Source: Psychroflexus tropicus DSM 15496 (GTDB lineage Bacteria; Bacteroidota; Bacteroidia; Flavobacteriales; Flavobacteriaceae). Taken from it: 64,000 nucleotides of DNA. Below, piece by piece: positions 1 to 64,000 of the stretch (position 1 is the stretch's first letter; every line of letters begins with the position of its first letter). Position numbers and translations under genes: made by a program. The DNA is taken from the NCBI RefSeq assembly GCF_000378765.1, contig NZ_KB905342.1:434001-498000 (forward strand), given 5' to 3'. The notes under the pieces were generated by a model that ran no database searches, was not told where the DNA came from, and was given only the letters and a program-made list of their open reading frames with translations.

Positions 1-1042
1 ATGAAAAAGCTCCCTGTTCTGTGGCCTTAGTGATCTCTTCACCCAGGGCGACCGTCCCTTTAGAAAAGGTATCCATTTCGAATACCCCAAGCGGTCCGTT
101 CCACAGGATAATTTTTGAGCCGCCGATGACTTTGGCGAAATTCTCTCTGGATTGTGGACCAGCATCTAAGCCCATCCAACCGTCGGAGATAGCGTTGATC
201 GGTTCAATTTTAGTCTCAGCCTCATTATCAAATTGTTGAGTCACTACACTATCTACTGGTAGATGTACTTTCACATTCTGAGCTTCAGCCTTTTTCAAAA
301 TATCCAGTGCGAGATTTTGTAGATCATCTTCCACTAAAGATTCTCCAATTTTACCCCCCTGAGCTTTAATAAACGTAAAGGCCATTCCCCCACCAATGAT
401 CAGATGATCTACTTTGGGTAGAATGTTTTCTATCACGGTAATTTTTGAGGATACTTTGGCACCCCCCAAAACTGCTGTCACAGGCTTTTCGGTAGAATTA
501 AGAACTTTATCCAGACTTTCTATTTCTTTTTGAAGTAAGAGTCCCATGGCTTTATCCTCAAAATATTTAGCAACTACAGTAGTTGAGGCATGTGCTCTAT
601 GGGCTGTACCAAACGCATCATTCACGTAGATGTCTCCTAGTTTAGAAAGTTTTTCAGCAAAAGCATCGTCCCCTTTTTTCTCTTCAGAATAATAGCGTAG
701 GTTTTCTAAAAGAAGAATCTCTCCGGGATGTATTTCAGAAGCCGCTGCCTCGGCATCTTTACCCACACAATCTTCAACAAATTTCACCTTGACTCCCAAC
801 ACATCAGACACCGCATTGACGATGTGATTTAAAGAGTATTTTTCTTCTTTTCCTTCTGGTCTACCGAGGTGTGACATTAATACTGCACTTCCACCATCTT
901 CCAGCACTTTAATAATGCTTGGCTTTGCACCTTCTATTCTGCTTCTATCAGCAACCTCAAAGTCCTTAGTAAGGGGGACATTAAAATCTACCCTTATCAG
1001 CGCTCTTTTATCTTTGAAGTTGTAATCGTTAATGGTTTTCAT
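1..1042 (-). CDS. pgk: Phosphoglycerate kinase, 3' end cut by window
   Basis: Catalyses ATP formation from 1,3-bisphosphoglycerate in glycolysis, in the cytoplasm. Reading from the ATG at 1042, the protein opens with MKTINDYNFKDKRALIRVDF, continues into the FNVPL substrate-binding segment, and carries a SHLGRPEGK motif near residue 60. At the window edge it reads ITKATEQGAF, near the C-terminal nucleotide-binding end. 347 codons are visible of a family length near 395, so about 50 residues lie outside. A TAAATTTG -7 element stands 27 nt upstream. It is divergent from holB with only 80 bp between the starts. Assignment is certain from motifs; the C-terminus was not seen. Confidence 0.95.
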   Translation of the reverse strand, partial: MKTINDYNFKDKRALIRVDFNVPLTKDFEVADRSRIEGAKPSIIKVLEDGGSAVLMSHLGRPEGKEEKYSLNHIVNAVSDVLGVKVKFVEDCVGKDAEAAASEIHPGEILLLENLRYYSEEKKGDDAFAEKLSKLGDIYVNDAFGTAHRAHASTTVVAKYFEDKAMGLLLQKEIESLDKVLNSTEKPVTAVLGGAKVSSKITVIENILPKVDHLIIGGGMAFTFIKAQGGKIGESLVEDDLQNLALDILKKAEAQNVKVHLPVDSVVTQQFDNEAETKIEPINAISDGWMGLDAGPQSRENFAKVIGGSKIILWNGPLGVFEMDTFSKGTVALGEEITKATEQGAFS

Positions 1043-1068
1043 GCAATTTTCATTTTGTGAATGAATTT

Positions 1069-1076
1069 CAAATTTA
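1069..1076 (-). promoter_or_regulatory. -7 promoter element of pgk
   Basis: TAAATTTG read on the minus strand fits the Bacteroidota -7 consensus TAnnTTTG and lies 27 nt before the pgk ATG. No convincing -33 TTTG was found at 19-21 nt spacing. Confidence 0.5.
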
Positions 1077-1101
1077 CTGAAATATTTTTTCTAGAGGGGT
1101 A

Positions 1102-1109
1102 TAGCTTTG
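1102..1109 (+). promoter_or_regulatory. -7 promoter element of holB
   Basis: TAGCTTTG fits TAnnTTTG and ends 13 nt before the holB ATG, so the transcript leader would be very short. Confidence 0.45.
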
Positions 1110-1122
1110 TTATTTTAGCCGC

Positions 1123-2262
1123 ATGACATTTGATGATATCCTAGGCTTAGACCATCTTAAAAAGCATTTGATAACCAGTATTGAGAATCAACGTGTGCCA
1201 CATGCGCAAATATTTGTAGGTTCAACTGGCTCTGGCACTTTACCTATGGCTATTGCTTTTGCCAGATTATTAATGCTTGAGCGCTCGCAATCAGAACGAC
1301 ACAGTAGTCTTGTTAGTTTTATGGATCAATTGACACATCCCGATTTACATTTTGTCTATCCGATTAATAAAACAGCCTCTTCCCCCAAAAAACCTGTGTC
1401 TAAAGACTTCATTAAGGACTGGAGGCGATTCGTATTGTCTAACCCTTACCAGACCCTTTACGATTGGTATATGCACATTGGTATCGAAAAGAAACAAGGC
1501 TCTATCAATGTAGATGAAGCTGCTGATGTGGTCAAATCACTTTCTTTAAAATCTTACGAAGGCGGTCCAAAGATCATGATTATGTGGTGCGCCGATAAAC
1601 TCAATACATCAGCCTCTAATAAGCTTCTTAAACTCATAGAGGAGCCTCCGCAGAACACCTATTTTATACTCATTACCGATTCACCAGAGGATATTTTGCA
1701 AACCATACGTTCTCGATGTCAGCGTTTAGATTTTCCGCCCCTTGGAGAGGCCGATTTGGTTAAGGGTTTATTGGCTAAGTTCGATATGACAAAAAATGAG
1801 GCCATAAAAATCGCTCAGCAAGCCGATGGGAGTTTTTCTAAAGCCTTACATCTTGCTGAACATAATTCTGATGACGAGAAATTTGAACAATGGTTCATCA
1901 CCTGGGTGCGTAGTGCCTTTAAAGCCAAAGGAAATAAACACGTGGTATCCGATTTACTAAACTGGTCTGAGGCACTGGCTTCTGAAACACGGGAAACGCA
2001 AAAGCGTTTTTTGAACTATTGCATTCAATTTTTTAGACAGGCCCTTCTCAATCACTATCACGTAAAGCCTTTAGTTTTTATCGAGCCTTACGATTCAAAT
2101 TTCAAATTCGATAAGTTTTCCCAGTTTATCTCTGGACATAACATCGAATCCATATTTAAAGTTTTAGAGGAGGCTTCCTACCATATTGAGCGAAATGGAA
2201 ACGCCAAAATGATTTTTTCTGATTTATCTTTTCAATTGACAAGATTACTACATAAAAAATAA
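1123..2262 (+). CDS. holB: DNA polymerase III delta' subunit
   Basis: Clamp-loader subunit that helps the DnaX complex place the sliding clamp on DNA. The N-terminal AAA+ fold starts with ILGLDHLKKHL and a P-loop-like FVGSTGSGTLPMA at about residues 31-43. The invariant lysine of a working Walker A is missing, as expected for delta', which does not hydrolyse ATP. Around residues 155-190 come ASNKLLKLIEEPP and TIRSRCQRLDF with the SRC arginine-finger motif. 379 aa is slightly longer than usual, the extra being in the C-terminal collar domain. The ATG at 1123 follows a -7 element. A bidirectional terminator separates it from the convergent OmpH-like gene. Confidence 0.9.
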   Translation: MTFDDILGLDHLKKHLITSIENQRVPHAQIFVGSTGSGTLPMAIAFARLLMLERSQSERHSSLVSFMDQLTHPDLHFVYPINKTASSPKKPVSKDFIKDWRRFVLSNPYQTLYDWYMHIGIEKKQGSINVDEAADVVKSLSLKSYEGGPKIMIMWCADKLNTSASNKLLKLIEEPPQNTYFILITDSPEDILQTIRSRCQRLDFPPLGEADLVKGLLAKFDMTKNEAIKIAQQADGSFSKALHLAEHNSDDEKFEQWFITWVRSAFKAKGNKHVVSDLLNWSEALASETRETQKRFLNYCIQFFRQALLNHYHVKPLVFIEPYDSNFKFDKFSQFISGHNIESIFKVLEEASYHIERNGNAKMIFSDLSFQLTRLLHKK

Positions 2263-2295
2263 AGCCATTCTAATTTCAGAATGGCTTTATTAGTT
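2255..2295. terminator. Bidirectional terminator between holB and the OmpH-like gene
   Basis: AAAGCCATTCT (2261-2271) pairs with AGAATGGCTTT (2278-2288) around a 6-nt loop, with A-rich and T-rich flanks on both sides. It can serve the convergent genes on both strands. Confidence 0.85.
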
Positions 2296-2311
2296 TTATA
2301 AAGAATGAGCA

Positions 2312-2860
2312 TTAATCTTCGCTTTTCTCATCATCCATAGAGTCTTCTGACGCAGATTCATCAGCTGCATTTAACTCATCCAGCACATCTTGAGTAATGT
2401 CTAAACCTTCTTTGGCATACATGATATTAGCAGACTCGTTAGAACCAAAAATGTAAGCATAACCTCTTTCTTCACCGTAGTCAGCAACAAAGTCTTTCAC
2501 TTCCGTAATTAGTGAATCTATTGCTTGGTCACTTTCCTGTCTAAGCATTTGGCTTTTTTGCTGTTGTCTTTGCTGAAGCATTTGCTGCTTTTGCATAAGC
2601 TCACCTTGTCTTCGTTCTCTATCTTGAGTAGACATTCTGTTCATGCCTTCCTGAAACTCCTGTACTTCTTCTTGAAATCTGGCGGCTACGGAATCTAATT
2701 CTTCGGATAAGGCTTTACTCTTTTTTTCAAATCTCGCCTCTGTTGACTTCATTTTATAATAATCCTGAATAAGAACAGTATTATCCACATAAGCAGTTTT
2801 ATCTTGAGTACAAGACATCAAAGTGGCAATGGTCGCTAAGCTTAAAATAATTTTCTTCAT
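2312..2860 (-). CDS. OmpH/Skp-family lipoprotein
   Basis: Periplasmic chaperone-like protein of the OmpH (Skp) family. The preferred start, MKKIILSLATIATLMSC at 2860, gives a lipoprotein signal peptide with the lipobox cysteine at about residue 17; an earlier ATG at 2881 would put seven extra residues before it. The 182-aa product is mostly a charged, Gln-rich coiled coil (residues 40-110, repeated QQ), followed by the family's C-terminal region. It ends with an acidic Asp/Glu/Ser tail. Single-gene unit with its own -7 element and terminator. Known Skp proteins hold unfolded outer-membrane proteins; the membrane anchor here is inferred. Confidence 0.8.
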   Translation of the reverse strand: MKKIILSLATIATLMSCTQDKTAYVDNTVLIQDYYKMKSTEARFEKKSKALSEELDSVAARFQEEVQEFQEGMNRMSTQDRERRQGELMQKQQMLQQRQQQKSQMLRQESDQAIDSLITEVKDFVADYGEERGYAYIFGSNESANIMYAKEGLDITQDVLDELNAADESASEDSMDDEKSED

Positions 2861-2878
2861 GGTAATTTTGAATTTTGA

Positions 2879-2886
2879 CAAATGTA
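2879..2886 (-). promoter_or_regulatory. -7 promoter element of the OmpH-like gene
   Basis: TACATTTG on the minus strand, 18 nt before the ATG at 2860. It overlaps the extended ORF start at 2881, which favours the downstream ATG. Confidence 0.5.
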
Positions 2887-3120
2887 TAAAAAGATGCTAA
2901 AGATAAAAGGGATTTTACTCTATTATAAAATCTAATAGAATTAATAATAGTAATAACTTAATATTATTGAATAGGACCCCAATATTTTTAATTTAAGCCA
3001 TTATTTTAATTAATTCATACTAATCCATCACTTCAGTCAAAAAAACGCTTATATACGCTTATTTCGAAGAATAAACATGTTTTATCAATACTTATAAGTT
3101 TCAGTATTACTCAAATTAAA

Positions 3121-4057
3121 TCACTCGATAATTATTTTTCTTGTAACACTATTATTAGAAGTTGAAAGATTTAAGAAATAAAGTCCAGCAGATAATTTTG
3201 ATATGTCTATTGAGTTATTAATAACCTTTATTTTAACTTCTTTACCATCTGCATTAAATAAGGCTATCTTTTTAAAGTCCGTATTGAAAGGTAATCTTAA
3301 ATAAATTATTTCACTAGCAGGATTTGGAAATATCACTATATCCGATAAATCTGACTCTTCAGTATCCAAAAATGAATCGCCAATCAAGTTTAAAATGATA
3401 TGATTATCATCAAAGCCAAAACTTTCAAAACTAGAAGGAGAAAAAATTTCACAAAAATCTGATGAGATATAGCCAAAATCTGTTTGTCCATGAGAGTTTC
3501 GTCCTATCTCAAATACATAATTGTTTGGCGGTTCAGGACTCGCTTTTATATCTAAAGCTACAATCAATTCAGTAGAGGCATCTACAATTACAGATTCATC
3601 AAAAACAACTTCATAAAGTGAAGGACCACTATTTCTAATTACTTCAAATTCTTTAGAAGCTAGTTCAGTTAATTGCCCATTAGGAAATTTTTCAGATGAA
3701 GTATATAAACGAACTGTATTTACAACAGAAGTATTTGGATTATTGATATCCAAAAATGTAGCTATAAATCCTATGCCTATTGCATTAAAAGCACCATTAA
3801 ACCCAAAATCCGACGGTATTTAGGCTCTGTAATAAATATTATCTTCATTCTTCAAATTTGTTCCTTCCTAGTCATCGTAACAACCAAGACTTCCATTATC
3901 ATACTCCTGACTTAATGAATGCGATAAGGTTTGCTGTATGTAAGTTGATTTCTCTTTTTTAGAGATTTCATATTGATTCTTATATGTTTCTGAGTTTAAC
4001 TGTTGCGCATGGCCTATCCAACAATAAAAATATCAGGCTTATTATAATTTTCTTCAT
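3121..4057 (-). pseudogene. Decayed T9SS-sorted secreted protein, paralog of the next gene
   Basis: A degraded copy of the neighbouring T9SS cargo gene. The remnant begins at an ATG at 4057 encoding MKKIIISLIFLLL. One extra G then breaks the frame inside the signal peptide; the correct frame continues GHAQQLNSETYK. In that frame are a TAG (3868-3870) and a TAA (3820-3822, where the paralog has Tyr in FYRAYTP). From 3753 to 3121 the frame is open and ends in a type IX sorting domain (IVIFPNPASE..., KIIIE). Alignment by eye with the neighbour is continuous through TLSHS, NIYYRA and NTVRLYTSS. Loss of function is inferred from three independent lesions. Confidence 0.85.
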
Positions 4058-4066
4058 ACGTATAGA

Positions 4067-4101
4067 TAAAAAAACCCGCATTAGTACTCATACTAAGCGG
4101 G
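4067..4101 (-). terminator. Terminator after the intact T9SS cargo gene
   Basis: CCCGC-A-TTAGTA / TACTAAGCGGG forms a stem (4075-4101) with a 4-nt loop, followed on the minus strand by a run of seven Ts (4068-4074). Confidence 0.85.
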
Positions 4102-4123
4102 CTGTTTTCTTGATTTATTTGAT

Positions 4124-5077
4124 TTATTGGATAATGACTTTTTTGGAAACAGATCCTTCTGTAGTTTGAATTTTTAATAAATATACTCCAGACGAGAGGC
4201 TAGATACATTTATCGATTTACTCTGAATTCTTAATCCAGTATCTTTTCCAGTTAAATCATATAGTGTCCCTGACGTGAATTCAATGCTTGATGGAATTTC
4301 AAGATTAATAATATCCTTAGCTGGATTAGGAAATATAGAAACACTATTCGCTAAAAATTCACTTGAATTCAAAAAGGTATCTCCTAATAGATTTAATATA
4401 ATATGGTTATCTGGAAAACCAATACTAGCAAAAGTACTTGGTGTTGTTAATCCACATGCAGTAGATGATAAATAACTTGGAGCACTTTCTCCTAAATCAT
4501 TCACACCAATTCTAAAGTCATAATTATTTGGAGCTGGTCTCCCTTCTGATATATCAACAGCAACAATTAGCTCAGTCGATGCATCCACGATAACAGCTTC
4601 ATCAAATATAATTTCAAGTAGTTGATTATTATCAGCAGCCGAAACTTCAAAGTCTTTAGAAGCAATCTCTGTTAGCGTACCCGCTGGAAAGACATCACTT
4701 GAAGTATACAACCTTACAGTGTTTATGATAGTTGGATTTGTTCCCCCAATATCAACAAATCTTGCATAAAAACTTATCCCTTGTGCTTGAAAATCACCTG
4801 AATAACCAAACTCTGAAGGAGTATAAGCTCTGTAGAAAATATTATCAGATATAAACTCATCACCACTGCCAGGTTGACCATCTGTTGGATCCGATAAACA
4901 TGCTACTCCACCACTAAGCACTATATCACTTTCCGAGTGTGATAATGTTTGTTGAGCGTATTGAGAATTATTGAAATCTCTGTTTTCACTCGGTGCATCA
5001 TTAATTGATTTTTTAAATTCTTGGGCGTACCCGAAACTGATTGCGAATAACGCAACGGTCAATGTAATTTTTTTCAT
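4124..5077 (-). CDS. T9SS type A sorting domain secreted protein
   Basis: Secreted protein of unknown activity. The start MKKITLTVALFAISFGYAQ at 5077 gives a clean Sec signal peptide; an upstream ATG at 5113 would add 12 residues that spoil it. The middle (residues 70-220) is a beta-rich domain with Ser/Asp-rich strands and NTVRLYTSS. The last 75 residues are a type IX secretion C-terminal sorting domain: VSIFPNPAKDIINLEIP, a LYDLTGK turn and SGVYLLKIQTTEGSVSKKVI. Such domains send cargo across the outer membrane and are cleaved there. 317 aa. It lies beside a decayed tandem paralog. No catalytic motif was recognised. Confidence 0.85.
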   Translation of the reverse strand: MKKITLTVALFAISFGYAQEFKKSINDAPSENRDFNNSQYAQQTLSHSESDIVLSGGVACLSDPTDGQPGSGDEFISDNIFYRAYTPSEFGYSGDFQAQGISFYARFVDIGGTNPTIINTVRLYTSSDVFPAGTLTEIASKDFEVSAADNNQLLEIIFDEAVIVDASTELIVAVDISEGRPAPNNYDFRIGVNDLGESAPSYLSSTACGLTTPSTFASIGFPDNHIILNLLGDTFLNSSEFLANSVSIFPNPAKDIINLEIPSSIEFTSGTLYDLTGKDTGLRIQSKSINVSSLSSGVYLLKIQTTEGSVSKKVIIQ

Positions 5078-5253
5078 AAAAGTATATTTAATTAAGAGAT
5101 CAATTTTAAACAATTTAATCCTAATAAAAAAATTAAATAGTCAAATACATCACTAAAAATGCTGAGTAGCACTGTTTTATTTAAATAAGACTAATTACTA
5201 TAATGCCATTTAGCAAGACCCATTTTTTTGCCAATAAACAGCATTTATTGATA

Positions 5254-6075
5254 CTATCGTCTGAGAATAAACATGTTAGAAGAATACTCTTTAGTCGATT
5301 TTGCTTTCAGGTTAGAAAGCCAACCTCTCCATAAGCCCAAGACTTTTGGATTTCCTTTATAAGATTCTGAAATCATAGAAATATAATAGGCATCAAAAGG
5401 CATGGGTAAGATATCCACTACTTCTAATTCATTTTGCTGTGCAATATGTTTGATGTTTTGTTTGCTAAAGTGCCAAAGATGTCTTGGCACGTCCCAGGCC
5501 GCCCATTTCTCTCTGTAATATTTTGCATCGTAAGAATTATAGTTTGGTACGGCAATCACCAAATTCCCCTCAGGTTTCAGTATTTCTTTTAATTGTGCTA
5601 TGGTGGCTTGATAATCTTCAACATGCTCTAAAACGTGAAACAATGTGATGACATCATAACCTGAGCCCAACTGCTCTTTCTTATTATACACAGGTATATT
5701 TCTAGATAATGCTTTTTGGTAAGCTAGGGGTGTAGGTTCAAATCCTTCGGCACTGATTTGCTTGTGGTTTAGAAATTCAACAAAATCACCAGTACCACAT
5801 CCGTAATCTAAAACAGTATTGAGTTTAGTTGTATAATCTTTAATCCTTTTGAGTTTAGTCTGGAACATTCTTTTTTTCACCAGATTATAAACTTTATTAA
5901 TTATTGATTTTTTTTCAGACTGATGAGAAATATAATCTCCAAAATTATAGTATTCAGATAATGTTAACGGTTTAGGATATGTGTATAAGACCTGATTTGA
6001 ATCTTTTCTTAGTTCAAATTCATCCCCTGTGTAGGCTTCGTCCTTAATTTTCAATTTTGTAATATCCATTCGCAT
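5254..6075 (-). CDS. Class I SAM-dependent methyltransferase
   Basis: Predicted S-adenosylmethionine methyltransferase, 273 aa, substrate unknown. Motif I is VLDYGCGTGDFVEFL at about residues 88-102; post-I acidic residues follow in EGFEPTP; motif II is GYDVITLFHVLEHVEDY. Downstream lie LKPEGNLVIAVPNYNS and PRHLWHFSKQNI, a pattern common in methyltransferase-23/UbiG-like proteins acting on glycans or small molecules. It starts 16 nt after mnmG, the gap being filled by a parS-like palindrome. ATGs at 6075 and 6069 are both possible. It is last in the DUF4175-ybeY-mnmG run and could be cotranscribed. Confidence 0.8.
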   Translation of the reverse strand: MRMDITKLKIKDEAYTGDEFELRKDSNQVLYTYPKPLTLSEYYNFGDYISHQSEKKSIINKVYNLVKKRMFQTKLKRIKDYTTKLNTVLDYGCGTGDFVEFLNHKQISAEGFEPTPLAYQKALSRNIPVYNKKEQLGSGYDVITLFHVLEHVEDYQATIAQLKEILKPEGNLVIAVPNYNSYDAKYYREKWAAWDVPRHLWHFSKQNIKHIAQQNELEVVDILPMPFDAYYISMISESYKGNPKVLGLWRGWLSNLKAKSTKEYSSNMFILRR

Positions 6076-6091
6076 TGTTCCACGTGGAACA
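6076..6091. other. parS: parS-like centromere site 1
   Basis: TGTTCCACGTGGAACA is a perfect 16-bp palindrome matching the known ParB-binding consensus TGTTNCACGTGNAACA. It exactly fills the gap between the mnmG stop and the methyltransferase start. A second identical site lies 1,900 bp away. Confidence 0.8.
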
Positions 6092-7963
6092 TTATCTTCC
6101 CATATGAACTAAAAGGACCGATACATCACTTGGATTGACGCCGCTTACTCTTGAAGCTTGAGATACTGTCCTTGGTTTGATTTTACTTAATTTTTCTCTG
6201 GCTTCATATGACATTGATTTTAGAAGCGAATAATCAAAGTGTTCTGGAATTTTTACATTTTCTAGACGATTGAGTTTGTCAGCATTTTGTTTTTCTTTTT
6301 CAATGTAGCCTGCATATTTCACCTGAACTTCTACTTGTTCTAGCACCTCGTTATCGATGTCATTTTCTTGAATGAATTGTTCAACGCTTTCTAGTTGTCG
6401 CATATCTTGCATCGTGATGTTTGGACGTGCAAATATTTTAAAGAGTTTTCCTTGCTGATCAACTTTTGAAGAATTTTTGGCTTCCAGTATAGGATTAATT
6501 TCAGAAGTAGTGACGCTCTGGTTTTCGAAAAACTTGACAAAAGCCTCAGACTTGTTTTGTTTTTCTTCCATTAACCTCATGCGTTCTTCGCCTGCTAATC
6601 CAAGTTCATATGATTTTGCAGTTAATCTAAAATCTGCATTATCCTGTCTCAGTAAGGTTCTATACTCTGCCCTTGACGTAAACATTCGATAAGGCTCTTC
6701 TGTGCCTTTCGTGATCAAATCATCTATAAGCACTCCAATGTAAGCTTCGCTTCTGGATAAAGTAAACTCTTCTTTTTTCTGAACTTTTAAGGCTGCATTA
6801 ATTCCAGCTATCATTCCTTGAGAAGCGGCTTCTTCATATCCAGTGGTGCCGTTGATTTGTCCTGCGAAGTATAGCCCATCCACTAATTTAGTTTCAAGCG
6901 TATGTCTTAATTGAGTGGGTGGAAAATAATCGTATTCTATCGCATAACCTGGTCTAAAGAATTTTACATTTTCAAATCCAGCGCAGCGTTTCAATGCTTT
7001 GTATTGAATGTCTTCTGGTAATGAAGTAGAAAATCCATTAACGTAATATTCAACCGTATTCCATCCTTCAGGTTCTACGAACATTTGGTGTCTGTCTTTA
7101 TCGGCGAATCGGTGAATTTTATCTTCTATACTTGGGCAATATCTAGGTCCGGTACTTTTAATAGCACCATTAAACATCGGTGACCTGTCAAAGCCCTCTT
7201 TTAAAAGTTCATGAACTTCATTAGAAGTATAACTCATCCAGCAACTTCTTTGTTTTTGTAGCGGTTGCGTTTCGTTTAAGTATGAAAATTTCCAAGGTTC
7301 TTCATCGCCTGGTTGTTCGATCATTTTAGAAAAATCTAAGGATCTCCCATCCACTCGTGGAGGTGTTCCGGTTTTCATCCGTCCTGCTTCAAATCCAAGA
7401 TCCTCTAGTTCTTTAGTAATTCCAAAAGAAGCCCGCTCTCCTGCTCTTCCTCCACCAAAGTTTTTATCTCCAATATGAATTAAACCATTTAAAAAGGTTC
7501 CATTAGTTAGGATAACTGTTTTTGCTTTAATTTCTAAACCGAGAGAGGTTTTTACTCCCACAAGTTTATTGTTTTTTACGATTAAGCCAGAAACCATTTC
7601 CTGATAAAAATCAAGATTCTCTGTTTTCTCCAGACGTTCTCTCCAGTGCTGTGAAAACAACATTCGATCACTTTGCACACGAGGACTCCACATGGCAGGC
7701 CCTTTCGATTTGTTTAGCATTTTAAATTGAATGGCACTGGTATCCGACACTAAACCACTGTAGCCTCCAAGAGCATCGATTTCTCTCAGTATTTGCCCCT
7801 TGGCAATTCCTCCCATAGCAGGATTACAAGACATTTGTGCAATGTTCTGCAAATTCATGGTCACCAGCAAGGTGCTGCTTCCCATGTTCGCTGCAGCTGC
7901 TGCAGCCTCGCTTCCAGCGTGACCAGCTCCTACTACAATCACATCATACTTATCCTTAAACAT
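6092..7963 (-). CDS. mnmG: tRNA uridine-5-carboxymethylaminomethyl modification enzyme MnmG
   Basis: FAD-dependent subunit of the MnmE-MnmG complex that modifies U34 of several tRNAs. The N-terminal dinucleotide-binding motif is VIVVGAGHAGSEAAAAAA (residues 8-25). CNPAMGGIAKG (around 46-56) and the family signatures SRAEYR and FTSRAEY are present. 623 aa matches the usual length. It starts 5 nt after ybeY. In many bacteria this gene (gidA) lies near the replication origin; here it is bracketed by two parS-like palindromes, which fits that placement. Confidence 0.97.
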   Translation of the reverse strand: MFKDKYDVIVVGAGHAGSEAAAAAANMGSSTLLVTMNLQNIAQMSCNPAMGGIAKGQILREIDALGGYSGLVSDTSAIQFKMLNKSKGPAMWSPRVQSDRMLFSQHWRERLEKTENLDFYQEMVSGLIVKNNKLVGVKTSLGLEIKAKTVILTNGTFLNGLIHIGDKNFGGGRAGERASFGITKELEDLGFEAGRMKTGTPPRVDGRSLDFSKMIEQPGDEEPWKFSYLNETQPLQKQRSCWMSYTSNEVHELLKEGFDRSPMFNGAIKSTGPRYCPSIEDKIHRFADKDRHQMFVEPEGWNTVEYYVNGFSTSLPEDIQYKALKRCAGFENVKFFRPGYAIEYDYFPPTQLRHTLETKLVDGLYFAGQINGTTGYEEAASQGMIAGINAALKVQKKEEFTLSRSEAYIGVLIDDLITKGTEEPYRMFTSRAEYRTLLRQDNADFRLTAKSYELGLAGEERMRLMEEKQNKSEAFVKFFENQSVTTSEINPILEAKNSSKVDQQGKLFKIFARPNITMQDMRQLESVEQFIQENDIDNEVLEQVEVQVKYAGYIEKEKQNADKLNRLENVKIPEHFDYSLLKSMSYEAREKLSKIKPRTVSQASRVSGVNPSDVSVLLVHMGR

Positions 7964-7968
7964 AGCTT

Positions 7969-8403
7969 CTATTTTTGTTCCACGTGGAACAATTTCATTT
8001 TTTTAGTTTCTAAAGCCCTCATTTGGGCTTTCAATTCTTCAGTAGAGTCGTCATAACCACAGCAATGTAATACACCGTGAACCATAACTCTCTTCAATTC
8101 ATCTTCAAAGGGAACCTCAAAATTCTCTGCATTATCTTTAACCCGATCCGTACTGATGTATATTTCAGCTGAAATAAAATCACCTTCAGAATAATCAAAA
8201 GTGATTATATCTGTATAGGTATCGTGGTTTAAATACTTCTGATTAATTTCTAACAAATCCTGATCACTACAAAAAATAAAGCTGAGGTCTCCTCTCTTTT
8301 TTTCTTCTGAAAGCAACACCGATTTTAACCACTCTTTGTGCAGCAAATCTTGTTTCAAAACGAAATCGCCTTTGGAGTAAAAATTAATTTGACTTTCCAT
8401 CAA
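7969..8403 (-). CDS. ybeY: Endoribonuclease YbeY (rRNA maturation factor)
   Basis: Metal-dependent single-strand endoribonuclease for 16S rRNA 3'-end maturation and ribosome quality control. The signature HGVLHCCGYDD (about residues 108-118) corresponds to HGxLHLxGYDH; the third metal ligand is Asp instead of His, a variation I recall from other Bacteroidota. 144 aa, near family length. Two ATGs (8403, 8400) are possible; both overlap the end of the DUF4175 gene by 17-20 nt, implying coupled translation. The last codons, FHVEQ, are encoded by the second parS-like palindrome. Confidence 0.93.
   Translation of the reverse strand: MMESQINFYSKGDFVLKQDLLHKEWLKSVLLSEEKKRGDLSFIFCSDQDLLEINQKYLNHDTYTDIITFDYSEGDFISAEIYISTDRVKDNAENFEVPFEDELKRVMVHGVLHCCGYDDSTEELKAQMRALETKKMKLFHVEQK
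7976..7991. other. parS: parS-like centromere site 2, inside ybeY
   Basis: TGTTCCACGTGGAACA, identical to site 1, lies within the ybeY 3' end and encodes its C-terminal FHVEQ. A centromere site embedded in coding sequence would constrain those residues. Confidence 0.8.
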
Positions 8404-11400
8404 AGTAGATATTAATCAGCTTTTTATATTCAGGCTGCAAAGGTAATTGTTGTCTATTTAAAATCTCAATTGTGTTAAAATATTCTTTAGCCTTTTCCTC
8501 CCAGTTTTTACTGTTAGATTTCGAATTGTTTTTCCGAGTTTCTGCTTCTCTGTCTTCATCCTGACCTTGTTGATTTGCAGCTTTTTCTAATTTAAGCAGC
8601 TGGTGATTCACCTCTTCCATTTGTTTTAATAAATCACTGCTAAAGCCTTTCATCAACAATTCTTGTTCCAGCTTGTCCAGGCTCTTGTTTAAATTATCAG
8701 TATTGCCTTTGAGTCCAAGCTGCTCAATTCTTTGCTCTAATTCATCCCTAAGTTGTTGCTGCTGCTTATATATTTGATAGATCTCACCACTCATCTGTTC
8801 CCCCTGCTGTTGTTTTCCCTTTTGATTTCCGCCTGGTTTATTCCCCTGCTCTCCCTGAGATTTAGCTTCGCCCTGTTCTTTTCGCTCACCAGCTTTTGAC
8901 TCTTCACCCGATTCTGAAGATTGGCCCTCTTTGCCTTGTCCTTTTTGCTGACCTTTTTGCATTTGCTGTTTTAACTCCTCATGGGATTTTATAATATCCG
9001 ACAATTGTTCGCCTGGTTTTCCGCTTCCAGGTTTAGGCTGCCCTGCCCCTTTCATTTGATTTTGCATCTGGTCCAGCGCCTCATCCAGTAAATTAGAAAG
9101 TTCGTTGGCGTACATCATGGTGTATTGCTGGCTGGTGGTTCCCATGTGCACATCATTTTCTGCGAGCCGTTCTAATGATTTTTTGATATTGAAATTAATA
9201 TCCGAAAGTTTATTATTGACAGTCTCCTTAATCATTGGTGTACGCATAGCCAAAGCATATAAACTATCATCCACATGTGTAAAATTCTCTCTGAGTTCTG
9301 CTTGCCTTCTCAACTTGGAAGCATAAACAGGATTCGCATTGGACATGCCTTTGAAATCGTCCATTAAAGATTCCTGTTCTTGAGAAAAAATAATGAGATT
9401 ACTTAAGATCTGCCTCAACATCACTGCGTCCTCAGAAGCCTGTTCCATCGAAGAAGATGCCATCGAATTTTTCATTTTTTGGGACAGGGCTTCCATTTGT
9501 TCTGCGGCCTTTTTTTGCTTCTGCTGCCCAGAGGTTTTACTGGATTTCTGCTGCTCTTCACCCTTATCTTTCGCTTCTGAAGATTTCAAATCTTCTTTGG
9601 CCTCTTCCTGTTGCTGATCAATTTCCTCACTGATAGCTTCATCATTTCCAAGTTGCATCGGCGCCTTCAACTCTTTATTCTTTTTATCTAATTCCTCTAG
9701 CTCTTTTTTTAATTCGTCAAACTCTTTATTAAGTTGCTCTTGTTCCTGAGATGAATTATTTTCAGAATCTGATAATTCCTCCTGTTCTTTAGCTAAATTC
9801 TGTAATTCTTCCGCTAGTTTTTCTGCTTTCTTTTCTACGTAAAAGCGCTTTGTCAATTCCAGGAGTTGTTCTAAATTCTTCTCTTGTTTACTCGATTCAC
9901 GATCGTAATTTTCAAGCTTTTCATTGAGCTCTTCCTGGTTGATTTGCTCTTTGAGACGCTCCAATTCTTCAAGCAACTTTTGATTTTTTTCTATTTGCTT
10001 TTGGTTTTTTTCTAATCGTTCTTCCAGATTTTCTTTAGCTTTATCCTGAGCTTCAGGGTTCAAATTATTGAAGTCTTCCTTAAGGCGTTCACTATAATTT
10101 TTCATCATTTGCATCTGCTGCTTTTGCCGCTGGATGAAATTATCTAGTTTTTGTTTTTCAGAATAATTGAGTGTGTTTTCTTTTTTTTGCTTATTCAATA
10201 ATTCTTTAAAATCTTTTTTATTTTTCCGTCGATCCTGTAATTCTTCAGATAGTTTTTCTACCGATGTGTTTTGGCGTTTTAGATTTTCAGAAGTTTCTTC
10301 AAGCTGAGTTTTTTTACGGTAGGTAAATACGCTAGAGCGAGATGACTTCTGGCCGTTGACCCCATCGTTATCGAAAACTTCAAAATAGTAGGTGTACTCC
10401 TTCCCTCCTTGTAATTCTAATTCGGCGTTGGGAAATGCATATGAAAATTCAGCATAATTTCCCTGAGGTATATAAATCTTCTTTGTGGTTTTATCACCCT
10501 GATTATTAGTTGTATAATACACCAAATTGAGTTGTGTCAGTCCATAATCGTCGGTTAGTTTACCAAAAAAATAGGATTGGTCCTGAAGCAAACTATCCTG
10601 TTTTTGTTCCAGCTTAATTTTGGGAAACTCATCTTTAATCACATTAATTGAATACGATAAGACCTCAAAATTTCTAAAATTAGAATTGGAGGTAGCTATG
10701 CTGTAGTTCTTACTCTTATTCTGAACCTGATTCAAAATAAACCTATCCTCATCCACTTCAAAATTTACAGTATCCGTATCATTGTAAAAGTCAACCTGAT
10801 CTGTTGACTCTGTCTTGATCACCCACTCTATAGAGGTTCCTTCTGGTACAGAGACATTCCCTGTTCCCGATAAACTCGTATTTTTTTTTTGAGTATAAAC
10901 TGGATAAGTGAGATTCATCAGCATGTCCTTAATCACAGGGATTTCAAGAACATTGATCGTGAAATTTTTAGAATACACCTGATTTGCACTTAGTTGAAAA
11001 TCAATAGCGTTGTTGATAGACTTAAAATTGTAAGTGAAAACTCCATTATTTTCAGAAAGCCTTACCGACTCTCCATCGAGTTCCAAAAACACATCTTCTG
11101 GCTTTACTTCTCCGGTTGTCGTGACCTTCAGCTGAAAGCTTTGGCCTTTTTTAGCCTGAAGTTCTGGATTCAATATGGAAAATTGGAAAGGAGCAGGCGC
11201 TTCATATTCTGTCGAATAATTCACTATTCGTTTATAACTGTAAGAAAAGGATTCACCAAATCCGGATATCCAAATGGCTGCCAGCACCAAAACAGGAACT
11301 GCTAGAAATCGAGAATACTTAAGGTTCTGCTTAAAGTCAATCGCCATTTGGAAAGGGATAGGCTTTAAGTCTTTTGATTTTTGTTCAATACTGGCCAGAA

Positions 11401-11770
11401 TAAGCTCATCTTCGGCGCCCTGAGCTTTCAATTGTAAAATATTTTTAAGCTTATCGCTTACCTCAGGAAAATGAGCGCCAATTTGAGAGGAAGCCTCATC
11501 ATAATTTATACCTTTTGAAAGTTTAAATAACTGACTTAAAGGAAGCAGAATCCATTTTGAAAAAAAGACTAATTCCAGAGCAATGATGGACCAGAACAGT
11601 ACCGTTCTAAAGCTGGCATCAAACCATAAAAAATATTCTAAGGCCGCCCCAAAAATAAACAGTAATAAGCTTAAGCCCAAAAAAAGTAAAGCACCTTTAA
11701 TCAAGAGATTGACATAGAATTTTTTGATAAAACGCTCCAGCTTTTGTTCTATGATTTTATAATGCTGCAT
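8384..11770 (-). CDS. DUF4175 family membrane-anchored coiled-coil protein
   Basis: Large envelope protein of unknown function found upstream of ybeY in Flavobacteriia. Two N-terminal membrane segments (about residues 22-45 and 55-78) are followed by another near 152-170. A beta-rich, probably periplasmic part follows to about residue 480, with KDEFPKIKLEQK and DDYGLTQLNLVYY. From about 490 to 1110 the sequence is almost wholly coiled coil rich in Gln, Glu and Lys, including low-complexity stretches around 920-990 (GEQGNKPGGNQKGKQQQGEQ). 1128 aa. Its end overlaps ybeY. I recognise the family but know no demonstrated role. Confidence 0.8.
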   Translation of the reverse strand: MQHYKIIEQKLERFIKKFYVNLLIKGALLFLGLSLLLFIFGAALEYFLWFDASFRTVLFWSIIALELVFFSKWILLPLSQLFKLSKGINYDEASSQIGAHFPEVSDKLKNILQLKAQGAEDELILASIEQKSKDLKPIPFQMAIDFKQNLKYSRFLAVPVLVLAAIWISGFGESFSYSYKRIVNYSTEYEAPAPFQFSILNPELQAKKGQSFQLKVTTTGEVKPEDVFLELDGESVRLSENNGVFTYNFKSINNAIDFQLSANQVYSKNFTINVLEIPVIKDMLMNLTYPVYTQKKNTSLSGTGNVSVPEGTSIEWVIKTESTDQVDFYNDTDTVNFEVDEDRFILNQVQNKSKNYSIATSNSNFRNFEVLSYSINVIKDEFPKIKLEQKQDSLLQDQSYFFGKLTDDYGLTQLNLVYYTTNNQGDKTTKKIYIPQGNYAEFSYAFPNAELELQGGKEYTYYFEVFDNDGVNGQKSSRSSVFTYRKKTQLEETSENLKRQNTSVEKLSEELQDRRKNKKDFKELLNKQKKENTLNYSEKQKLDNFIQRQKQQMQMMKNYSERLKEDFNNLNPEAQDKAKENLEERLEKNQKQIEKNQKLLEELERLKEQINQEELNEKLENYDRESSKQEKNLEQLLELTKRFYVEKKAEKLAEELQNLAKEQEELSDSENNSSQEQEQLNKEFDELKKELEELDKKNKELKAPMQLGNDEAISEEIDQQQEEAKEDLKSSEAKDKGEEQQKSSKTSGQQKQKKAAEQMEALSQKMKNSMASSSMEQASEDAVMLRQILSNLIIFSQEQESLMDDFKGMSNANPVYASKLRRQAELRENFTHVDDSLYALAMRTPMIKETVNNKLSDINFNIKKSLERLAENDVHMGTTSQQYTMMYANELSNLLDEALDQMQNQMKGAGQPKPGSGKPGEQLSDIIKSHEELKQQMQKGQQKGQGKEGQSSESGEESKAGERKEQGEAKSQGEQGNKPGGNQKGKQQQGEQMSGEIYQIYKQQQQLRDELEQRIEQLGLKGNTDNLNKSLDKLEQELLMKGFSSDLLKQMEEVNHQLLKLEKAANQQGQDEDREAETRKNNSKSNSKNWEEKAKEYFNTIEILNRQQLPLQPEYKKLINIYFDGKSN

Positions 11771-11951
11771 AAATTTCTTTTCAATACCTGATATAACCTG
11801 CTAAGTTACCAATTAACTGGCTTAGTCCTAAAGACTTGAGTATTTTTAACGCTATGAAAGGATTCCTGTAAGCTAAAAAAACAAGATGTTTTGCGTAGGT
11901 TGATTCAATTCATTATATTATAATCATATACCTTGCATATCAACTAGTCTG

Positions 11952-12119
11952 ATGAGTTTTAAATTTAAAAGAAGATTGCTTTTTATTCTTCCAAGTGTAG
12001 GATTGTTTTTTATAGACCAAACACTGGGATTAAGCTACCTCATTCTAATCAACATCCTACTTGCTATAATTGAGTATAAAGAAAAACAGGACGAAAAGAA
12101 AAACAATACTCCATCCTAA
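11952..12119 (+). CDS. Small single-pass membrane protein, hypothetical
   Basis: 55-aa ORF from an ATG at 11952, starting MSFKFKRRLLFILPSVGLFF. Two hydrophobic stretches (residues 9-21 and 27-41) are followed by a charged tail, EYKEKQDEKKNN. It sits alone on the plus strand between two minus-strand genes. Its 3' end stops 9 nt short of the convergent hypothetical gene. No -7 element was clear. The membrane-like composition supports it, but no family was recognised. Confidence 0.45.
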   Translation: MSFKFKRRLLFILPSVGLFFIDQTLGLSYLILINILLAIIEYKEKQDEKKNNTPS

Positions 12120-12127
12120 ATTCAGAA

Positions 12128-12724
12128 CTAATTTTTGTTGTAAAGTTTTGCGATCTGCAGTACAGAAAGTTGTTCTCCAGATAAAATACGCTGAGCTAAT
12201 GCTGAATCATCCTGCAGGTAACTGGCTACAGCTTTTCTCCTTAGGCCAAAAAGCCCTTGAGTCACTCGAACCAATTCTGAGCTGCCTCTTTTTTGAAATA
12301 AAGGAATTTCCCGATAATAACCAGAATCTGGATCTCTCCACTCCAACTCATAGTAAGTTAGTTTTCCTTGAAGAACAACTTTTAAAAACACCTCATCTCC
12401 CTGTCCTTTTCTGGACATATAATTGATGTTGAAGAACTCAAAGCCCTCTTTTAGCCATTTGCTTTCAAAGCAACGATTTCCTTTTTTATAGAACTGAAGG
12501 TCGGATGGCGAAAATCGCTTTGTCAACCAACTTCCTTTAGTTTTGAATTTAATTTTTTTGAAAAGTTTCCCAAAAGGTTCATCGCTTCTGTCTCTAATTT
12601 GACCGAAAAGGGTATCTCCTTTTTTGGTCACTACAAAACCCTCCTCATAATTGGTGGTTTGAGAAGAAACCAATATGGAGGAACAGAGGATAACAATCCA
12701 TAACATTAGACGTATTTTTTTCAC
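12128..12724 (-). CDS. Secreted hypothetical protein
   Basis: 198-aa protein with a Sec signal peptide (MKKIRLMLWIVILCSSILVSSQ, cleavage near residue 21). The mature start, YEEGFVVTKKGDTLFGQI, resembles a motif seen at the N-terminus of several Bacteroidota secreted proteins of unknown function, where a short G-D-T turn precedes a beta domain. Residues 45-140 alternate basic and aromatic residues and look beta-rich. No catalytic motif or sorting domain was seen. Monocistronic. Function unknown. Confidence 0.7.
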   Translation of the reverse strand: MKKIRLMLWIVILCSSILVSSQTTNYEEGFVVTKKGDTLFGQIRDRSDEPFGKLFKKIKFKTKGSWLTKRFSPSDLQFYKKGNRCFESKWLKEGFEFFNINYMSRKGQGDEVFLKVVLQGKLTYYELEWRDPDSGYYREIPLFQKRGSSELVRVTQGLFGLRRKAVASYLQDDSALAQRILSGEQLSVLQIAKLYNKN

Positions 12725-12799
12725 AGATAATGTTGCTTGACATGTTTAAAAACTACTAAGTAAATATAAGGATATAAGGAAGTATTATTATATATATAT

Positions 12800-12832
12800 A
12801 TTAAAATAGCCTTCCAGAGTTTGAAAGGCTAT
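12800..12832 (-). terminator. Terminator after the truncated barrel gene
   Basis: ATAGCCTT (12807-12814) pairs with AAAGGCTAT (12824-12832); on the minus strand the stem is followed by TTTTAATATA. Confidence 0.7.
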
Positions 12833-12859
12833 CTGACAATATCATTTATAGAGAAATGC

Positions 12860-13325
12860 TCAAAGCAGAATATTAATCCCAAAAAATAAACTAGATGTAT
12901 TAAGGTTGAGTCCAAACCCATTCGATTTATTAACATTAACAAAATCATCTTCATTTTTGATGCTATCATATTCTAAAGCACCAAAATTAGCTTGCAAAAA
13001 CACACGTTCTGAAACGAAGTAATTGATACCAGGTCGGAATCCTATAAAAAAAGAATTCGTATCAGATTCACTTGCATTGGAATTGTTTCCAAAAGTTGAA
13101 TTTCCAAATAAATACCTTACTTCTCCTCTTACACTTAGAGCAAAATCAGAATTGAGTGGGAAGAATTTTTCAATATAAGGTGTAAAACCAAATGAATTTG
13201 TTTCAGTTGTTCGATAATCAAATGAAGAGTCAAACTCAGATTTATTGTAATTATACGAAGCTCCTAAACCGAGCAGTAAATTATCAGCCACAGCGTAGCC
13301 TAATTCTGGACGGGTCAAATTTACC
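12860..13325 (-). pseudogene. Outer-membrane beta-barrel protein, 5'-truncated
   Basis: The C-terminal two thirds of a small barrel protein: repeated aromatic/Gly strands such as ELGYAVADNLLLGLGASYNYN, YLFGNSTF, FIGFRPGINYFV and VFLQANFGALEYD, ending in SLFFGINILL. There is no signal peptide and no ATG. The only in-frame start is a TTG at 13318, and a TAG lies just upstream. Homology to the family appears to stop at about 13325, right beside the attC-like element. The missing N-terminus was not found on the far side of the cassette. It keeps its own terminator. I infer truncation by the cassette event. Confidence 0.7.
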
Positions 13326-13337
13326 TACAACGGTCCC

Positions 13338-13447
13338 GTATAACCGTCAGTTACGGCTAAATTAGCGATAATTTTCGGTTTAGCACTGACGCTCGCAATT
13401 CCGAGTGGATTCGGACGTAGTCGAATCCGCCGTAATTGCGGTTATAC
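13338..13447 (-). repeat. attC-like folded recombination element
   Basis: Outer arms GTATAACCG (13338-13346) and CGGTTATAC (13439-13447) pair perfectly; inner arms TTACGGC (13351-13357) and GCCGTAA (13429-13435) also pair, with short unpaired spacers between. This R-spacer-L / L-spacer-R layout is that of integron attC sites. Inside are further stems: GGATTCG/CGAATCC (13407-13428) and CGTCAGT/ACTGACG. The stop codon of the upstream nuclease gene lies inside the outer arm, as in gene cassettes. GTTATAC does not fully match the attC core GTTRRRY, and no integrase is in the window, so the label is structural. Confidence 0.6.
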
Positions 13448-14299
13448 ATTGTTGCCACCAGTTTTTATTTCAATTCTCCTAGGTGTTATAGTAGTCAGAA
13501 TATTTTCCATTTTCCTTATATTTTTGTTAGATAGTTCGACAGGTGAAAACATAACAATATAAAATATGAAATCCTCAAATTCCACGAATCCAGTATATTC
13601 AGGAATTGGGTGTTTCTTGTATTTAACCTTTCTCAAAACAACTTTAGAGTCTTTTCTTTTTATTGTATTTAAATACTCAATTTCAACCTCATAATTACCT
13701 TGTTCAAATCCGTCTTTTTGAATTTTTAATAAGTCATCAACGGTGACATTATTTTTTTTTCTGTTCCAAAAGTTTACATACATCCATTCTTCCATTTCAA
13801 CATCAAACTCAGCACCTCTTTGATAAAGTGTAGCTAACCAATTCGGACAACTTCTAGCATCTATAATCCAACCGAATGGTGCGAATAGGTCAACAGCATT
13901 ATTTCCAGCAAATGGCAGAGCATATTCTGTTTGAAATTCCTTTAACTGGTCAAAATTCAAAATATCAAGTTCTATGTCAGTCGGGTCATAATAAGCTCGA
14001 TTTAAAGCAGTCTGTGAATATCCAACATTCGTAATCAAAAGTCCTTTATGTGCTTCTATGTCATTTAACATAGAGATGTAGTTTTCAACGGTTTTTACAT
14101 CTATTTTTTTATTAAAAAACTTTGCGTCTATTGCAATTCTCAATCTATTTCCCGCAACATATTGTTCAATTAGAATATCAATTTGTCTGCTTCTTTTGGA
14201 ATATCTGCCAACAATTTTCGCATCGAGAGTTATTTCGGCGTCTGGATATTCATTTCTGAAAATTTCAAATATTTCCTTTTCGTATTTTTTCCAGTTCAT
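13442..14299 (-). CDS. Mrr-like restriction endonuclease domain protein on a cassette
   Basis: 285-aa predicted nuclease. The N-terminus has the PD-(D/E)XK arrangement of Mrr-type enzymes: an acidic helix MNWKKYEKEIFEIF, then RQIDILIEQ (catalytic Asp near residue 38), then RIAIDAKFFNKK (DxK near 58-60) and a following helix, VKTVENYISML. Later comes HKGLLITNVGYSQTAL, the usual continuation in Mrr-like folds. The rest (residues 140-285) is an unassigned domain. The stop codon lies in the attC-like element. The 5' side reads GGATATATGC, one mismatch from a GGTTATATGC-type cassette end. Activity on modified DNA, or phage defence, is inference from the family. Confidence 0.7.
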   Translation of the reverse strand: MNWKKYEKEIFEIFRNEYPDAEITLDAKIVGRYSKRSRQIDILIEQYVAGNRLRIAIDAKFFNKKIDVKTVENYISMLNDIEAHKGLLITNVGYSQTALNRAYYDPTDIELDILNFDQLKEFQTEYALPFAGNNAVDLFAPFGWIIDARSCPNWLATLYQRGAEFDVEMEEWMYVNFWNRKKNNVTVDDLLKIQKDGFEQGNYEVEIEYLNTIKRKDSKVVLRKVKYKKHPIPEYTGFVEFEDFIFYIVMFSPVELSNKNIRKMENILTTITPRRIEIKTGGNNV

Positions 14300-14387
14300 T
14301 TTTCAAATGGCTACCAACTAGCATATATCCTCAAAGATATATAACTTTTTAGAATAAAATCAGTTAATTGATCAACTCCTGCTGGAC

Positions 14388-14765
14388 TTATTCTTCTTTT
14401 GGTTTAAAAAGCAGTCTTGCCTTTCCGGTTCCCTCATCGGTGGTGTCCAGGTACAGTTCGTAGTCTTTTGGCAAGCTCAAGGTTTGGGAAGTACCTGGGG
14501 CTATGTTTTTGGAGCTGAGGTCTTTTTGGCCTTTTTGCTGAATTCTGGCGCTAAAGCTTACAGCACCAATGTTTTCGATCAGGACCAGACAATCCTGGCC
14601 TTCATAAGGGTTAATAGCGGCATCCTGACCTGGTCCTTTACCGGTGATGGCCATGCTTTGCGAGGGCTAAAGCTCAAATTCGACCTGTGCTGAGGCTTCA
14701 GAATTGGATAAAAGACTCATCATCAAGCATAAGAAGCTGAAGGAAATTGATTTAAGGGACTTCAT
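14388..14765 (-). pseudogene. Small secreted protein interrupted by an in-frame TAG
   Basis: From the ATG at 14765 the reading frame encodes a signal peptide (MKSLKSISFSFLCLMMSL..., ending ASAQ) and VEFEL. It then meets TAG (14667-14669) at codon 33, and continues in the same frame as PSQSMAITGKGPGQDAAINPYEGQ to the stop at 14388. The uninterrupted product would be 125 residues, with a small beta-sandwich-like mature part (LVLIENIGAVSFSARIQQKG). One base change (AAG to TAG, giving ELKPSQS) would explain it. Either a recent pseudogene or a sequencing error. Restart at the internal ATG at 14654 would lack the signal peptide. Confidence 0.7.
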
Positions 14766-14897
14766 AGTGTAAGATATTAAGGATCAGAGTATCATAATTT
14801 CAATCTGATAAATATAGACAATTAATTGATAGGATAAATCCTCAAACTTGCAACGACCTTCCCCTGGATTTCATTCGTGGTGAACCTCAATAAATTT

Positions 14898-14905
14898 TAT
14901 CTTTG
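14898..14905 (+). promoter_or_regulatory. -7 promoter element of gltX
   Basis: TATCTTTG matches TAnnTTTG and lies 14 nt before the gltX ATG. Confidence 0.5.
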
Positions 14906-14919
14906 TCAAAAAAGAGACC

Positions 14920-16437
14920 ATGAATCAGCACATAAGAGTAAGATTTGCCCCAAGTCCTACAGGACCACTTCATATTGGTGGGGTTAGAACGGCTTTATAT
15001 AATTACCTGTTCGCCAAAAAACACGGCGGTGATTTTTTATTAAGAATCGAAGATACCGACCAAACCCGTTTTGTAGAAGGCGCCGAGACTTACATCAAAG
15101 AAAGCCTGGACTGGTGTGGGATCTCTTATGACGAAGGACCAGAGCAACCCGGTGATTGTGGTCCTTACCGCCAGAGCGAGCGTAAAGATTTATACGCTGA
15201 GTATGTCGACCAGCTAATAGGTAATGGCCGTGCTTATTACGCCTTTGATACAGCTGAAGAACTCGATGCCAAACGAAAAGAAGCGGAACAGCAGGGCACC
15301 AAATTTAGTTACGGGCCTAAAAACAGAGACGATCTCAACAACTCTTTACACCTCTCTGCCGAAGAATTAAAAGTCAGGCTAGAAAATGAAGAGGCCTACG
15401 TGATTCGTTTCAAAACCGAAGCGCATAAAACCCTGGAACTTCATGATGAAATTCGCGGCTATATCGAAGTGGATACCGAGGTACTGGACGATAAAATTCT
15501 ATTTAAAAGCGATGGCATGCCCACTTACCATCTGGCCAATATCGTGGATGACCATCTGATGAAAATTACCCATGTGATTCGAGGTGAAGAATGGTTACCA
15601 TCACTCCCGCTACATGTGTCCTTATACCAGGCATTTGGCTGGGAGGCGCCAAAATTTGCGCACTTACCCTTGATTTTAAAACCAAGTGGTAAAGGTAAAC
15701 TGAGCAAGCGTGATGGAGATCAACTTGGTTTCCCCGTGTTTCCTATAGAATGGATAGACCCCGCTTCAGGCGCTGTTTCTGCAGGTTACCGCGAGGAAGG
15801 TTACTTACCAGAAACCTTAACCAACATGCTGGCGCTTTTAGGCTGGAACGATGGCACCGATCAGGAGTTTTTCTCTCTGGAAGAAATGGTAGAAAAATTT
15901 GAGTTGTCCAGAGTTCATAAGTCAGGAGCAAAGTTTGATCCTGAAAAAACAGAATGGTTTCAGCACCATTACCTGCAAGAGCAGCCCGTCGAAGATTTGG
16001 TAGATCAGTTTCTTCCTATCCTGGCATCTAATGATGTTTATCCCGAAAAAACTTACGTCAAAGAGGTTGTGGCTACCATCAAAGAACGAGCGACCTTTGT
16101 ATCAGATTTCTGGGAATTATCGTTCTTCTATTTTGTAGCCCCCACAGAGTTTGATGCCAAATCGGCTAAAAAAGCCTGGAAAAACGATTCTGAAGAATGG
16201 ATGCGTGCTTTGATTGGAAAGCTGGAAAGCCTCGAAGACTTTTCTAAAGATAAGGTGCAGGCCGAGGTGAAAGACTGGATCAATACCCAGGGCTTAGGCT
16301 TTGGTAAAATCATGCAGCCCCTTCGACTGTCTTTAGTTGGTGCTATGCGGGGTCCAGATGTATTTCACATCGCCGCTTCTATTGGCAAAGCGGAAACACT
16401 TTCCAGGTTACACTTTGCGATGGAGAAATTATCTTAA
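14920..16437 (+). CDS. gltX: Glutamyl-tRNA synthetase
   Basis: Class I aminoacyl-tRNA synthetase that charges tRNA-Glu. The HIGH-type motif is APSPTGPLHIGG at residues 9-20; the KMSKS equivalent is GKLSKRDGD near residue 250. 505 aa is the usual length for Bacteroidota. The ATG at 14920 gives an N-terminus, MNQHIRVRFAPS, typical of the family. Monocistronic, with a -7 element immediately upstream; 70 bp follow before the SPFH gene, so cotranscription with it is possible. Confidence 0.97.
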   Translation: MNQHIRVRFAPSPTGPLHIGGVRTALYNYLFAKKHGGDFLLRIEDTDQTRFVEGAETYIKESLDWCGISYDEGPEQPGDCGPYRQSERKDLYAEYVDQLIGNGRAYYAFDTAEELDAKRKEAEQQGTKFSYGPKNRDDLNNSLHLSAEELKVRLENEEAYVIRFKTEAHKTLELHDEIRGYIEVDTEVLDDKILFKSDGMPTYHLANIVDDHLMKITHVIRGEEWLPSLPLHVSLYQAFGWEAPKFAHLPLILKPSGKGKLSKRDGDQLGFPVFPIEWIDPASGAVSAGYREEGYLPETLTNMLALLGWNDGTDQEFFSLEEMVEKFELSRVHKSGAKFDPEKTEWFQHHYLQEQPVEDLVDQFLPILASNDVYPEKTYVKEVVATIKERATFVSDFWELSFFYFVAPTEFDAKSAKKAWKNDSEEWMRALIGKLESLEDFSKDKVQAEVKDWINTQGLGFGKIMQPLRLSLVGAMRGPDVFHIAASIGKAETLSRLHFAMEKLS

Positions 16438-16507
16438 ATTTTCGATTACGGAACACTAAATAAATCCCATAATTAGACTATTTTTATAGGAATTTAAACC
16501 AATAATT

Positions 16508-17452
16508 ATGGGATCATATTTAAGTATTTTTTTGGTGGTGATTGTCTTTTTCATCATCATCAGCGGTATTTTTACCGTTAAACAGCAAACTGCTGCTATT
16601 GTAGAACGTTTCGGAAGATTTCTGAGCATCAGAAATTCTGGACTCCACTTCAAAATACCGATCGTTGATAAAATATCAGGAAGAATCAATTTGAAAATTC
16701 AACAATTGGATGTGATCATCGAAACCAAAACCAAGGATGATGTGTTCGTTCAACTCAAAGTTTCGGTCCAGTACCAGGTGACTCGAGCAAAAATTTACGA
16801 TGCTTTTTATAAGTTGGAAAGCCCAAGCGCTCAGATTACCTCCTATGTGTTTGATGTGGTTCGTGCTGAAGTGCCAAAAATGAAACTGGATGACGTGTTC
16901 GAACGTAAAGATGATATCGCTAATGCGGTAAAGCTTGAACTTAATGATGCTATGTTGGATTACGGTTACGACATCATAAGAACGCTTGTCACCGATATTG
17001 ATCCGGACGATAAGGTAAAGGACTCTATGAACAGAATTAACGCCTCAGAGCGTGAAAAAGTAGCTGCTGAGTTTGAAGGCGAAGCCGAGCGTATCAAAAT
17101 CGTTGCTGTTGCTAGAGCAGAAGCAGAAAGCAAGCGTTTACAAGGGCAGGGTATTGCGGACCAACGTAGAGAGATTGCTCGAGGTTTAGAAGAAAGTGTA
17201 GAGGTGTTAAATAATGTAGGAATCAACTCTCAGGAAGCTTCTGCTTTGATTGTGGTCACCCAACACTACGATACTTTACAGTCGGTAGGAAGTCAAACCA
17301 ATTCTAACTTGATTCTGTTACCTAATTCTCCAGAAGCCGGAAGTAATATGTTGAATGATATGATCGCGTCATTTACAGCGTCCAGTCAGATTGGGGAAGA
17401 GATGAAAAAACAAAATGAACGTAAAGCGAATTCAGAAGAAGACGAAAACTAA
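16508..17452 (+). CDS. SPFH/band 7 membrane protein (stomatin/QmcA-like)
   Basis: Membrane scaffold protein. One N-terminal membrane helix (residues 3-24, LSIFLVVIVFFIIISGIF) is followed by the SPFH domain: VKQQTAAIVERFGRFLSIRNSG, then PIVDKISGRINLKIQQLDV. The region around 165-230 is the alanine/glutamate-rich flotillin-like helix (EREKVAAEFEGEAERIKIVA, RAEAESKRLQGQG). 314 aa, similar to QmcA/stomatin proteins. The usual NfeD partner is not adjacent. A strong terminator follows. Confidence 0.9.
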   Translation: MGSYLSIFLVVIVFFIIISGIFTVKQQTAAIVERFGRFLSIRNSGLHFKIPIVDKISGRINLKIQQLDVIIETKTKDDVFVQLKVSVQYQVTRAKIYDAFYKLESPSAQITSYVFDVVRAEVPKMKLDDVFERKDDIANAVKLELNDAMLDYGYDIIRTLVTDIDPDDKVKDSMNRINASEREKVAAEFEGEAERIKIVAVARAEAESKRLQGQGIADQRREIARGLEESVEVLNNVGINSQEASALIVVTQHYDTLQSVGSQTNSNLILLPNSPEAGSNMLNDMIASFTASSQIGEEMKKQNERKANSEEDEN

Positions 17453-17471
17453 GATGGAGTTGATTAGGAAA

Positions 17472-17508
17472 TAAAAAACCCCAGCAGTACAATATTGCTG
17501 GGGTTTTG
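17472..17508. terminator. Bidirectional terminator after the SPFH gene
   Basis: AACCCCAGCA (17477-17486) pairs with TGCTGGGGTT (17496-17505), with A-run before and T-run after. It serves the convergent small-protein operon as well. Confidence 0.9.
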
Positions 17509-17526
17509 TATATATAACAATCAGTT

Positions 17527-17742
17527 TTATAAACCAAACTTTCTCAGGATTTGACTCCCAATCCTCGCATAAATTGCTTTTTGTCCAAGGTAAGAAATCA
17601 ATTCTGCTACCACATTGGTAAAGGAGAAAGCTCTCTTGATGTAAGCCACATCTATGGACGCTTTCTGCTTACTAATATCGGCCTGTAACTTTAATATTTT
17701 AAGGTCCTTGTCGATTTCTTTGAAAGTAGAATACTTTTTCAT
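17527..17742 (-). CDS. Small conserved protein, DUF6327-like
   Basis: 71 aa, MKKYSTFKEIDKDLKILKLQ, an N-terminal basic/acidic helix followed by an amphipathic C-terminal helix (FTNVVAELISYLGQKAIYARI). It resembles the small third protein that follows YtxH and holin-like genes in Flavobacteriia. Its ATG overlaps the stop of the upstream gene by 4 nt (ATGA), so translation is coupled. Likely a cytoplasmic or membrane-associated envelope-stress accessory; this role is inferred from context. Confidence 0.65.
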   Translation of the reverse strand: MKKYSTFKEIDKDLKILKLQADISKQKASIDVAYIKRAFSFTNVVAELISYLGQKAIYARIGSQILRKFGL

Positions 17743-18143
17743 AAGTCTGAATTTTCACTTTGCTCTATCTCTTCTTTCAGTTCTTTTTCCAAATCTTTCT
17801 CAGAATTTAATATCTTATGTAGAAAGGACAATACTGGTCTCTCGAGCATACGTTTTCCAAAGAGGCTGATGACCAGAAAAAGAAAGATATAAAATCCCCC
17901 TACAATAAAAAATCCGTAAGAAATAGATCCCAGTTGATTCCCTATCAGGAATGAAAAGCCTAGTGAGACAAAAAAGAGTATAAGTACTAATATTCCTACT
18001 TTTAAAACAAAATGACCTCCTGAAACTAAACTTAAAGCTAGTTTCTTAAAGAGGTCAAGTTTATAATATTCAATAGAATTTAATAAGACATCTTTGGAGT
18101 CTTTAGATAAGTTATCTAAGTGATCACTTAATTTTTTGCCCAT
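17739..18143 (-). CDS. Phage-holin-like (Phage_holin_3_6/DUF1469) membrane protein
   Basis: 134-aa membrane protein with two strong helices (about residues 45-70 and 75-98) separated by a short turn, an amphipathic N-terminus (KLSDHLDNLSKDSKDVLLNS) and a charged C-terminal tail ending EIEQSENSDL. This matches the small 'phage holin family' proteins widespread in Bacteroidota chromosomes, which are not phage genes. Middle gene of a three-gene unit with the YtxH protein 15 nt upstream and the 71-aa protein overlapping downstream. Confidence 0.75.
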   Translation of the reverse strand: MGKKLSDHLDNLSKDSKDVLLNSIEYYKLDLFKKLALSLVSGGHFVLKVGILVLILFFVSLGFSFLIGNQLGSISYGFFIVGGFYIFLFLVISLFGKRMLERPVLSFLHKILNSEKDLEKELKEEIEQSENSDL

Positions 18144-18158
18144 AAAGGAAAAATTCTA

Positions 18159-18503
18159 CTATTTCTTTTTAAGCTCTTTTTGAAGCTCAGCATTCTTTTT
18201 TCTAAGTTCACCAAGTTCTCCTTCAAGCTTATTCAGCATATCATCTGCCTTGTTATTGACATTTGAAAAGGTTTTTTCTAATTTTTCTTCTATATTCTTT
18301 TTAGCTTCAGACGCGAAACTAGATAATTGAGAAGAAGTTTCGTTGTATTTTTTGTTTAAACTATCCTGTAAGTGATCTGCTTCATCTCTCAATTGCTTAC
18401 GTGTTTTTTCACCGCTTTGTGGAGCATAAAGTAATCCTAATCCAACACCTACAGCTGTACCAGTTAATAATGCTAAAATTGTATTTCCAGTGTGATTTGC
18501 CAT
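18159..18503 (-). CDS. YtxH domain-containing protein
   Basis: 114-aa protein with an N-terminal glycine-rich membrane helix (residues 7-27, AGTAVGVGLGLLYAPQSGEK, the YtxH signature) followed by a long amphipathic, Lys/Glu-rich helix to the end (KKNIEEKLEKTFSNV). YtxH proteins are small, often stress-induced, membrane-anchored coiled-coil proteins. First gene of the trio with the holin-like and 71-aa proteins. Confidence 0.85.
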   Translation of the reverse strand: MANHTGNTILALLTGTAVGVGLGLLYAPQSGEKTRKQLRDEADHLQDSLNKKYNETSSQLSSFASEAKKNIEEKLEKTFSNVNNKADDMLNKLEGELGELRKKNAELQKELKKK

Positions 18504-18628
18504 TTTAATAATTGTTTATTGGTTTAAGGCTAAATTAGAGTTATTTAGACGATTTCGCTGTTAAAAACCGGTTAATAAATGAATTACACAGTCGCAATAA
18601 CAAAAAAAGGTAAAATCTATTCAATATT

Positions 18629-20167
18629 TTAAGACTTAAGCCAGGCTTTAAAATCGATGTCTTTTTGAATGATAGATTTAACTTCTGAAATTGGTACCCG
18701 TTTTTGTTCCATAGTATCTCTGTGACGTATAGTGACGCAATGGTCTTCTTTAGTATCATGATCTACAGTGATACAGAATGGCGTTCCCGCTGCATCTTGT
18801 CTTCTGTAACGTCTGCCTACTGCATCTTTTTCATCATATATCACATTGAAATCCCATTGGAGATCTTTCAATATATCCTGAGCTATTTCTGGTAAACCGT
18901 CTTTTTTGAGTAATGGGAAAACCGCAGCTTTAACCGGGGCCAATACTGAAGGTATTTTAAGGACAGTTCTGCTACTTCCGTCTTCCAGAGTTTCTTCTTT
19001 TAGGGAGCTGGAAAACACAGCTAAGAACATTCTATCCAATCCAATGGAAGTCTCAATCACATAGGGTACGTAGCTTTTTTCTAACTCTGGATCGTAAAAC
19101 TGAAGCTTCTTCCCCGATAAATCTTCATGAGCTTTTAGATCGAAATCTGTCCTGGAGTGAATCCCTTCCAGTTCTTTGAATCCAAAAGGGAAATTAAATT
19201 CAATATCGGTCGCAGCATTGGCGTAATGCGCCATTTTCTCATGATCATGAAATCTATAGTTTTCTTCTCCAAGACCAAGTGAACGATGCCAGTTACTTCT
19301 AATTTCTTTCCAGTGTTCAAACCATTTCAGCTCATCCCCAGGGCGAACAAAATACTGCATTTCCATCTGTTCAAACTCTCGTTGCCTAAAGATGAATTGT
19401 CTGGCTACAATTTCATTCCTAAAGGCTTTTCCGATTTGAGCAATTCCAAAAGGAATTTTCATCCGGCCGGTTTTTTGAACGTTGGAGAAATTCACAAAAA
19501 TGCCCTGAGCTGTTTCTGGTCTTAGGTATAAGTCGGAAGCTGATTCTGCGGAAGCTCCCATCTTTGTTCCAAACATTAAGTTGAATTGTTTAACGTTGGT
19601 CCAGTTTTTTGAGCCACTTACCGGGCAGGCAATGCCCAATTCTTCTATAAGTGCTTTGACATCCTCCAGATTTTCTTCGGTGAGCGATGTTGCTAATCGA
19701 GATAAAATCTCTTTGGACTGTGTTCTGTATTTCACCACTCTGGGGTGGGTGTTTACAAATTGTTCTTCGTCAAAATCTTCTCCGAAGCGTTTTTTGGCTT
19801 TAGCGATTTCTTTCTGTGCTTTCTGCTCTAGTTTTTCTACATAGTCTTCTACTAAAACATCTGCTCTGTATCGCTTTTTAGAATCTTTATTGTCGATCAT
19901 AGGATCGTTGAAGGCGTCTACGTGTCCAGAAGCTTTCCAGGTATTGGGATGCATTAAGATTGCAGCATCTAGCCCTACTATTTCTTCGTGTAGCTGGACC
20001 ATACTTTTCCACCAGTAGGCTTTAATGTTATTTTTCAGCTCTACGCCATTTTGCCCATAATCGTATACAGCGCTTAATCCATCATAAATTTCGCTGGAAG
20101 AGAAAATATACCCATACTCCTTAGCGTGGGATATTACCTGTTTGAATTTGTCTTGTTCTTTTGCCAT
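18629..20167 (-). CDS. glyS: Glycyl-tRNA synthetase, single-chain type
   Basis: Class II aminoacyl-tRNA synthetase of the homodimeric kind, not the alpha2-beta2 form. The preferred start is MAKEQDKFKQV at 20167; a TTG/ATG extension to 20188 would cover the -7 element. Motif 2 falls in AQIGKAFRNEIVARQFIFRQREFEQMEMQY (around residues 245-270) and motif 3 in ETSIGLDRMFLAVF. The C-terminal anticodon-binding domain has DAVGRRYRRQDAAGTPFCIT. 512 aa, normal for the family. Confidence 0.96.
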   Translation of the reverse strand: MAKEQDKFKQVISHAKEYGYIFSSSEIYDGLSAVYDYGQNGVELKNNIKAYWWKSMVQLHEEIVGLDAAILMHPNTWKASGHVDAFNDPMIDNKDSKKRYRADVLVEDYVEKLEQKAQKEIAKAKKRFGEDFDEEQFVNTHPRVVKYRTQSKEILSRLATSLTEENLEDVKALIEELGIACPVSGSKNWTNVKQFNLMFGTKMGASAESASDLYLRPETAQGIFVNFSNVQKTGRMKIPFGIAQIGKAFRNEIVARQFIFRQREFEQMEMQYFVRPGDELKWFEHWKEIRSNWHRSLGLGEENYRFHDHEKMAHYANAATDIEFNFPFGFKELEGIHSRTDFDLKAHEDLSGKKLQFYDPELEKSYVPYVIETSIGLDRMFLAVFSSSLKEETLEDGSSRTVLKIPSVLAPVKAAVFPLLKKDGLPEIAQDILKDLQWDFNVIYDEKDAVGRRYRRQDAAGTPFCITVDHDTKEDHCVTIRHRDTMEQKRVPISEVKSIIQKDIDFKAWLKS

Positions 20168-20171
20168 GCCG

Positions 20172-20179
20172 CAAAAGTA
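20172..20179 (-). promoter_or_regulatory. -7 promoter element of glyS
   Basis: TACTTTTG on the minus strand, 4 nt before the ATG at 20167. This implies a nearly leaderless transcript. Confidence 0.4.
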
Positions 20180-20299
20180 AAAAAACAAGGCTTTAATTAG
20201 AGGATTCGCCGGTAAATAATTAAATAAATCTCACGATATAAAGGAAAATTTTCTACCCTTTGTTTTTTGATTATCTTTAGGTAACCAATTTATTTTCAG

Positions 20300-20980
20300 A
20301 TGTTTCAGGATTTTAAAAATTTCTTGTTCCCAAAACTCTGCGCGTGTTGTGATGCAGTGTTATTGAAATATGAACCACTGCTGTGTACCTTCTGCAGAAA
20401 CGAATTACCGCTTTACCCTAACTTTTTCGACGGTGATCATGATTTGCATAAAATCCTCTATGGTAGAGTTCCACTCCAACATGCGGCTTGCTTATTTTAT
20501 TTTGAAAAGAAGAGCATCATACAAAACCTTATCCATGATTTGAAATATAAAGGCAATGAAGAATTAAGTTTTCACCTTGGCGAGTGGCTGGGTGAATTGC
20601 TTTTGGAGGCAGGCTGGCATAACTCTATAGACCTGGTTATTCCAGTTCCTCTGCATAAGAAAAGACTTCGAGAACGCGGTTATAATCAGGTAGAAGGTTT
20701 TGGGAAAGCCATCGCTAAAGAATTATCTGTGCCCTACAATGATGTCTGTCTCAAGCGAAGATCCACTTCTGCCACCCAGGTTTTCAAAAATAGACTAGCC
20801 AGAACCGAAGTGGTTAAAAATCATTTTTATGTCGTTGGAAATAACAGTCTTTCTGGAGAACATGTTCTTTTAGTAGATGATTTAGTGACCACAGGAGCAA
20901 CCTTAGAAGCTTGTTACTTAGCCTTAAAAACAGCAGATATAGAACATATAAGCATTGCAACAATAGCCATCACCAAATAA
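20300..20980 (+). CDS. ComF family phosphoribosyltransferase-like protein
   Basis: 226-aa ComF-type protein. The N-terminus has a CACCDAVL...LCTFCRNELPLYP zinc-ribbon-like cysteine pattern. The C-terminal half is a phosphoribosyltransferase fold with the PRPP loop HVLLVDDLVTTGATLEA (about residues 190-206), preceded by RLRERGYNQVEGFGKAIAK. ComF relatives assist DNA uptake in competent bacteria; in Bacteroidota the role is not settled. Followed after 46 bp by a lipoprotein gene on the same strand. Confidence 0.88.
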   Translation: MFQDFKNFLFPKLCACCDAVLLKYEPLLCTFCRNELPLYPNFFDGDHDLHKILYGRVPLQHAACLFYFEKKSIIQNLIHDLKYKGNEELSFHLGEWLGELLLEAGWHNSIDLVIPVPLHKKRLRERGYNQVEGFGKAIAKELSVPYNDVCLKRRSTSATQVFKNRLARTEVVKNHFYVVGNNSLSGEHVLLVDDLVTTGATLEACYLALKTADIEHISIATIAITK

Positions 20981-21026
20981 TAAAATCTTTATTTTGTTGT
21001 TTATTTGCATAAACTAAGCGCTACAC

Positions 21027-22637
21027 ATGAACATACATTTTTCAAGTCTTCTTTTCGCACTCATGTTTACCTTCTTAATGTCTTCCTGTGCTCAGAGAGG
21101 AAGGCCGGATGGAGGGCCTAAAGATGTGGAGCCGCCCGAGTTCGTGAGTTCTACTCCAGAAAATTATTCGACCAATTACAAGCGCGAAGAAATAACTATC
21201 AATTTTGATGAGTACGTCAAATTAGATGACCCAAGGCAACAAATCTTCTTTTCTCCTCCCATAGAACCAAGGCCAAATATTTACCCTTCCGGTATAGCCA
21301 GTCGATACGTTAGACTTTCTATAGACAGAGATTCTTTAGATCCCAATACAACTTACACGGTTAATTTTGGTAAAAGCATAGAAGACAATAATGAGGGCAA
21401 TGCGCTTCCCTATTTTAAGTATGTATTCTCAACAGGCGACTATGTTGACTCTCTTCAGGTAGAAGGAAACGTATTTGATGCTTATGAGCGAATATCAGAT
21501 GAAAATGTGTCAGTGATGCTTTACCCTTTAGATTCGACTTATTCCGATTCTGTTGTTTATAGAGATACGCCACGTTATGTTTCCTTTGTGAGAGATTCCA
21601 CGTCTCTTTTTAGTTTAGACAATTTGAAGCCAGGAGACTATAAAATGGTTGCAATCTCTGATAAAAACAACAATTATAAATTCGACCCCGCACAAGATAA
21701 AATCGGATTTGTAGAGGAAGCCATTTCAATACCTACAGATCAACTTTACGATATCTTGGTTTTTAAGGAAGAGTTGGATTTCAAGGCTTCGCGTCCTAAA
21801 CAAGTTTCTAGAAACCATTTCGAATTTGGGTTTAAAGGGAGATTGAAAGATTTCAGGATCGACCTTATTTCAGATACAGAAGAGCCCTTTGAAGCCAGGT
21901 ATTTCAAAGATGAAGAGACCGATACCTTACACTATTGGTACAAACCCTATCTACAAAATGATAGCTTACTCTTTGCCTTCAAAAACCAGGAGAGAATAGA
22001 TACGGTGGAAATACGCCCTAAAGAGATAGAGCAAGATTCTTTGAAAATTTCAGAAGTTAAAACCGAAAAGAACAAATTATTAGCAGATTTTAAACTCAGA
22101 GCTAACACGCCTATTTCGAGAATTGAAAAAGATTCTATTCGAATGATGAATAAGGATTCTGTTCCGGTGGATTTTTATCTTGAACTGGATAGCCTTTACA
22201 ATCATTTGGTTTTTAAATTTGAAAAACAACCCTTAGAATCTTATAAAATCGACCTTTTGCCTGGGGCAATAACTGATTTTTTTGACGCTACGAATGATAG
22301 TTTAAATTTTAAGTACAACACAAAATCCATAGAGGACTTTGCCAATCTGCAATTAACAATCACCAACGTGGATACATTTCCAATTATCGTAGAACTTGTC
22401 GACGAAGATGGTAAAGTAGAATCCTCGGTCTATGAAACCGAAAGCAACACAGTTAATTTCAAACTAATTCGGCCAGGAGTCTACTTCATTAGATTAATAT
22501 ATGACCTTAACGCCAATGGTAGATGGGACACTGGAGATTTTTTGAAGGGCTTAAAACCAGAACCAGTACTTTATGATTCCAGGCCAGTAGAATTTAGGCC
22601 TTTTAGAGATGAAGTGCTGACGATCACTTTATATTAA
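21027..22637 (+). CDS. Lipoprotein with N-terminal bacterial Ig-like domain
   Basis: 536-aa surface lipoprotein. Signal peptide with lipobox LMSSC (cysteine at about residue 21), then RGRPDGGPKDVEPPEF. Residues 35-135 form an Ig-like (SbsA/Big_5-type) domain: STPENYSTNYKREEITINFD and YTVNFGKSIEDNNEG. A second beta domain has DLKPGDYKMVAISDKN-type carboxypeptidase-regulatory features. The C-terminus has another, VYFIRLIYDLNANGRWDTGD. A structural or surface-binding role is inferred; no enzyme motif was seen. Its last 14 nt overlap the convergent nitrilase gene. Confidence 0.8.
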   Translation: MNIHFSSLLFALMFTFLMSSCAQRGRPDGGPKDVEPPEFVSSTPENYSTNYKREEITINFDEYVKLDDPRQQIFFSPPIEPRPNIYPSGIASRYVRLSIDRDSLDPNTTYTVNFGKSIEDNNEGNALPYFKYVFSTGDYVDSLQVEGNVFDAYERISDENVSVMLYPLDSTYSDSVVYRDTPRYVSFVRDSTSLFSLDNLKPGDYKMVAISDKNNNYKFDPAQDKIGFVEEAISIPTDQLYDILVFKEELDFKASRPKQVSRNHFEFGFKGRLKDFRIDLISDTEEPFEARYFKDEETDTLHYWYKPYLQNDSLLFAFKNQERIDTVEIRPKEIEQDSLKISEVKTEKNKLLADFKLRANTPISRIEKDSIRMMNKDSVPVDFYLELDSLYNHLVFKFEKQPLESYKIDLLPGAITDFFDATNDSLNFKYNTKSIEDFANLQLTITNVDTFPIIVELVDEDGKVESSVYETESNTVNFKLIRPGVYFIRLIYDLNANGRWDTGDFLKGLKPEPVLYDSRPVEFRPFRDEVLTITLY

Positions 22638-23400
22638 ATTCATCTCTATCCCTCAAAAAGCCTAATTGATTTCTTAGTTCGTAGAGGGAAGCTTTATCCA
22701 AAACGACGGTCTCTATAGCTTCTTCTTCTGGGTGATGCTGGCTCAGGCGCTTGCCTAGTGCATCATAGGCGGAAGAGTGCCCAACGTATGGAAAATCGTT
22801 TCCATCTATCCCAATAATATTAAGACCGATGCAGTAGCTCATGTTTTCTACTGCTCTGGCTTGAAGCAAAATGTCCCAGGCTGCCACTCGTTTTTTAGGC
22901 CAGTTAGCCACATAAATCAGGGCATGGTAATCGTCTTGATTTCTTGCCCACACCGGAAATCTAAGGTCATAACACACCTGCAAACAGAGTTTCCATTCCT
23001 TATACTCGACAATGCACCTTTCTGATCCCTGTTCATAAATCTTATGCTCGCCAGCCAGAGTAAACAAATGTTTTTTATTGTAGGTGAAGAACGTCCCATT
23101 TGGCTGTACAAAAAACATCCGGTTATAAAACTTGCCCTGGTCTTTAACCATAGCACTTCCTGTGAGTGCTACATCAAAAGCATCAGCTTGCTCCTGCATC
23201 CAGCTTAAAACCACTTCAGCTTCTTCGGCATTGGCTTCAGCATTCATAGAAAATCCAGTGGTAAACATTTCCGGTAAAATGATTACATCTGTTTTTGAAG
23301 GACACTCAGCCAATTTTTTTTCAAAATGCTGCCTGTTGGCATTCGGATCTTCCCAGGACAGTTGGGTTTGAATATAAGTAATGTTTAGAGAATTGCTCAT
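22624..23400 (-). CDS. Carbon-nitrogen hydrolase (omega-amidase/nitrilase type)
   Basis: Cytoplasmic amidase of the nitrilase superfamily, 258 aa. The catalytic triad is visible: Glu in IILPEMFTTGF (about residue 44), Lys in YNKKHLF (about 110) and Cys in LQVCYDLRFPVW (about 143). Sequence style and length match the YafV/omega-amidase branch, which hydrolyses alpha-keto acid omega-amides in methionine and glutamine metabolism. That substrate is inferred. It lies 4 nt after the ChaN-like gene and is probably cotranscribed. Confidence 0.88.
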   Translation of the reverse strand: MSNSLNITYIQTQLSWEDPNANRQHFEKKLAECPSKTDVIILPEMFTTGFSMNAEANAEEAEVVLSWMQEQADAFDVALTGSAMVKDQGKFYNRMFFVQPNGTFFTYNKKHLFTLAGEHKIYEQGSERCIVEYKEWKLCLQVCYDLRFPVWARNQDDYHALIYVANWPKKRVAAWDILLQARAVENMSYCIGLNIIGIDGNDFPYVGHSSAYDALGKRLSQHHPEEEAIETVVLDKASLYELRNQLGFLRDRDEFNIK

Positions 23401-23404
23401 AGTT

Positions 23405-24274
23405 TCAATAGGTTTTGGTCATGTTTTGATCCACAGCGATAATGAAATTAGCTTTATTTTGGTGTTGCTCTTCCAAAGTCTTTACATTTTGTTGTTCTAT
23501 AGTGGATATCGTCAGTACGTTGACTTGGGGATTGTACTGCTTTAGATACCAGTAAATCCCTTCAAAATCGTTGGAATGGTAACTGCCGTTGAGGTGAAAA
23601 AACACCTGATTGGGCAACAGGTTTTTCAATATAAAATGAGCCATAGTCGCATCTTTGATGGCCTGAGCTTTAACCAAATCTTCTCCACCGTGGCCACCCA
23701 TCATATCCAGCATATTTTGATAAGAAGATAGCTCAATATCAAAGGGGATTGGCAGTGGAGCTATCAATTTATAGGCGTCATCGGCTAATGAATCCAGAGC
23801 AGAAAAGCCTCCATTTTTATATACTTTAGTAGCGTAAGGTCTGGGGATATTGGTGGCTATAAAGGGCGTTGAAGTCAATTTAGCAAATTCTAGAATAGGT
23901 CTATAGTCGGTAGTATAATTGCTCCACACTCTGGCTTTTGTTCTGAACTTATCTTCTGCTAAACTATCTCTAAAATAAAGATCAATAGCGCTTTGCGTAT
24001 CGGATTCAAACATTTCGGCTCCAATACTCAAATTGATGCTGTCTTTTTTTAAGTCAGCGATCATTTCATACTGAAGCCAATGAGAAATAGGGTTGTTATG
24101 AAACTCACCAAATAAGACGATATCTGTTTTGGAAATACTGTCTATAAGCGCAGAATATGTGATGGTATTTCCTTGTTCATCGAAGAGCGCATAAGTTTGT
24201 TTATGCTGTGCCTGACTTCTCAAAACTCCCAAAAAGCATATTACAATTAAACCAATATGTGATAAGCGTGTCAT
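23405..24274 (-). CDS. ChaN-family (haem-binding-like) exported protein
   Basis: 289-aa exported protein of the ChaN/Tiki-like superfamily. Signal peptide MTRLSHIGLIVICFLGVLRSQAQ. The family motif VLFGEFHNNPISHWLQYEM is at about residues 52-70 (Glu and His are the conserved metal/haem-site residues). MMGGHGGEDLVKAQAIKDATMA follows near 190-210, and FHLNGSYHSN near the C-terminus. Some family members bind haem; others in the superfamily are metalloproteases. No lipobox cysteine is present, unlike classical ChaN. Confidence 0.8.
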   Translation of the reverse strand: MTRLSHIGLIVICFLGVLRSQAQHKQTYALFDEQGNTITYSALIDSISKTDIVLFGEFHNNPISHWLQYEMIADLKKDSINLSIGAEMFESDTQSAIDLYFRDSLAEDKFRTKARVWSNYTTDYRPILEFAKLTSTPFIATNIPRPYATKVYKNGGFSALDSLADDAYKLIAPLPIPFDIELSSYQNMLDMMGGHGGEDLVKAQAIKDATMAHFILKNLLPNQVFFHLNGSYHSNDFEGIYWYLKQYNPQVNVLTISTIEQQNVKTLEEQHQNKANFIIAVDQNMTKTY

Positions 24275-24337
24275 ACTTTCGATTTAAAAACTTAAAGTTA
24301 GTAAGAATTCAACACTAAGCTTTAGGTGAGAACCTTT

Positions 24338-24345
24338 TATATTTG
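24338..24345 (+). promoter_or_regulatory. -7 promoter element of the S9 peptidase gene
   Basis: TATATTTG, a perfect TAnnTTTG, 25 nt before the ATG at 24371. Confidence 0.55.
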
Positions 24346-24370
24346 ATGACTATTCTAAATTTCTTATTTC

Positions 24371-26722
24371 ATGACCTTATCATTTAGATTTTTATTTTTC
24401 GCTCTAGTCGTAAGCACTTTAAGCTACGCCCAATCTGATTTATCAGTTCAAAAGATTATGCAAGATCCCAATTGGATGGGGACTTTTCCGTCTGGTGTAG
24501 AATGGGACGAACAGTCTAGTACGATTTATTTTGATTATAATCCAGAACAAAATGTATCAGATTCTTTATATAAAATCCGGTTATCCAATACATCTGAAAT
24601 TTCAAAAGTAAGTCTGGAGGAAAGAAAGACCAAGGTTTCGCGTTATGGGGACTATAATGAGAAACGAACACATAAACTGTTTACTCAATCTGGGGATCTT
24701 TACCTTCATAATATCAAGACTAATACCACCCAGCTGGTCTTAGACTTAAGTGATCGCATTCAATCCCCTCGGTTTATAACTGATGATGAATATGGGTTTA
24801 TCAGTAATAATAACTTTTTTGTCTATAATAAAAAGAAAGGGCAAATTCAGAAGAAAACCAATATACAAACAGGAAGTGCAAACGACAGGAGTTCACAGAA
24901 ATCTGAAAAAAATCAATGGCTAGAAGATGAAAATCTGGATTTACTTCAAGAGGTGAGAGTCCAAAAAGAAAATTCAGAATTGAGAGAACAAAATCAGGAT
25001 CTGTTAAGTGATAATTCCTATACACATTATTTGGGTAAGGAAAGAGCGTTTAATTTCAATATTAGTAACACAGGAAACTTTCTAACCTTCCAGACCTATA
25101 CTCCAGAATCCCCAGATAACACCATGGTGCCAAATTATGTAGATGCCTCTGGTTACACTGAACCTTTGAATACCAGAAGTAAAGTGGGCGACCAAACTGC
25201 ACAGCGAGATCTTTACCTCTACCATATCATGAAGGACACAGTTTTCAAAGTAGATGTGTCTACTTTGCCTGGCATTACAGACTTACCATCCTATACAGAA
25301 CATTATCCTGATCGTGAGTGGGAAGAGCAAAAAAGGGCCGTAAGTTTCTCCGACGTACAGTTTTCTTCGCAGGATCAGAAGGCAGTGGTTTCAATTCGAG
25401 CTCAGGACAATAAGGATCGTTGGATAGCGCTTATCGATTTAAACACAGGAAGCCTCAGCACTTTGGACCGGCAACACGACGATGCCTGGATTGCCGGACC
25501 TGGTATAGGCAGTTATTATGGTGGTGGCACTTTAGGATGGTTACCAGATGATAAGCATGTTTTTTATCAGTCTGAAGCCACCGGCTATTCGCATTTATAC
25601 CTGCACGATGTAGAAAGCAATACTCAAAAGCAACTCACCGAAGGGGCTTACGAAGTCTTTAATCCACAGTTGTCCAACGATCAAAAGTCTTGGTATTTTA
25701 CGTCTTCTGAAGTCCATCCTGGAGAGCGTCATTTTTACAAAATGCCTGTCATGGGCGGAAAGGCAATACAACTCACCTCCATGGCAGGTAAGAACACTGT
25801 ATTTCTTTCTCCAGACGAGAAGCAGATGGCGATTCTATTTTCAAGCTCCAATACGCCTGAGGAATTATACCTAAAGAAAGCCAAAGCTAAGGCTATACCC
25901 CAACAGTTAACGAGTGGGCAATCGGATGACTTTAGTGCATACAACTGGAGATTCCCAGAATTGATTCAATTTGAAGCTGAAGATGGAGCTCAACCTTATG
26001 CGAGATTATATAAGCCAGAGGAAAGTGTTAATAACAAGGCTGCGGTGATTTTTGTTCACGGTGCCGGGTATTTGCAGAATGCACACAAATGGTGGTCGAG
26101 CTATTTTAGAGAATATATGTTTCATAATCTGCTAACTGATTTAGGATACACGGTTTTAGATATCGACTATAGAGGAAGTGCCGGCTACGGTAGAGACTGG
26201 AGAACTGGTATTTACAGACACATGGGTGGTAAAGACTTATCGGACCAAGTGGATGGTGCAAAATACCTAATCGAAAATCACGGTGTGAATCCAGAGAAGA
26301 TAGGCATCTACGGCGGAAGCTACGGAGGCTTTATCACTTTAATGGCCATGTTCAATGAAGCCGATACCTTTGCAGCAGGAGCTGCCTTAAGATCGGTGAC
26401 CGATTGGGCGCATTATAACCATGGGTATACCTCCAATATTTTAAATGAACCTCATCTCGACCCCGTAGCTTACAGACGTTCTTCTCCAATTTACTTTGCT
26501 GAAGGGCTGGAAGGTAACTTGCTGATAGCTCACGGGGTGATTGATACCAATGTGCATTTTCAGGATGTCGTAAGGCTTTCTCAACGTTTGATTGAGCTCG
26601 AAAAAGAGAATTGGGAAATGGCCTTGTATCCTATCGAAGGACACGGCTTTACGCAGCCTAGTAGCTGGACCGATGAGTACCGACGAATTTTGAAGCTGTT
26701 TGAAGAGACGATTGGGAAGTAG
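24371..26722 (+). CDS. S9 family prolyl oligopeptidase/DPP IV-like peptidase
   Basis: 783-aa exported serine peptidase. Signal peptide MTLSFRFLFFALVVSTLSYAQ. Residues 40-510 form the beta-propeller part, with WD-like blades such as GWLPDDKHVFYQSEATGYSH and STNTPEE-type turns. The alpha/beta-hydrolase domain carries the nucleophile in GGSYGGFITLM (Ser about 650), Asp in HGVIDTNVH (about 725) and His in IEGHGF (about 758). The spacing fits S9B/S9C enzymes that trim dipeptides or oligopeptides in the periplasm. Monocistronic. Confidence 0.9.
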   Translation: MTLSFRFLFFALVVSTLSYAQSDLSVQKIMQDPNWMGTFPSGVEWDEQSSTIYFDYNPEQNVSDSLYKIRLSNTSEISKVSLEERKTKVSRYGDYNEKRTHKLFTQSGDLYLHNIKTNTTQLVLDLSDRIQSPRFITDDEYGFISNNNFFVYNKKKGQIQKKTNIQTGSANDRSSQKSEKNQWLEDENLDLLQEVRVQKENSELREQNQDLLSDNSYTHYLGKERAFNFNISNTGNFLTFQTYTPESPDNTMVPNYVDASGYTEPLNTRSKVGDQTAQRDLYLYHIMKDTVFKVDVSTLPGITDLPSYTEHYPDREWEEQKRAVSFSDVQFSSQDQKAVVSIRAQDNKDRWIALIDLNTGSLSTLDRQHDDAWIAGPGIGSYYGGGTLGWLPDDKHVFYQSEATGYSHLYLHDVESNTQKQLTEGAYEVFNPQLSNDQKSWYFTSSEVHPGERHFYKMPVMGGKAIQLTSMAGKNTVFLSPDEKQMAILFSSSNTPEELYLKKAKAKAIPQQLTSGQSDDFSAYNWRFPELIQFEAEDGAQPYARLYKPEESVNNKAAVIFVHGAGYLQNAHKWWSSYFREYMFHNLLTDLGYTVLDIDYRGSAGYGRDWRTGIYRHMGGKDLSDQVDGAKYLIENHGVNPEKIGIYGGSYGGFITLMAMFNEADTFAAGAALRSVTDWAHYNHGYTSNILNEPHLDPVAYRRSSPIYFAEGLEGNLLIAHGVIDTNVHFQDVVRLSQRLIELEKENWEMALYPIEGHGFTQPSSWTDEYRRILKLFEETIGK

Positions 26723-26849
26723 AGATAAGATATTAGATGCAAGACTTAAGACATAAGAAACAGGGAATCATGATTTTTGGAACCACGAAACAAAACTTAT
26801 AAATCACAGGAATTTCAAATTTTGAATGCACAATGCCAATGGCCTCACG

Positions 26850-27018
26850 CATTCCTTTCGCTTTGCTAATCAGTTACAATAGGGAAAATAAATCCATCTT
26901 CTTCTCTTGAGGGAAGATTGAGATGGGTGTAATGTAGTAAGAAAGTTAGAATAAAGTTAGAATTTTTATTGGCGTGGACTTTATAAAAGAAAACCGCCTT
27001 GGTGGGAGGCGGTTTAAA
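26850..27018 (-). repeat. Repeat/terminator unit, copy A
   Basis: Shares with copies B and C the succession GCATTCCT, GAGGGAAG, GATTGAGATGGGTG, an A/T-rich spacer with AAGAAAGTT, then a GC-rich hairpin. The hairpin here is AAACCGCCT/AGGCGGTTT (26991-27015). It is downstream of peptide gene 1. Divergent at perhaps a third of positions, so older than a recent duplication. Confidence 0.6.
26989..27018 (-). terminator. Terminator after peptide module 1
   Basis: Stem AAACCGCCT (26991-26999) with AGGCGGTTT (27007-27015), A-rich to the left, giving a U-tract on minus-strand transcripts. Confidence 0.7.
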
Positions 27019-27093
27019 GTATAAGTTTTAAAATTTGGCTTTATCAGATCTTTTATTTAAATCAATTATTAAACCAATTGAAGACATTATCAT

Positions 27094-27210
27094 TTAAATA
27101 CTTATTAAGATTGCCATAGTTGTTTCTTTTTTACTCAACTCCAAAAATAAATAAACTCCAATTACAGATTCTAAAATAGTTAATGACAAAAATAAAAGCA
27201 CTTTTCGCAT
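27094..27210 (-). CDS. Tiny membrane peptide following GG-peptide gene 1
   Basis: 38-aa ORF starting MRKVLLFLSLTILESVIGVY at 27210, 15 nt after the stop of GG-peptide gene 1. One hydrophobic helix (residues 4-24) then a polar KKETT and another short hydrophobic end. Its position matches that of the 132-aa membrane protein behind GG-peptide gene 2, so it may be a matching partner (for example self-protection) or a remnant. No homology is claimed. Confidence 0.4.
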   Translation of the reverse strand: MRKVLLFLSLTILESVIGVYLFLELSKKETTMAILISI

Positions 27211-27224
27211 ATTTAAAATTTTAA

Positions 27225-27422
27225 TTATAGAAAGCAGCCAATCAAAGCAGGAGTTGCAAGGGCATAACTTATGGCAGCATAAGCAACAGGTGCTCGAACT
27301 CCAGTACTGAATAGGTCGGCTGCCGACACGCCAAAACTAGCAATTGCGAAGCCACACATAATGTCACCACCATCCAAACCTCCTTGCAAGTTTTCCATCT
27401 GTGTTAATTCTAAATTTTTCAT
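27225..27422 (-). CDS. Double-glycine-leader (bacteriocin-like) peptide 1
   Basis: 65-aa precursor. The correct start is MKNLELTQMENLQGG at 27422; an upstream ATG at 27452 lies in the conserved upstream region. The leader ends in the Gly-Gly motif recognised by peptidase-containing ABC exporters. The predicted 50-residue core, beginning LDGGDIMCGFAIASFG, is hydrophobic, rich in Ala and Gly, and has two cysteines (near each end) that could form a disulfide. The leader matches that of peptide 2 in its first 10 residues. No exporter gene is in the window. A secreted antimicrobial or signalling peptide is inferred. Confidence 0.75.
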   Translation of the reverse strand: MKNLELTQMENLQGGLDGGDIMCGFAIASFGVSAADLFSTGVRAPVAYAAISYALATPALIGCFL

Positions 27423-27478
27423 AAACATAAATATTAAGTTAGTGCCAAGCAAGTTTATAAGATTTAAAATTGGGCTTG
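27395..27478 (-). repeat. Duplicated leader/upstream region, copy 1
   Basis: About 85 bp covering the leader codons and upstream DNA is nearly identical to 28235-28318. It contains TTAGTGCCAAGCAA and GATTTAAAATTGGGCTTGG, so GCCAAGC and GCTTGG arms face each other about 23 nt apart. On the minus strand this precedes the start and could be an operator or a leader RNA hairpin. Confidence 0.7.
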
Positions 27479-27515
27479 GTGTATAGAAACACCCTTTGCC
27501 TGAGGCATTTCCCTA

Positions 27516-27647
27516 AAGGGAAAAACCCAACCTGAGCTTCCTCCCTTGAGGGAGGACTGAGGAGGGTGTTGAAAGTAAGAAACTTGAAATTCAATTTGGT
27601 GTTAACTTTAGAAAACCAAAAACCACCTCAAGTGGGAGGTGGTTTTA
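27516..27647 (-). repeat. Repeat/terminator unit, copy B
   Basis: Contains CTTGAGGGAGGACTGAGGAG, then GGTG, an A/T-rich spacer with AACTTTAGAAAA, and a hairpin. Closest to copy C, with which it shares the terminator sequence CCACCTC/GAGGTGG. Confidence 0.65.
27617..27647 (-). terminator. Terminator after peptide module 2
   Basis: AAAACCACCTC (27619-27629) pairs with GAGGTGGTTTT (27636-27646). Confidence 0.85.
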
Positions 27648-27665
27648 AAAATTTATTAAATTCTT

Positions 27666-28064
27666 CTAAAATATCTGAATCTCAAAAAATTTCTTTCTGT
27701 TTATAAAATTATAATATATAATCGGTAAGTAAAATATTAACACAAAAGTAGTTACATAAAAAACAGGTACAATATCTACAGTACCTAATACAAAAAGAAT
27801 CAGACCAATAAAAACACCAAAAAGATAATATGACATTGGTAATAGGTGCTTTATATTAAGAGTTGAACCATCAGTAAGAAAAACTTTCTTTTCTTTTTGG
27901 TGTATAAATGAGCTAATCGCTATATTATATTCTCCTTTTTTAGGCAGGTTTAACTTTAATTTTTGACCTGGCTTTAGTGAATAATTATCTCCATTAATAA
28001 AAACATTTATAGTACCATATGGTAATATATATCTTTTTAAAGTAATGTTAATATCGGTTTTCAT
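27666..28064 (-). CDS. Two-helix membrane protein following GG-peptide gene 2
   Basis: 132 aa. Residues 1-75 look like a small cytoplasmic beta domain (LKRYILPYGTINVFINGDNY, then KLNLPKKGEYNIAISSF). Residues 78-97 and 100-118 are two adjacent membrane helices, followed by a basic tail. It starts 12 nt after the GG-peptide 2 stop and shares its terminator. Small multi-helix membrane proteins directly behind bacteriocin genes are often immunity proteins; here that is inferred only from position and topology. Confidence 0.6.
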   Translation of the reverse strand: MKTDINITLKRYILPYGTINVFINGDNYSLKPGQKLKLNLPKKGEYNIAISSFIHQKEKKVFLTDGSTLNIKHLLPMSYYLFGVFIGLILFVLGTVDIVPVFYVTTFVLIFYLPIIYYNFINRKKFFEIQIF

Positions 28065-28076
28065 AATTAAGCTATT

Positions 28077-28262
28077 TTAATTGTAGTGGCAATAAGCTGA
28101 ACCAATCCATGCTCCAATAGCTGTGGGCGCAAATATTAAATTGGCACCTGGTATTAAAGATCCCGCTGATGCTACTCCACCAATCCAAAGCAAGGCTTCT
28201 TCTTGTGCTGCTGAGCACCCCCCACTCAAATCTTCCATCTGAGTTAATTCTAAATTTTTCAT
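28077..28262 (-). CDS. Double-glycine-leader (bacteriocin-like) peptide 2
   Basis: 61-aa precursor starting MKNLELTQMEDLSGG at 28262; longer readings to 28370 run through the conserved upstream region and are rejected. The core starts directly with Cys after Gly-Gly (CSAAQEEALLWIGGVASAGS), is Gly/Ala/Ile-rich, and has a second Cys near the end (AYCHYN). Such a core suits a disulfide-bonded, membrane-active class II-like peptide. Leader and upstream DNA match peptide 1 while the cores differ, as expected of a family under diversifying selection or of a two-peptide system. Confidence 0.75.
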   Translation of the reverse strand: MKNLELTQMEDLSGGCSAAQEEALLWIGGVASAGSLIPGANLIFAPTAIGAWIGSAYCHYN

Positions 28263-28318
28263 AATTATATAATTTAAGTTAGTGCCAAGCAATTTTTTTA
28301 GATTTAAAATTGGGCTTG
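28235..28318 (-). repeat. Duplicated leader/upstream region, copy 2
   Basis: Near-identical partner of 27395-27478, including TTAAGTTAGTGCCAAGCAA and GATTTAAAATTGGGCTTGG. Confidence 0.7.
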
Positions 28319-28424
28319 GCGAACATAAACATATTTTGCCTATCGGCATAATGCATTCCTCTCGTTCCACTCGTCGGATGCAAGAAGGGAAAACTTAAAC
28401 ATTTAGATAACGAGATTTATATTT

Positions 28425-28562
28425 CCTACCTAGAGGGAGCCTGCCTTGCGTTTCTTGGCAAAGGCAGGGACTGAGGAGGGTGAATTGAAAATAATTGATT
28501 TAAAGTTCGGCTTAGCTCTAACTTTAGAAAAACAAAAAACCACCTCAGGGTGAGGTGGTTTT
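28425..28562 (-). repeat. Repeat/terminator unit, copy C
   Basis: GAGGGAGCC, GGGACTGAGGAGGGTG, then a spacer with CTAACTTTAGAAAA and a hairpin. It lies between the M13 peptidase gene and GG-peptide gene 2. An inserted TTTCTTGGCAAAGGCA segment distinguishes it from copy B. Confidence 0.65.
28534..28562 (-). terminator. Terminator after the M13 peptidase gene
   Basis: AACCACCTCA (28538-28547) pairs with TGAGGTGGTT (28551-28560) around GGG, with A and T runs on the two sides. Confidence 0.85.
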
Positions 28563-28598
28563 CATTAGAAAATATTATAGTTACATCTATAATGTATT

Positions 28599-30653
28599 TT
28601 ACCAGATTCTTACTCTGTCCTCTGGAGCAATATACATGTCATCTCCTTCTTTGATATCGAAAGCTTCGTAGAAGGCATCTATATTTTGAAGTGGGACGTA
28701 AGCTCTGTACTGTCCAGGAGAATGTGGGTCTGTTTTGACTTGAGTTCTTAAGGCCTCATCTCTTATTTTAGTTCTCCAAACCGTAGCCCAAGACATAAAG
28801 AAACGCTGTTCTGGGGTAAAACCATCGATCTTACCAGGCTTCTCAGTGTTCTCATAGTGAAGCATTAACCCGTCATAAGCCCCAAGCACTCCACCAAGGT
28901 CTCCAATGTTTTCACCTAGGGTAAATTTACCGTTGATGTAAACACTATCTAAAACTTCAATACTGCTGTATAATTCAGCTAAATTGTTTCCACGCTCTGT
29001 AAACTTCTCGAGATCCTGATCGGTCCACCAGTTTTTTAGGTTACCGTTGGCATCAAATCTAGAACCGCTATCATCAAAAGCATGAGAGATTTCATGGCCA
29101 ATCACAGCTCCAATACCTCCATAATTCACGGCATCATCTGCCTTGTAATCGTAAAAAGGTGGCTGTAAAATGGCAGCTGGGAAAACGATTTCATTGTATA
29201 ATGGGTTGAAGTAAGCATTAACGGTTTGCGGAGACATTCCCCATTCCGTTTTGTCTACAGGCTCACCGATTTTGCTAAGGTTATCCTTATAGTTCCACAT
29301 GGCTACTGCCTGCATGTTTTCATAAAACGTCTTATCTGAAGTCACTTCTAAGTCGCTGTAATCTTCAAATTCGTCTGGGTAACCAATTTTTACTGTGAAT
29401 TTATTTAGTTTTTCAACAGCTTTGGTTTTGGTGGAGTCCTGCATCCACTCCAAGTCGTTGATTCTGTTTTTGAAGGCTGTAATGACATTTCCAACCATTT
29501 TTTCAGCCTTTTCTTTAGCTTCTGGCGGGAATTTTTGGTCCACGTACAATTTACCAACAGCTTCGCCGATACTACCATTTACTACAGATAACGCTCTTTC
29601 GTCCAGAGGACGTTGTGCTTTAGCACCGCTCAAAGTTTTGCTATAAAACTCCCAGTTGGTGGTAGCAATATCAGTAGATAACTGGTTAGCAGCATCGTTG
29701 ATGGTAGACCAGGTCATTAAGGTTTTAAGATCGTTTAATGAAGTCTCTGCCATCATTTGATCTAAAGCTTCCATGTATTTAGGTTCCATTACCAAAACCG
29801 TATCTGGCAGGCTCTCAACCCCTAAATCAGTCATGTAAGCTTTTAAATCTATATTTTGTGTCACCTGATCTAAGTCGCTTACCGCATAACGGTTATTGTA
29901 GTTTCTAAAATCTCTTCGAGCCACTTTATCCAATCTAGGTTCAGCGAGCTGAGTTTCCAAGGCAAGGATGGTTTCAGCCTTAAATTTGGCATCCTCTTTA
30001 GAGCCTCCAAAGTAAGCCATCATCTTTACGATATGCTCTTTATACTGTTCTCTTATTTCTTTGGATTTATCATCCTGATCTAAGTAATAATCTCTGTCTG
30101 GTAAGCCTAAGCCTCCAGTACCTACGTAAGCAACATTGGTATTACTATCGTCTGGGTCTGAGTAGGCAGACACTCCAAAAAATGGAGTAGAAATAGATGT
30201 TGGCATTTCAGCCATCAGTTTTTGTATCTCTTCTTTGGCTTGGATCTCTTCAATACGGTCCAGTTTGTCCATAATAGGATCTACGCCTGCAACATTTCTC
30301 GACACTGTATCCATTATCGAATTAAAAACCGCAATGGCTTTTCCCTGGTCTGAGTCTGAACTGTACTTTCCAGATTCTTCTGCAGTTTTTAAAATCTCCA
30401 ACACATCATTGTCGGTTGATTTTCTTAAAATTTGAAATCCACCCCATGAGGTCCTGTCATCTGGAATTTCTGCGGTTTTCATCCATCCTCCATTGACGTA
30501 ACTATAGAAGTCGTCTTTTGGTGCAACTGTGGTGTCCATGTATTGCAGGGCTATACCTCTGCTCTCGTCGTTCGATTCCTTTTTAGAATCCTGACACGAA
30601 AAAAATAATGTTGACGCTCCAATAGCGACAAACATCAATTTCACTTTGTTCAT
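28599..30653 (-). CDS. M13 family zinc metallopeptidase (neprilysin/PepO-like) lipoprotein
   Basis: 684-aa exported oligopeptidase. The N-terminus, MNKVKLMFVAIGASTLFFSC, is a lipoprotein signal with the cysteine at about residue 20. The catalytic zinc motif is VIGHEISHAFDDSG (HEISH about 520-524), with the third ligand Glu in GENIGDLGG (about 581). NAYFNPLYNEIVFPAAILQPP is the substrate-binding NAF/Y motif, and the C-terminus ends VRIW in place of the neprilysin CxxW. Cuts short peptides in the periplasm or at the surface. It neighbours the peptide locus but has its own terminator. Confidence 0.93.
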   Translation of the reverse strand: MNKVKLMFVAIGASTLFFSCQDSKKESNDESRGIALQYMDTTVAPKDDFYSYVNGGWMKTAEIPDDRTSWGGFQILRKSTDNDVLEILKTAEESGKYSSDSDQGKAIAVFNSIMDTVSRNVAGVDPIMDKLDRIEEIQAKEEIQKLMAEMPTSISTPFFGVSAYSDPDDSNTNVAYVGTGGLGLPDRDYYLDQDDKSKEIREQYKEHIVKMMAYFGGSKEDAKFKAETILALETQLAEPRLDKVARRDFRNYNNRYAVSDLDQVTQNIDLKAYMTDLGVESLPDTVLVMEPKYMEALDQMMAETSLNDLKTLMTWSTINDAANQLSTDIATTNWEFYSKTLSGAKAQRPLDERALSVVNGSIGEAVGKLYVDQKFPPEAKEKAEKMVGNVITAFKNRINDLEWMQDSTKTKAVEKLNKFTVKIGYPDEFEDYSDLEVTSDKTFYENMQAVAMWNYKDNLSKIGEPVDKTEWGMSPQTVNAYFNPLYNEIVFPAAILQPPFYDYKADDAVNYGGIGAVIGHEISHAFDDSGSRFDANGNLKNWWTDQDLEKFTERGNNLAELYSSIEVLDSVYINGKFTLGENIGDLGGVLGAYDGLMLHYENTEKPGKIDGFTPEQRFFMSWATVWRTKIRDEALRTQVKTDPHSPGQYRAYVPLQNIDAFYEAFDIKEGDDMYIAPEDRVRIW

Positions 30654-30707
30654 AAGTTTTTGAATTTAATTGGGTTTAAAAATACGGATTTTATTCAGAA
30701 CTATAAA

Positions 30708-31187
30708 TTAGTTTTGTGTTTTAAGAAAAGTTACATCCAAGTCCTTTTTTTCCTTAACAATCTTATTAACTAAAGGATTTGGTATGGCTAAAGATAAAAC
30801 GTAATGCTTAATCTTCCAGTGTCCATCTTCATTCCGAATGAGTACACCCGATCCCCTGCACAATCCCATGTGGTTTGAATTTAATACTTCATCAAACCAG
30901 GCAAAGTTACCTTCGGTATACACATTTCTGTTGACAGGAAAAAAGGTCCAGGCTTTTTCAGCATCAAAATACGGTTTAGCAAAGGTTTTAAATGCTTCAC
31001 CGGTCCAGACTTCTGAGGCATCAGAACCTACAAAAACGGCATCCTCGGTCATGAGGCTAAAGTAAGTGTCATAATCTGCCGTGGCAGCGGCCTTATGCCA
31101 CGTGTCTAAGGTGTGTTGAATACTTTTTGTCTGAGAAAAGCTCCCTAATGCGATCAAACATAAGAAGAAAGAGGTTATTGGTTTCAT
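30708..31187 (-). CDS. NTF2-like/SnoaL-fold exported protein
   Basis: 159 aa. Signal peptide MKPITSFFLCLIALGSFSQ. The mature part has the NTF2-like pattern IQHTLDTWHKAAATADYDTYFSLMTEDAVFVGSDASEVWTG..., with WKIKHYVLSLAIPNPLV at the end. This fold serves as a ketosteroid-isomerase-like or ligand-binding domain; the specific role is unknown. 9 nt after the upstream lipoprotein gene, so probably cotranscribed. Confidence 0.8.
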   Translation of the reverse strand: MKPITSFFLCLIALGSFSQTKSIQHTLDTWHKAAATADYDTYFSLMTEDAVFVGSDASEVWTGEAFKTFAKPYFDAEKAWTFFPVNRNVYTEGNFAWFDEVLNSNHMGLCRGSGVLIRNEDGHWKIKHYVLSLAIPNPLVNKIVKEKKDLDVTFLKTQN

Positions 31188-31196
31188 ATACGAATA

Positions 31197-31724
31197 TCAA
31201 TTAGTGACTTCATTACTATTATCCATAATATAGACCTCATTCAACTGTATGTTGAGGTTGTTGAAATCTAGCTTTAGCTTTATACTTAATTCTTCGATTA
31301 TTGAAGCTTCTGGTTCCATTCTCTTTGAGTTATCCAAAAGTAATTCTGAATGTGTTTTTAAGGTTCTGATACGTGCCTCAACGGCATTGGTTTCAAATGG
31401 CTTTGGAACAGTTTGAGCTAATGAATCAATAACATTATTAATGGTTTCTGCATTGTTGACTAGGTCCGCAATGGTATACTCTTCAAGTCTTTTCACTTCA
31501 GAATTAAGGGCGATGTACATCATCCACTCGTCAGTTCCAGCCTTAGCCTCTTGAGATAGTCCCACAAGCCTGATGCTGTCTAGCTTAATTTTATCCTGTA
31601 ATTCTGAGGGGACACTCGGCCTCGAATTTAATTCTTGATTTTTTTTATCTCCATTAGAACAAGACAGGATTCCAACAGTCGTGATCAAGAGTAAAAGGAC
31701 TCCAAGTAAAGATTTTAATTTCAT
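31197..31724 (-). CDS. Hypothetical lipoprotein
   Basis: 175 aa from MKLKSLLGVLLLLITTVGILSC at 31724, a lipoprotein signal with a lipobox cysteine near residue 22; an earlier ATG at 31745 would overlap the -7 element. The mature part is helical and charged (KLDSIRLVGLSQEAKAGTDE, then LSIKLKLDFNNLN). No family was recognised. First gene of a unit with the NTF2-like gene. Confidence 0.7.
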   Translation of the reverse strand: MKLKSLLGVLLLLITTVGILSCSNGDKKNQELNSRPSVPSELQDKIKLDSIRLVGLSQEAKAGTDEWMMYIALNSEVKRLEEYTIADLVNNAETINNVIDSLAQTVPKPFETNAVEARIRTLKTHSELLLDNSKRMEPEASIIEELSIKLKLDFNNLNIQLNEVYIMDNSNEVTN

Positions 31725-31742
31725 CACATTTGTTTTACAAAT

Positions 31743-31750
31743 CAAAAGTA
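31743..31750 (-). promoter_or_regulatory. -7 promoter element of the hypothetical lipoprotein gene
   Basis: TACTTTTG on the minus strand, 18 nt before the ATG at 31724. It falls on the extended ORF start at 31745, which supports the shorter start. Confidence 0.5.
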
Positions 31751-31812
31751 GAGGATATTATTTAAGTTTTTCATAATTACAGTATTTTTATTATGATATC
31801 TAAATCAAAGCT

Positions 31813-31820
31813 TAAATTTG
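31813..31820 (+). promoter_or_regulatory. -7 promoter element of the threonine dehydrogenase gene
   Basis: TAAATTTG, 16 nt before the ATG at 31837. The TTG at 31828 would leave only 7 nt. Confidence 0.5.
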
Positions 31821-31836
31821 CATAAAATTGAAAAAT

Positions 31837-32793
31837 ATGCCCTCAAAGATATTAATTGTTGGAGCCTGTGGTCAGATCGGTTCTGAACTTACACTCGCAC
31901 TTAGAGACATTCATGGAAATGATGCCGTTGTAGCAAGTGATATTAAATCTCCTAGCTCTGCTTTACTCTCAAAAGGTCCATTTGAAGTTCTGGATGCGAC
32001 AAATTACGACGACTTTAAAACGCTTGTTTCCAAACATCAAATCGATACAGTCTACATGATGGCTGCTATGCTGAGTGGTACGGCAGAGAAATATCCGGAA
32101 AAGGGATGGGACTTAAACATGACCTCTCTGTTTAACGTTTTGAATCTTGGGAAAGAGGAGCTGATCTCCAAAATCTTCTGGCCTTCCAGCATTGCGGTTT
32201 TTGGCCCCACAACACCGAAAGTAGATACGCCACAGCAGACCATTATGGAACCTACGACTGTCTATGGCATTAGTAAGCAAGCTGGAGAACGCTGGTGCGC
32301 CTATTATAATAAACGTTATGGTGTGGATGTAAGAAGTATACGCTATCCTGGCTTAATCAGTTATAAAACACCACCAGGAGGCGGCACGACCGATTATGCG
32401 ATTGAGATTTTTCATGAAGCCCTTAAATCTAAGGCTTATACATCCTTCCTTTCTGAAGATACTGCATTACCTATGATGTATATGGACGATGCGATTCATG
32501 CTACAATTTCCATCATGGAGGCTCCTTCAGATAAAATCAAAATCAGATCGTCTTATAATTTGTCTGGTGTTAGTTTCACTCCAGAAGAACTGGCTCAGCA
32601 GGTTAAAAATCAAATCCCAGAGTTTCAAATGAACTATAACCCCGACTTCAGGCAAGCGATTGCCGATTCCTGGCCTGATAGTATCGATGATACAGAAGCT
32701 AGAACTGATTGGGGGTGGACACATGATTTTAACCTTGAAATGATTGTGAAAGAAATGCTCGAAGGGGTTAAATCGCTGGAAGAAGTAAATTGA
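31837..32793 (+). CDS. Short-chain L-threonine 3-dehydrogenase (NAD-dependent epimerase fold)
   Basis: 318 aa, extended SDR family. NAD-binding motif ILIVGACGQIGSEL (residues 4-17); catalytic Tyr/Lys in TVYGISKQAGERW (about 140-152); catalytic Ser in FWPSSIAVFGP. The C-terminal pattern PMMYMDDAIHATI and DSWPDSIDDTEARTDWGW matches the Bacteroidota/Cupriavidus type threonine dehydrogenase, which oxidises threonine to 2-amino-3-ketobutyrate. The ATG at 31837 is preferred over a TTG at 31828. Confidence 0.85.
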   Translation: MPSKILIVGACGQIGSELTLALRDIHGNDAVVASDIKSPSSALLSKGPFEVLDATNYDDFKTLVSKHQIDTVYMMAAMLSGTAEKYPEKGWDLNMTSLFNVLNLGKEELISKIFWPSSIAVFGPTTPKVDTPQQTIMEPTTVYGISKQAGERWCAYYNKRYGVDVRSIRYPGLISYKTPPGGGTTDYAIEIFHEALKSKAYTSFLSEDTALPMMYMDDAIHATISIMEAPSDKIKIRSSYNLSGVSFTPEELAQQVKNQIPEFQMNYNPDFRQAIADSWPDSIDDTEARTDWGWTHDFNLEMIVKEMLEGVKSLEEVN

Positions 32794-32815
32794 ATTAAAC
32801 TTTTTTAGCCTACAC

Positions 32816-32853
32816 AAAAAAAAGCGTTTCAATCCAATTGAAACGCTTTTTTT
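32816..32853. terminator. Bidirectional terminator after the threonine dehydrogenase gene
   Basis: AGCGTTTCAAT / ATTGAAACGCT with long A and T runs on both sides. Nearly identical to the terminator at 35264-35301. Confidence 0.9.
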
Positions 32854-32868
32854 ATGTATACACCTCGT

Positions 32869-35190
32869 TTAATCTTTTTTTAATTCAATTGGAAAGTTAT
32901 AACTGTGCAATTGACCATCTTCTGAAATTCCCTCGATATAGATCATAGCCTGCTCAAGGCCAGTATCTATTATTTTCAATTCTACGCTATTGTTTTCCTG
33001 TGCTTCATCTTTAACTACTATGTTCGGAAACCAAGCTATAGAACCGAGGCTTTTAAACATTTCGCTTTCGTAAAAGCCATAGTATGGATTAATGTATTTT
33101 TTTATTTTTTTATAACCTTTAACTACTTCAATAGAGGTATACATTTCCGTATCATCTTTAAGATTTAAATTGTTTCTTCGGCTTTTAATTATTATAAGGC
33201 CACCATCATTATCCGGTCCTGCACCATAGGCATTTCTATTAATTGTTACCGATTCATATTGATTTAATCGAGTAAACGAAAGAATAGAGGCAAGAGATGT
33301 ATTAAAAGGATTCATCCTGACGCCATCTAAAAAAATAGAAGCTTTTTTATTCAAGGTATTGTATCGTTGAACAACGAAAGTTCTGGAGGTTTCTGTTACC
33401 CTAAACCCTTTGCTAGTTAAATAAGAGGAAAGCGTCATATAGTCACGTTCAATTTTGGGAGTAATAATCTCTTTTTCTCCTCTTTCTAAATAGAATACCC
33501 CTTTCTTTTCTTCTCCTTTTACTGCTTTCACAGTGACTTCATCTAGCTGATTTATATTTGAAAAATTAGAGGTTAACTTAAAAGTAGATAATGTAATATC
33601 TTTTCTAAATGGAGAAGAATCTAGTTTTTGAAATGATATTGGATGTTGATCATTAAAATTCACTTTTGTTTCTAAAGTCAATTTTGGTGCTTTGAAGTTA
33701 CCATCTTCGGTTGTAATATAATAGTCAAGCTTTTCACCAATTACTGGATATCTGTTTTTTAAGAAAAATGCTCTTGAGTTATCCAGTTTAAAATCAATAT
33801 CCTTATTGAATTTAGATTTCATACCCACCAGAAGTAGGTCCTCTTTTTCTATCTTATCAATTAAGTATAAAGTTTGTTCAAAACCATTTTCACGTTTATA
33901 TTTTTTTTCTGGAGGTTTTGATGAATTTAAGCTTTTTCGATAGCGACTTTTAGACATTAATAAAACTACATCTAATTCATTTAAACTTGGTAAATCAGCA
34001 GACTTAAAAAAGAAATCATAATCATCGGATTCAATATAAGGTCTTAATCTTAATGTTTTGATGATAGATTTTTGTGATTGATATGTAATATTTTCTTTTG
34101 GCAATACAGAGGCACTAAGTATTAATTTACTTTTATTTTTGAAGTTTAAATTTAAAACTATCGAATCTTCTTTAGCAATCTCTTTCATTCTGTAGTCTCC
34201 TTGAAACCTCGTCTCATCTTTAGCTTCATTATAAAACAAGCGTTCTAATATAGGGTTACCATTTTTCAAGAGTTGAATTGTATTTACTCCATCAAAGAGT
34301 TTGTCTTTTTCTAATATAATCGATTTTTTAGAAGAATTCATTTTGATATTAACAGTACTAATGTTTTTCTCTTGAAAAATGACCAATTGCCAGATTTCAT
34401 TTTTATTCAAATCTGTACTCTCAATATTTAAATTAATGCATTTTTTTAAATCGTTAAGTTGAAGAGATGTACCTTCAAACTTTATATCCTGAATTGGTAT
34501 TTCCTTTTCAAAGCCTCCTTGTGTGATTACTTTTATTTTATAAGCTTTACCTTTAATGGGTCTAAAATTGATTTTTGCCAAGCCAGACTTACTACTTTCA
34601 ACTTCCCATTTAGGTATGTTATCTTCTAGCAATTTTAGGTTTGATTGTTCAGGGTATCCTAAATCGTTGGTTATTTTTATACCTAAATTAGTATTTAAAC
34701 CATAAATTATTTCTTGTCCTTCAGGCTGAACAGTAATTTTAAGGTCTTTAGCTTTTTTTGTAGTTTTTTTTATCTCATCTATAACTTCAAACTTTTGTAA
34801 ATAAGCATCAGGCTCTTTAAAATTATTCATGTAGTTGGTCATAGCCTTAAAATAATAGCGGCCTGGGGTATAAGTACTATCTATTTTGATTTGATTAAAA
34901 AAAATACCCTCGTTAGCTAATACCATAGATTCTTCAATTAAGCCCCCTATACTATCATAAACAAAGACCTGAATATTTCTTACATCCTTACTTAATTTTC
35001 CCGTAGATCTATCAATTGCATAGCCTTTATACCATAAATATTCTCCTGCCATAAATATTGACTTATTAGTATGAACAAATATAGATTCACGTGGTAATTT
35101 GAAATACTGATGATGTTTTTCTATATATGACTCTTGTGCATTTACCGACAGAATGAAAAAGCATAAGAAGGTTAGTAAGATCAGTTTCAT
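32869..35190 (-). CDS. Large exported protein with MG-like and TonB-plug-like domains
   Basis: 773 aa. Signal peptide MKLILLTFLCFFILSVNAQ. Residues 30-150 resemble a macroglobulin MG2-type domain (FVHTNKSIFMAGEYLWYKGY, then YTPGRYYFKAMTNYM). Several beta domains follow. Near residues 610-680 is a TonB receptor plug-like segment: IFLDGVRMNPFN, then YESVTINRNAYGAGPDNDGG and LIIIKSRR, but with no 22-strand barrel after it. Such barrel-less plug proteins are frequent in Flavobacteriia and unexplained. It lies between two near-identical terminators, so it is transcribed alone. Surface or periplasmic location is inferred. Confidence 0.7.
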   Translation of the reverse strand: MKLILLTFLCFFILSVNAQESYIEKHHQYFKLPRESIFVHTNKSIFMAGEYLWYKGYAIDRSTGKLSKDVRNIQVFVYDSIGGLIEESMVLANEGIFFNQIKIDSTYTPGRYYFKAMTNYMNNFKEPDAYLQKFEVIDEIKKTTKKAKDLKITVQPEGQEIIYGLNTNLGIKITNDLGYPEQSNLKLLEDNIPKWEVESSKSGLAKINFRPIKGKAYKIKVITQGGFEKEIPIQDIKFEGTSLQLNDLKKCINLNIESTDLNKNEIWQLVIFQEKNISTVNIKMNSSKKSIILEKDKLFDGVNTIQLLKNGNPILERLFYNEAKDETRFQGDYRMKEIAKEDSIVLNLNFKNKSKLILSASVLPKENITYQSQKSIIKTLRLRPYIESDDYDFFFKSADLPSLNELDVVLLMSKSRYRKSLNSSKPPEKKYKRENGFEQTLYLIDKIEKEDLLLVGMKSKFNKDIDFKLDNSRAFFLKNRYPVIGEKLDYYITTEDGNFKAPKLTLETKVNFNDQHPISFQKLDSSPFRKDITLSTFKLTSNFSNINQLDEVTVKAVKGEEKKGVFYLERGEKEIITPKIERDYMTLSSYLTSKGFRVTETSRTFVVQRYNTLNKKASIFLDGVRMNPFNTSLASILSFTRLNQYESVTINRNAYGAGPDNDGGLIIIKSRRNNLNLKDDTEMYTSIEVVKGYKKIKKYINPYYGFYESEMFKSLGSIAWFPNIVVKDEAQENNSVELKIIDTGLEQAMIYIEGISEDGQLHSYNFPIELKKD

Positions 35191-35263
35191 AAAAATATTT
35201 TTGTATATATTGAATTTACATATTTTTTTTAAATAAACCGGCTTCGAATATAAGCAATTGTAT

Positions 35264-35301
35264 AAAAAAAGCGTTTCAAAATCAATTGAAACGCTTTTTT
35301 T
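35264..35301. terminator. Terminator after sdhB
   Basis: AAAAAAAGCGTTTCAA (35264-35279) pairs with TTGAAACGCTTTTTTT (35286-35301). Confidence 0.9.
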
Positions 35302-35319
35302 ATATTTATGATCTACCTT

Positions 35320-36066
35320 TTAGCTAAATACGCTGGCGCTTAAATATTCTCTGTTTAATCTGGCAATATTTTCTAAAGAAATGCCTTTTGGACATTCAAC
35401 GTAGCAGGCACCAGTGTTGGTACAGTTACCAAAACCTTCAGCATCCATTTGATTCACCATATTGATCACTCGCTCATGAGCTTCAACTTCTCCTTGTGGT
35501 AATAATGCAAACTGAGATACTTTAGCAGAGGTAAAGAGCATTGCACTGGCATTCTTACAGGCCGCAACACATGCTCCACAACCAATACAGGTGGCTGCAT
35601 AAAATGAATCGTCTGCATCTTGCTTTTCGATCGGGATAGAGTTGGCATCCTGAGTATTACCGGAGGTGTTAACCGAGATATATCCTCCAGCATGCTGAAT
35701 TCTGTCAAAAGCTGATCTGTCGATCACTAAATCCTTTATAACCGGAAACGCAGTCGCTCTGAAAGGCTCAATGACGATCTCATCTCCATCTTTAAATTTT
35801 CTCATGTGTAATTGACAGGTCGTAATACGTCTGTCTGGTCCGTGAGGCTCACCATTGATCTGTAGTGAACAAGACCCACAAATACCTTCTCTGCAATCGT
35901 GGTCGAATTCTACCGGATCAATGCCTTCGTTCACCAAGTTATTGTTGAGAACGTCCATCATTTCAAGAAATGACATATCTCCATCAATGCCGTCCACATC
36001 GTAATTTTGAAATCCTCCTTTATCTTGGGCATCTTCTTGACGCCATACTTTTAATTTAAGCTTCAT
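35320..36066 (-). CDS. sdhB: Succinate dehydrogenase/fumarate reductase iron-sulfur subunit
   Basis: 248-aa subunit passing electrons from the flavoprotein to the membrane subunit. The [2Fe-2S] ligands are in CREGICGSC (about residues 59-67) with the fourth Cys in TCQLHM. The [4Fe-4S]/[3Fe-4S] cysteines are in [11 protein letters not shown] (about 160-170) and [12 protein letters not shown] near the C-terminus. Last gene of sdhCAB, 7 nt after sdhA, followed by a strong terminator. Confidence 0.95.
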
Positions 36067-36073
36067 AATTCGA

Positions 36074-38077
36074 TTATTTATAGCTTCTAGTTTTTAATTC
36101 AATATTTTCAAACTCCAACTGCTCCTTATGGAGTTTTGCATCTCTAGGGTTACCTACATATTCCCAAGCAGAAACAAATCTGAAGTTCTCATCATCTCTC
36201 AAGGCTTCACCATCTTCAGTTTGGTATTCTTCTCTGAAGTGACCTCCACAAGATTCATTTCGTTCTAAAGCATCTTTAGCAAAAAGTTCACCTAATTCTA
36301 AGAAGTCAGCAACTCTTCCTGCTTTTTCAAGTTCCGCATTCTTGGTTTCAGCTTTTCCTGTGACTCTTACGTTTTCCCAGAAATCTTCTCTCAAGGCTTT
36401 TATTTCTTCCATCGCCTCTTTTAGTTCCTTCTCATTACGAGACATACCACATTTGTCCCACATGATTTTACCCAATTTTTTATGGTAATAATCCACTGGA
36501 TTCTTACCATTGGTATTATACAGTCTTTGGATACGGTCTTTCACTTCTTTTTCAGCAGTTTCAAACTCTTCCGATTCTGTTGAAATGGCTCCAGTTCTAA
36601 TATCGGCTGCTAAATAATCACCGATGGTGTAAGGAAGTACAAAATATCCATCAGCCAGACCTTGCATTAATGCAGATGCTCCAAGCCTGTTGGCACCGTG
36701 ATCTGAGAAGTTTGCCTCTCCAGCTGCATAACATCCAGGGATAGTCGTCATTAGATTATAATCTACCCAAAGTCCTCCCATCGTGTAGTGAACCGCAGGG
36801 AAAATCATCATCGGTGTTTTGTATGGATTTTGATCTGTAATTTTCTCATACATTTCAAAAAGGTTACCATACTTAGCTTCTACAGCCTCTTCACCTAATT
36901 TTATAATTTCTTCTTTAATTGGGTTTTTATGACCTGAAGTAAAGGCCTTTTCTTTTCCGTAACGCTCAATAGCTGCTTTAAAGTCCAGATATACAGCTTG
37001 TCCGGTTTTATTGACGCCATAACCCGCATCACAACGTTCTTTGGCTGCTCTGGAAGCCACATCACGTGGAACCAGGTTACCAAAAGCAGGATATCTGCGT
37101 TCTAGATAGTAATCTCTATCTTCCTCAGCAATTTCAGTAGGTTTTAACTTACCTTCGCGAATCGCCTCTGCATCTTTTTTATGCTTTGGCACCCAGATAC
37201 GACCGTCATTTCTTAAGGATTCAGACATCAAGGTCAGTTTAGACTGTAACTCTCCTGAAACAGGTATACAGGTGGGGTGAATTTGAGTAAAGCATGGATT
37301 AGCGAAAAAGGCTCCTTTTTTGTGAGCTCTCCACGCCGCCATGACATTACTTCCCATAGCATTAGTCGATAGATAAAATACATTACCGTATCCACCGGAA
37401 GCTAAAACCACGGCATGCGCAGAATGTCTTTCAATTTCTCCTGTCACCAAATCACGAGCGATAATTCCTCTGGCTTTTCCATCAACCAATACCAAATCCA
37501 TCATTTCGTGTCTGTTGAAGGATTGGATTTTGCCTCGATTAATTTGTCGGTTCATTGCTGAATAAGCACCGAGTAACAATTGCTGTCCGGTTTGTCCTTT
37601 AGCATAAAATGTTCTGGAAACCAAAACACCACCAAACGAACGGTTGTCTAAGAGACCACCATATTCTCTGGCAAAAGGAACTCCCTGAGCCACACACTGG
37701 TCGATGATGTTACTGGAGACCTCTGCAAGTCTATATACGTTAGCTTCCCTGGATCGGTAATCCCCACCTTTTACAGTATCGTAGAACAATCTGTAATCGG
37801 AGTCACCATCACCTTGATAATTTTTGGAAGCATTGATTCCTCCTTGTGCTGCAATGGAGTGCGCACGTCTTGGAGAATCCTGGTAGCAAAATGTCTTTAC
37901 GTTATAGCCAAGTTCTGCTAAGGTAGCAGCCGCACTTCCACCTGCCAATCCCGTACCTACAACGATGATGTCGATGTTACGTTTGTTAGCAGGATTAACA
38001 AGATTAATTTCGTTTTTATGTTTAGTCCATTTTTTCTCTATTGGACCTTCTGGTATTTTTGATTCTAAAACTGACAT
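36074..38077 (-). CDS. sdhA: Succinate dehydrogenase/fumarate reductase flavoprotein subunit
   Basis: 667-aa FAD-carrying catalytic subunit. The N-terminal FAD motif is [17 protein letters not shown] (about residues 37-53). The covalent-FAD histidine is in [11 protein letters not shown]. The substrate-site region has [12 protein letters not shown], the active-site Arg region has [16 protein letters not shown], and the C-terminal [11 protein letters not shown] is characteristic. Length and sequence match the b-type (single cytochrome b subunit) complex II of Bacteroidota. 11 nt after sdhC. Confidence 0.96.
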
Positions 38078-38088
38078 AATCCTTTCGC

Positions 38089-38754
38089 TTATAAGTTATT
38101 AAAGTAGTGAAATATCGCAATAAAAACAAAACCCATTGGAATAACAATCGCAAAAGCTTTCGTAAAAATATTGATAGCCCCTGAATATTTATTGTTCACC
38201 CCCATGGTCTGGAATGAAGAACCGAACCCATGTAACAAGTGTAACATTAAAAACACAAAGGCAAAGGCATAAAGCCCCGTTCGGATTGGATCTCCAGCAA
38301 ATTTAGCCACCGTCTCATCGTAATATCTAAAGGGGTCGTCGGGATGTGTTTCTACGTATTTGTGAATGAGTTCTGGAATCCAAAAATCGTAAAAGTGAAG
38401 TCCTAAAAAGGCTAGTACTACGATTCCAGAAATAATCATATTTCTAGACACCCAGGGTGCATTAGCTCCACCGTTGAATTTAGCATAGCTAACCGATCTA
38501 GCTTTTCTGTTACGAATGTCCAGTATAAATCCCATCACAAAGTGAAAAACCACTCCTGCGATAAGTATAGGCTGTAAAATCGCCTGCACTACAAAATTGG
38601 TTCCCATGAAATGAGAAATCTCATTAAAGGTTGAGGGACTCACCACGGATGTGAAGTTAATTGTAAAATGTTGAGCTAAAAAAAGGACTAAAAAAAGTCC
38701 TGAAAGAGCCATAGCAACTTTCCTTGCTATTGATGTTTTGCTTATTCCAGCCAT
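38089..38754 (-). CDS. sdhC: Succinate dehydrogenase cytochrome b subunit
   Basis: 222-aa membrane anchor starting [20 protein letters not shown] at 38754; a start at 38778 would overlap the -7 element. Five membrane helices are visible (around residues 14-32, 53-74, 98-118, 150-172, 195-217), with histidines in [30 protein letters not shown] for two b haems and quinone interaction. This is the fused single-subunit form. First gene of the operon. Confidence 0.93.
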
Positions 38755-38775
38755 TATTCTGAGTTTGATTTTGTG

Positions 38776-38783
38776 CAAAAATA
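38776..38783 (-). promoter_or_regulatory. -7 promoter element of the sdhCAB operon
   Basis: TATTTTTG on the minus strand, 21 nt before the sdhC ATG at 38754. Confidence 0.5.
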
Positions 38784-38939
38784 CGCCACAGCTTACTCTG
38801 AAACAAATGAACTCAAGGTTTTACATATAATTTAGAACAATTTTAAAGCGTAATCAATGATTTTACTCAAAGCTTATAGTTAATAACCTAAAATAATGTT
38901 GCAATATTAGCCTAAACTTTATTTTCATTTCCCATTTCA

Positions 38940-38947
38940 TACCTTTG
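38940..38947 (+). promoter_or_regulatory. -7 promoter element of the aminopeptidase P gene
   Basis: TACCTTTG, 17 nt before the ATG at 38965. Confidence 0.55.
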
Positions 38948-38964
38948 AAGAAATTAAAAAAGTT

Positions 38965-40257
38965 ATGCGTTACGACCCTATTTCTAAAGATCTGTTTATT
39001 CAAAATAGAAAAAACTTTATGAGTCAGATGCTGCCTGGAAGCCTGGCTGTGTTCAATTCTAACGACACTTATCCTATTGGAGCAGATAGCACTATTCCTT
39101 TTCAGCAGGACCGAAATATCTATTACCTCTCAGGTGTCGATCAGGAAGAAAGCATTCTGGTGCTTTTTCCAGATGCTCCCGATCCAAAACACCGCGAAAT
39201 TCTATTCCTCACTGAAACCAATCCGCATATCGCTGTATGGGAAGGTGAAAAACTCAATAAAGAACGAGCACTTGAAACTTCTGGAATAGAGACCGTCTAT
39301 TGGCTTAAAGACTTTACTAAAGTTTTTAATGAATTGATGGCGTTGACGGGAATCGTCTATATGAACACTAACGAGCATTACAGAGCTGCTCATGCGACCC
39401 AAACCCGTGAAGATCGATTCAATATTTGGCTCAAAGAAAATTATCCGGCTCATCAAGTGGCCAAAAGCAATCCTATTTTACAAAGACTGCGTTCAGTGAA
39501 GCACCCTTTAGAACTGGAGGTGATGCAACAAGCTTGTCATATTACTGAAAAAGGATTCCGAAGAGTTTTGAATTTCACTGAAGCAGGGAAGTGGGAATAT
39601 GAACTCGAAGCAGAATTCATGCACGAGTTTTTGCGAAACAGATCGAGGGGATTTGCTTATACTCCGATTATTGCAGGAGGAAAAAATGCCACCGTATTGC
39701 ATTATATCGAAAATAAACATCAGCTAAAAGACGGCGATTTAATCTTACTAGATGTAGGCGCAGAATATGCCAACTATGCTAGCGATATGTCACGTACTAT
39801 TCCGGTTTCTGGAAAATATACCGATCGTCAAAAGCAGATCTACAACGCGGTGAACAAGGTCAAAAATTTGGCCACCGATATGTTGGTGCCAGGGACAATC
39901 TGGAAAGATTATCACGTGGAAGTCGGAAAATTGATGACTTCAGAACTGTTGGATCTTAAACTCCTGGACAAAGCCGATGTTCAAAACGAAAATCCAGACT
40001 GGCCTGCTTATAAAAAATACTTTATGCACGGTACCTCTCATAACATTGGTTTAGATACTCACGACTATGGTTTGTTACACGAACCGATGAAAGCCAATCA
40101 GGTCTACACCGTAGAACCAGGGATCTACTTGCCAGATGAGAACATGGGTATCCGACTTGAAGATGATGTTGTCATTCAGGAACAAGGATCGCCAAAAAAT
40201 TTGATGGCCGATATCCCAATTGAAATTGAAGAAATTGAAGACTTGATGAATAACTAG
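38965..40257 (+). CDS. pepP: Xaa-Pro aminopeptidase (aminopeptidase P, M24B)
   Basis: 430-aa cytosolic dimetal peptidase removing N-terminal residues before proline. The pita-bread fold metal ligands are visible: Asp in LLDVGAEYANYASDMSRTIP (two Asp, about residues 258 and 269), His in HGTSHNIGLDTHD (about 352), Glu in YTVEPGIYL, and Glu in GIRLEDDVVI. The N-terminal domain has FQQDRNIYYLSGVDQEES, typical of AMP_N. Monocistronic or followed by the hydrolase gene 73 bp downstream. Confidence 0.92.
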   Translation: MRYDPISKDLFIQNRKNFMSQMLPGSLAVFNSNDTYPIGADSTIPFQQDRNIYYLSGVDQEESILVLFPDAPDPKHREILFLTETNPHIAVWEGEKLNKERALETSGIETVYWLKDFTKVFNELMALTGIVYMNTNEHYRAAHATQTREDRFNIWLKENYPAHQVAKSNPILQRLRSVKHPLELEVMQQACHITEKGFRRVLNFTEAGKWEYELEAEFMHEFLRNRSRGFAYTPIIAGGKNATVLHYIENKHQLKDGDLILLDVGAEYANYASDMSRTIPVSGKYTDRQKQIYNAVNKVKNLATDMLVPGTIWKDYHVEVGKLMTSELLDLKLLDKADVQNENPDWPAYKKYFMHGTSHNIGLDTHDYGLLHEPMKANQVYTVEPGIYLPDENMGIRLEDDVVIQEQGSPKNLMADIPIEIEEIEDLMNN

Positions 40258-40330
40258 AAGTCTAAATTTAAAAAATGAACTTTTATCTAGTCAACTGGTT
40301 CTTATCAGTTGACTAGTTTTATTTAAGAAC

Positions 40331-41134
40331 ATGACCTTTACATACAAACAAACTAAGGTTCACTTCACCTCTTCGGGAGAAGGTGAGCCCATAATTTTAC
40401 TTCATGGATTTTTAGAAAATTCGAGCATGTGGAAAGATTTACAGCAGCAGTTATCAGAAACCCATAGCGTTTTTGCTTTAGATTTACCAGGTCATGGCAA
40501 TACTGAAGCTATTGGCTATATCCATACGATGGAAGAGTATGCCGCTCTGGTTTTGGCCTTTGCAGACCATCAAAAAATGGATAATTTTAGTGTGATAGGA
40601 CATTCTATGGGAGGTTACGTGGCTTTAGCTTTAGCTGAACCCAACCCGCATGCTTGCCTTGGAGGGTCAGGTTCAGAACGAATTAAAAAGCTCATCCTTT
40701 TAAATTCAAGTCCGCTGGCAGATTCAGAATCCAAAAAGAAAGAACGTAACCGAGCGATCACCATGATCCAAAAGCATCCAGAAGCCTTTGTGAGAATGGC
40801 GGTGAAACATTTGTTTTTACCTGAAGATCAAAAACGTTTATCAGCTGAAATTAATTTGGCTATAAGTGAAGCAGAACAATGCTCTCAACAGGGTATCATC
40901 AATACGTTAAAGGGTATGCGGGATCGGAAAGATAGGACAGAAGTGCTTCGGCAAATGTTAGAGAGAAGCCTCATTGTTTTAGGCGAAGAAGATAAGGTCG
41001 TGAATTTTGAAAAAACTAAAGCTATAGCAGAAAAAGAAGGTGTTCCCTTGAAAATTCTACCCGGAGGACATATGAGTCATATGGAGTTTCCTGATATGTT
41101 ACTGAAGACTGTTCAGGAGTTTTTAAGTCGATGA
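40331..41134 (+). CDS. Alpha/beta hydrolase
   Basis: 267-aa hydrolase. Oxyanion strand PIILLHGFLENSSMW (residues 19-33), nucleophile elbow VIGHSMGGYVALAL (Ser about residue 90), late Asp in VLGEEDKVVNFEKT, and His in LPGGHMSHMEFP. The lid is short. Close in style to esterases and MhpC/BioH-like proteins; the substrate cannot be told. A 10-nt inverted repeat, TCAACTGG...TCAGTTGA, precedes the gene at 40288-40316 and may be the terminator of pepP. Confidence 0.85.
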   Translation: MTFTYKQTKVHFTSSGEGEPIILLHGFLENSSMWKDLQQQLSETHSVFALDLPGHGNTEAIGYIHTMEEYAALVLAFADHQKMDNFSVIGHSMGGYVALALAEPNPHACLGGSGSERIKKLILLNSSPLADSESKKKERNRAITMIQKHPEAFVRMAVKHLFLPEDQKRLSAEINLAISEAEQCSQQGIINTLKGMRDRKDRTEVLRQMLERSLIVLGEEDKVVNFEKTKAIAEKEGVPLKILPGGHMSHMEFPDMLLKTVQEFLSR

Positions 41135-41250
41135 GTTAATGAGGTTGTAGGGAATAGGTTTTAGGAAGTAGGAGATAGTAGGAGAGTTTAATTCAAAATT
41201 CGTTGCTCTTTATTCAATATTCTTTATTTTGTATTCGTCATTCGATCTTT

Positions 41251-42597
41251 CTAAAGATCACTCCCCGTCAACTTCCGATAGGTTCGCAAGGCATTGCTAT
41301 CGGTGAGAGATGCCACGAAAGAACAGACATTGATTAGCCAGTCTTCCAAAGCGCTAGTAGAGAAGTTGAAGTCCTTCAAAAAATTCTTGAGAATGAGCTT
41401 ATCGAAATTGGAAGCTTTACCGGCATGCTCGTGTTCCACAGCAGTGGTGAAATCATCTAAAATCTGAGTCAGAATTTTGTAGCCAGCGATCTCTTTATCT
41501 AGTACTTCCTGACTCTGATAGATATTCTTGACACTGATGTTGATCACATCTTCAATCTGTACTTTATAAGCTGATTGATCCATCAGTGCAAAATGGTAGT
41601 CTCCATTCAGTATAGCCTCCTCATTCTCCATAAAGATGTGCACGGCATCTTCAATAAGTGCTCCAATAGCCAAAGATCGTAAGTAACTGATTCGGTTTTT
41701 GGTGGTGGACAGTTTTGAATATTTATCGGTGTTGATGTTTTTATGGACGATTTTAGAAAGGTACTCCAGAGCATAGTCTTCCTGAATCAATCCCAGATTG
41801 ATCCCGTCTTCAAAATCGATGATGGTATAACAAATATCATCCGCCGCTTCTACTAAAAAGGCCAAAGGGTGTCGCTTGTATCGGACTTCGCCGTGATCAG
41901 AATTGGTTTCAAGTCCGAGTTCCTCGGCGATATCCTTAAATTTTTCTTGTTGCTGAATAAAGAAACCAAACTTCTTATCCGCTACCTGCTTAGTAGGTTT
42001 ATGGGGTAAAGAAGCCTTAGGGTATTTGGTAAAGGCGCCTAAGGTGGCATAAGATAACCTTAAGCCTCCAGGAGACCCGTAATTATCATCGGTGAGTAAT
42101 TTAAAACCATTGGCATTGCCTTCAAACTTTGTGAGGTCCTGATACACCAGGTCTGAGAGCTGTGATTGAAAACGTTTGCCATTCCCAAACTTAAAATAAT
42201 CACCTATTGCTCGCTCTCCACTATGGCCAAAAGGAGGATTACCAATATCGTGAGCCAAAGCGGCTGCGGCTACAATAGCGCCAAAATCATTAAAGTGATG
42301 ACCGTGGGTCGCTTTCAACTGAGGATGCTTTTCCAAGACCTTTTTACCCACCAGTCTCCCTAAGGATCGGCCCACCACCGAAACTTCCAGACTGTGAGTG
42401 AGTCGGGTATGCACAAAGTCGGTTTTCGATAAAGGTATGACCTGGGTTTTATCTTGTAAACTCCTAAATTCTGAAGAAAATATAATCCTGTCGTAATCCA
42501 CTTCAAATCCCAGGCGAGTATCGTCCTGTTCTTTACGAATACGTTTATTGGTATCGCCTTGGCGCTTTAAAGATAAAAGAGTTTCCCAGGTAGGCAT
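41251..42597 (-). CDS. dgt: Deoxyguanosinetriphosphate triphosphohydrolase (dGTPase)
   Basis: HD-domain enzyme converting dGTP to deoxyguanosine and tripolyphosphate. The N-terminus has DYDRIIFSSEFRSLQDKTQVIPL and the HD metal site H in RLTHSLEVSVVGRSLG and HD in AALAHDIGNPPFGHSGE (about residues 116-132). A later Asp is in EAADDICYTIIDFEDGI. 448 aa matches the Bacteroidota type. A -7 element lies 17 nt upstream; a single-gene unit. Confidence 0.93.
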   Translation of the reverse strand: MPTWETLLSLKRQGDTNKRIRKEQDDTRLGFEVDYDRIIFSSEFRSLQDKTQVIPLSKTDFVHTRLTHSLEVSVVGRSLGRLVGKKVLEKHPQLKATHGHHFNDFGAIVAAAALAHDIGNPPFGHSGERAIGDYFKFGNGKRFQSQLSDLVYQDLTKFEGNANGFKLLTDDNYGSPGGLRLSYATLGAFTKYPKASLPHKPTKQVADKKFGFFIQQQEKFKDIAEELGLETNSDHGEVRYKRHPLAFLVEAADDICYTIIDFEDGINLGLIQEDYALEYLSKIVHKNINTDKYSKLSTTKNRISYLRSLAIGALIEDAVHIFMENEEAILNGDYHFALMDQSAYKVQIEDVINISVKNIYQSQEVLDKEIAGYKILTQILDDFTTAVEHEHAGKASNFDKLILKNFLKDFNFSTSALEDWLINVCSFVASLTDSNALRTYRKLTGSDL

Positions 42598-42613
42598 GTC
42601 TTTGGTTTTGGTT

Positions 42614-42621
42614 CAAATGTA
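42614..42621 (-). promoter_or_regulatory. -7 promoter element of dgt
   Basis: TACATTTG on the minus strand, 17 nt before the dgt ATG. Confidence 0.5.
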
Positions 42622-42724
42622 AGGAATTCTTGTTCTACAGTAGTAACCTTAAGTAAAGCCAATTGCATTAAAAGGACTCAAGATCTTTTAAAAACAGAAG
42701 ATACCTGAATATCAAAATGTTAAA

Positions 42725-42768
42725 AACTGCTTTTTTAGTTACATAACTGTTTTTTTAGTTTATATTTG
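42725..42768 (+). promoter_or_regulatory. Tandem BlaI-type operators and -7 element
   Basis: AACTGCTTTTTTAGTT (42725-42740) and AACTGTTTTTTTAGTT (42745-42760) are two copies of a partly palindromic 16-mer (AACT...AGTT), set 20 bp apart, two helical turns. TATATTTG (42761-42768), a perfect -7 element, abuts the second copy. Repressor bound here would block the promoter of the downstream blaI-like gene. Confidence 0.65.
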
Positions 42769-42788
42769 TTTTTATAATTAGATTATCT

Positions 42789-43154
42789 ATGAAAGCATCA
42801 GAGAAATTAACGGCCAAAGAGGAGGAGGTCATGGCAGTTTTGTGGAAACTTAAAAAAGCTTTTGTCAAAGAAATCATTAGTGAGCTTGAAGGCAAGCAGC
42901 ATTACAACACCGTGTCGACCATGGTGAGGCTGCTAGAGGATAAGGGCTATGTGGCCCATCAAGCCTTTGGGAAAAGCCATCAATACTTTCCTGTCATCGA
43001 TAGAAAAACTTACAGCGAGAAAATTATGGAACACACCTCTTCTCGCTTTTTTGACGGATCTTATAAAAACATGGTGTCATTTTTTGCCCAGCAGGATAAG
43101 ATTTCAGAGAAAGATCTAGAAGATATCTTAGAACTCATCAAAAACAAAAGCTAA
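42789..43154 (+). CDS. BlaI/MecI/CopY-family transcriptional repressor
   Basis: 121-aa winged-helix repressor. LTAKEEEVMAVLWKL opens the domain, FVKEIISEL is helix 2, and HYNTVSTMVRLLEDKGYVAHQ is the recognition helix and wing. The C-terminal part (residues 75-121) is the dimerisation helix region. Family members are normally inactivated by proteolysis triggered by a BlaR1/M56 sensor encoded next door; here that sensor gene is truncated. Stop and next start share a base (TAATG). Autoregulation through the upstream tandem sites is likely. Confidence 0.9.
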   Translation: MKASEKLTAKEEEVMAVLWKLKKAFVKEIISELEGKQHYNTVSTMVRLLEDKGYVAHQAFGKSHQYFPVIDRKTYSEKIMEHTSSRFFDGSYKNMVSFFAQQDKISEKDLEDILELIKNKS

Positions 43155-43435
43155 TGGATTTATTTATTTACTTGGCTAAGGCTTCTCTTATTCTAAAGCT
43201 CTTTTGGGTCATTTATAAGCTATTTTTAGAAGCGGAAACCTACCATAGATTCAAGCGTATATATCTATTAGCAGGTTATGTATTCAGTCAAATGTTATCG
43301 CTTTTACCTTCACTGGAATGTAAAAAAAAAATTACACTATCAATGTCAAATATTAACCTTTTTCATGTAACCAAAGAATTTTTTTTGATCAAAATAGATA
43401 GAATTGCTTTTATTAGTTTCAAGGTTGGACATTAA
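43154..43435 (+). pseudogene. Truncated M56/BlaR1-type sensor
   Basis: 93 aa. The first 55 residues match the N-terminal membrane part of BlaR1-like M56 proteins (LFIYLAKASLILKLFWVIYKLFLEAETYHRFKRIYLLAGYV). Family members run to 400 residues or more, with an HExxH peptidase domain that is absent here. After about residue 57 the sequence (KKKITLSMSNINLFHVTKEF) is no longer recognisable and soon stops, next to the convergent receptor gene. An internal deletion is inferred. If translated it would be one or two helices without protease activity. Confidence 0.7.
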
Positions 43436-43467
43436 AATGAACTCGTTATTCAGTCTCAATTGAAGCA

Positions 43468-46107
43468 CTAAAATAAAAACTTAACTGATACTAAAAATTG
43501 AGAAGGTCTCAAAAGATAAGTACTTTGCACATAGGAAAATTCGGTGTTGGAAACTCTTACAAATTCATCAGTATTCAAAACATTATTCCAACTTGCATTG
43601 AGGTCTAAGCCTAGTTCTTCAAAGGTATATTGGTAGTTGAAATTCAAAAAGTAATTCTCTTGGTTGTCTTCTGAAATGTTGTTGTAATAGTATTCTGAAT
43701 TTAAACTGAAATATTGATTATCTGTCAAATAAAAAAAGAGATCTATTTCATGTTGTTGGGTTTGTATTTCATCAAATGTACTGGTTTCAAATCGAGTTTG
43801 TAGATAATTAATATTCCCTGTATAGCTAGAACTTAACCAGTCCGTAATTTCAGATTCTAGATCGAAATTGAAACCTATATTCTGATTTTTTACATCAGCT
43901 AAATTAGAGTTTAAAATTTGTTCACGATTGAAAAAAATGTAATTGGCTCCAATACTTAAAGTGGTACTTATAGTTCTGAAATATTTACTTGCCTTGGTGT
44001 TGATCCTATGAGAATTAGAAAAGTTATCCTGCTCTATGGCTTCGAAAATTGTAGCAGCATTAAGTCCAATTTCGTTACTATAAAGCAAATTTCGTTTTGT
44101 CCGATTAAAAGAGTAAGAAAGATTAGCAAATAGCGATTTTAAGGGGTTTCTAAACCTCAACCGCCAAGAGTAATTCTGGCTAAAATTTTCTGGTATCGGA
44201 GAATTGTAGCGCTGTAAATTTCTGTAGTTGTTAAGAATAAATCCATAATATAAGCGCTGGATGTCACCAAAATCATTGCTGAGATTAGCAGAAATACTAG
44301 TTCTCCAAAAGGGTGAAATTTTTTTTCTAATATATAAGTTTGGCTCGAAAGTAAGGCGACTTAGATCTTGGTTTTCATTTAAAGACCTATCCTCAATATC
44401 AAAACTTCTAAAACTGACTGGAGTGGTCAACCTTATATTCCAATTATTTCTTTTGTAAATGAATTTACTTGTAAGATAAAAGCGTGAACTTAAAACATCA
44501 AGTTTGTTTTCAAAATCACCTCCTAATGTTTCTTGCCTATTGGTATCTAAAACCCTTAACTGACTTCCCAAGAATTCATTTTTGACTGAGATACCAACTT
44601 CAGGAGAAACCGCTACACCTTTAATTTTTTTGGTGAATCCAGCTGTATTATCTGTAAAAAAAGTATTGGTTTCGACGGTTTGCTGTAGTTTCTGATAGGC
44701 TTCGCCATCATTCAATAAAGTCTCAAATTGTCCAGGAGATATTTGTAGGCTTTGGTTAGCTTCAGTATAGCCTGTATTGGATCTAAATGTCACCAGTTGT
44801 TTACCCAGTGGCTTTAGAAATTGTAATTTATTTCTGATAGCAGAATAGGGATTGGTCAATTGCTGTTGGACTTCAGTGCTATTATTGATTATAAATCCTC
44901 GCTGAGTATTCCAAAATCCATTGATTTCAAGTTTGTTCTTTAGATAATTATCATTTGTATTTCGTTCCAATGTAAACTTTGACTGCAAGGAATTTATAAA
45001 CAAATCGTTGCTAGTGTTTTCTAATAAATCAATGGTATCTGTTGGCGTGAAAAAGCGAGTTTGAGTATTTCCGATTTGTTTTTGGGCGTCATTAAGATAA
45101 GAGACGTTTGCCTTTAAGTCAATATCTTTTTTTAGCCGGATTAAATAATTGACAGACCCTAGATGTACATTGTTATCCAGCCAGCGTTCTTGAGAGAAAG
45201 GAGGTTCTGCAAGTTGCCTGATAGAAAGTAAATCTTTCTTAGTAATATCAAACTCTTCCCGTCCAAAGTCTTCTATTGTAAAATCTCTTATTTCTGCAGA
45301 GACATCATTTCCTGTATTGTTGGCCTGGTAAGTCACAATAGCCTGATTCTTTTTGGTAAACAGCATGGGCGTAACTCTGGCTTTCCATAACAAAGGTGAA
45401 AATCCTGATCCAAGCTCTGCATTTCCGCTTACAGTCACTTCTTTTTTAAGTTTGATATTAAGTGATGCACGTTCCGAAAATTCAAGACTATCCAGCATTT
45501 TGATGGGTTGGTGATTTTCCAGAATTTGGACTTGAGACACATCCTTAGCAGCAATATTATTATTGGCAAGGCTATAACGTCCTTCCAATAAATCCAAACC
45601 CTCTATATAGTATTTTTCAATAGGCTCTCCTTGGTATTTGATTTGTCCTCCGGGCATAACTTCTATGCCTGGCATTTTTTTGAGTACATCGGCAATGACG
45701 CGATCTTTTTGGTCAGTGAAAGCTGAAACTGAATAATTGAGGGTATCTCCTCTTTGTTCTATTTCTTTTGACTTGACTAAGACTTCCTTAAGCTCTTCTG
45801 AAGATGGAAATAGCTGCACCTCTAGTTTTTGGTCTGTATTCTGGATTACCTGTGACTTAGATTTATAGCCTATGTAAGATATTTTTAGATAAAGGCTATC
45901 TAATTCTGAATTCAGCTTCACTTTAAAATTCCCTTCCCCACTACTAATGCCATAAGCTAGAATAGTTCCTGTAGAATCTTTACTGACCATCACCGTAGCT
46001 CCGCTTAATCCTTGATCATTTTCATTAAGCACTTTTCCTGTAAGATGGGATTGGGCATAACTTGAAAAGACTGCTAATGTCAACACATAAAGAAAAGCTT
46101 TCCTCAA
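43468..46107 (-). CDS. TonB-dependent-receptor-like outer-membrane protein
   Basis: 879 aa. Signal peptide RKAFLYVLTLAVFSSYAQ. Residues 20-100 are a carboxypeptidase-regulatory-like domain (LTGKVLNENDQGLSGATVMVSK). Residues 110-220 are plug-like (VIADVLKKMPGIEVMPGGQIKYQGEPIEKYYIEG). The remainder is a beta-barrel with strands such as SIGANYIFFNREQ and a terminal aromatic, LVSVKFLF. The start is a TTG at 46107, one nucleotide after the GLPGLI stop; no upstream ATG is in frame. Last gene of the GLPGLI operon. Substrate unknown. Confidence 0.85.
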   Translation of the reverse strand: MRKAFLYVLTLAVFSSYAQSHLTGKVLNENDQGLSGATVMVSKDSTGTILAYGISSGEGNFKVKLNSELDSLYLKISYIGYKSKSQVIQNTDQKLEVQLFPSSEELKEVLVKSKEIEQRGDTLNYSVSAFTDQKDRVIADVLKKMPGIEVMPGGQIKYQGEPIEKYYIEGLDLLEGRYSLANNNIAAKDVSQVQILENHQPIKMLDSLEFSERASLNIKLKKEVTVSGNAELGSGFSPLLWKARVTPMLFTKKNQAIVTYQANNTGNDVSAEIRDFTIEDFGREEFDITKKDLLSIRQLAEPPFSQERWLDNNVHLGSVNYLIRLKKDIDLKANVSYLNDAQKQIGNTQTRFFTPTDTIDLLENTSNDLFINSLQSKFTLERNTNDNYLKNKLEINGFWNTQRGFIINNSTEVQQQLTNPYSAIRNKLQFLKPLGKQLVTFRSNTGYTEANQSLQISPGQFETLLNDGEAYQKLQQTVETNTFFTDNTAGFTKKIKGVAVSPEVGISVKNEFLGSQLRVLDTNRQETLGGDFENKLDVLSSRFYLTSKFIYKRNNWNIRLTTPVSFRSFDIEDRSLNENQDLSRLTFEPNLYIRKKISPFWRTSISANLSNDFGDIQRLYYGFILNNYRNLQRYNSPIPENFSQNYSWRLRFRNPLKSLFANLSYSFNRTKRNLLYSNEIGLNAATIFEAIEQDNFSNSHRINTKASKYFRTISTTLSIGANYIFFNREQILNSNLADVKNQNIGFNFDLESEITDWLSSSYTGNINYLQTRFETSTFDEIQTQQHEIDLFFYLTDNQYFSLNSEYYYNNISEDNQENYFLNFNYQYTFEELGLDLNASWNNVLNTDEFVRVSNTEFSYVQSTYLLRPSQFLVSVKFLF

Positions 46108-46108
46108 A

Positions 46109-46927
46109 TTATTGCAGTTCTATGGGGTTGTTTAGCTTCCTATATTTTTCTTTTATTCTTCGCTTATCCTGAGGAGTCAAATTAAAAGATAAACCACTTT
46201 CTTTTATTCTCTGTATTGGGTTATCATAAAAATCCTGCTTAGTTTGACTTAAACCTTTCTTAGTTGTTTTTATATAACTTTTAGTACTATCAAAATCTTC
46301 AATTCCCTTTTTTTCTTTCAATTTCTCAAAAGAAATTAGTTGATAGCTATAATGGTTTTCATTATCATTTATTTGTACAATTAGACCAGGCAAACCATCA
46401 AATTTGTAAGGTCCTTCTGGTATAGATATTTCTTTTGTAAACCAGGCCACATATTTACGTCCTGCAAATTCAGTTATAGCTTTTTGAACTTTAAAATCAT
46501 TGATAATTTTTACATCTTGGCCAATTTCCCAAGTATATGGTGCAATATTTTCAGTATATAAAAATACGTCACCTCCAATTCTATCTGTCACCTTAATTTG
46601 ATCACTTATATAATCTTTGAAAATAATTTCATTGAATTTAGTCTTTGGTATTTTAATCTGAGTTAAATCTATAGAACCATTAAAGTTTTTTATCATTTCA
46701 CCCCTAATCGAATCTTTTCTTTTTTTATTGATGCTCAAAAACTTAGATTTGTTATCACCAATGAATAAATAAAAATCTTCAGTTGATTTGTAATCGATAT
46801 TCGTAGAATCTGGACTATATTTAAGTCTATATGTAACTTTATAATTAGCGTTGAATTTTTCTAAATCCTGACCTTTTACCTTAAAAACAATCAAGCATAT
46901 AAAAAATATGAATACATACTTTTTCAT
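46109..46927 (-). CDS. GLPGLI family protein 2
   Basis: 272-aa exported protein starting MKKYVFIFFICLIVFKVKGQ at 46927; a reading to 47035 runs through non-conserved DNA. The family signature is GPYKFDGLPGLIVQINDNEN (about residues 168-187), preceded by AGRKYVAWFTKEISIPEGP. Ends NNPIELQ. GLPGLI proteins are exported Bacteroidota proteins of unknown function encoded beside TonB-type receptors, as here. Confidence 0.85.
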   Translation of the reverse strand: MKKYVFIFFICLIVFKVKGQDLEKFNANYKVTYRLKYSPDSTNIDYKSTEDFYLFIGDNKSKFLSINKKRKDSIRGEMIKNFNGSIDLTQIKIPKTKFNEIIFKDYISDQIKVTDRIGGDVFLYTENIAPYTWEIGQDVKIINDFKVQKAITEFAGRKYVAWFTKEISIPEGPYKFDGLPGLIVQINDNENHYSYQLISFEKLKEKKGIEDFDSTKSYIKTTKKGLSQTKQDFYDNPIQRIKESGLSFNLTPQDKRRIKEKYRKLNNPIELQ

Positions 46928-46988
46928 AAAATTTGAGGTGAATTTACGTTGTGCTTTTTCGTGTTTTCCATTGTTTAAAGTTAATTGT

Positions 46989-47111
46989 TTAGAACTTAAA
47001 TAATGGTTCGAATTTGGCGGGGGTATTATATTCAAATTGACAAACTAGTTTCTGAGCATTGCTAAAAGCAAATATGAGTGTGAATAAAAATGATAAGTAT
47101 AACTTTCTCAT
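46989..47111 (-). CDS. Short ORF with signal peptide between the two GLPGLI genes
   Basis: 40 aa, MRKLYLSFLFTLIFAFSNAQ followed by 20 residues (KLVCQFEYNTPAKFEPLFKF). It starts 7 nt after the stop of GLPGLI gene 1. It could be a remnant of a third GLPGLI-like gene or a real short secreted peptide. The signal peptide is convincing; the mature part is not recognisable. Confidence 0.4.
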   Translation of the reverse strand: MRKLYLSFLFTLIFAFSNAQKLVCQFEYNTPAKFEPLFKF

Positions 47112-47117
47112 ATCAAA

Positions 47118-47942
47118 CTACTCCAATTCAATGGGATTATTTCTAAACATTCTTGATTTTTTTAATTCCTTCTTTTGCTTTTCACTGAACCCTATACTTA
47201 TTCCTGAACTTTCAATGGCTTTCATAGGATTGTTTTTATCATCCTCTACTAATTCTTTAAGTTCTGTTTTTGAAGCACTTATGAAATTCTTGTTTGGAAT
47301 TTCTAAATTCAATTTTCTATTTAATTTTTTAACACCAATCATCTCAAAAACATAATGTGCTTTTTGGTCATTTAATTTTAAAATTAAACCTGGGAGTCCA
47401 TTAAATTTATAAGGTCCTTCTGAAATTGGAATTTCAGTTGTAAACCAAGCTTCGTATTTTCTTCCTGCAAAATTAGTCTTTGCTTTCTGAACTTTAAATC
47501 CTTTATAATTTTGAGTTTCAGGTAAGATTTCCCACTCAAATATTTTCTTGTCTATTTCGTACTTGTACCAATCTTTAAAAATATTTTGAATAAAAGTAAT
47601 ACTTCCTTTAGGTACATTTTTATATACAATATAATCAAATTTGGTTTCAGGGATTTTAGACATTAATTGCATAAAATTTGACCTACTTTTGTTAGTACCT
47701 TTTTGACTTGACATTATAGAGTCTCCTTTTATTTTCCCTTCACTCCCAAATTTGGACTTACCATTTGAAATATATAGATACATGATTTCAGATTCTCTAA
47801 TATCTTTATCTTCCTTATTAGGTTGATAATTTAATTGATATTCTATCTTATAATCTGAAACATTTTCATTAGAATTTTCCTTTGCTTGACTATAAACAAG
47901 ATTAACAACTAACAATAAACAACTTACAAATACTTTTCTCAT
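47118..47942 (-). CDS. GLPGLI family protein 1
   Basis: 274-aa exported protein, signal peptide MRKVFVSCLLLVVNLVYSQ. The signature GPYKFNGLPGLILKLNDQKA is at about residues 169-188, preceded by FAGRKYEAWFTTEIPISEGP. Ends NNPIELE. Clearly a paralog of the 46109-46927 protein, with which it shares the AGRKY...WFT and final NNPIEL motifs. First gene of the operon leading to the receptor. Confidence 0.88.
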   Translation of the reverse strand: MRKVFVSCLLLVVNLVYSQAKENSNENVSDYKIEYQLNYQPNKEDKDIRESEIMYLYISNGKSKFGSEGKIKGDSIMSSQKGTNKSRSNFMQLMSKIPETKFDYIVYKNVPKGSITFIQNIFKDWYKYEIDKKIFEWEILPETQNYKGFKVQKAKTNFAGRKYEAWFTTEIPISEGPYKFNGLPGLILKLNDQKAHYVFEMIGVKKLNRKLNLEIPNKNFISASKTELKELVEDDKNNPMKAIESSGISIGFSEKQKKELKKSRMFRNNPIELE

Positions 47943-47965
47943 AATTTAAATTTAGATCTCATTTA

Positions 47966-47998
47966 TAAAAAAGGGTGAGTTATTATATACTTACCCTA
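47966..47998 (-). terminator. Terminator after the Cys-rich peptide gene
   Basis: AGGGTGAGT (47972-47980) pairs with ACTTACCCT (47989-47997), one G-T pair allowed. On the minus strand it is followed by a T-run (47967-47972). Confidence 0.75.
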
Positions 47999-48015
47999 AA
48001 TTAATAATTGAAAGT

Positions 48016-48239
48016 TTAATCACCACACCAATATTCTTCAGCGTAAGTTACTTGAGTTAAAATCTGTTCGGTTGATACGCCACAAGCATCACCTGAAACG
48101 CCACACGATAGAGTGACAGCCACACAGTCGTATTCGAAAGCTTCATCTATATTTTCAGATGAATTAGAACTAGCGAAAGAGGTTGATCCTAAAGCCAATA
48201 AAAATACTGTTCCAAAAAAGGATTTTTTAATAATTTCAT
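48016..48239 (-). pseudogene. Cys-rich secreted peptide, frameshifted in a six-A run
   Basis: In frame from the stop at 48016 the peptide reads KKSFFGTVFLLALGSTSFASS, then a mature part of about 48 residues with four cysteines (DCVAVTLSCGVSGDACGVS and YWCGD). This frame has no ATG. The only nearby ATG, at 48239, is in another frame and soon meets TAG. Adding one A to the six-A run (48223-48228) would join them into MKLLKKSFFGTVFLLALGS, an ideal signal peptide. Possible readings: pseudogene, transcript slippage on the A-run, a sequencing error, or an ATT/TTG start. It has a terminator and a palindromic upstream region. Confidence 0.6.
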
Positions 48240-48252
48240 AATTTAAAATTTA

Positions 48253-48273
48253 TGAACTCAGAATTTGAGTTCA
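48253..48273. promoter_or_regulatory. Palindrome upstream of the Cys-rich peptide gene
   Basis: TGAACTCA-GAATT-TGAGTTCA, eight-base perfect arms, 14 nt before the ATG at 48239. It could be an operator or an RNA hairpin at the 5' end. Confidence 0.5.
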
Positions 48274-48621
48274 GTTAAACATTTGTTTTAAGAAGATGGA
48301 GTTATAAATCCAATTTACTTTATAATCCATACAAACTGTACAGCTGGTGTTGCAACACCTTGTTATTTACTCATCAAAATTGGAAGTTGATAAATTAACG
48401 AGATTAATTTAAAAAGAAATAAAGTAACTTCTAGGTGTAAAGTGTTAAATATTTAAGTTTTAACTTTTATTTATGCTGTCTTTACTTCATTATTATTGCT
48501 AATGAAGTAAGTTTTTTTAAAATAAGAAAAACCCACGCGTTGTATATGCTATTTGCATTTAGTGAGTGTTAGTTTTCAACCTCACCCTGCGAGTGTACAA
48601 GCCCCCTCTTTTTTTAGATCA
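48274..48621. other. Gene-free stretch
   Basis: A/T-rich, without an ORF I can support. It contains the GGTGTTGCAACACC palindrome. Around 48534-48570, the sequence ACGCGTTGTATATGC resembles ends seen beside mobile cassettes in Bacteroidota, but no partner arm was found. Confidence 0.4.
48346..48359. promoter_or_regulatory. 14-bp perfect palindrome
   Basis: GGTGTTGCAACACC has no spacer; typical size for a dimeric regulator site. It lies 107 nt upstream of the peptide start. No regulator gene is adjacent. Confidence 0.35.
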
Positions 48622-48745
48622 TCAATCTATGATTAATTCAATACCTGCCTTTTCAGCTTTGTATTTTATTTTGGTCATCAGGTCACAATAGCTCCAGTTT
48701 CTAAAGACAAAACCTTCCTCTTTGGCCAGGCTTTTTATGTGATCT
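48622..48745 (-). pseudogene. Transposase (TnpB/OrfB-like) C-terminal fragment
   Basis: A 41-codon frame on the minus strand reading DHIKSLAKEEGFVFRNWSYC, then DLMTKIKYKAEKAGIELIID and stop. The W-S-Y...KYKAEKAGIE pattern resembles the helix before the RuvC III motif in IS200/IS605-type TnpB/OrfB proteins. There is no start and nothing else of the element. Assignment to this family is tentative. Confidence 0.4.
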
Positions 48746-48760
48746 CTTAATATTAAAATT

Positions 48761-48798
48761 AAAAACCCCCAGTCATCACTCATGAACTGGGGGTTTTA
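48761..48798. terminator. Terminator after nrdA
   Basis: ACCCCCAGT (48765-48773) pairs with ACTGGGGGT (48786-48794), A-run before and T-run after. Confidence 0.9.
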
Positions 48799-48821
48799 TT
48801 ATTTAATAAACTTCTTCTTGA

Positions 48822-51269
48822 TTAAGATCCGCACATCAAGCAGTCGTCGCCTTCAGACTCTTTGGATTGTTTGATTAGGGCTTTGAGCTCTTCTGGGCTC
48901 AAGGACGAATCATCAGAGACACTGACTTGTTGCGTCTGGGCTTCCTGATAGGTTTTCGCCGCTTTTTCAGCTACCTGGCTAGGGACTTCTTTCTCTTTCT
49001 TGTCGTTTTTCAACGTAAACTTAATCGCATCGACAGCAGATTTGGTTCTGAGGTAATACATACCTGTTTTTAAACCGCTCTTCCAGGCGTAGAAATGCAT
49101 TGACGTCAGCTTCGCAAAGGTGGCTCCTTCCATAAATAAGTTAAGCGACTGAGACTGATCGATGAAATATCCTCGTTGTCTGGACATATCAATGATATCT
49201 TTCATAGAAAGCTCCCAAACCGTTTTGTACAGTTCTTTGATATCATCTGGAATAATGTCGATGTTTTGAACAGAACCATTGGCTCTCATAATCGCATCTT
49301 TCACATCATCATTCCATAGGCCTAAGCTTACCAGGTCTTTCAATAAGTGTTTGTTCACGACAATAAACTCTCCAGAAAGTACGCGTCTGGTGTAAATATT
49401 AGACGTGTAAGGCTCAAAGGCTTCGTTGTTGCCCAAAATCTGTGACGTAGAAGCGGTAGGCATTGGGGCCATTAATAAAGAGTTTCGTACGCCATGTTTC
49501 ATGACCTTATCTCTCAATTTACTCCAGTCCCAACGACCACTTAAGTCTTTGTCTTTTAAACCCCATAAGTTATATTGAAATTCTCCTTTGCTAATTGGTG
49601 AGCCTTCATAAGACGAATAAGGTCCTTCTACTTTGGCCAGCTCCATAGAGGATTCTACGGCAGCAAAGTATAAGGTCTCAAAAATCTCCTGATTCAGCTT
49701 CTTAGCTTCATCCGAAGTAAACGGCATTCTTAGCATGATAAAGGCATCGGCAAGTCCCTGGATTCCTAAACCAACGGGTCTGTGACGCATGTTAGAATTT
49801 TCAGCTTCCTTCACAGGATAATAGTTTCTATCAATGACCTTGTTAAGGTTTTTGATCACCTGCTTAGTCGTTTTATACAACTCCTTGTGGTCAAAACTAT
49901 CGTTCTTCACAAACATAGGAAGGGCGATGGAAGCCAGGTTACATACTGCAACCTCATCAGGACTGGTGTACTCCAGAATTTCAGTACATAGATTCGAAGA
50001 CCTGATGGTTCCTAAATTCTTCTGATTCGACTTGCGGTTAGCAGAGTCTTTGTATAACATGTAAGGGGTTCCAGTTTCAATTTGAGATTCTAGAATTTTC
50101 TCCCACAGCTCTCTTGCTTTGATGGTTTTACGACCTTTATCTTCTTCTTCGTATTTGGTATATAGTTTTTCAAACTCTTCACCATGTACATTGTAAAGGT
50201 CTGGGCATTCGTTTGGACACATTAACGTCCAGGTAGAGTTTTCTTCCACTCGCTTCATGAATAAATCCGGAATCCACATGGCGTAGAATAAATCACGTGC
50301 TCGCATTTCTTCAGCTCCGTGATTTTTCTTAAGATCTAAAAAGCTAAAAATATCGGCATGCCATGGCTCCACGTACATCGCAAAAGAGCCTTTTCGCTTA
50401 CCACCTCCCTGATCGACATATCTTGCCGTATCATTAAAGACTCTCAGCATAGGCACAATACCATTGGAAGTCCCGTTGGTTCCGGCAATGTAAGAACCAG
50501 TCGCTCTAATGTTATGAATAGATAAACCAATACCACCTGCAGATTGAGAAATTTTAGCTGTTTGCTTTAAAGTATCATAGATCCCGTCTATACTATCATC
50601 TTTCATGGTTAAGAGGAAGCATGAAGACATCTGCGGTTTTGGTGTCCCAGCGTTAAACAGGGTTGGTGTCGCGTGTGTAAAGTACTTTTTGGACATCAAT
50701 TCGTAAGTCTGCAATGCAGATTCTAAATCCTCACCATGTATACCTATGGAGACACGCATCAACATATGCTGTGGACGTTCAGCAATTTTTCCGTTCAGTT
50801 TAAGTAAATAGGAACGTTCTAAAGTCTTAAATCCAAAATAATCGTAGTTGAAATCTCTACTGTAGATGATTCTAGAGTCGATGAGGTCCTTATTATCCTG
50901 AATGATGTTGTAAACTTCATCATCGATAAGAGGAGACTTTTTATTGTTACGAGGGTTGACATACTCATAAAGGTCTGTCATTACTTCACTAAAGGTTTTC
51001 TTGGTGTTCTTGTGAAGGTTCGACACCGAAATTCTAGCAGCTAGATGCGCATAGTCTGGATGACTTACGGTCATGGTTGCCGCCACCTCTGCGGCAAGAT
51101 TATCCAGTTCGCTTGTGGTTACCCCATCATACAAACCTTCTATTACACGCATAGCAACTTTTGTAGGTTCTACAAGAGGATTAAGTCCATAACAAAGTTT
51201 CTTGATTCTTGCTGTAATTTTGTCGAACATTACAGGCTCTTTTTGTCCATTTCTTTTGATGACGTGCAT
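48822..51269 (-). CDS. nrdA: Ribonucleoside-diphosphate reductase alpha subunit (class I)
   Basis: 815-aa catalytic subunit that makes deoxyribonucleotides. The N-terminal ATP-cone ([18 protein letters not shown]) gives activity control by dATP/ATP. Active-site cysteines are in [12 protein letters not shown] and [20 protein letters not shown]; the radical Cys region follows. The C-terminal redox pair CLMCGS ends the protein. It lies 5' of a decayed gene rather than directly beside nrdB. Own terminator. Confidence 0.96.
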
Positions 51270-51398
51270 AATGAAGTAGTTTTATTGTGAATTCATTTAT
51301 TTTAATAGTATCTATAGTCTCTTTTCTCTATGGTTACTATAGCTGCTATTGTTTCTTTTGTTCCTATGGTATCTAAAGTTTTCGTGACTTTATATATA
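51270..51398. repeat. Short CTATGG/CTATAG-type repeats, left flank
   Basis: Several copies of a 6-8-mer (TCTATGGTTACTATAGCTGCTA, TTCCTATGGTATC) in 51310-51380. Similar copies occur in the right flank at 51783-51842. Such repeats commonly flank four-helix-bundle (S23-like) genes in Bacteroidota. Confidence 0.55.
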
Positions 51399-51762
51399 CT
51401 AGTTAACTTTTTCTATTGCTTGTAAAAAATTATTGATCTTTATTCCTAACTTTTGAATACGCTCTCGCAGGTTGTAAAATAATTCTTTGTCTTTTTAAGA
51501 CCCCGTCTCGTATAACATTTCTAAGTGATCTACAGTTTCGTCATTAGAGGAAAGAGCATAAACTATAAATCTTATGTGATCATTTTTATAACGTCTTCTT
51601 CCATACCCTTCAACTATATTAGATCTTACCGATTTCATGGATCTTCTTATTTGACTAGCCTCCTCATACATTTCATATTTTAGGTAACTTCAAGGTCATT
51701 TTATGAACCTCAATCGTTAAATCTCGAGCTAATTGCCATATTTCGAGTTTACGATAGCTCAC
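51399..51762 (-). pseudogene. Four-helix-bundle (S23/IVS-like) protein, frameshifted
   Basis: From a GTG at 51762 the frame reads [28 protein letters not shown]; one extra A then breaks it. The next frame continues [32 protein letters not shown]. It meets an in-frame TAA in GS*KDKELFYNLRERIQKLG, and ends NNFLQAIEKVN at 51399. The rebuilt protein of about 120 aa is a typical four-helix-bundle protein of the family found in 23S rRNA intervening sequences and free in Bacteroidota genomes. Two lesions imply loss of function. Confidence 0.8.
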
Positions 51763-51782
51763 AGACTCAGCATTTTGTTAGT

Positions 51783-51842
51783 CGTTATAGCTGCTATGGT
51801 TTCTATGGCTGCTATAGAGGCAATAGCAACCATAGAAACAAT
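51783..51842. repeat. Short CTATGG/CTATAG-type repeats, right flank
   Basis: GTTATAGCTGCTATGGTTTC, TATGGCTGCTATAG, then GCAATAGCAACCATAGAAAC on the opposite sense. The segment is partly self-complementary, so it can fold. Lies immediately after the nrdB stop on the minus strand and may also end its transcript. Confidence 0.5.
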
Positions 51843-51853
51843 AGATGATTCAT

Positions 51854-52834
51854 TTAAAAATCTGCGTCGAAACTAATTTTACTGTCTTCCTCTTTATTTT
51901 TGTTCATGACGCCTGCTTTCTGGTATTCTCCAACACGTTTTTCGAAGAAGTTGGTTTTTCCTTGCAGAGAAATCATGTCCATAAAGTCAAATGGATTGGA
52001 AGTTCCATATTCTTTGTCGCAACCTAACTCTACGAGCAATCTATCAGTAACAAACTCCAGGTATTGCGTCATTAAGTTAGAATTCATACCGATTAAACTT
52101 ACTGGTAGAGATTCTGTAACAAACTCTCTTTCTATGTTTAGTGCATCCACAATAATCTCACGGATACGCTCCTTAGGTACCTTATTTACCAAATGTTCGT
52201 TATGAAGATGAACTGCAAAGTCACAGTGCACACCTTCATCTCTTGAAATTAATTCGTTAGAGAAGGTAAGTCCCGGCATGAGACCTCTCTTTTTTAACCA
52301 GAAAATAGAACAAAAGGCTCCAGAAAAGAAAATCCCTTCTACCGCAGCAAAAGCGATCAAACGTTCCGCAAACGAATCGGATTCAATCCATTTTAAAGCC
52401 CAGTCAGCTTTTTTCTTAATGGCAGGGAAATTTTCGATAGCCTTGAAAAGCTTGTCTTTTTCTTTATCATCATCCACATACGTGTCTATTAATAAAGAAT
52501 AAGTTTCGGAATGGATATTTTCCATCATGATTTGGAAGCCATAGAAGAATTTAGCTTCTGTATATTGAACTTCATTCACGAAGTTTTCAGCCAAGTTTTC
52601 ATTCACGATCCCATCGGAAGCTGCAAAGAACGCAAGGATGTGTTTTATGAAATACTTCTCATCATCATTGAGCTTATTTTTCCAATCGGAAAGGTCCTGA
52701 TGGAGATCTATTTCTTCCGCAGTCCAGAAGCTTGCTTCACATTTTTTATACCACTCCCAGATGTCGTGATGTTTGATTGGGAAGAGTACAAATCTATTTT
52801 CATTTTCTTCTAAGATAGGTTCGATCTGCGCCAT
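51854..52834 (-). CDS. nrdB: Ribonucleoside-diphosphate reductase beta subunit (class I)
   Basis: 326-aa diiron/radical subunit. Iron ligands are in [15 protein letters not shown] (Asp/Glu), [28 protein letters not shown] (Glu, His), [13 protein letters not shown] and [13 protein letters not shown] (Glu, His). The radical Tyr would follow in the IHSETYSLL segment. The C-terminal tail binds NrdA. nrdA lies 584 bp further on the same strand, interrupted by a decayed gene; both may be separately promoted. Confidence 0.95.
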
Positions 52835-53046
52835 AGTATTATGATTTTGAGAGGTTTGGTATTTAAATTAGTTCTAAACAAATATGAAAATAAAACACTA
52901 AAAAAGACTTGGATTCCCCTAAAAGTTATCCACAAAGTTTTCCACAATTGCTGTTGAGGCTTATCAATAGTAAGCTCTCAATAGTTACAAAATTCAATTT
53001 TATGATTTGTTGAATTTAAAGCTCAAACGGTAGCACATTAGAAGTG

Positions 53047-53616
53047 CTATGAATTGATTTCGGTTGCTCGTTGTTCCAATTCTGAATACCAGTCTTGGCC
53101 AAACTTTCTAATCAATGCGTTTTTAGTGAATTTATAGACAGGCATTTCTAAACTTTTACCAAGGGTACAGGCATCACTGCAAATATCCCATCTGTCGTAA
53201 TTTACGGCTTGTAACTCGGAGAGTTTTTGAACTCGAATAGGGTAGAGCTCACAGGAAACTGGTTTTTTAAAATCGATATCGCCAGCACGGTAGGCAGATT
53301 CGATGCCACAGAGGGCTGTACCGTTTTCAGTAAAATTGACGTAAGCACATTCTTTACCCTTCACCAGAGGCGTTTCTGGTTCGTCAAAATCTGACATAAT
53401 ATGAGTCCCCTGTTCTTCGATAGCCTGGATGCCTTCAGCTCTAAGAAAAGGTTTTACTTTTGGGTAGATGTCTTTCAAAATCGCTAATTCTTCCTGGTCT
53501 AAAGGAGCGCCGGCGTCTCCAGCAACACAACATTCCCCTTTGCAGGCCGATAAGTTACAGGCAAATTCTGTATCAATAATAGATTCTGAAATGAGAGTTT
53601 TGTCAATTTTAATCAT
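53047..53616 (-). CDS. DUF3109 family cysteine-rich protein
   Basis: 189-aa cytosolic protein with nine cysteines in a conserved layout: EFACNLSACKGECCVAG near the N-terminus (four), then KECAY, ALCGIE, VSCELYP, and DICSDACTLG (two). This arrangement suggests metal or Fe-S binding, as expected for the CxxCxxxCC (UPF0153-like) superfamily. Exact function unknown. A -7 element overlaps the region just upstream. Divergent from the marC-like gene. Confidence 0.85.
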   Translation of the reverse strand: MIKIDKTLISESIIDTEFACNLSACKGECCVAGDAGAPLDQEELAILKDIYPKVKPFLRAEGIQAIEEQGTHIMSDFDEPETPLVKGKECAYVNFTENGTALCGIESAYRAGDIDFKKPVSCELYPIRVQKLSELQAVNYDRWDICSDACTLGKSLEMPVYKFTKNALIRKFGQDWYSELEQRATEINS

Positions 53617-53620
53617 TTTG

Positions 53621-53628
53621 CAAAGTTA
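53621..53628 (-). promoter_or_regulatory. -7 promoter element of the DUF3109 gene
   Basis: TAACTTTG on the minus strand, 4 nt before the ATG at 53616. Confidence 0.45.
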
Positions 53629-53730
53629 GTGGAATTATAAGATTCAATTCCTTTATTTAAAGGTCTTTTCTAAAATGAAATTCAGCAACAATTATTTAAC
53701 ACAAATTTGTTTTTAATTGATATTTAGGCG

Positions 53731-53761
53731 ATTGTCAATCCATAACACCGAATTACTTTTG
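53731..53761 (+). promoter_or_regulatory. Promoter of the marC-like gene (-33 and -7)
   Basis: ATTG (53731-53734) and TACTTTTG (53754-53761) are separated by 19 nt, the best -33/-7 pair seen in the window. The ATG is 23 nt further on. Confidence 0.6.
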
Positions 53762-53784
53762 CAAAAAATTTCAGAATAAACCTT

Positions 53785-54357
53785 ATGTTCGATTTTAAAC
53801 AAATTTTTACCGCAGGCATGATTCTCTTTGCTGTGATTGATATTGTAGGAAGCATTCCTATCATAGTAGACCTAAGGAAAAAAGTAGGTCACATTCAAAG
53901 TGAAAAGGCTTCAATAGTCGCCTGTATTTTGATGATTGTGTTCCTATTTGTAGGGGAAACCATTCTTAATCTTATTGGGATAGATGTGAATTCGTTTGCG
54001 GTGGCCGGAGCGTTTATCATCTTCTTTCTTGCTATAGAGATGATTCTCGGTGTTCAGCTTTACAAAGATGATGCCCCAGAAACAGCTGCAATTGTTCCTC
54101 TTGCTTTCCCCTTAATCGCCGGCGCAGGAACTATGACTTCTATCCTGTCTCTTAAATCTGAATTTGATACGCCCAATATCATCGTAGCCATTGTTTTAAA
54201 CGTAATTGTTGTTTATGCAGTCTTAAAATCCTCCAAAAAAATTGAAAAAATACTGGGAAAACAGGGAATTTCTGTGGTAAGGAAGATATTTGGTGTAATT
54301 TTGCTAGCCATAGCAGTGAAGCTATTTGTTGCCAATATCCAAGGCTTGTTTAATTAA
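53785..54357 (+). CDS. MarC family integral membrane protein
   Basis: 190-aa membrane protein with six predicted helices (around residues 6-26, 40-62, 68-90, 104-124, 130-148, 166-184). The pattern FAVIDIVGSIPIIVDL and VPLAFPLIAGAGTMTSIL is characteristic of MarC/UPF0056, a family once linked to antibiotic resistance but without proven transport activity. Followed after 7 nt by a 66-aa membrane protein gene. Confidence 0.9.
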   Translation: MFDFKQIFTAGMILFAVIDIVGSIPIIVDLRKKVGHIQSEKASIVACILMIVFLFVGETILNLIGIDVNSFAVAGAFIIFFLAIEMILGVQLYKDDAPETAAIVPLAFPLIAGAGTMTSILSLKSEFDTPNIIVAIVLNVIVVYAVLKSSKKIEKILGKQGISVVRKIFGVILLAIAVKLFVANIQGLFN

Positions 54358-54364
54358 ACGCCAT

Positions 54365-54565
54365 ATGAAGTATTTTATTTATTTTCTAATCGTTTCGGCA
54401 ATAGGCCTGCTCATTTTTAGCGGGACTCTCGTCAACCCCGACGATCTTGTTGGAGATAAAAAAAGCTTTACAGGCATTTTAGGTATTTTGGTATGCCTCT
54501 GTATTATCGTCCTATTATTTATTCTCCTACTTTCCCGCAAACTGAAAGAGAAATACGAGGAATAG
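54365..54565 (+). CDS. Small two-helix membrane protein
   Basis: 66 aa from MKYFIYFLIVSAIGLLIFSG at 54365; an upstream start at 54326 would overlap marC. Two helices (residues 3-20 and 37-58) with a short acidic loop (NPDDLVGDKKSF), and a basic tail, SRKLKEKYEE. Same strand and 7 nt after the marC-like gene, so cotranscribed. Function unknown. Confidence 0.7.
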   Translation: MKYFIYFLIVSAIGLLIFSGTLVNPDDLVGDKKSFTGILGILVCLCIIVLLFILLLSRKLKEKYEE

Positions 54566-54953
54566 TCTTTTCTGCATATTGTTTTCGATTCTAAGTTAAT
54601 GCTACGTTTGATAAATACCGAGATCCAAATTGTAATTATTCCAGATTTATTTCCTCTAATTTTTAGCTCCCCACATACATTTTAGATCTGTAAACGAACA
54701 CCTCCTTACTCTTCACTTAAACCATTCAAATGAAAACAGGTGAAACGTAAACAATTGAATTTCAAAACTTGACATTTCACCTTAGAAAATTTAATTTTAG
54801 ACCAGTCCGCCTGACTGACGTTAGTCTGGCAGAATGACCAGTTGATACCTCTTTTTAATGAATTCTTTTATAGTATATTAGTTTAGTGCTCCTGCATACC
54901 AAATCATCCAAGCAGGACAGCCCCCTAACTCACAAAGTTCTCAGCATTCATCT
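54566..54953. other. Gene-free stretch with a hairpin
   Basis: No ORF supported. GCCTGACT (54809-54817) faces AGTCTGGC (54823-54830) with one mismatch; the surrounding CAGTCCGCCTGACTGACG looks like a dispersed Bacteroidota repeat, of which only this copy was noticed. The rest is A/T-rich. Confidence 0.4.
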
Positions 54954-57900
54954 CTATTTCTCAACCTTTAACTCCATTCGATTATCTCCAGAATTGGTGT
55001 CGATCAATTTGTTGTAAGGATCGATACCGACTTCTATAGGTAGTTCCTCAACAATGATGGTAAACTCATTTTGAATTTCTGAAATTAACTTTTTTTCCAG
55101 GTAAAGGACATTCTCTTTTTTTAAACCGTCAATGGACTCTTTAGATTTACCAAATACTCCAACTTCAATATAATCCTTAAGAGGAAAAGATTTCAATTCT
55201 TTTTCATCTTCCTCAGTTTCTAGATTCAAGCCTTCACCTTCACTGTTAAGATACTCTTTCTCTCCTTTTTCGTCAGATCGGTACTTTAAGACGTTGGCAT
55301 TAAAAGTGACTTCGTATCTACCATCATCAAGCACTCTGTAAGCAGCCTCAGTCACTTCATTATCATACAATGTGATAGTTTCAAACATATCTTTGATGAG
55401 GTACTGCAGTGTGTCTGGTGTGTTTTCTTTCAAAAGACCAACAAACTCAACCGAAGTCGTATAAGGAGGTTCCTGAAAAGCGACCTTATCGATATAAGAG
55501 GCTAAAATGGAATTCATTTTTTCTTCACCCAGATAGTCACTCATGGCATACAAGACTAAAGAGCCTTTTCTATAATGAATATACTGCTGATTTTCGTTAA
55601 ACATCAAGGGTAGTTCTTTCTGGTTTTCGAAACGGCGCCCCCTCAAATATTTATCTAAGGCGTCTTTCAAAAAGGTACGCATCTGCTCTGCGCTGTATTC
55701 CTTCTCCAATACTTTCAAGGAGCTATATTCAGACATGCTTTCAGACAGTAATGTAGCTCCTCTTACATTGGCTCCAATCACCTGGTGCGCCCACCATTGG
55801 TGTGCCACTTCGTGAGAAGTCACACTAAAGGGATAATCTACACTTTCATCATCTTCCTCATCCACTTTGGCTATGAAACCGATGGCTTCAGAATAGGGAA
55901 CCGTATTTGCAAAAGATTGTGCAAAACTGCCCGAGGTTAAAGGAAATTCTAAAATCCGAAGTTGCTTGAACTGATAAGGACTAAAATTTTCAGAATAATA
56001 AGCCAGCGATTTCTTAGCAGAATTTACCATTCTTTCTACATTATAATCATGTGGCTTATGATAGAAGATCTGAAGCTTAACATCCTTCCATTGATCTTCG
56101 TAGACTTCATATTCAGCTGAATTGAAGGCGTAAAAATTTAGTATTTTTTTGTCCATTTTATAATGGAAGTATTTTCTATCACCTTCTACCCATTCTTTTT
56201 GTAAATATCCTGGGGCAATAGCTATTTGATCTTTGGAAGTCGATATCGTCGTTTCAAAATCTATCCAATCGGCGTCATCAGAAATATAAGTATTCCCTAA
56301 AGCAGTAGAGTCGTAAGGAGACATCATTCTTTCCTTGGGCTCTAAATCGTATTTCTTTCGGGTTTTATTGTTCTGAATCTCATAGCTATCGTTATATCCA
56401 AAACTTGGAAAAATCCTATTGTTGATAAAGATTCCGTTGGTTCTTACCGGAGAATTCGAATTCAATATCGTGTTGGGTTCGTTCTCCATCTCAAACCTAA
56501 ATACGACTTCTTCGCCAGGCTCTAAAGCTTCATCAAATTTGAGAATTTCTATATCGTACAAACTGTCTTTTAGAACGACTTTGCCCTCTCTGTCGAAGCT
56601 GTAGGATTGTTTATAGTCGTTCAATGAAATAACTACAGAATCGATAGGGAATTGGGTTTTGTTTTTTAATAAATACACTCCTTTCGCCTTCAGATCACGC
56701 TTTTCAGGATATAAATCTAAATCTACTGAAACACTTGTAATTCTAGGTTGATCGAGATCTTTTAAATGAGCATATTGATTTTCATAATCGACCTGAAGCT
56801 GCTCTCGCTCTTTACCTGTATACCTGTCGTTTAAAATATTATCATTATAATAAATCCAGGAGCCTATTCCTATAAAGATTAAAAGTCCTAGACCTATAAC
56901 TACTTTGTAAGAAGAGCTCAAATTCTTCTGAAAACGTTCTAAGCGCTGTTTAGCAGAATAGGCAACACCTCTCCGGTAAAATAAAACCGCCAGGACATAG
57001 AGTACGACACCTAAGGCCAGCCAGTATAGTCTGTAGATGTAGAATACTGTGAGTCCCGGGCCGTAGCCTGCCATGTCGGAGTAGGTAGCTCCTCCACCGC
57101 TCGCATATCTAAAAATACTTTGTTCAATCCCCAGCTGTGGAAAAAATGAAAGTAGAATCAGAAATGCAAGAAGGGACACAAACCCGACGATATGATTTCT
57201 GATAAGCGTATGGAATAGGAATGCCATAATCGTCCATGATAAAACCCTCAGGTAATCGATTGCAAAAAATCGAAACAGGTATAAGTCTATTTCAAATTTA
57301 TAGTAGCCATTATAGATTTGAACACCAATAGCCAAGACTAAAGCCAGGAAATAAAAAGAGGCCTGCATTTTGAAAACAGCAATAAATTTGGCTAGCAAGA
57401 ATGACCAGTTAGGGAAAGGCGTCACGTCTATAATTTGATTCATGTTGGTGCTTTTCGCTCTATTAATTAGAATTCCTACAATCAAAAAGGTTATGATGAT
57501 CATAAATCCACTTACCACCCCTGAAGCATTGTCCATCATCTCCCTTGTCACAGGATACGTTGAGGTGCCGTAAATAGGAGTTCTTACAGCCAGAGTGATA
57601 AGAGTGATAAGAACAGTGACAGAGGCAAAGGAAATAAACACCCAGTTTTTGAAGATATAAGCGGCTTCAAAGCGGCTATGTTTCCAGGCCATTTTAAGCC
57701 AGTGCTTAAAGTGATAAGCTTTGCTAACCTGTGGTAACTTGATCTGGGTTAAACTTCCAAAATTTCGTTTGATAACACGCTCAGCTTTGCTTTTGAACAG
57801 CTTAAATTGTATAGCCTGCTGATTGAATTTGAATTTGAAAAAGACAAATGCAAAGATCAAGAGACTCACAGCAGACCAAAGTATTCTGTTGTAAACGATG

Positions 57901-58625
57901 TAACCGTGAAAGGGCAGATAGTTGTTGTTTCTATCAAAAACGGTCCAGTATTCAGTCTCAAATCTAAGCGCCGAGCTTCCAAGTGGATCGATAAGGGCAG
58001 CTAAGGCTTTATTATCGATATCTGCCGTAAGCGTTTGCGCCAAACCTTGAACGATAATTAAAATCAAAACACTGATGAAGCCTATAAATATATTTCTTGA
58101 AAAGGTGACAACCGCAAAGACCACAGCCCCAAAAAATATCATGTTTGGAAGTACAAAAAGCAAGAGCGGTTGAATGTAATTCCAAACATCAAACTCTGTA
58201 AATAATTCTGGATTGGTGCCTGGAAAAACAGTCCCCAGATGCACCCCAAAACAGATGAAAAAAATGATTAGAATAATGATACTCAAGGCGCTCAAAAATT
58301 TGGCGAACAAATAGCTGCCCTTCGAAATAGGATAAGAATACAAGACTTGATGCATCTCATATTTAAAATCTTTACTAATCGAGGCTCCAATGATGGACGG
58401 CAGTAAAAAGTATAAAAATACCGACAAGCTATTGATTAGATCATTAATAGCTAAGGCCGTATTTTGATATGTAGGTGAGGTCGTCGTTACAGTAAAATTA
58501 TCAAAGAGCCCTCCAGCTGCAGCCATTGTAAAAAAGGCAAACAGGAACATGATGATAGAATAGATATAAGTAATAGGTGTTTTTAACCAGGACTTAATCT
58601 CAAAGGAAAAGATTGTAGAAAACAT
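54954..58625 (-). CDS. ABC transporter permease fused to M1 family aminopeptidase
   Basis: 1223 aa. The first half (residues 1-600) holds two ABC-2-type permease units with about twelve helices (MFSTIFSFEIKSWLKTPITY, FAKFLSALSIIILIIFF, then a second set from about 320). The second half is an M1 gluzincin domain: HEVAHQWWAH (about 938-947) with the third ligand Glu in LLSESMSEY about 24 residues after the first His, one residue more than in classical M1 enzymes. The peptidase part should face the periplasm. Encoded 11 nt after its ATPase partner. The fusion is recurrent in Bacteroidota; its substrate is unknown. Confidence 0.9.
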   Translation of the reverse strand: MFSTIFSFEIKSWLKTPITYIYSIIMFLFAFFTMAAAGGLFDNFTVTTTSPTYQNTALAINDLINSLSVFLYFLLPSIIGASISKDFKYEMHQVLYSYPISKGSYLFAKFLSALSIIILIIFFICFGVHLGTVFPGTNPELFTEFDVWNYIQPLLLFVLPNMIFFGAVVFAVVTFSRNIFIGFISVLILIIVQGLAQTLTADIDNKALAALIDPLGSSALRFETEYWTVFDRNNNYLPFHGYIVYNRILWSAVSLLIFAFVFFKFKFNQQAIQFKLFKSKAERVIKRNFGSLTQIKLPQVSKAYHFKHWLKMAWKHSRFEAAYIFKNWVFISFASVTVLITLITLAVRTPIYGTSTYPVTREMMDNASGVVSGFMIIITFLIVGILINRAKSTNMNQIIDVTPFPNWSFLLAKFIAVFKMQASFYFLALVLAIGVQIYNGYYKFEIDLYLFRFFAIDYLRVLSWTIMAFLFHTLIRNHIVGFVSLLAFLILLSFFPQLGIEQSIFRYASGGGATYSDMAGYGPGLTVFYIYRLYWLALGVVLYVLAVLFYRRGVAYSAKQRLERFQKNLSSSYKVVIGLGLLIFIGIGSWIYYNDNILNDRYTGKEREQLQVDYENQYAHLKDLDQPRITSVSVDLDLYPEKRDLKAKGVYLLKNKTQFPIDSVVISLNDYKQSYSFDREGKVVLKDSLYDIEILKFDEALEPGEEVVFRFEMENEPNTILNSNSPVRTNGIFINNRIFPSFGYNDSYEIQNNKTRKKYDLEPKERMMSPYDSTALGNTYISDDADWIDFETTISTSKDQIAIAPGYLQKEWVEGDRKYFHYKMDKKILNFYAFNSAEYEVYEDQWKDVKLQIFYHKPHDYNVERMVNSAKKSLAYYSENFSPYQFKQLRILEFPLTSGSFAQSFANTVPYSEAIGFIAKVDEEDDESVDYPFSVTSHEVAHQWWAHQVIGANVRGATLLSESMSEYSSLKVLEKEYSAEQMRTFLKDALDKYLRGRRFENQKELPLMFNENQQYIHYRKGSLVLYAMSDYLGEEKMNSILASYIDKVAFQEPPYTTSVEFVGLLKENTPDTLQYLIKDMFETITLYDNEVTEAAYRVLDDGRYEVTFNANVLKYRSDEKGEKEYLNSEGEGLNLETEEDEKELKSFPLKDYIEVGVFGKSKESIDGLKKENVLYLEKKLISEIQNEFTIIVEELPIEVGIDPYNKLIDTNSGDNRMELKVEK

Positions 58626-58636
58626 GTGAATTAAGA

Positions 58637-59533
58637 TTAAGAGTTAACAGCTTCGGTTTCGTCTGCTTTGAGGTGAACAAAATACACATCGCTTAGATCT
58701 GGCTGGACTTGCACAAACTCTTCTCCGGGCTTTACGTCTCCGTAAACGCGAATATTCAAAGAATTATCTTGATTATAATTTGAAGAAATTAAGTTAAACC
58801 TTGTCTCAAAGTTTTCTAACTCTTCTCGATCTATGGTTTGTCCCCAAATCTTGCCATTTAGGTCCAGAACTGCATCAGCTGGTTTTTTATGGCATAAAAG
58901 TTTACCTCCGTTCAGGATGGCCATATCGGTACAAAGTTCTTTGACATCATCTACTATGTGAGTGGATAAGATCACGATATGATTGGTCCCTATCTCTCTC
59001 AAAACGTTGAGGAAACGGTGGCGTTCTGCTGGGTCTAGGCCGGCAGTAGGCTCATCAACAATTATAAGCTTAGGGCTATTCAGCAATAACTGGGCAATAC
59101 CGAAACGCTGTTTCATCCCGCCAGAGTAGCCGGCCACATATTTGTTTTTGACGCTGTATAGATTAGTCACTTCTAAAGCATAATCTACAATTTTCTTCCG
59201 GTCTGCTTTGTTGGCAACCCCTTTCAATTCAGCAAAATAATGCAGTAAATTTTCGGCAGAGAGTTTTGGATACACCCCAAAAGACTGAGGCAGATAGCCT
59301 AAGACTTTTCTCAAATCCATTTTCTGATTTAAAATATCGATGTCATCCAGATGAATTTCTCCACGATCGGGTTGTTGTAAGGTGGCGATGGTTCGCATTA
59401 GCGTAGATTTTCCAGCTCCATTAGGACCTAGAAGCCCAAACATCCCAGAGTTGATTTCAATGGAGACATTATCTAAGGCCTTAACACCGTTTTTATAGGT
59501 TTTGGAAACATTAAGTAGGCGAAGTGTATTCAT
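58637..59533 (-). CDS. ABC transporter ATP-binding protein
   Basis: 298-aa ATPase. Walker A GLLGPNGAGKSTLMRT (about residues 33-48), Q-loop in YLPQSFGVYP, signature YSGGMKQRFGIAQ, Walker B LIIVDEPTAGLDPAERHR, H-loop in ILSTHIVDD. The C-terminal extension (residues 215-298) is typical for ABC-2 transporters. It should power the permease/M1 fusion encoded directly downstream. Confidence 0.93.
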   Translation of the reverse strand: MNTLRLLNVSKTYKNGVKALDNVSIEINSGMFGLLGPNGAGKSTLMRTIATLQQPDRGEIHLDDIDILNQKMDLRKVLGYLPQSFGVYPKLSAENLLHYFAELKGVANKADRKKIVDYALEVTNLYSVKNKYVAGYSGGMKQRFGIAQLLLNSPKLIIVDEPTAGLDPAERHRFLNVLREIGTNHIVILSTHIVDDVKELCTDMAILNGGKLLCHKKPADAVLDLNGKIWGQTIDREELENFETRFNLISSNYNQDNSLNIRVYGDVKPGEEFVQVQPDLSDVYFVHLKADETEAVNS

Positions 59534-59645
59534 CTGAACATAGATTTTAGTTATACATTATCTATATGTCAGATTTTTGCTGAAATGTTACAGGTTTCTT
59601 AAAAAAATTGAAATCGTTTTTTGATAAGCAATTTTAAAAATTTAT

Positions 59646-59686
59646 CTCAAGACCTCACAGGTTTTTAAAACCTGTGAGGTCTTGAG
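59646..59686. repeat. 41-nt near-perfect palindrome
   Basis: CTCAAGACCTCACAGGTTTT (59646-59665) and its exact complement AAAACCTGTGAGGTCTTGAG (59667-59686) are separated by one T. It lies between the ATPase gene (start 59533) and the stop of the exonuclease gene (59765), so it probably terminates that gene. Its core, ACCTCACAGGTTTTTAAAAC, is of a type dispersed in Bacteroidota genomes. Confidence 0.75.
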
Positions 59687-59764
59687 AACAAACTTTAAAT
59701 TGAGTACAATATTTTCTTTGATAGAATAGTCTCGTCTAAACTACAATGAGTTATCAAAAAGTAT

Positions 59765-60766
59765 TTACAAATCCGAGTCGGCAGATTCTTCGTCGTATTG
59801 CGTAGCCTCTGTTCTGGCATCATAACCGAGTTCACGAAGGTATTTAGAGAAAATATCGGTATAGCCATGAGTACAAATCACTTTTTCGCAACCGGTAGCT
59901 TTAATGCTATTCAATAGACCATCCCAGTCACAGTGATCGCTCATGACAAAGCCTTTATCTATGGCCCGTCGACGCCTTGCGCCACGGAAGGTCATCCATC
60001 CACTGGCAGAAGCGGTCACATAAGGCACCATCTTACGTATCCAGGTACCTCCGTGCGCACTTGGCGGAGCGATGACTAAATTGCCATTCAACTCCTTTTT
60101 TGTAGTCTCCCGGGTGACCCTAATCGTTTCTGGGAAATCGACCATCGGTCTTAGGACCTCAGTCATATTCTCGATGGCTCCATGAGTGTAAATTTTTCCT
60201 ATTTTCGGGTTCAAGTGCTTCAGAAGTCGCTGTGCTTTTCCTAGGGAGTATCCAAACAAGACAGAAGTTCGTCCATCTGCTTTATTGTCTGCCCACCATT
60301 GATTGATGTCCTGCATCACTTCAGCTTGAGGCTTCCATTTGAAAGCAGGAAGGCCAAAGGTACATTCGGTGATAAAGGTATCGCATTTTACAGGTTCAAA
60401 AGGTGTAGATACACCGTCTACCTCCTCTTTATAATCTCCAGAAAACACCCAAACCTCGCCCTTATGTTCTACACGTATTTGAGAACTTCCAATCACATGT
60501 CCGGCAGGATGCAAGCTAAACTTGACGTTATTAATGACAAAGGTTTCACCGTAAGCCTTACCCTCTACATCAATATCACCAAGCCTGTGTTTGATGATAG
60601 GAATATTATTATGATGCGTGATGTATTTTTTGTTGCCCCAGCGCGAGTGGTCGGCATGGCCATGAGATATTATTGCTTTATCAACTTTTCTCCAAGGGTC
60701 TAGGTAGACATCGGCTTCAGCACAATAAATTCCGTTAGGATTAAATGCCAATAAGGGCTGTTTCAT
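59765..60766 (-). CDS. Ligase-associated DNA exonuclease (metallo-beta-lactamase fold)
   Basis: 333-aa beta-CASP/MBL nuclease. The metal motif HxHxDH is in IISHGHADHSRWG (about residues 33-45); further ligands are in HPAGHVIGSSQI, VFSGDYKEE and the final DHCDWDGLL and CTHGYTD. It matches the exonuclease usually encoded in one operon with an ATP-dependent DNA ligase and Lhr-like helicase for DNA repair. Neither partner is adjacent here; the gene downstream is an ABC system. It lies 15 nt after the GIN-domain gene. Confidence 0.85.
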   Translation of the reverse strand: MKQPLLAFNPNGIYCAEADVYLDPWRKVDKAIISHGHADHSRWGNKKYITHHNNIPIIKHRLGDIDVEGKAYGETFVINNVKFSLHPAGHVIGSSQIRVEHKGEVWVFSGDYKEEVDGVSTPFEPVKCDTFITECTFGLPAFKWKPQAEVMQDINQWWADNKADGRTSVLFGYSLGKAQRLLKHLNPKIGKIYTHGAIENMTEVLRPMVDFPETIRVTRETTKKELNGNLVIAPPSAHGGTWIRKMVPYVTASASGWMTFRGARRRRAIDKGFVMSDHCDWDGLLNSIKATGCEKVICTHGYTDIFSKYLRELGYDARTEATQYDEESADSDL

Positions 60767-60781
60767 AAACTTATCATCCTT

Positions 60782-61468
60782 TTATTCAATAACTTTAATG
60801 TTACCACCCAGCTTAGTTTTTTGACTTAAGGTTGACGGATTACCAAAAATCTCTATAGACCCTCCTGCCGTTACATTAGCAGAGCATGTGTCTGTAGCAT
60901 GAACAGTAGCTTCTCCTCCGTAACTTACGCTTACGCTAGTCGTTTCAGTTGTTAAACCATCTCCATCGTAAGAACCTCCTGTTTTCACTTCAACACTTGT
61001 TGTGGTTGCAGATCCAACAACACTAACACTCGCTCCGGTAACAGATTTTACTGATAAGGTTTTGAGCTTTAACTCGCCGCCAATATAACTGCCCTCAGAA
61101 GCAATAAGCGTTAATTCTTTCTGATCTACTGTGGTATTGAATTCTACTTCAGAGCCGCTTCTCACTTTAAGCTCCTCAACCACATCTGTATATACCGTAA
61201 TTAAGATTTCAGCTTCAGTAAACAATTGTCCTACGGGTAAACTTAATTGTAATTCACCATCATCTACTTCAACATCAACTTTATCTCTAGCCGAACCTTT
61301 AATGTCAATTTTCTTCTCTTCAGCCCCAGTAATAATATCAACAAACAAACCTGTAGATACTTTAATAGATGTGAAGTCTTGACCAGGAGTAATGGATTTT
61401 ACCTGCGCAAAACCAGTAGTTAAGGTGATAATAAACAAAAAAACTGCATAGTTAATTTTAGTTTTCAT
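60782..61468 (-). CDS. GIN domain (DUF2807) exported protein
   Basis: 228 aa. Signal peptide MKTKINYAVFLFIITLTTGFAQ. The remainder is a repetitive beta-helix-like sequence typical of DUF2807: ITPGQDFTSIKVSTGLFVDI, then short repeats such as VKSVTGASVSVVGSATT and VKTGGSYDGDGLTTETTSVS, rich in Ser, Thr, Val and Gly. Probably periplasmic or surface-exposed; role unknown. Encoded just before the exonuclease gene on the same strand. Confidence 0.85.
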   Translation of the reverse strand: MKTKINYAVFLFIITLTTGFAQVKSITPGQDFTSIKVSTGLFVDIITGAEEKKIDIKGSARDKVDVEVDDGELQLSLPVGQLFTEAEILITVYTDVVEELKVRSGSEVEFNTTVDQKELTLIASEGSYIGGELKLKTLSVKSVTGASVSVVGSATTTSVEVKTGGSYDGDGLTTETTSVSVSYGGEATVHATDTCSANVTAGGSIEIFGNPSTLSQKTKLGGNIKVIE

Positions 61469-61493
61469 AGGTATGTGTAATTTGGTCGAATTT

Positions 61494-61501
61494 CAAATGT
61501 A
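61494..61501 (-). promoter_or_regulatory. -7 promoter element of the GIN-domain gene
   Basis: TACATTTG on the minus strand, 25 nt before the ATG at 61468. Confidence 0.5.
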
Positions 61502-61741
61502 ATAGATTCTAGATTCTAGGGTCATTAAATTTTAGCTAAAACTTCATCATCTGTATTTTTAAGGTTTAATCCGACTTATGCAATAGAAAGCTAAGAATGA
61601 TCAGAACAACTTGCATCTAGACAGGGTTAACCCCGAGTTAGAAAATCACCATTTTGGTGTTTTGCAGAAACATAGAAATGGTAGAATTTTCTTATTCGAT
61701 TATTCATTGGAACAAGTTCTAATGAATAATTTGGGTTTCAG

Positions 61742-61749
61742 TATATTTG
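61742..61749 (+). promoter_or_regulatory. -7 promoter element of the lpxH-like gene
   Basis: TATATTTG, 17 nt before the ATG at 61767. Confidence 0.55.
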
Positions 61750-61766
61750 AAGCATAATATGACTGC

Positions 61767-62546
61767 ATGAAACTTCCTGAGGGTAAAAAAATCTATTTTT
61801 CCAGCGATAATCATTTAGGGGCTCCAACCCATGCTGATAGCCTAAAGCGAGAAAAGATTTTTATCAACTGGCTCGATGAGATCAAAGCAGACGCGCATAC
61901 TATATTTTTACTTGGCGATTTATTTGATTTTTGGTTCGAATATAGAGAAGTCGTCCCAAAAGGTTTTGTAAGAACACTTGGTAAACTTGCAGAATTAAAA
62001 GATTCTGGAATAGAGATTTATTATTTTGTTGGAAATCATGACCTGTGGATGAAAGACTACTTTGAAACAGAGCTTAATATTCCAGTTTTTCACAAACCTC
62101 AAGAGTTCAGTTTTAATGATAAATCTTTTTTTCTAGGACATGGAGATGGTTTAGGTCCCGGAGATAAAGGCTATAAACGCATGAAAAAGGTATTTGTTCA
62201 TCCTTTGTCGAGATGGATGTTCAAATGGTTGCATCCAGACTTGGGAGTTCGACTGGCAAGACACCTTTCTGTAAAAAATAAGCTAATCTCTGGAGATGAG
62301 GACTCAAAGTTCTTAGGAGATGATAATGAATGGTTAGCCCTTTATGCCAAACGAAAATTGGAAAACAAACATTACGATTATTTTGTATTTGGTCACCGGC
62401 ATTTGCCTATGGAAATAGAGGTGGGGGAAAACTCAACTTATTTCAATCTTGGAGACTGGATTGTACACTATACCTACGGAGTTTTCGATGGAAAAGTATT
62501 TAGCTTAAAAAAACTTGACCAACAAAAAACCCTGTATACAAAGTAA
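61767..62546 (+). CDS. UDP-2,3-diacylglucosamine diphosphatase (LpxH-like)
   Basis: 259-aa calcineurin-like phosphoesterase of the lipid A pathway. Metal motifs in order: FSSDNHLG (residues 11-18), LLGDLFDFWFEY (about 49-60), VGNHDLWM (about 91-98), LGHGDG (about 124), and FGHRHLPMEI near residue 210. The length and DFWFEY motif match Bacteroidota proteins of this activity. Cleaves UDP-diacylglucosamine to lipid X and UMP. A small hairpin (ACCCTGT/ACAGGGT) overlaps the stop. Confidence 0.87.
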   Translation: MKLPEGKKIYFSSDNHLGAPTHADSLKREKIFINWLDEIKADAHTIFLLGDLFDFWFEYREVVPKGFVRTLGKLAELKDSGIEIYYFVGNHDLWMKDYFETELNIPVFHKPQEFSFNDKSFFLGHGDGLGPGDKGYKRMKKVFVHPLSRWMFKWLHPDLGVRLARHLSVKNKLISGDEDSKFLGDDNEWLALYAKRKLENKHYDYFVFGHRHLPMEIEVGENSTYFNLGDWIVHYTYGVFDGKVFSLKKLDQQKTLYTK

Positions 62547-62578
62547 ACAGGGTGTATCTTAAGCTACAGAATCTAATT

Positions 62579-62779
62579 CTATTTTATAGACTTCGATTCG
62601 TTATTACTTTCATTGGTTTCATCTTCTTTGGAAGCATCCTTAAATTCTTTAATACCACTTCCCAAGCCACGCATCAATTCTGGTATTTTCTTTCCACCAA
62701 ATAAAAGAAGAATCGCAATACCAATGATAACCCATTGCCATGGACCTACCATTCCCATTATTACATTAAGTGCATTCAT
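62579..62779 (-). CDS. tatA: Twin-arginine translocase subunit TatA
   Basis: 66-aa pore-forming Tat component. One N-terminal membrane helix (GPWQWVIIGIAILLLFGGKK, about residues 12-31), an amphipathic helix (IPELMRGLGSGIKEFKDA), and an acidic/polar tail ending NNESKSIK. FGGKKIPELMRGLG is the family signature. tatC is not in the window. Confidence 0.93.
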   Translation of the reverse strand: MNALNVIMGMVGPWQWVIIGIAILLLFGGKKIPELMRGLGSGIKEFKDASKEDETNESNNESKSIK

Positions 62780-62795
62780 AACTTTAAATTTAATA

Positions 62796-62803
62796 CAAAA
62801 TTA
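62796..62803 (-). promoter_or_regulatory. -7 promoter element of tatA
   Basis: TAATTTTG on the minus strand, 16 nt before the tatA ATG. Confidence 0.5.
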
Positions 62804-62863
62804 GTGATAAAAATCTAATTCAAAGGTTTATGCATCTAAAACCTACATAAATTAACTTTATTC

Positions 62864-62871
62864 TATCTTTG
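62864..62871 (+). promoter_or_regulatory. -7 promoter element of the M23 peptidase gene
   Basis: TATCTTTG, 16 nt before the ATG at 62888. Confidence 0.55.
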
Positions 62872-62887
62872 CACGAGTTTAATACTT

Positions 62888-63760
62888 ATGGAATCATCAA
62901 AAAAAGACAAGCCAAAAATAAAGCAAAGACTGCTTCATAAATACCGTTTGGTGATTTTAAACGAGGATACGTTTGAAGAGCGCTTATCTTTTCAACTTTC
63001 CAAACTAAATGTGATCATCCTATCTGCTTTTTCTGCCTTAATTTTGGTTTCTGGGACAGCTCTCTTAATTGCTTTTACCCCTATACGAGAATACATTCCA
63101 GGATATTCTTCTACAGCATTAAAAAACAAAGCAACTCGACTAACGCTCAAAGTGGATTCCTTAACGGCTGTTGTCAACCAGAATTCGACTTATTTTAAAT
63201 CCATCAGAAATATCCTCTCAGGTCAGATCGATTCATTAGACACTCAGACTATGAATCTGGATAAAGATTTTAAAAAAGTTGAAGCCGAATCTGTTAATTT
63301 ATCGGCTTCAGAACAGGATTCTATTTTGAGAGCCAAAGTGGAACAAGAAGATAAATACAGTTTACTGGAAAGAGCAACTTTTAGTACAAATTTTACTTTA
63401 TTTCCACCGGTAACTGGCCGAATTTCTGAAGTGTATAATGCAGAGCAAAAGCATTATGCTGTGGATATCGTAACTGAGAAAAACGAGCCCGTAAAAGCTA
63501 CTCTAGACGGGACAGTTATTTTTGCAGAATGGACCGTAGAGACTGGTTATGTGATTATCATTGAGCATAATTTTGGGTTGATATCTGTTTATAAACACAA
63601 CGATTCTTTATTAAAAACTCAGGGTGAACTTGTGACAGCAGGAGAAGCTATTGCAGTAGTGGGCGATACAGGAGAATTTTCTTACGGTCCTCATTTGCAT
63701 TTCGAATTATGGGTAGATGGATATCCAGTAAATCCTTCAGATTACATTAATTTTGAATAA
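62888..63760 (+). CDS. M23 family peptidase (LytM-like, membrane-anchored)
   Basis: 290 aa. A membrane helix (about residues 37-60, VIILSAFSALILVSGTALLI), then a coiled-coil stretch to about 150, then the LytM domain. Zinc ligands: HYAVDIV (His and Asp about residues 194-198) and HLHFELWV (about 265-272). Such proteins cut peptidoglycan crosslinks or, when degenerate, activate amidases; the zinc residues here look intact. Followed 9 nt later by the GH3-family gene on the same strand. Confidence 0.9.
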   Translation: MESSKKDKPKIKQRLLHKYRLVILNEDTFEERLSFQLSKLNVIILSAFSALILVSGTALLIAFTPIREYIPGYSSTALKNKATRLTLKVDSLTAVVNQNSTYFKSIRNILSGQIDSLDTQTMNLDKDFKKVEAESVNLSASEQDSILRAKVEQEDKYSLLERATFSTNFTLFPPVTGRISEVYNAEQKHYAVDIVTEKNEPVKATLDGTVIFAEWTVETGYVIIIEHNFGLISVYKHNDSLLKTQGELVTAGEAIAVVGDTGEFSYGPHLHFELWVDGYPVNPSDYINFE

Positions 63761-63769
63761 CAATAGTCT

Positions 63770-64000
63770 ATGTCATTAAAATCCTTTGGAGCAAAGCTAT
63801 TTGCTAAATACATAGCATCACAAATCAAAAGCTGGTCTTCACGTCCTTTGGAAACCCAGTTAAAAGTGTTTAAGGAGCTCGTGGCTGAGGGTAGAAAAAC
63901 AAAGTTTGGTAAGGATCATAAATTTGATTCCATAGAAAACTTTCATGATTTTTTTAATCAAGTTCCTATCCAGGATTATGAGGAATTGAAACCCTATGTC
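63770..64000 (+). CDS. GH3 auxin-responsive-promoter family protein, N-terminal part
   Basis: 77 codons to the window edge. The start, MSLKSFGAKLFAKYIASQIK, is followed by SWSSRPLETQLKVFKELVAE and TKFGKDHKFDSIENFHDFFN, then VPIQDYEELKPYV. This is the N-terminus of bacterial GH3-like acyl-acid amide synthetases (ANL superfamily), whose substrates in Flavobacteriia are unknown. The body of the gene lies outside. Probably cotranscribed with the M23 gene. Confidence 0.8.
   Translation, partial: MSLKSFGAKLFAKYIASQIKSWSSRPLETQLKVFKELVAEGRKTKFGKDHKFDSIENFHDFFNQVPIQDYEELKPYV

Follow-up and report, generated by a model that had tools for sequence, protein, structure and literature searches.

Exporterless double-glycine-leader peptide units in Psychroflexus tropicus as probable stranded bacteriocin cassettes

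Two short genes of Psychroflexus tropicus DSM 15496, pepA and pepB, encode precursor peptides with double-glycine (GG) leaders and are each followed by a membrane ORF, in a genome in which no C39-type exporter was found. From an analysis of a stretch of 64,000 nucleotides (the window) and of related genomes, referred to below by G numbers, we consider the two units to be stranded bacteriocin-plus-immunity cassettes without an exporter, at a probability of roughly 70%. Each cassette would consist of a conserved upstream element, a GG-leader precursor, a membrane immunity-like ORF and a terminator, present here twice, and both would derive from a bacteroidetocin- or class-II-microcin-like module of the Flavobacteriaceae. 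Where the module is complete, the leader would be bound via its hydrophobic residues at -4, -7, -12 and -15 by a C39 peptidase-ABC exporter, which would cut after the GG and secrete the core, a hydrophobic peptide rich in Gly/Ala (of 46 and 50 residues in the two peptides here). The cysteines of the core would probably form a disulfide, helped by a co-encoded thioredoxin-like protein, and the exported core would attack related bacteria. No exporter module was found in the window's genome, and we infer that it was lost rather than never present; the peptides would probably not be processed or secreted by the C39 route, and the cassettes would most likely be retained for the downstream immunity genes, or be decaying.

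On the minus strand the order from 5' to 3' is the 684-aa gene, upstream element, pepB, imB, hairpin, upstream element, pepA, imA and hairpin (Table 1), and the stretch holding both units is continuous in the assembly. The sequence-only reading of this DNA had pointed to two ORFs starting MKNLELTQME with leaders ending in GG, leaving the strand unstated; both are present, on the minus strand. The site is bordered by the 684-aa gene, presumably coding for an M13-type metallopeptidase, and by the convergent 783-aa gene, whose product we take to be an S9-type peptidase.

Table 1. Positions in the window of the pepA and pepB units and of the genes bordering their site.
Feature	Position	Strand	Basis
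pepA: GG-leader precursor, 65 aa	27225-27422	-	ORF and translation
pepB: GG-leader precursor, 61 aa	28077-28262	-	ORF and translation
imA: 38-aa membrane ORF, candidate immunity gene	27094-27210	-	role inferred from position only
imB: 132-aa membrane ORF, candidate immunity gene	27666-28064	-	role from position
Terminator-like hairpin, 3' of pepA unit	26991-27015	-	terminator scan
Terminator-like hairpin, 3' of pepB unit	27619-27646	-	terminator scan
Conserved upstream element of pepA	27423-27501	-	repeat and pattern search
Conserved upstream element of pepB	28263-28341	-	repeat and pattern search
684-aa flank gene, one border of the site	28599-30653	-	
783-aa flank gene, other border of the site, convergent	24371-26722	+	

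Both leaders are 15 aa long (MKNLELTQME..GG), with the GG as residues 14-15, and carry M-15, L-12, M-7 and L-4. Hydrophobic residues at -4, -7, -12 and -15 are those via which C39 exporters (PCATs) bind leaders, according to the available text of PMC7018657, and this pattern together with the GG end was found in pepA and pepB alike. The cores differ and have two cysteines each, as had been read from the sequence before, at core positions 8 and 48 of the 50-aa pepA core and at positions 1 and 43 of the 46-aa pepB core. Taken together with those of relatives, 11 cores were 33-53 residues long, with 29-53% Gly/Ala/Val and a net charge of -1 to -5; net negative cores are unusual for Gram-positive class II bacteriocins, which counts against the bacteriocin reading. 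Of the 11 cores, 10 had a cysteine close to each end, while 5000 shuffles gave a mean of 2.0 and a highest value of 7, the limits for 'close' having been chosen after the data were seen, and the cores of G007 and G018 have extra cysteines.

Neither precursor had a meaningful match to any Pfam, NCBIfam, PHROGs or PADLOC model, and for NCBIfam none was listed at E values up to 10 with the HMMER filters on. The model of rSAM-modified GG peptides (TIGR04149) listed no match for pepA or pepB, neither being above the family cut-off, and scored a G012 precursor at 13.5 bits and a G009 peptide at 20.2 bits, below the cut-off of 25. A genome-wide search for leaders of this type, proposed in the sequence-only reading, was carried out with the pattern TGAARAATYTNGAA and found seven places, two of them the window genes and the rest not GG precursors. 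In this genome TIGR01847 had two matches, which fell below the cut-off and lay in long ORFs; as it did not pick up pepA or pepB, further GG precursors may exist there.

The two units also share the DNA ahead of the genes. A direct repeat of 115 nt (27387-27501 and 28227-28341, 84% identical) covers about 36 nt within the leader codons and continues for about 79 nt ahead of them, so that the matching upstream DNA, earlier put at about 85 bp, comes to about 79 bp. A 41-nt degenerate pattern drawn from the repeat (up to 3 mismatches) had two matches in the window, while 100 shuffles gave none, and a 17-nt piece (up to one mismatch) was found in two of the 27 genus genomes, twice here and once in G007, with every occurrence preceding such a precursor. 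BLAST of the stretch, which trims alignment ends in a way that favours its identity figures, gave 90.6% over 96 nt in G015, 89.5% over 105 nt in G007 and 89.3% over 103 nt in G012, followed by G017 (86.7%), G018 (86.3%) and G024 (84.7%); the G024 match joins pepA upstream DNA, leader and early core to a precursor gene of that genome (blastn, 124 nt, 27331-27454). Since the similarity of these cross-species pieces is much the same as that between the two window copies, there is little to suggest that the pair arose by recent duplication. Sigma-70 scans are ill-suited to Bacteroidetes promoters, and in Rfam the region had only matches below gathering scores.

Downstream of the precursors, imA starts 14 nt after the pepA stop and imB 12 nt after the pepB stop, with one and two hydrophobic segments, respectively. 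The membrane ORF and terminator that had been described after each gene were thus confirmed, as ORFs of 38 and 132 aa and terminator-like hairpins. The terminator scan returned five sites in this region, of which two lay inside others, against 1.3 expected from shuffles. The frame continues open for another 21 codons past the imA stop (to about 27028), several imA counterparts have two hydrophobic segments, and imA may be a two-helix gene that has been broken; in that case exported pepA peptide might endanger its own producer. Between imA and the small ORFs of relatives no homology was found beyond short chance-level DNA matches, and against G012 there was a weak tblastx match (E 0.079).

For imB, N-terminal strands and two hydrophobic helices are predicted by a single-sequence structure model with a pLDDT of only 61.7; a PDB search gave nothing at E <= 0.001, and the model is given no weight as evidence of fold. 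Its plan resembles that of 131-aa ORFs following precursors in G017 and G145, which have two hydrophobic segments at like positions and are related to each other (27%, E 2e-15). Pairwise BLAST found no match between imB and this family, a two-row profile gave E 0.011 at a probability of 3.8%, and a six-row profile aligned by hhalign gave E 2.4e-4 at a probability of 43% over 111 columns. By these profiles, imB is probably related, at a distance, to a Flavobacteriaceae family of 131-146 aa. The family was matched in 14 of 198 genomes, and in 13 loci, short ones passed through a motif filter, a GG precursor adjoined it only in G017 and G069. The idea of a dedicated immunity family was weakened by this, most members seen not being beside GG precursors, and for the same reason the putative immunity role of imB rests on its position. 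A membrane ORF followed the precursor or precursor pair in every unit compared. Elsewhere in the window's genome (contig C7, 113-553) there is a 146-aa member of the strand-plus-two-helix family, with no precursor seen beside it.

The sequence-only reading had placed the exporter elsewhere in the genome and had called for a search for C39-peptidase ABC transporters, which found none in this genome. Peptidase_C39 (PF03412) gave 0 matches in the 3.0-Mb assembly, 100% complete in 16 contigs (control detected, 8/14), Peptidase_C39_2 (PF13529) gave none (control, 3/14), and residues 1-146 of the G015 exporter matched nothing, while its first 450 residues matched only ABC membrane regions. The five ABC-exporter ORFs of this genome are 556-622 aa long, whereas the C39 exporters of G012, G015 and G024 have 719-722 aa; little is excluded by ORF length alone, because G009 has C39 as a separate protein of 340 aa. 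With the same PF03412 model, C39 was found in five of the 27 genus genomes (G009, G012, G013, G015 and G024). No exporter remnant was seen within 26701-28640, so that the locus itself gives no sign of loss here as against gain in G015. An ABC ATPase-like stretch of the window, at 58913-59524, has a match to the G015 exporter that is confined to its ATPase part (23%, E 4e-8).

The leader type recurs in other species of the genus, in keeping with the conservation among relatives on which the earlier proposal depended. The degenerate leader pattern without mismatches was found at eight places in six of 296 genomes, all of this genus: twice each in the window's genome (G000) and G007, and once each in G012, G015, G018 and G024, besides which G017 has two altered copies. 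Allowing up to 3 mismatches brought in 57 of the 296 genomes, and many of the weak matches must be chance, since a reversed control pattern matched 21; of the 30 loci read from that search, all outside the genus, two encode GG precursors. A pepB search of genome contigs returned one locus, in P. maritimus.

A modular GG-peptide system with diversified cores, as had been supposed, is borne out by genomes in which such genes stand beside a C39 exporter, in G015 with the same leader and in G172 with a similar one. At the same M13-S9 site, G015 has an open membrane frame (219 codons between stops), then a 175-aa thioredoxin-like protein and a 722-aa exporter that combines C39, ABC-membrane and ABC ATPase domains; two GG precursors are present as well, and a membrane ORF of 50 aa. 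The first of these precursors is MKNLELTQMEHLSGG, and one of the two has the window's leader. G172, from another genus, has a precursor, a 55-aa ORF, a 222-aa membrane ORF, a 175-aa ORF and an exporter of 724 aa sharing 64% identity with that of G015. The exporters of G012 and G024 lie elsewhere in their genomes, away from this site. A C39 exporter in the same genome as the precursor was thus found in G012, G015, G024 and G172; precursors without detected C39 were found in the window's genome, in G007, in G018 and in G017 (only 79% complete), and G145, of a further genus and 99% complete, has a precursor and the 131-aa membrane ORF without detected C39. At a contig end in G069, GG-leader precursors alternate with membrane ORFs in an array, and in the 12.8 kb examined there no match to two C39 domains was found.

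Class II microcins, such as microcin V, have a GG leader, a Gly/Ala-rich hydrophobic core and a small membrane immunity protein. The window units share the leader, the kind of core and a small membrane protein as candidate immunity factor; in contrast to the microcins, however, no HlyD-type gene was recognised in the G015 module, and the second G012 precursor met the Pfam microcin model only weakly (E 0.13), with no usable sequence similarity. In bacteroidetocin clusters the peptide, whose leader has 15-16 aa, is encoded together with a membrane protein, a thiol oxidoreductase and an ABC exporter of C39 type, and bacteroidetocins and bacteroidetocin-like peptides are proposed as class IIf in the available text of PMC6671954. 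Both window precursors likewise combine a 15-aa GG leader with at least two core cysteines, and G015 and G172 also have the membrane protein, thioredoxin-like protein and C39-ABC exporter. The core of pepB lies inside the 42-48 aa of the nearest relatives of bacteroidetocins A and B and that of pepA outside, and A and B have four cysteines where the window cores have two (PMC6671954). No obvious immunity gene is reported for bacteroidetocins in the text available, whereas a small membrane ORF follows each precursor here (PMC6671954). The companion genes (exporter, membrane protein and mostly thiol oxidoreductase) are present in G015 and G172 and were not found at the window locus; the window genes are therefore not classed as bacteroidetocin members, but only as probable derivatives of such a module. 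Exporterless pediocin-like operons of Lactobacillus share an intact precursor and an immunity-like gene without a transporter, but they are Gram-positive class IIa systems in which production followed on supplying a transporter, while the window units are known from genes alone (PMC6036575, as far as its text was available). The pair had been put forward as the best candidate in the window for an undescribed system, which is not supported, as the layout resembles bacteroidetocin-like clusters (PMC6671954) and exporterless cassettes have been described (PMC6036575).

Decay is favoured by damaged copies, perhaps by the stop in imA, and by the G004 site, with its small membrane ORFs and no leader found. 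The second G007 copy has lost its GG and has a different, shorter tail, and both G017 copies are damaged, one with a changed start codon and the other with the GG lost and an early stop. Damage thus affects three of eight copies without detected C39, G017 being only 79% complete, against none of six with it (two each in G012 and G015, one each in G024 and G172), a difference that is not significant (one-sided Fisher 0.15). Nonetheless, the four genomes of at least 99% completeness that were found to have the gene and no C39 (the window's genome, G007, G018 and G145) all keep one intact precursor or more, which could reflect selection rather than decay, in a sample biased by having been found via an intact leader. 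In the first 10 leader codons of the eight non-G017 copies, all seven differences from the consensus were synonymous, where of the 81 single changes possible in codons 2-10 there are 12 that would be so, with the proviso that the pattern tolerates synonymous changes better and is biased toward such copies; the two G017 copies had three non-synonymous differences. Retention for immunity fits both the decay and the selection evidence, and was offered as an explanation for the exporterless Lactobacillus operons (PMC6036575, available text); 'orphan' GG peptides have also been noted (PMC7018657, available text).

The same intact precursors in four C39-less genomes of at least 99% completeness, from two genera, and the same synonymous leader differences would also be accounted for if the peptides were still processed and secreted without C39, by another peptidase and an ordinary ABC exporter, or by lysis. 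We regard this as unlikely, since the leader fits the C39 rule, such genes stand beside C39 exporters in G015 and G172, the ORF list has no alternative exporter or peptidase between the flank genes, and copies in G007 and G017 are damaged. Similarly unlikely, in our estimate, is the proposition that several Flavobacteriaceae in which no C39 domain is detectable cleave and export these GG peptides by a peptidase or exporter not known to act on double-glycine leaders. An exporter hidden in an assembly gap, or on a plasmid outside the assembly, is suggested by the 16 contigs, and is quite improbable given the completeness of 100%, the unbroken stretch holding the units and the independent G007, G018 and G145 assemblies, which also lack C39.

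It is very improbable that pepA and pepB are halves of one two-peptide bacteriocin, a possibility raised in the sequence-only reading. The precursors are close together with one leader type, and G015 and G012 have two tandem precursors ahead of a small membrane ORF; class IIb systems, however, combine two precursors and a single immunity gene in one operon, whereas the window precursors form separate units, each with its own upstream element, downstream membrane ORF and terminator-like hairpin, and G024 and G018 have one precursor each in the stretches read. There is likewise only a very slight chance that the peptides are signals and not toxins: C39 exporters export pheromones too (PMC7018657, available text), but the cores are hydrophobic, of 46 and 50 aa with two cysteines, a membrane ORF lies directly 3' of each precursor, and no regulator-like ORF was recognised between the flank genes in the ORF list.

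Stranded cassettes thus being the preferred reading, the precursors are new to the model libraries searched, and the kind of system is already known. A literature search on Psychroflexus and bacteriocin found no title on such a system, though a printed account is possible, and as far as this limited search goes pepA and pepB are unstudied candidates. Within one genus, one chromosomal site presents a bacteriocin module in several states, namely full (G015), as exporterless cassettes (the window and G007), with no such peptide found (G001) and as membrane ORFs for which no leader was found (G004), and this series offers a natural test of why cells keep bacteriocin genes that apparently cannot be exported. 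The G004 site (about 1393-2398 of the fetched locus) has small membrane ORFs of 45, 56 and 103 aa, beside which stretches resemble Cys-containing cores by eye, and is possibly an immunity-only relic.

The interval between the flank genes (26722-28599 in the window) varies across the genus in other respects also. G001, G007 and G024 have there a gene of 524-528 aa, which we take to be Ppx/GppA-like; a gene to which we assign the same name adjoins the S9 gene in G012, and it had no match in the interval stretches of the window, G015, G025, G021 and G004. In G021 the interval holds a 153-aa transposase-like ORF (6760-7221 of the fetched locus), presumably of IS200/REP type. Between the units of the window a short sequence, ..TTGAGGGAGGACTGAGGAGGGTG, appears repeatedly (26898-26930, 27537-27569 and about 28468-28482), with similar pieces in G007 and G012, and looks like a dispersed repeat.
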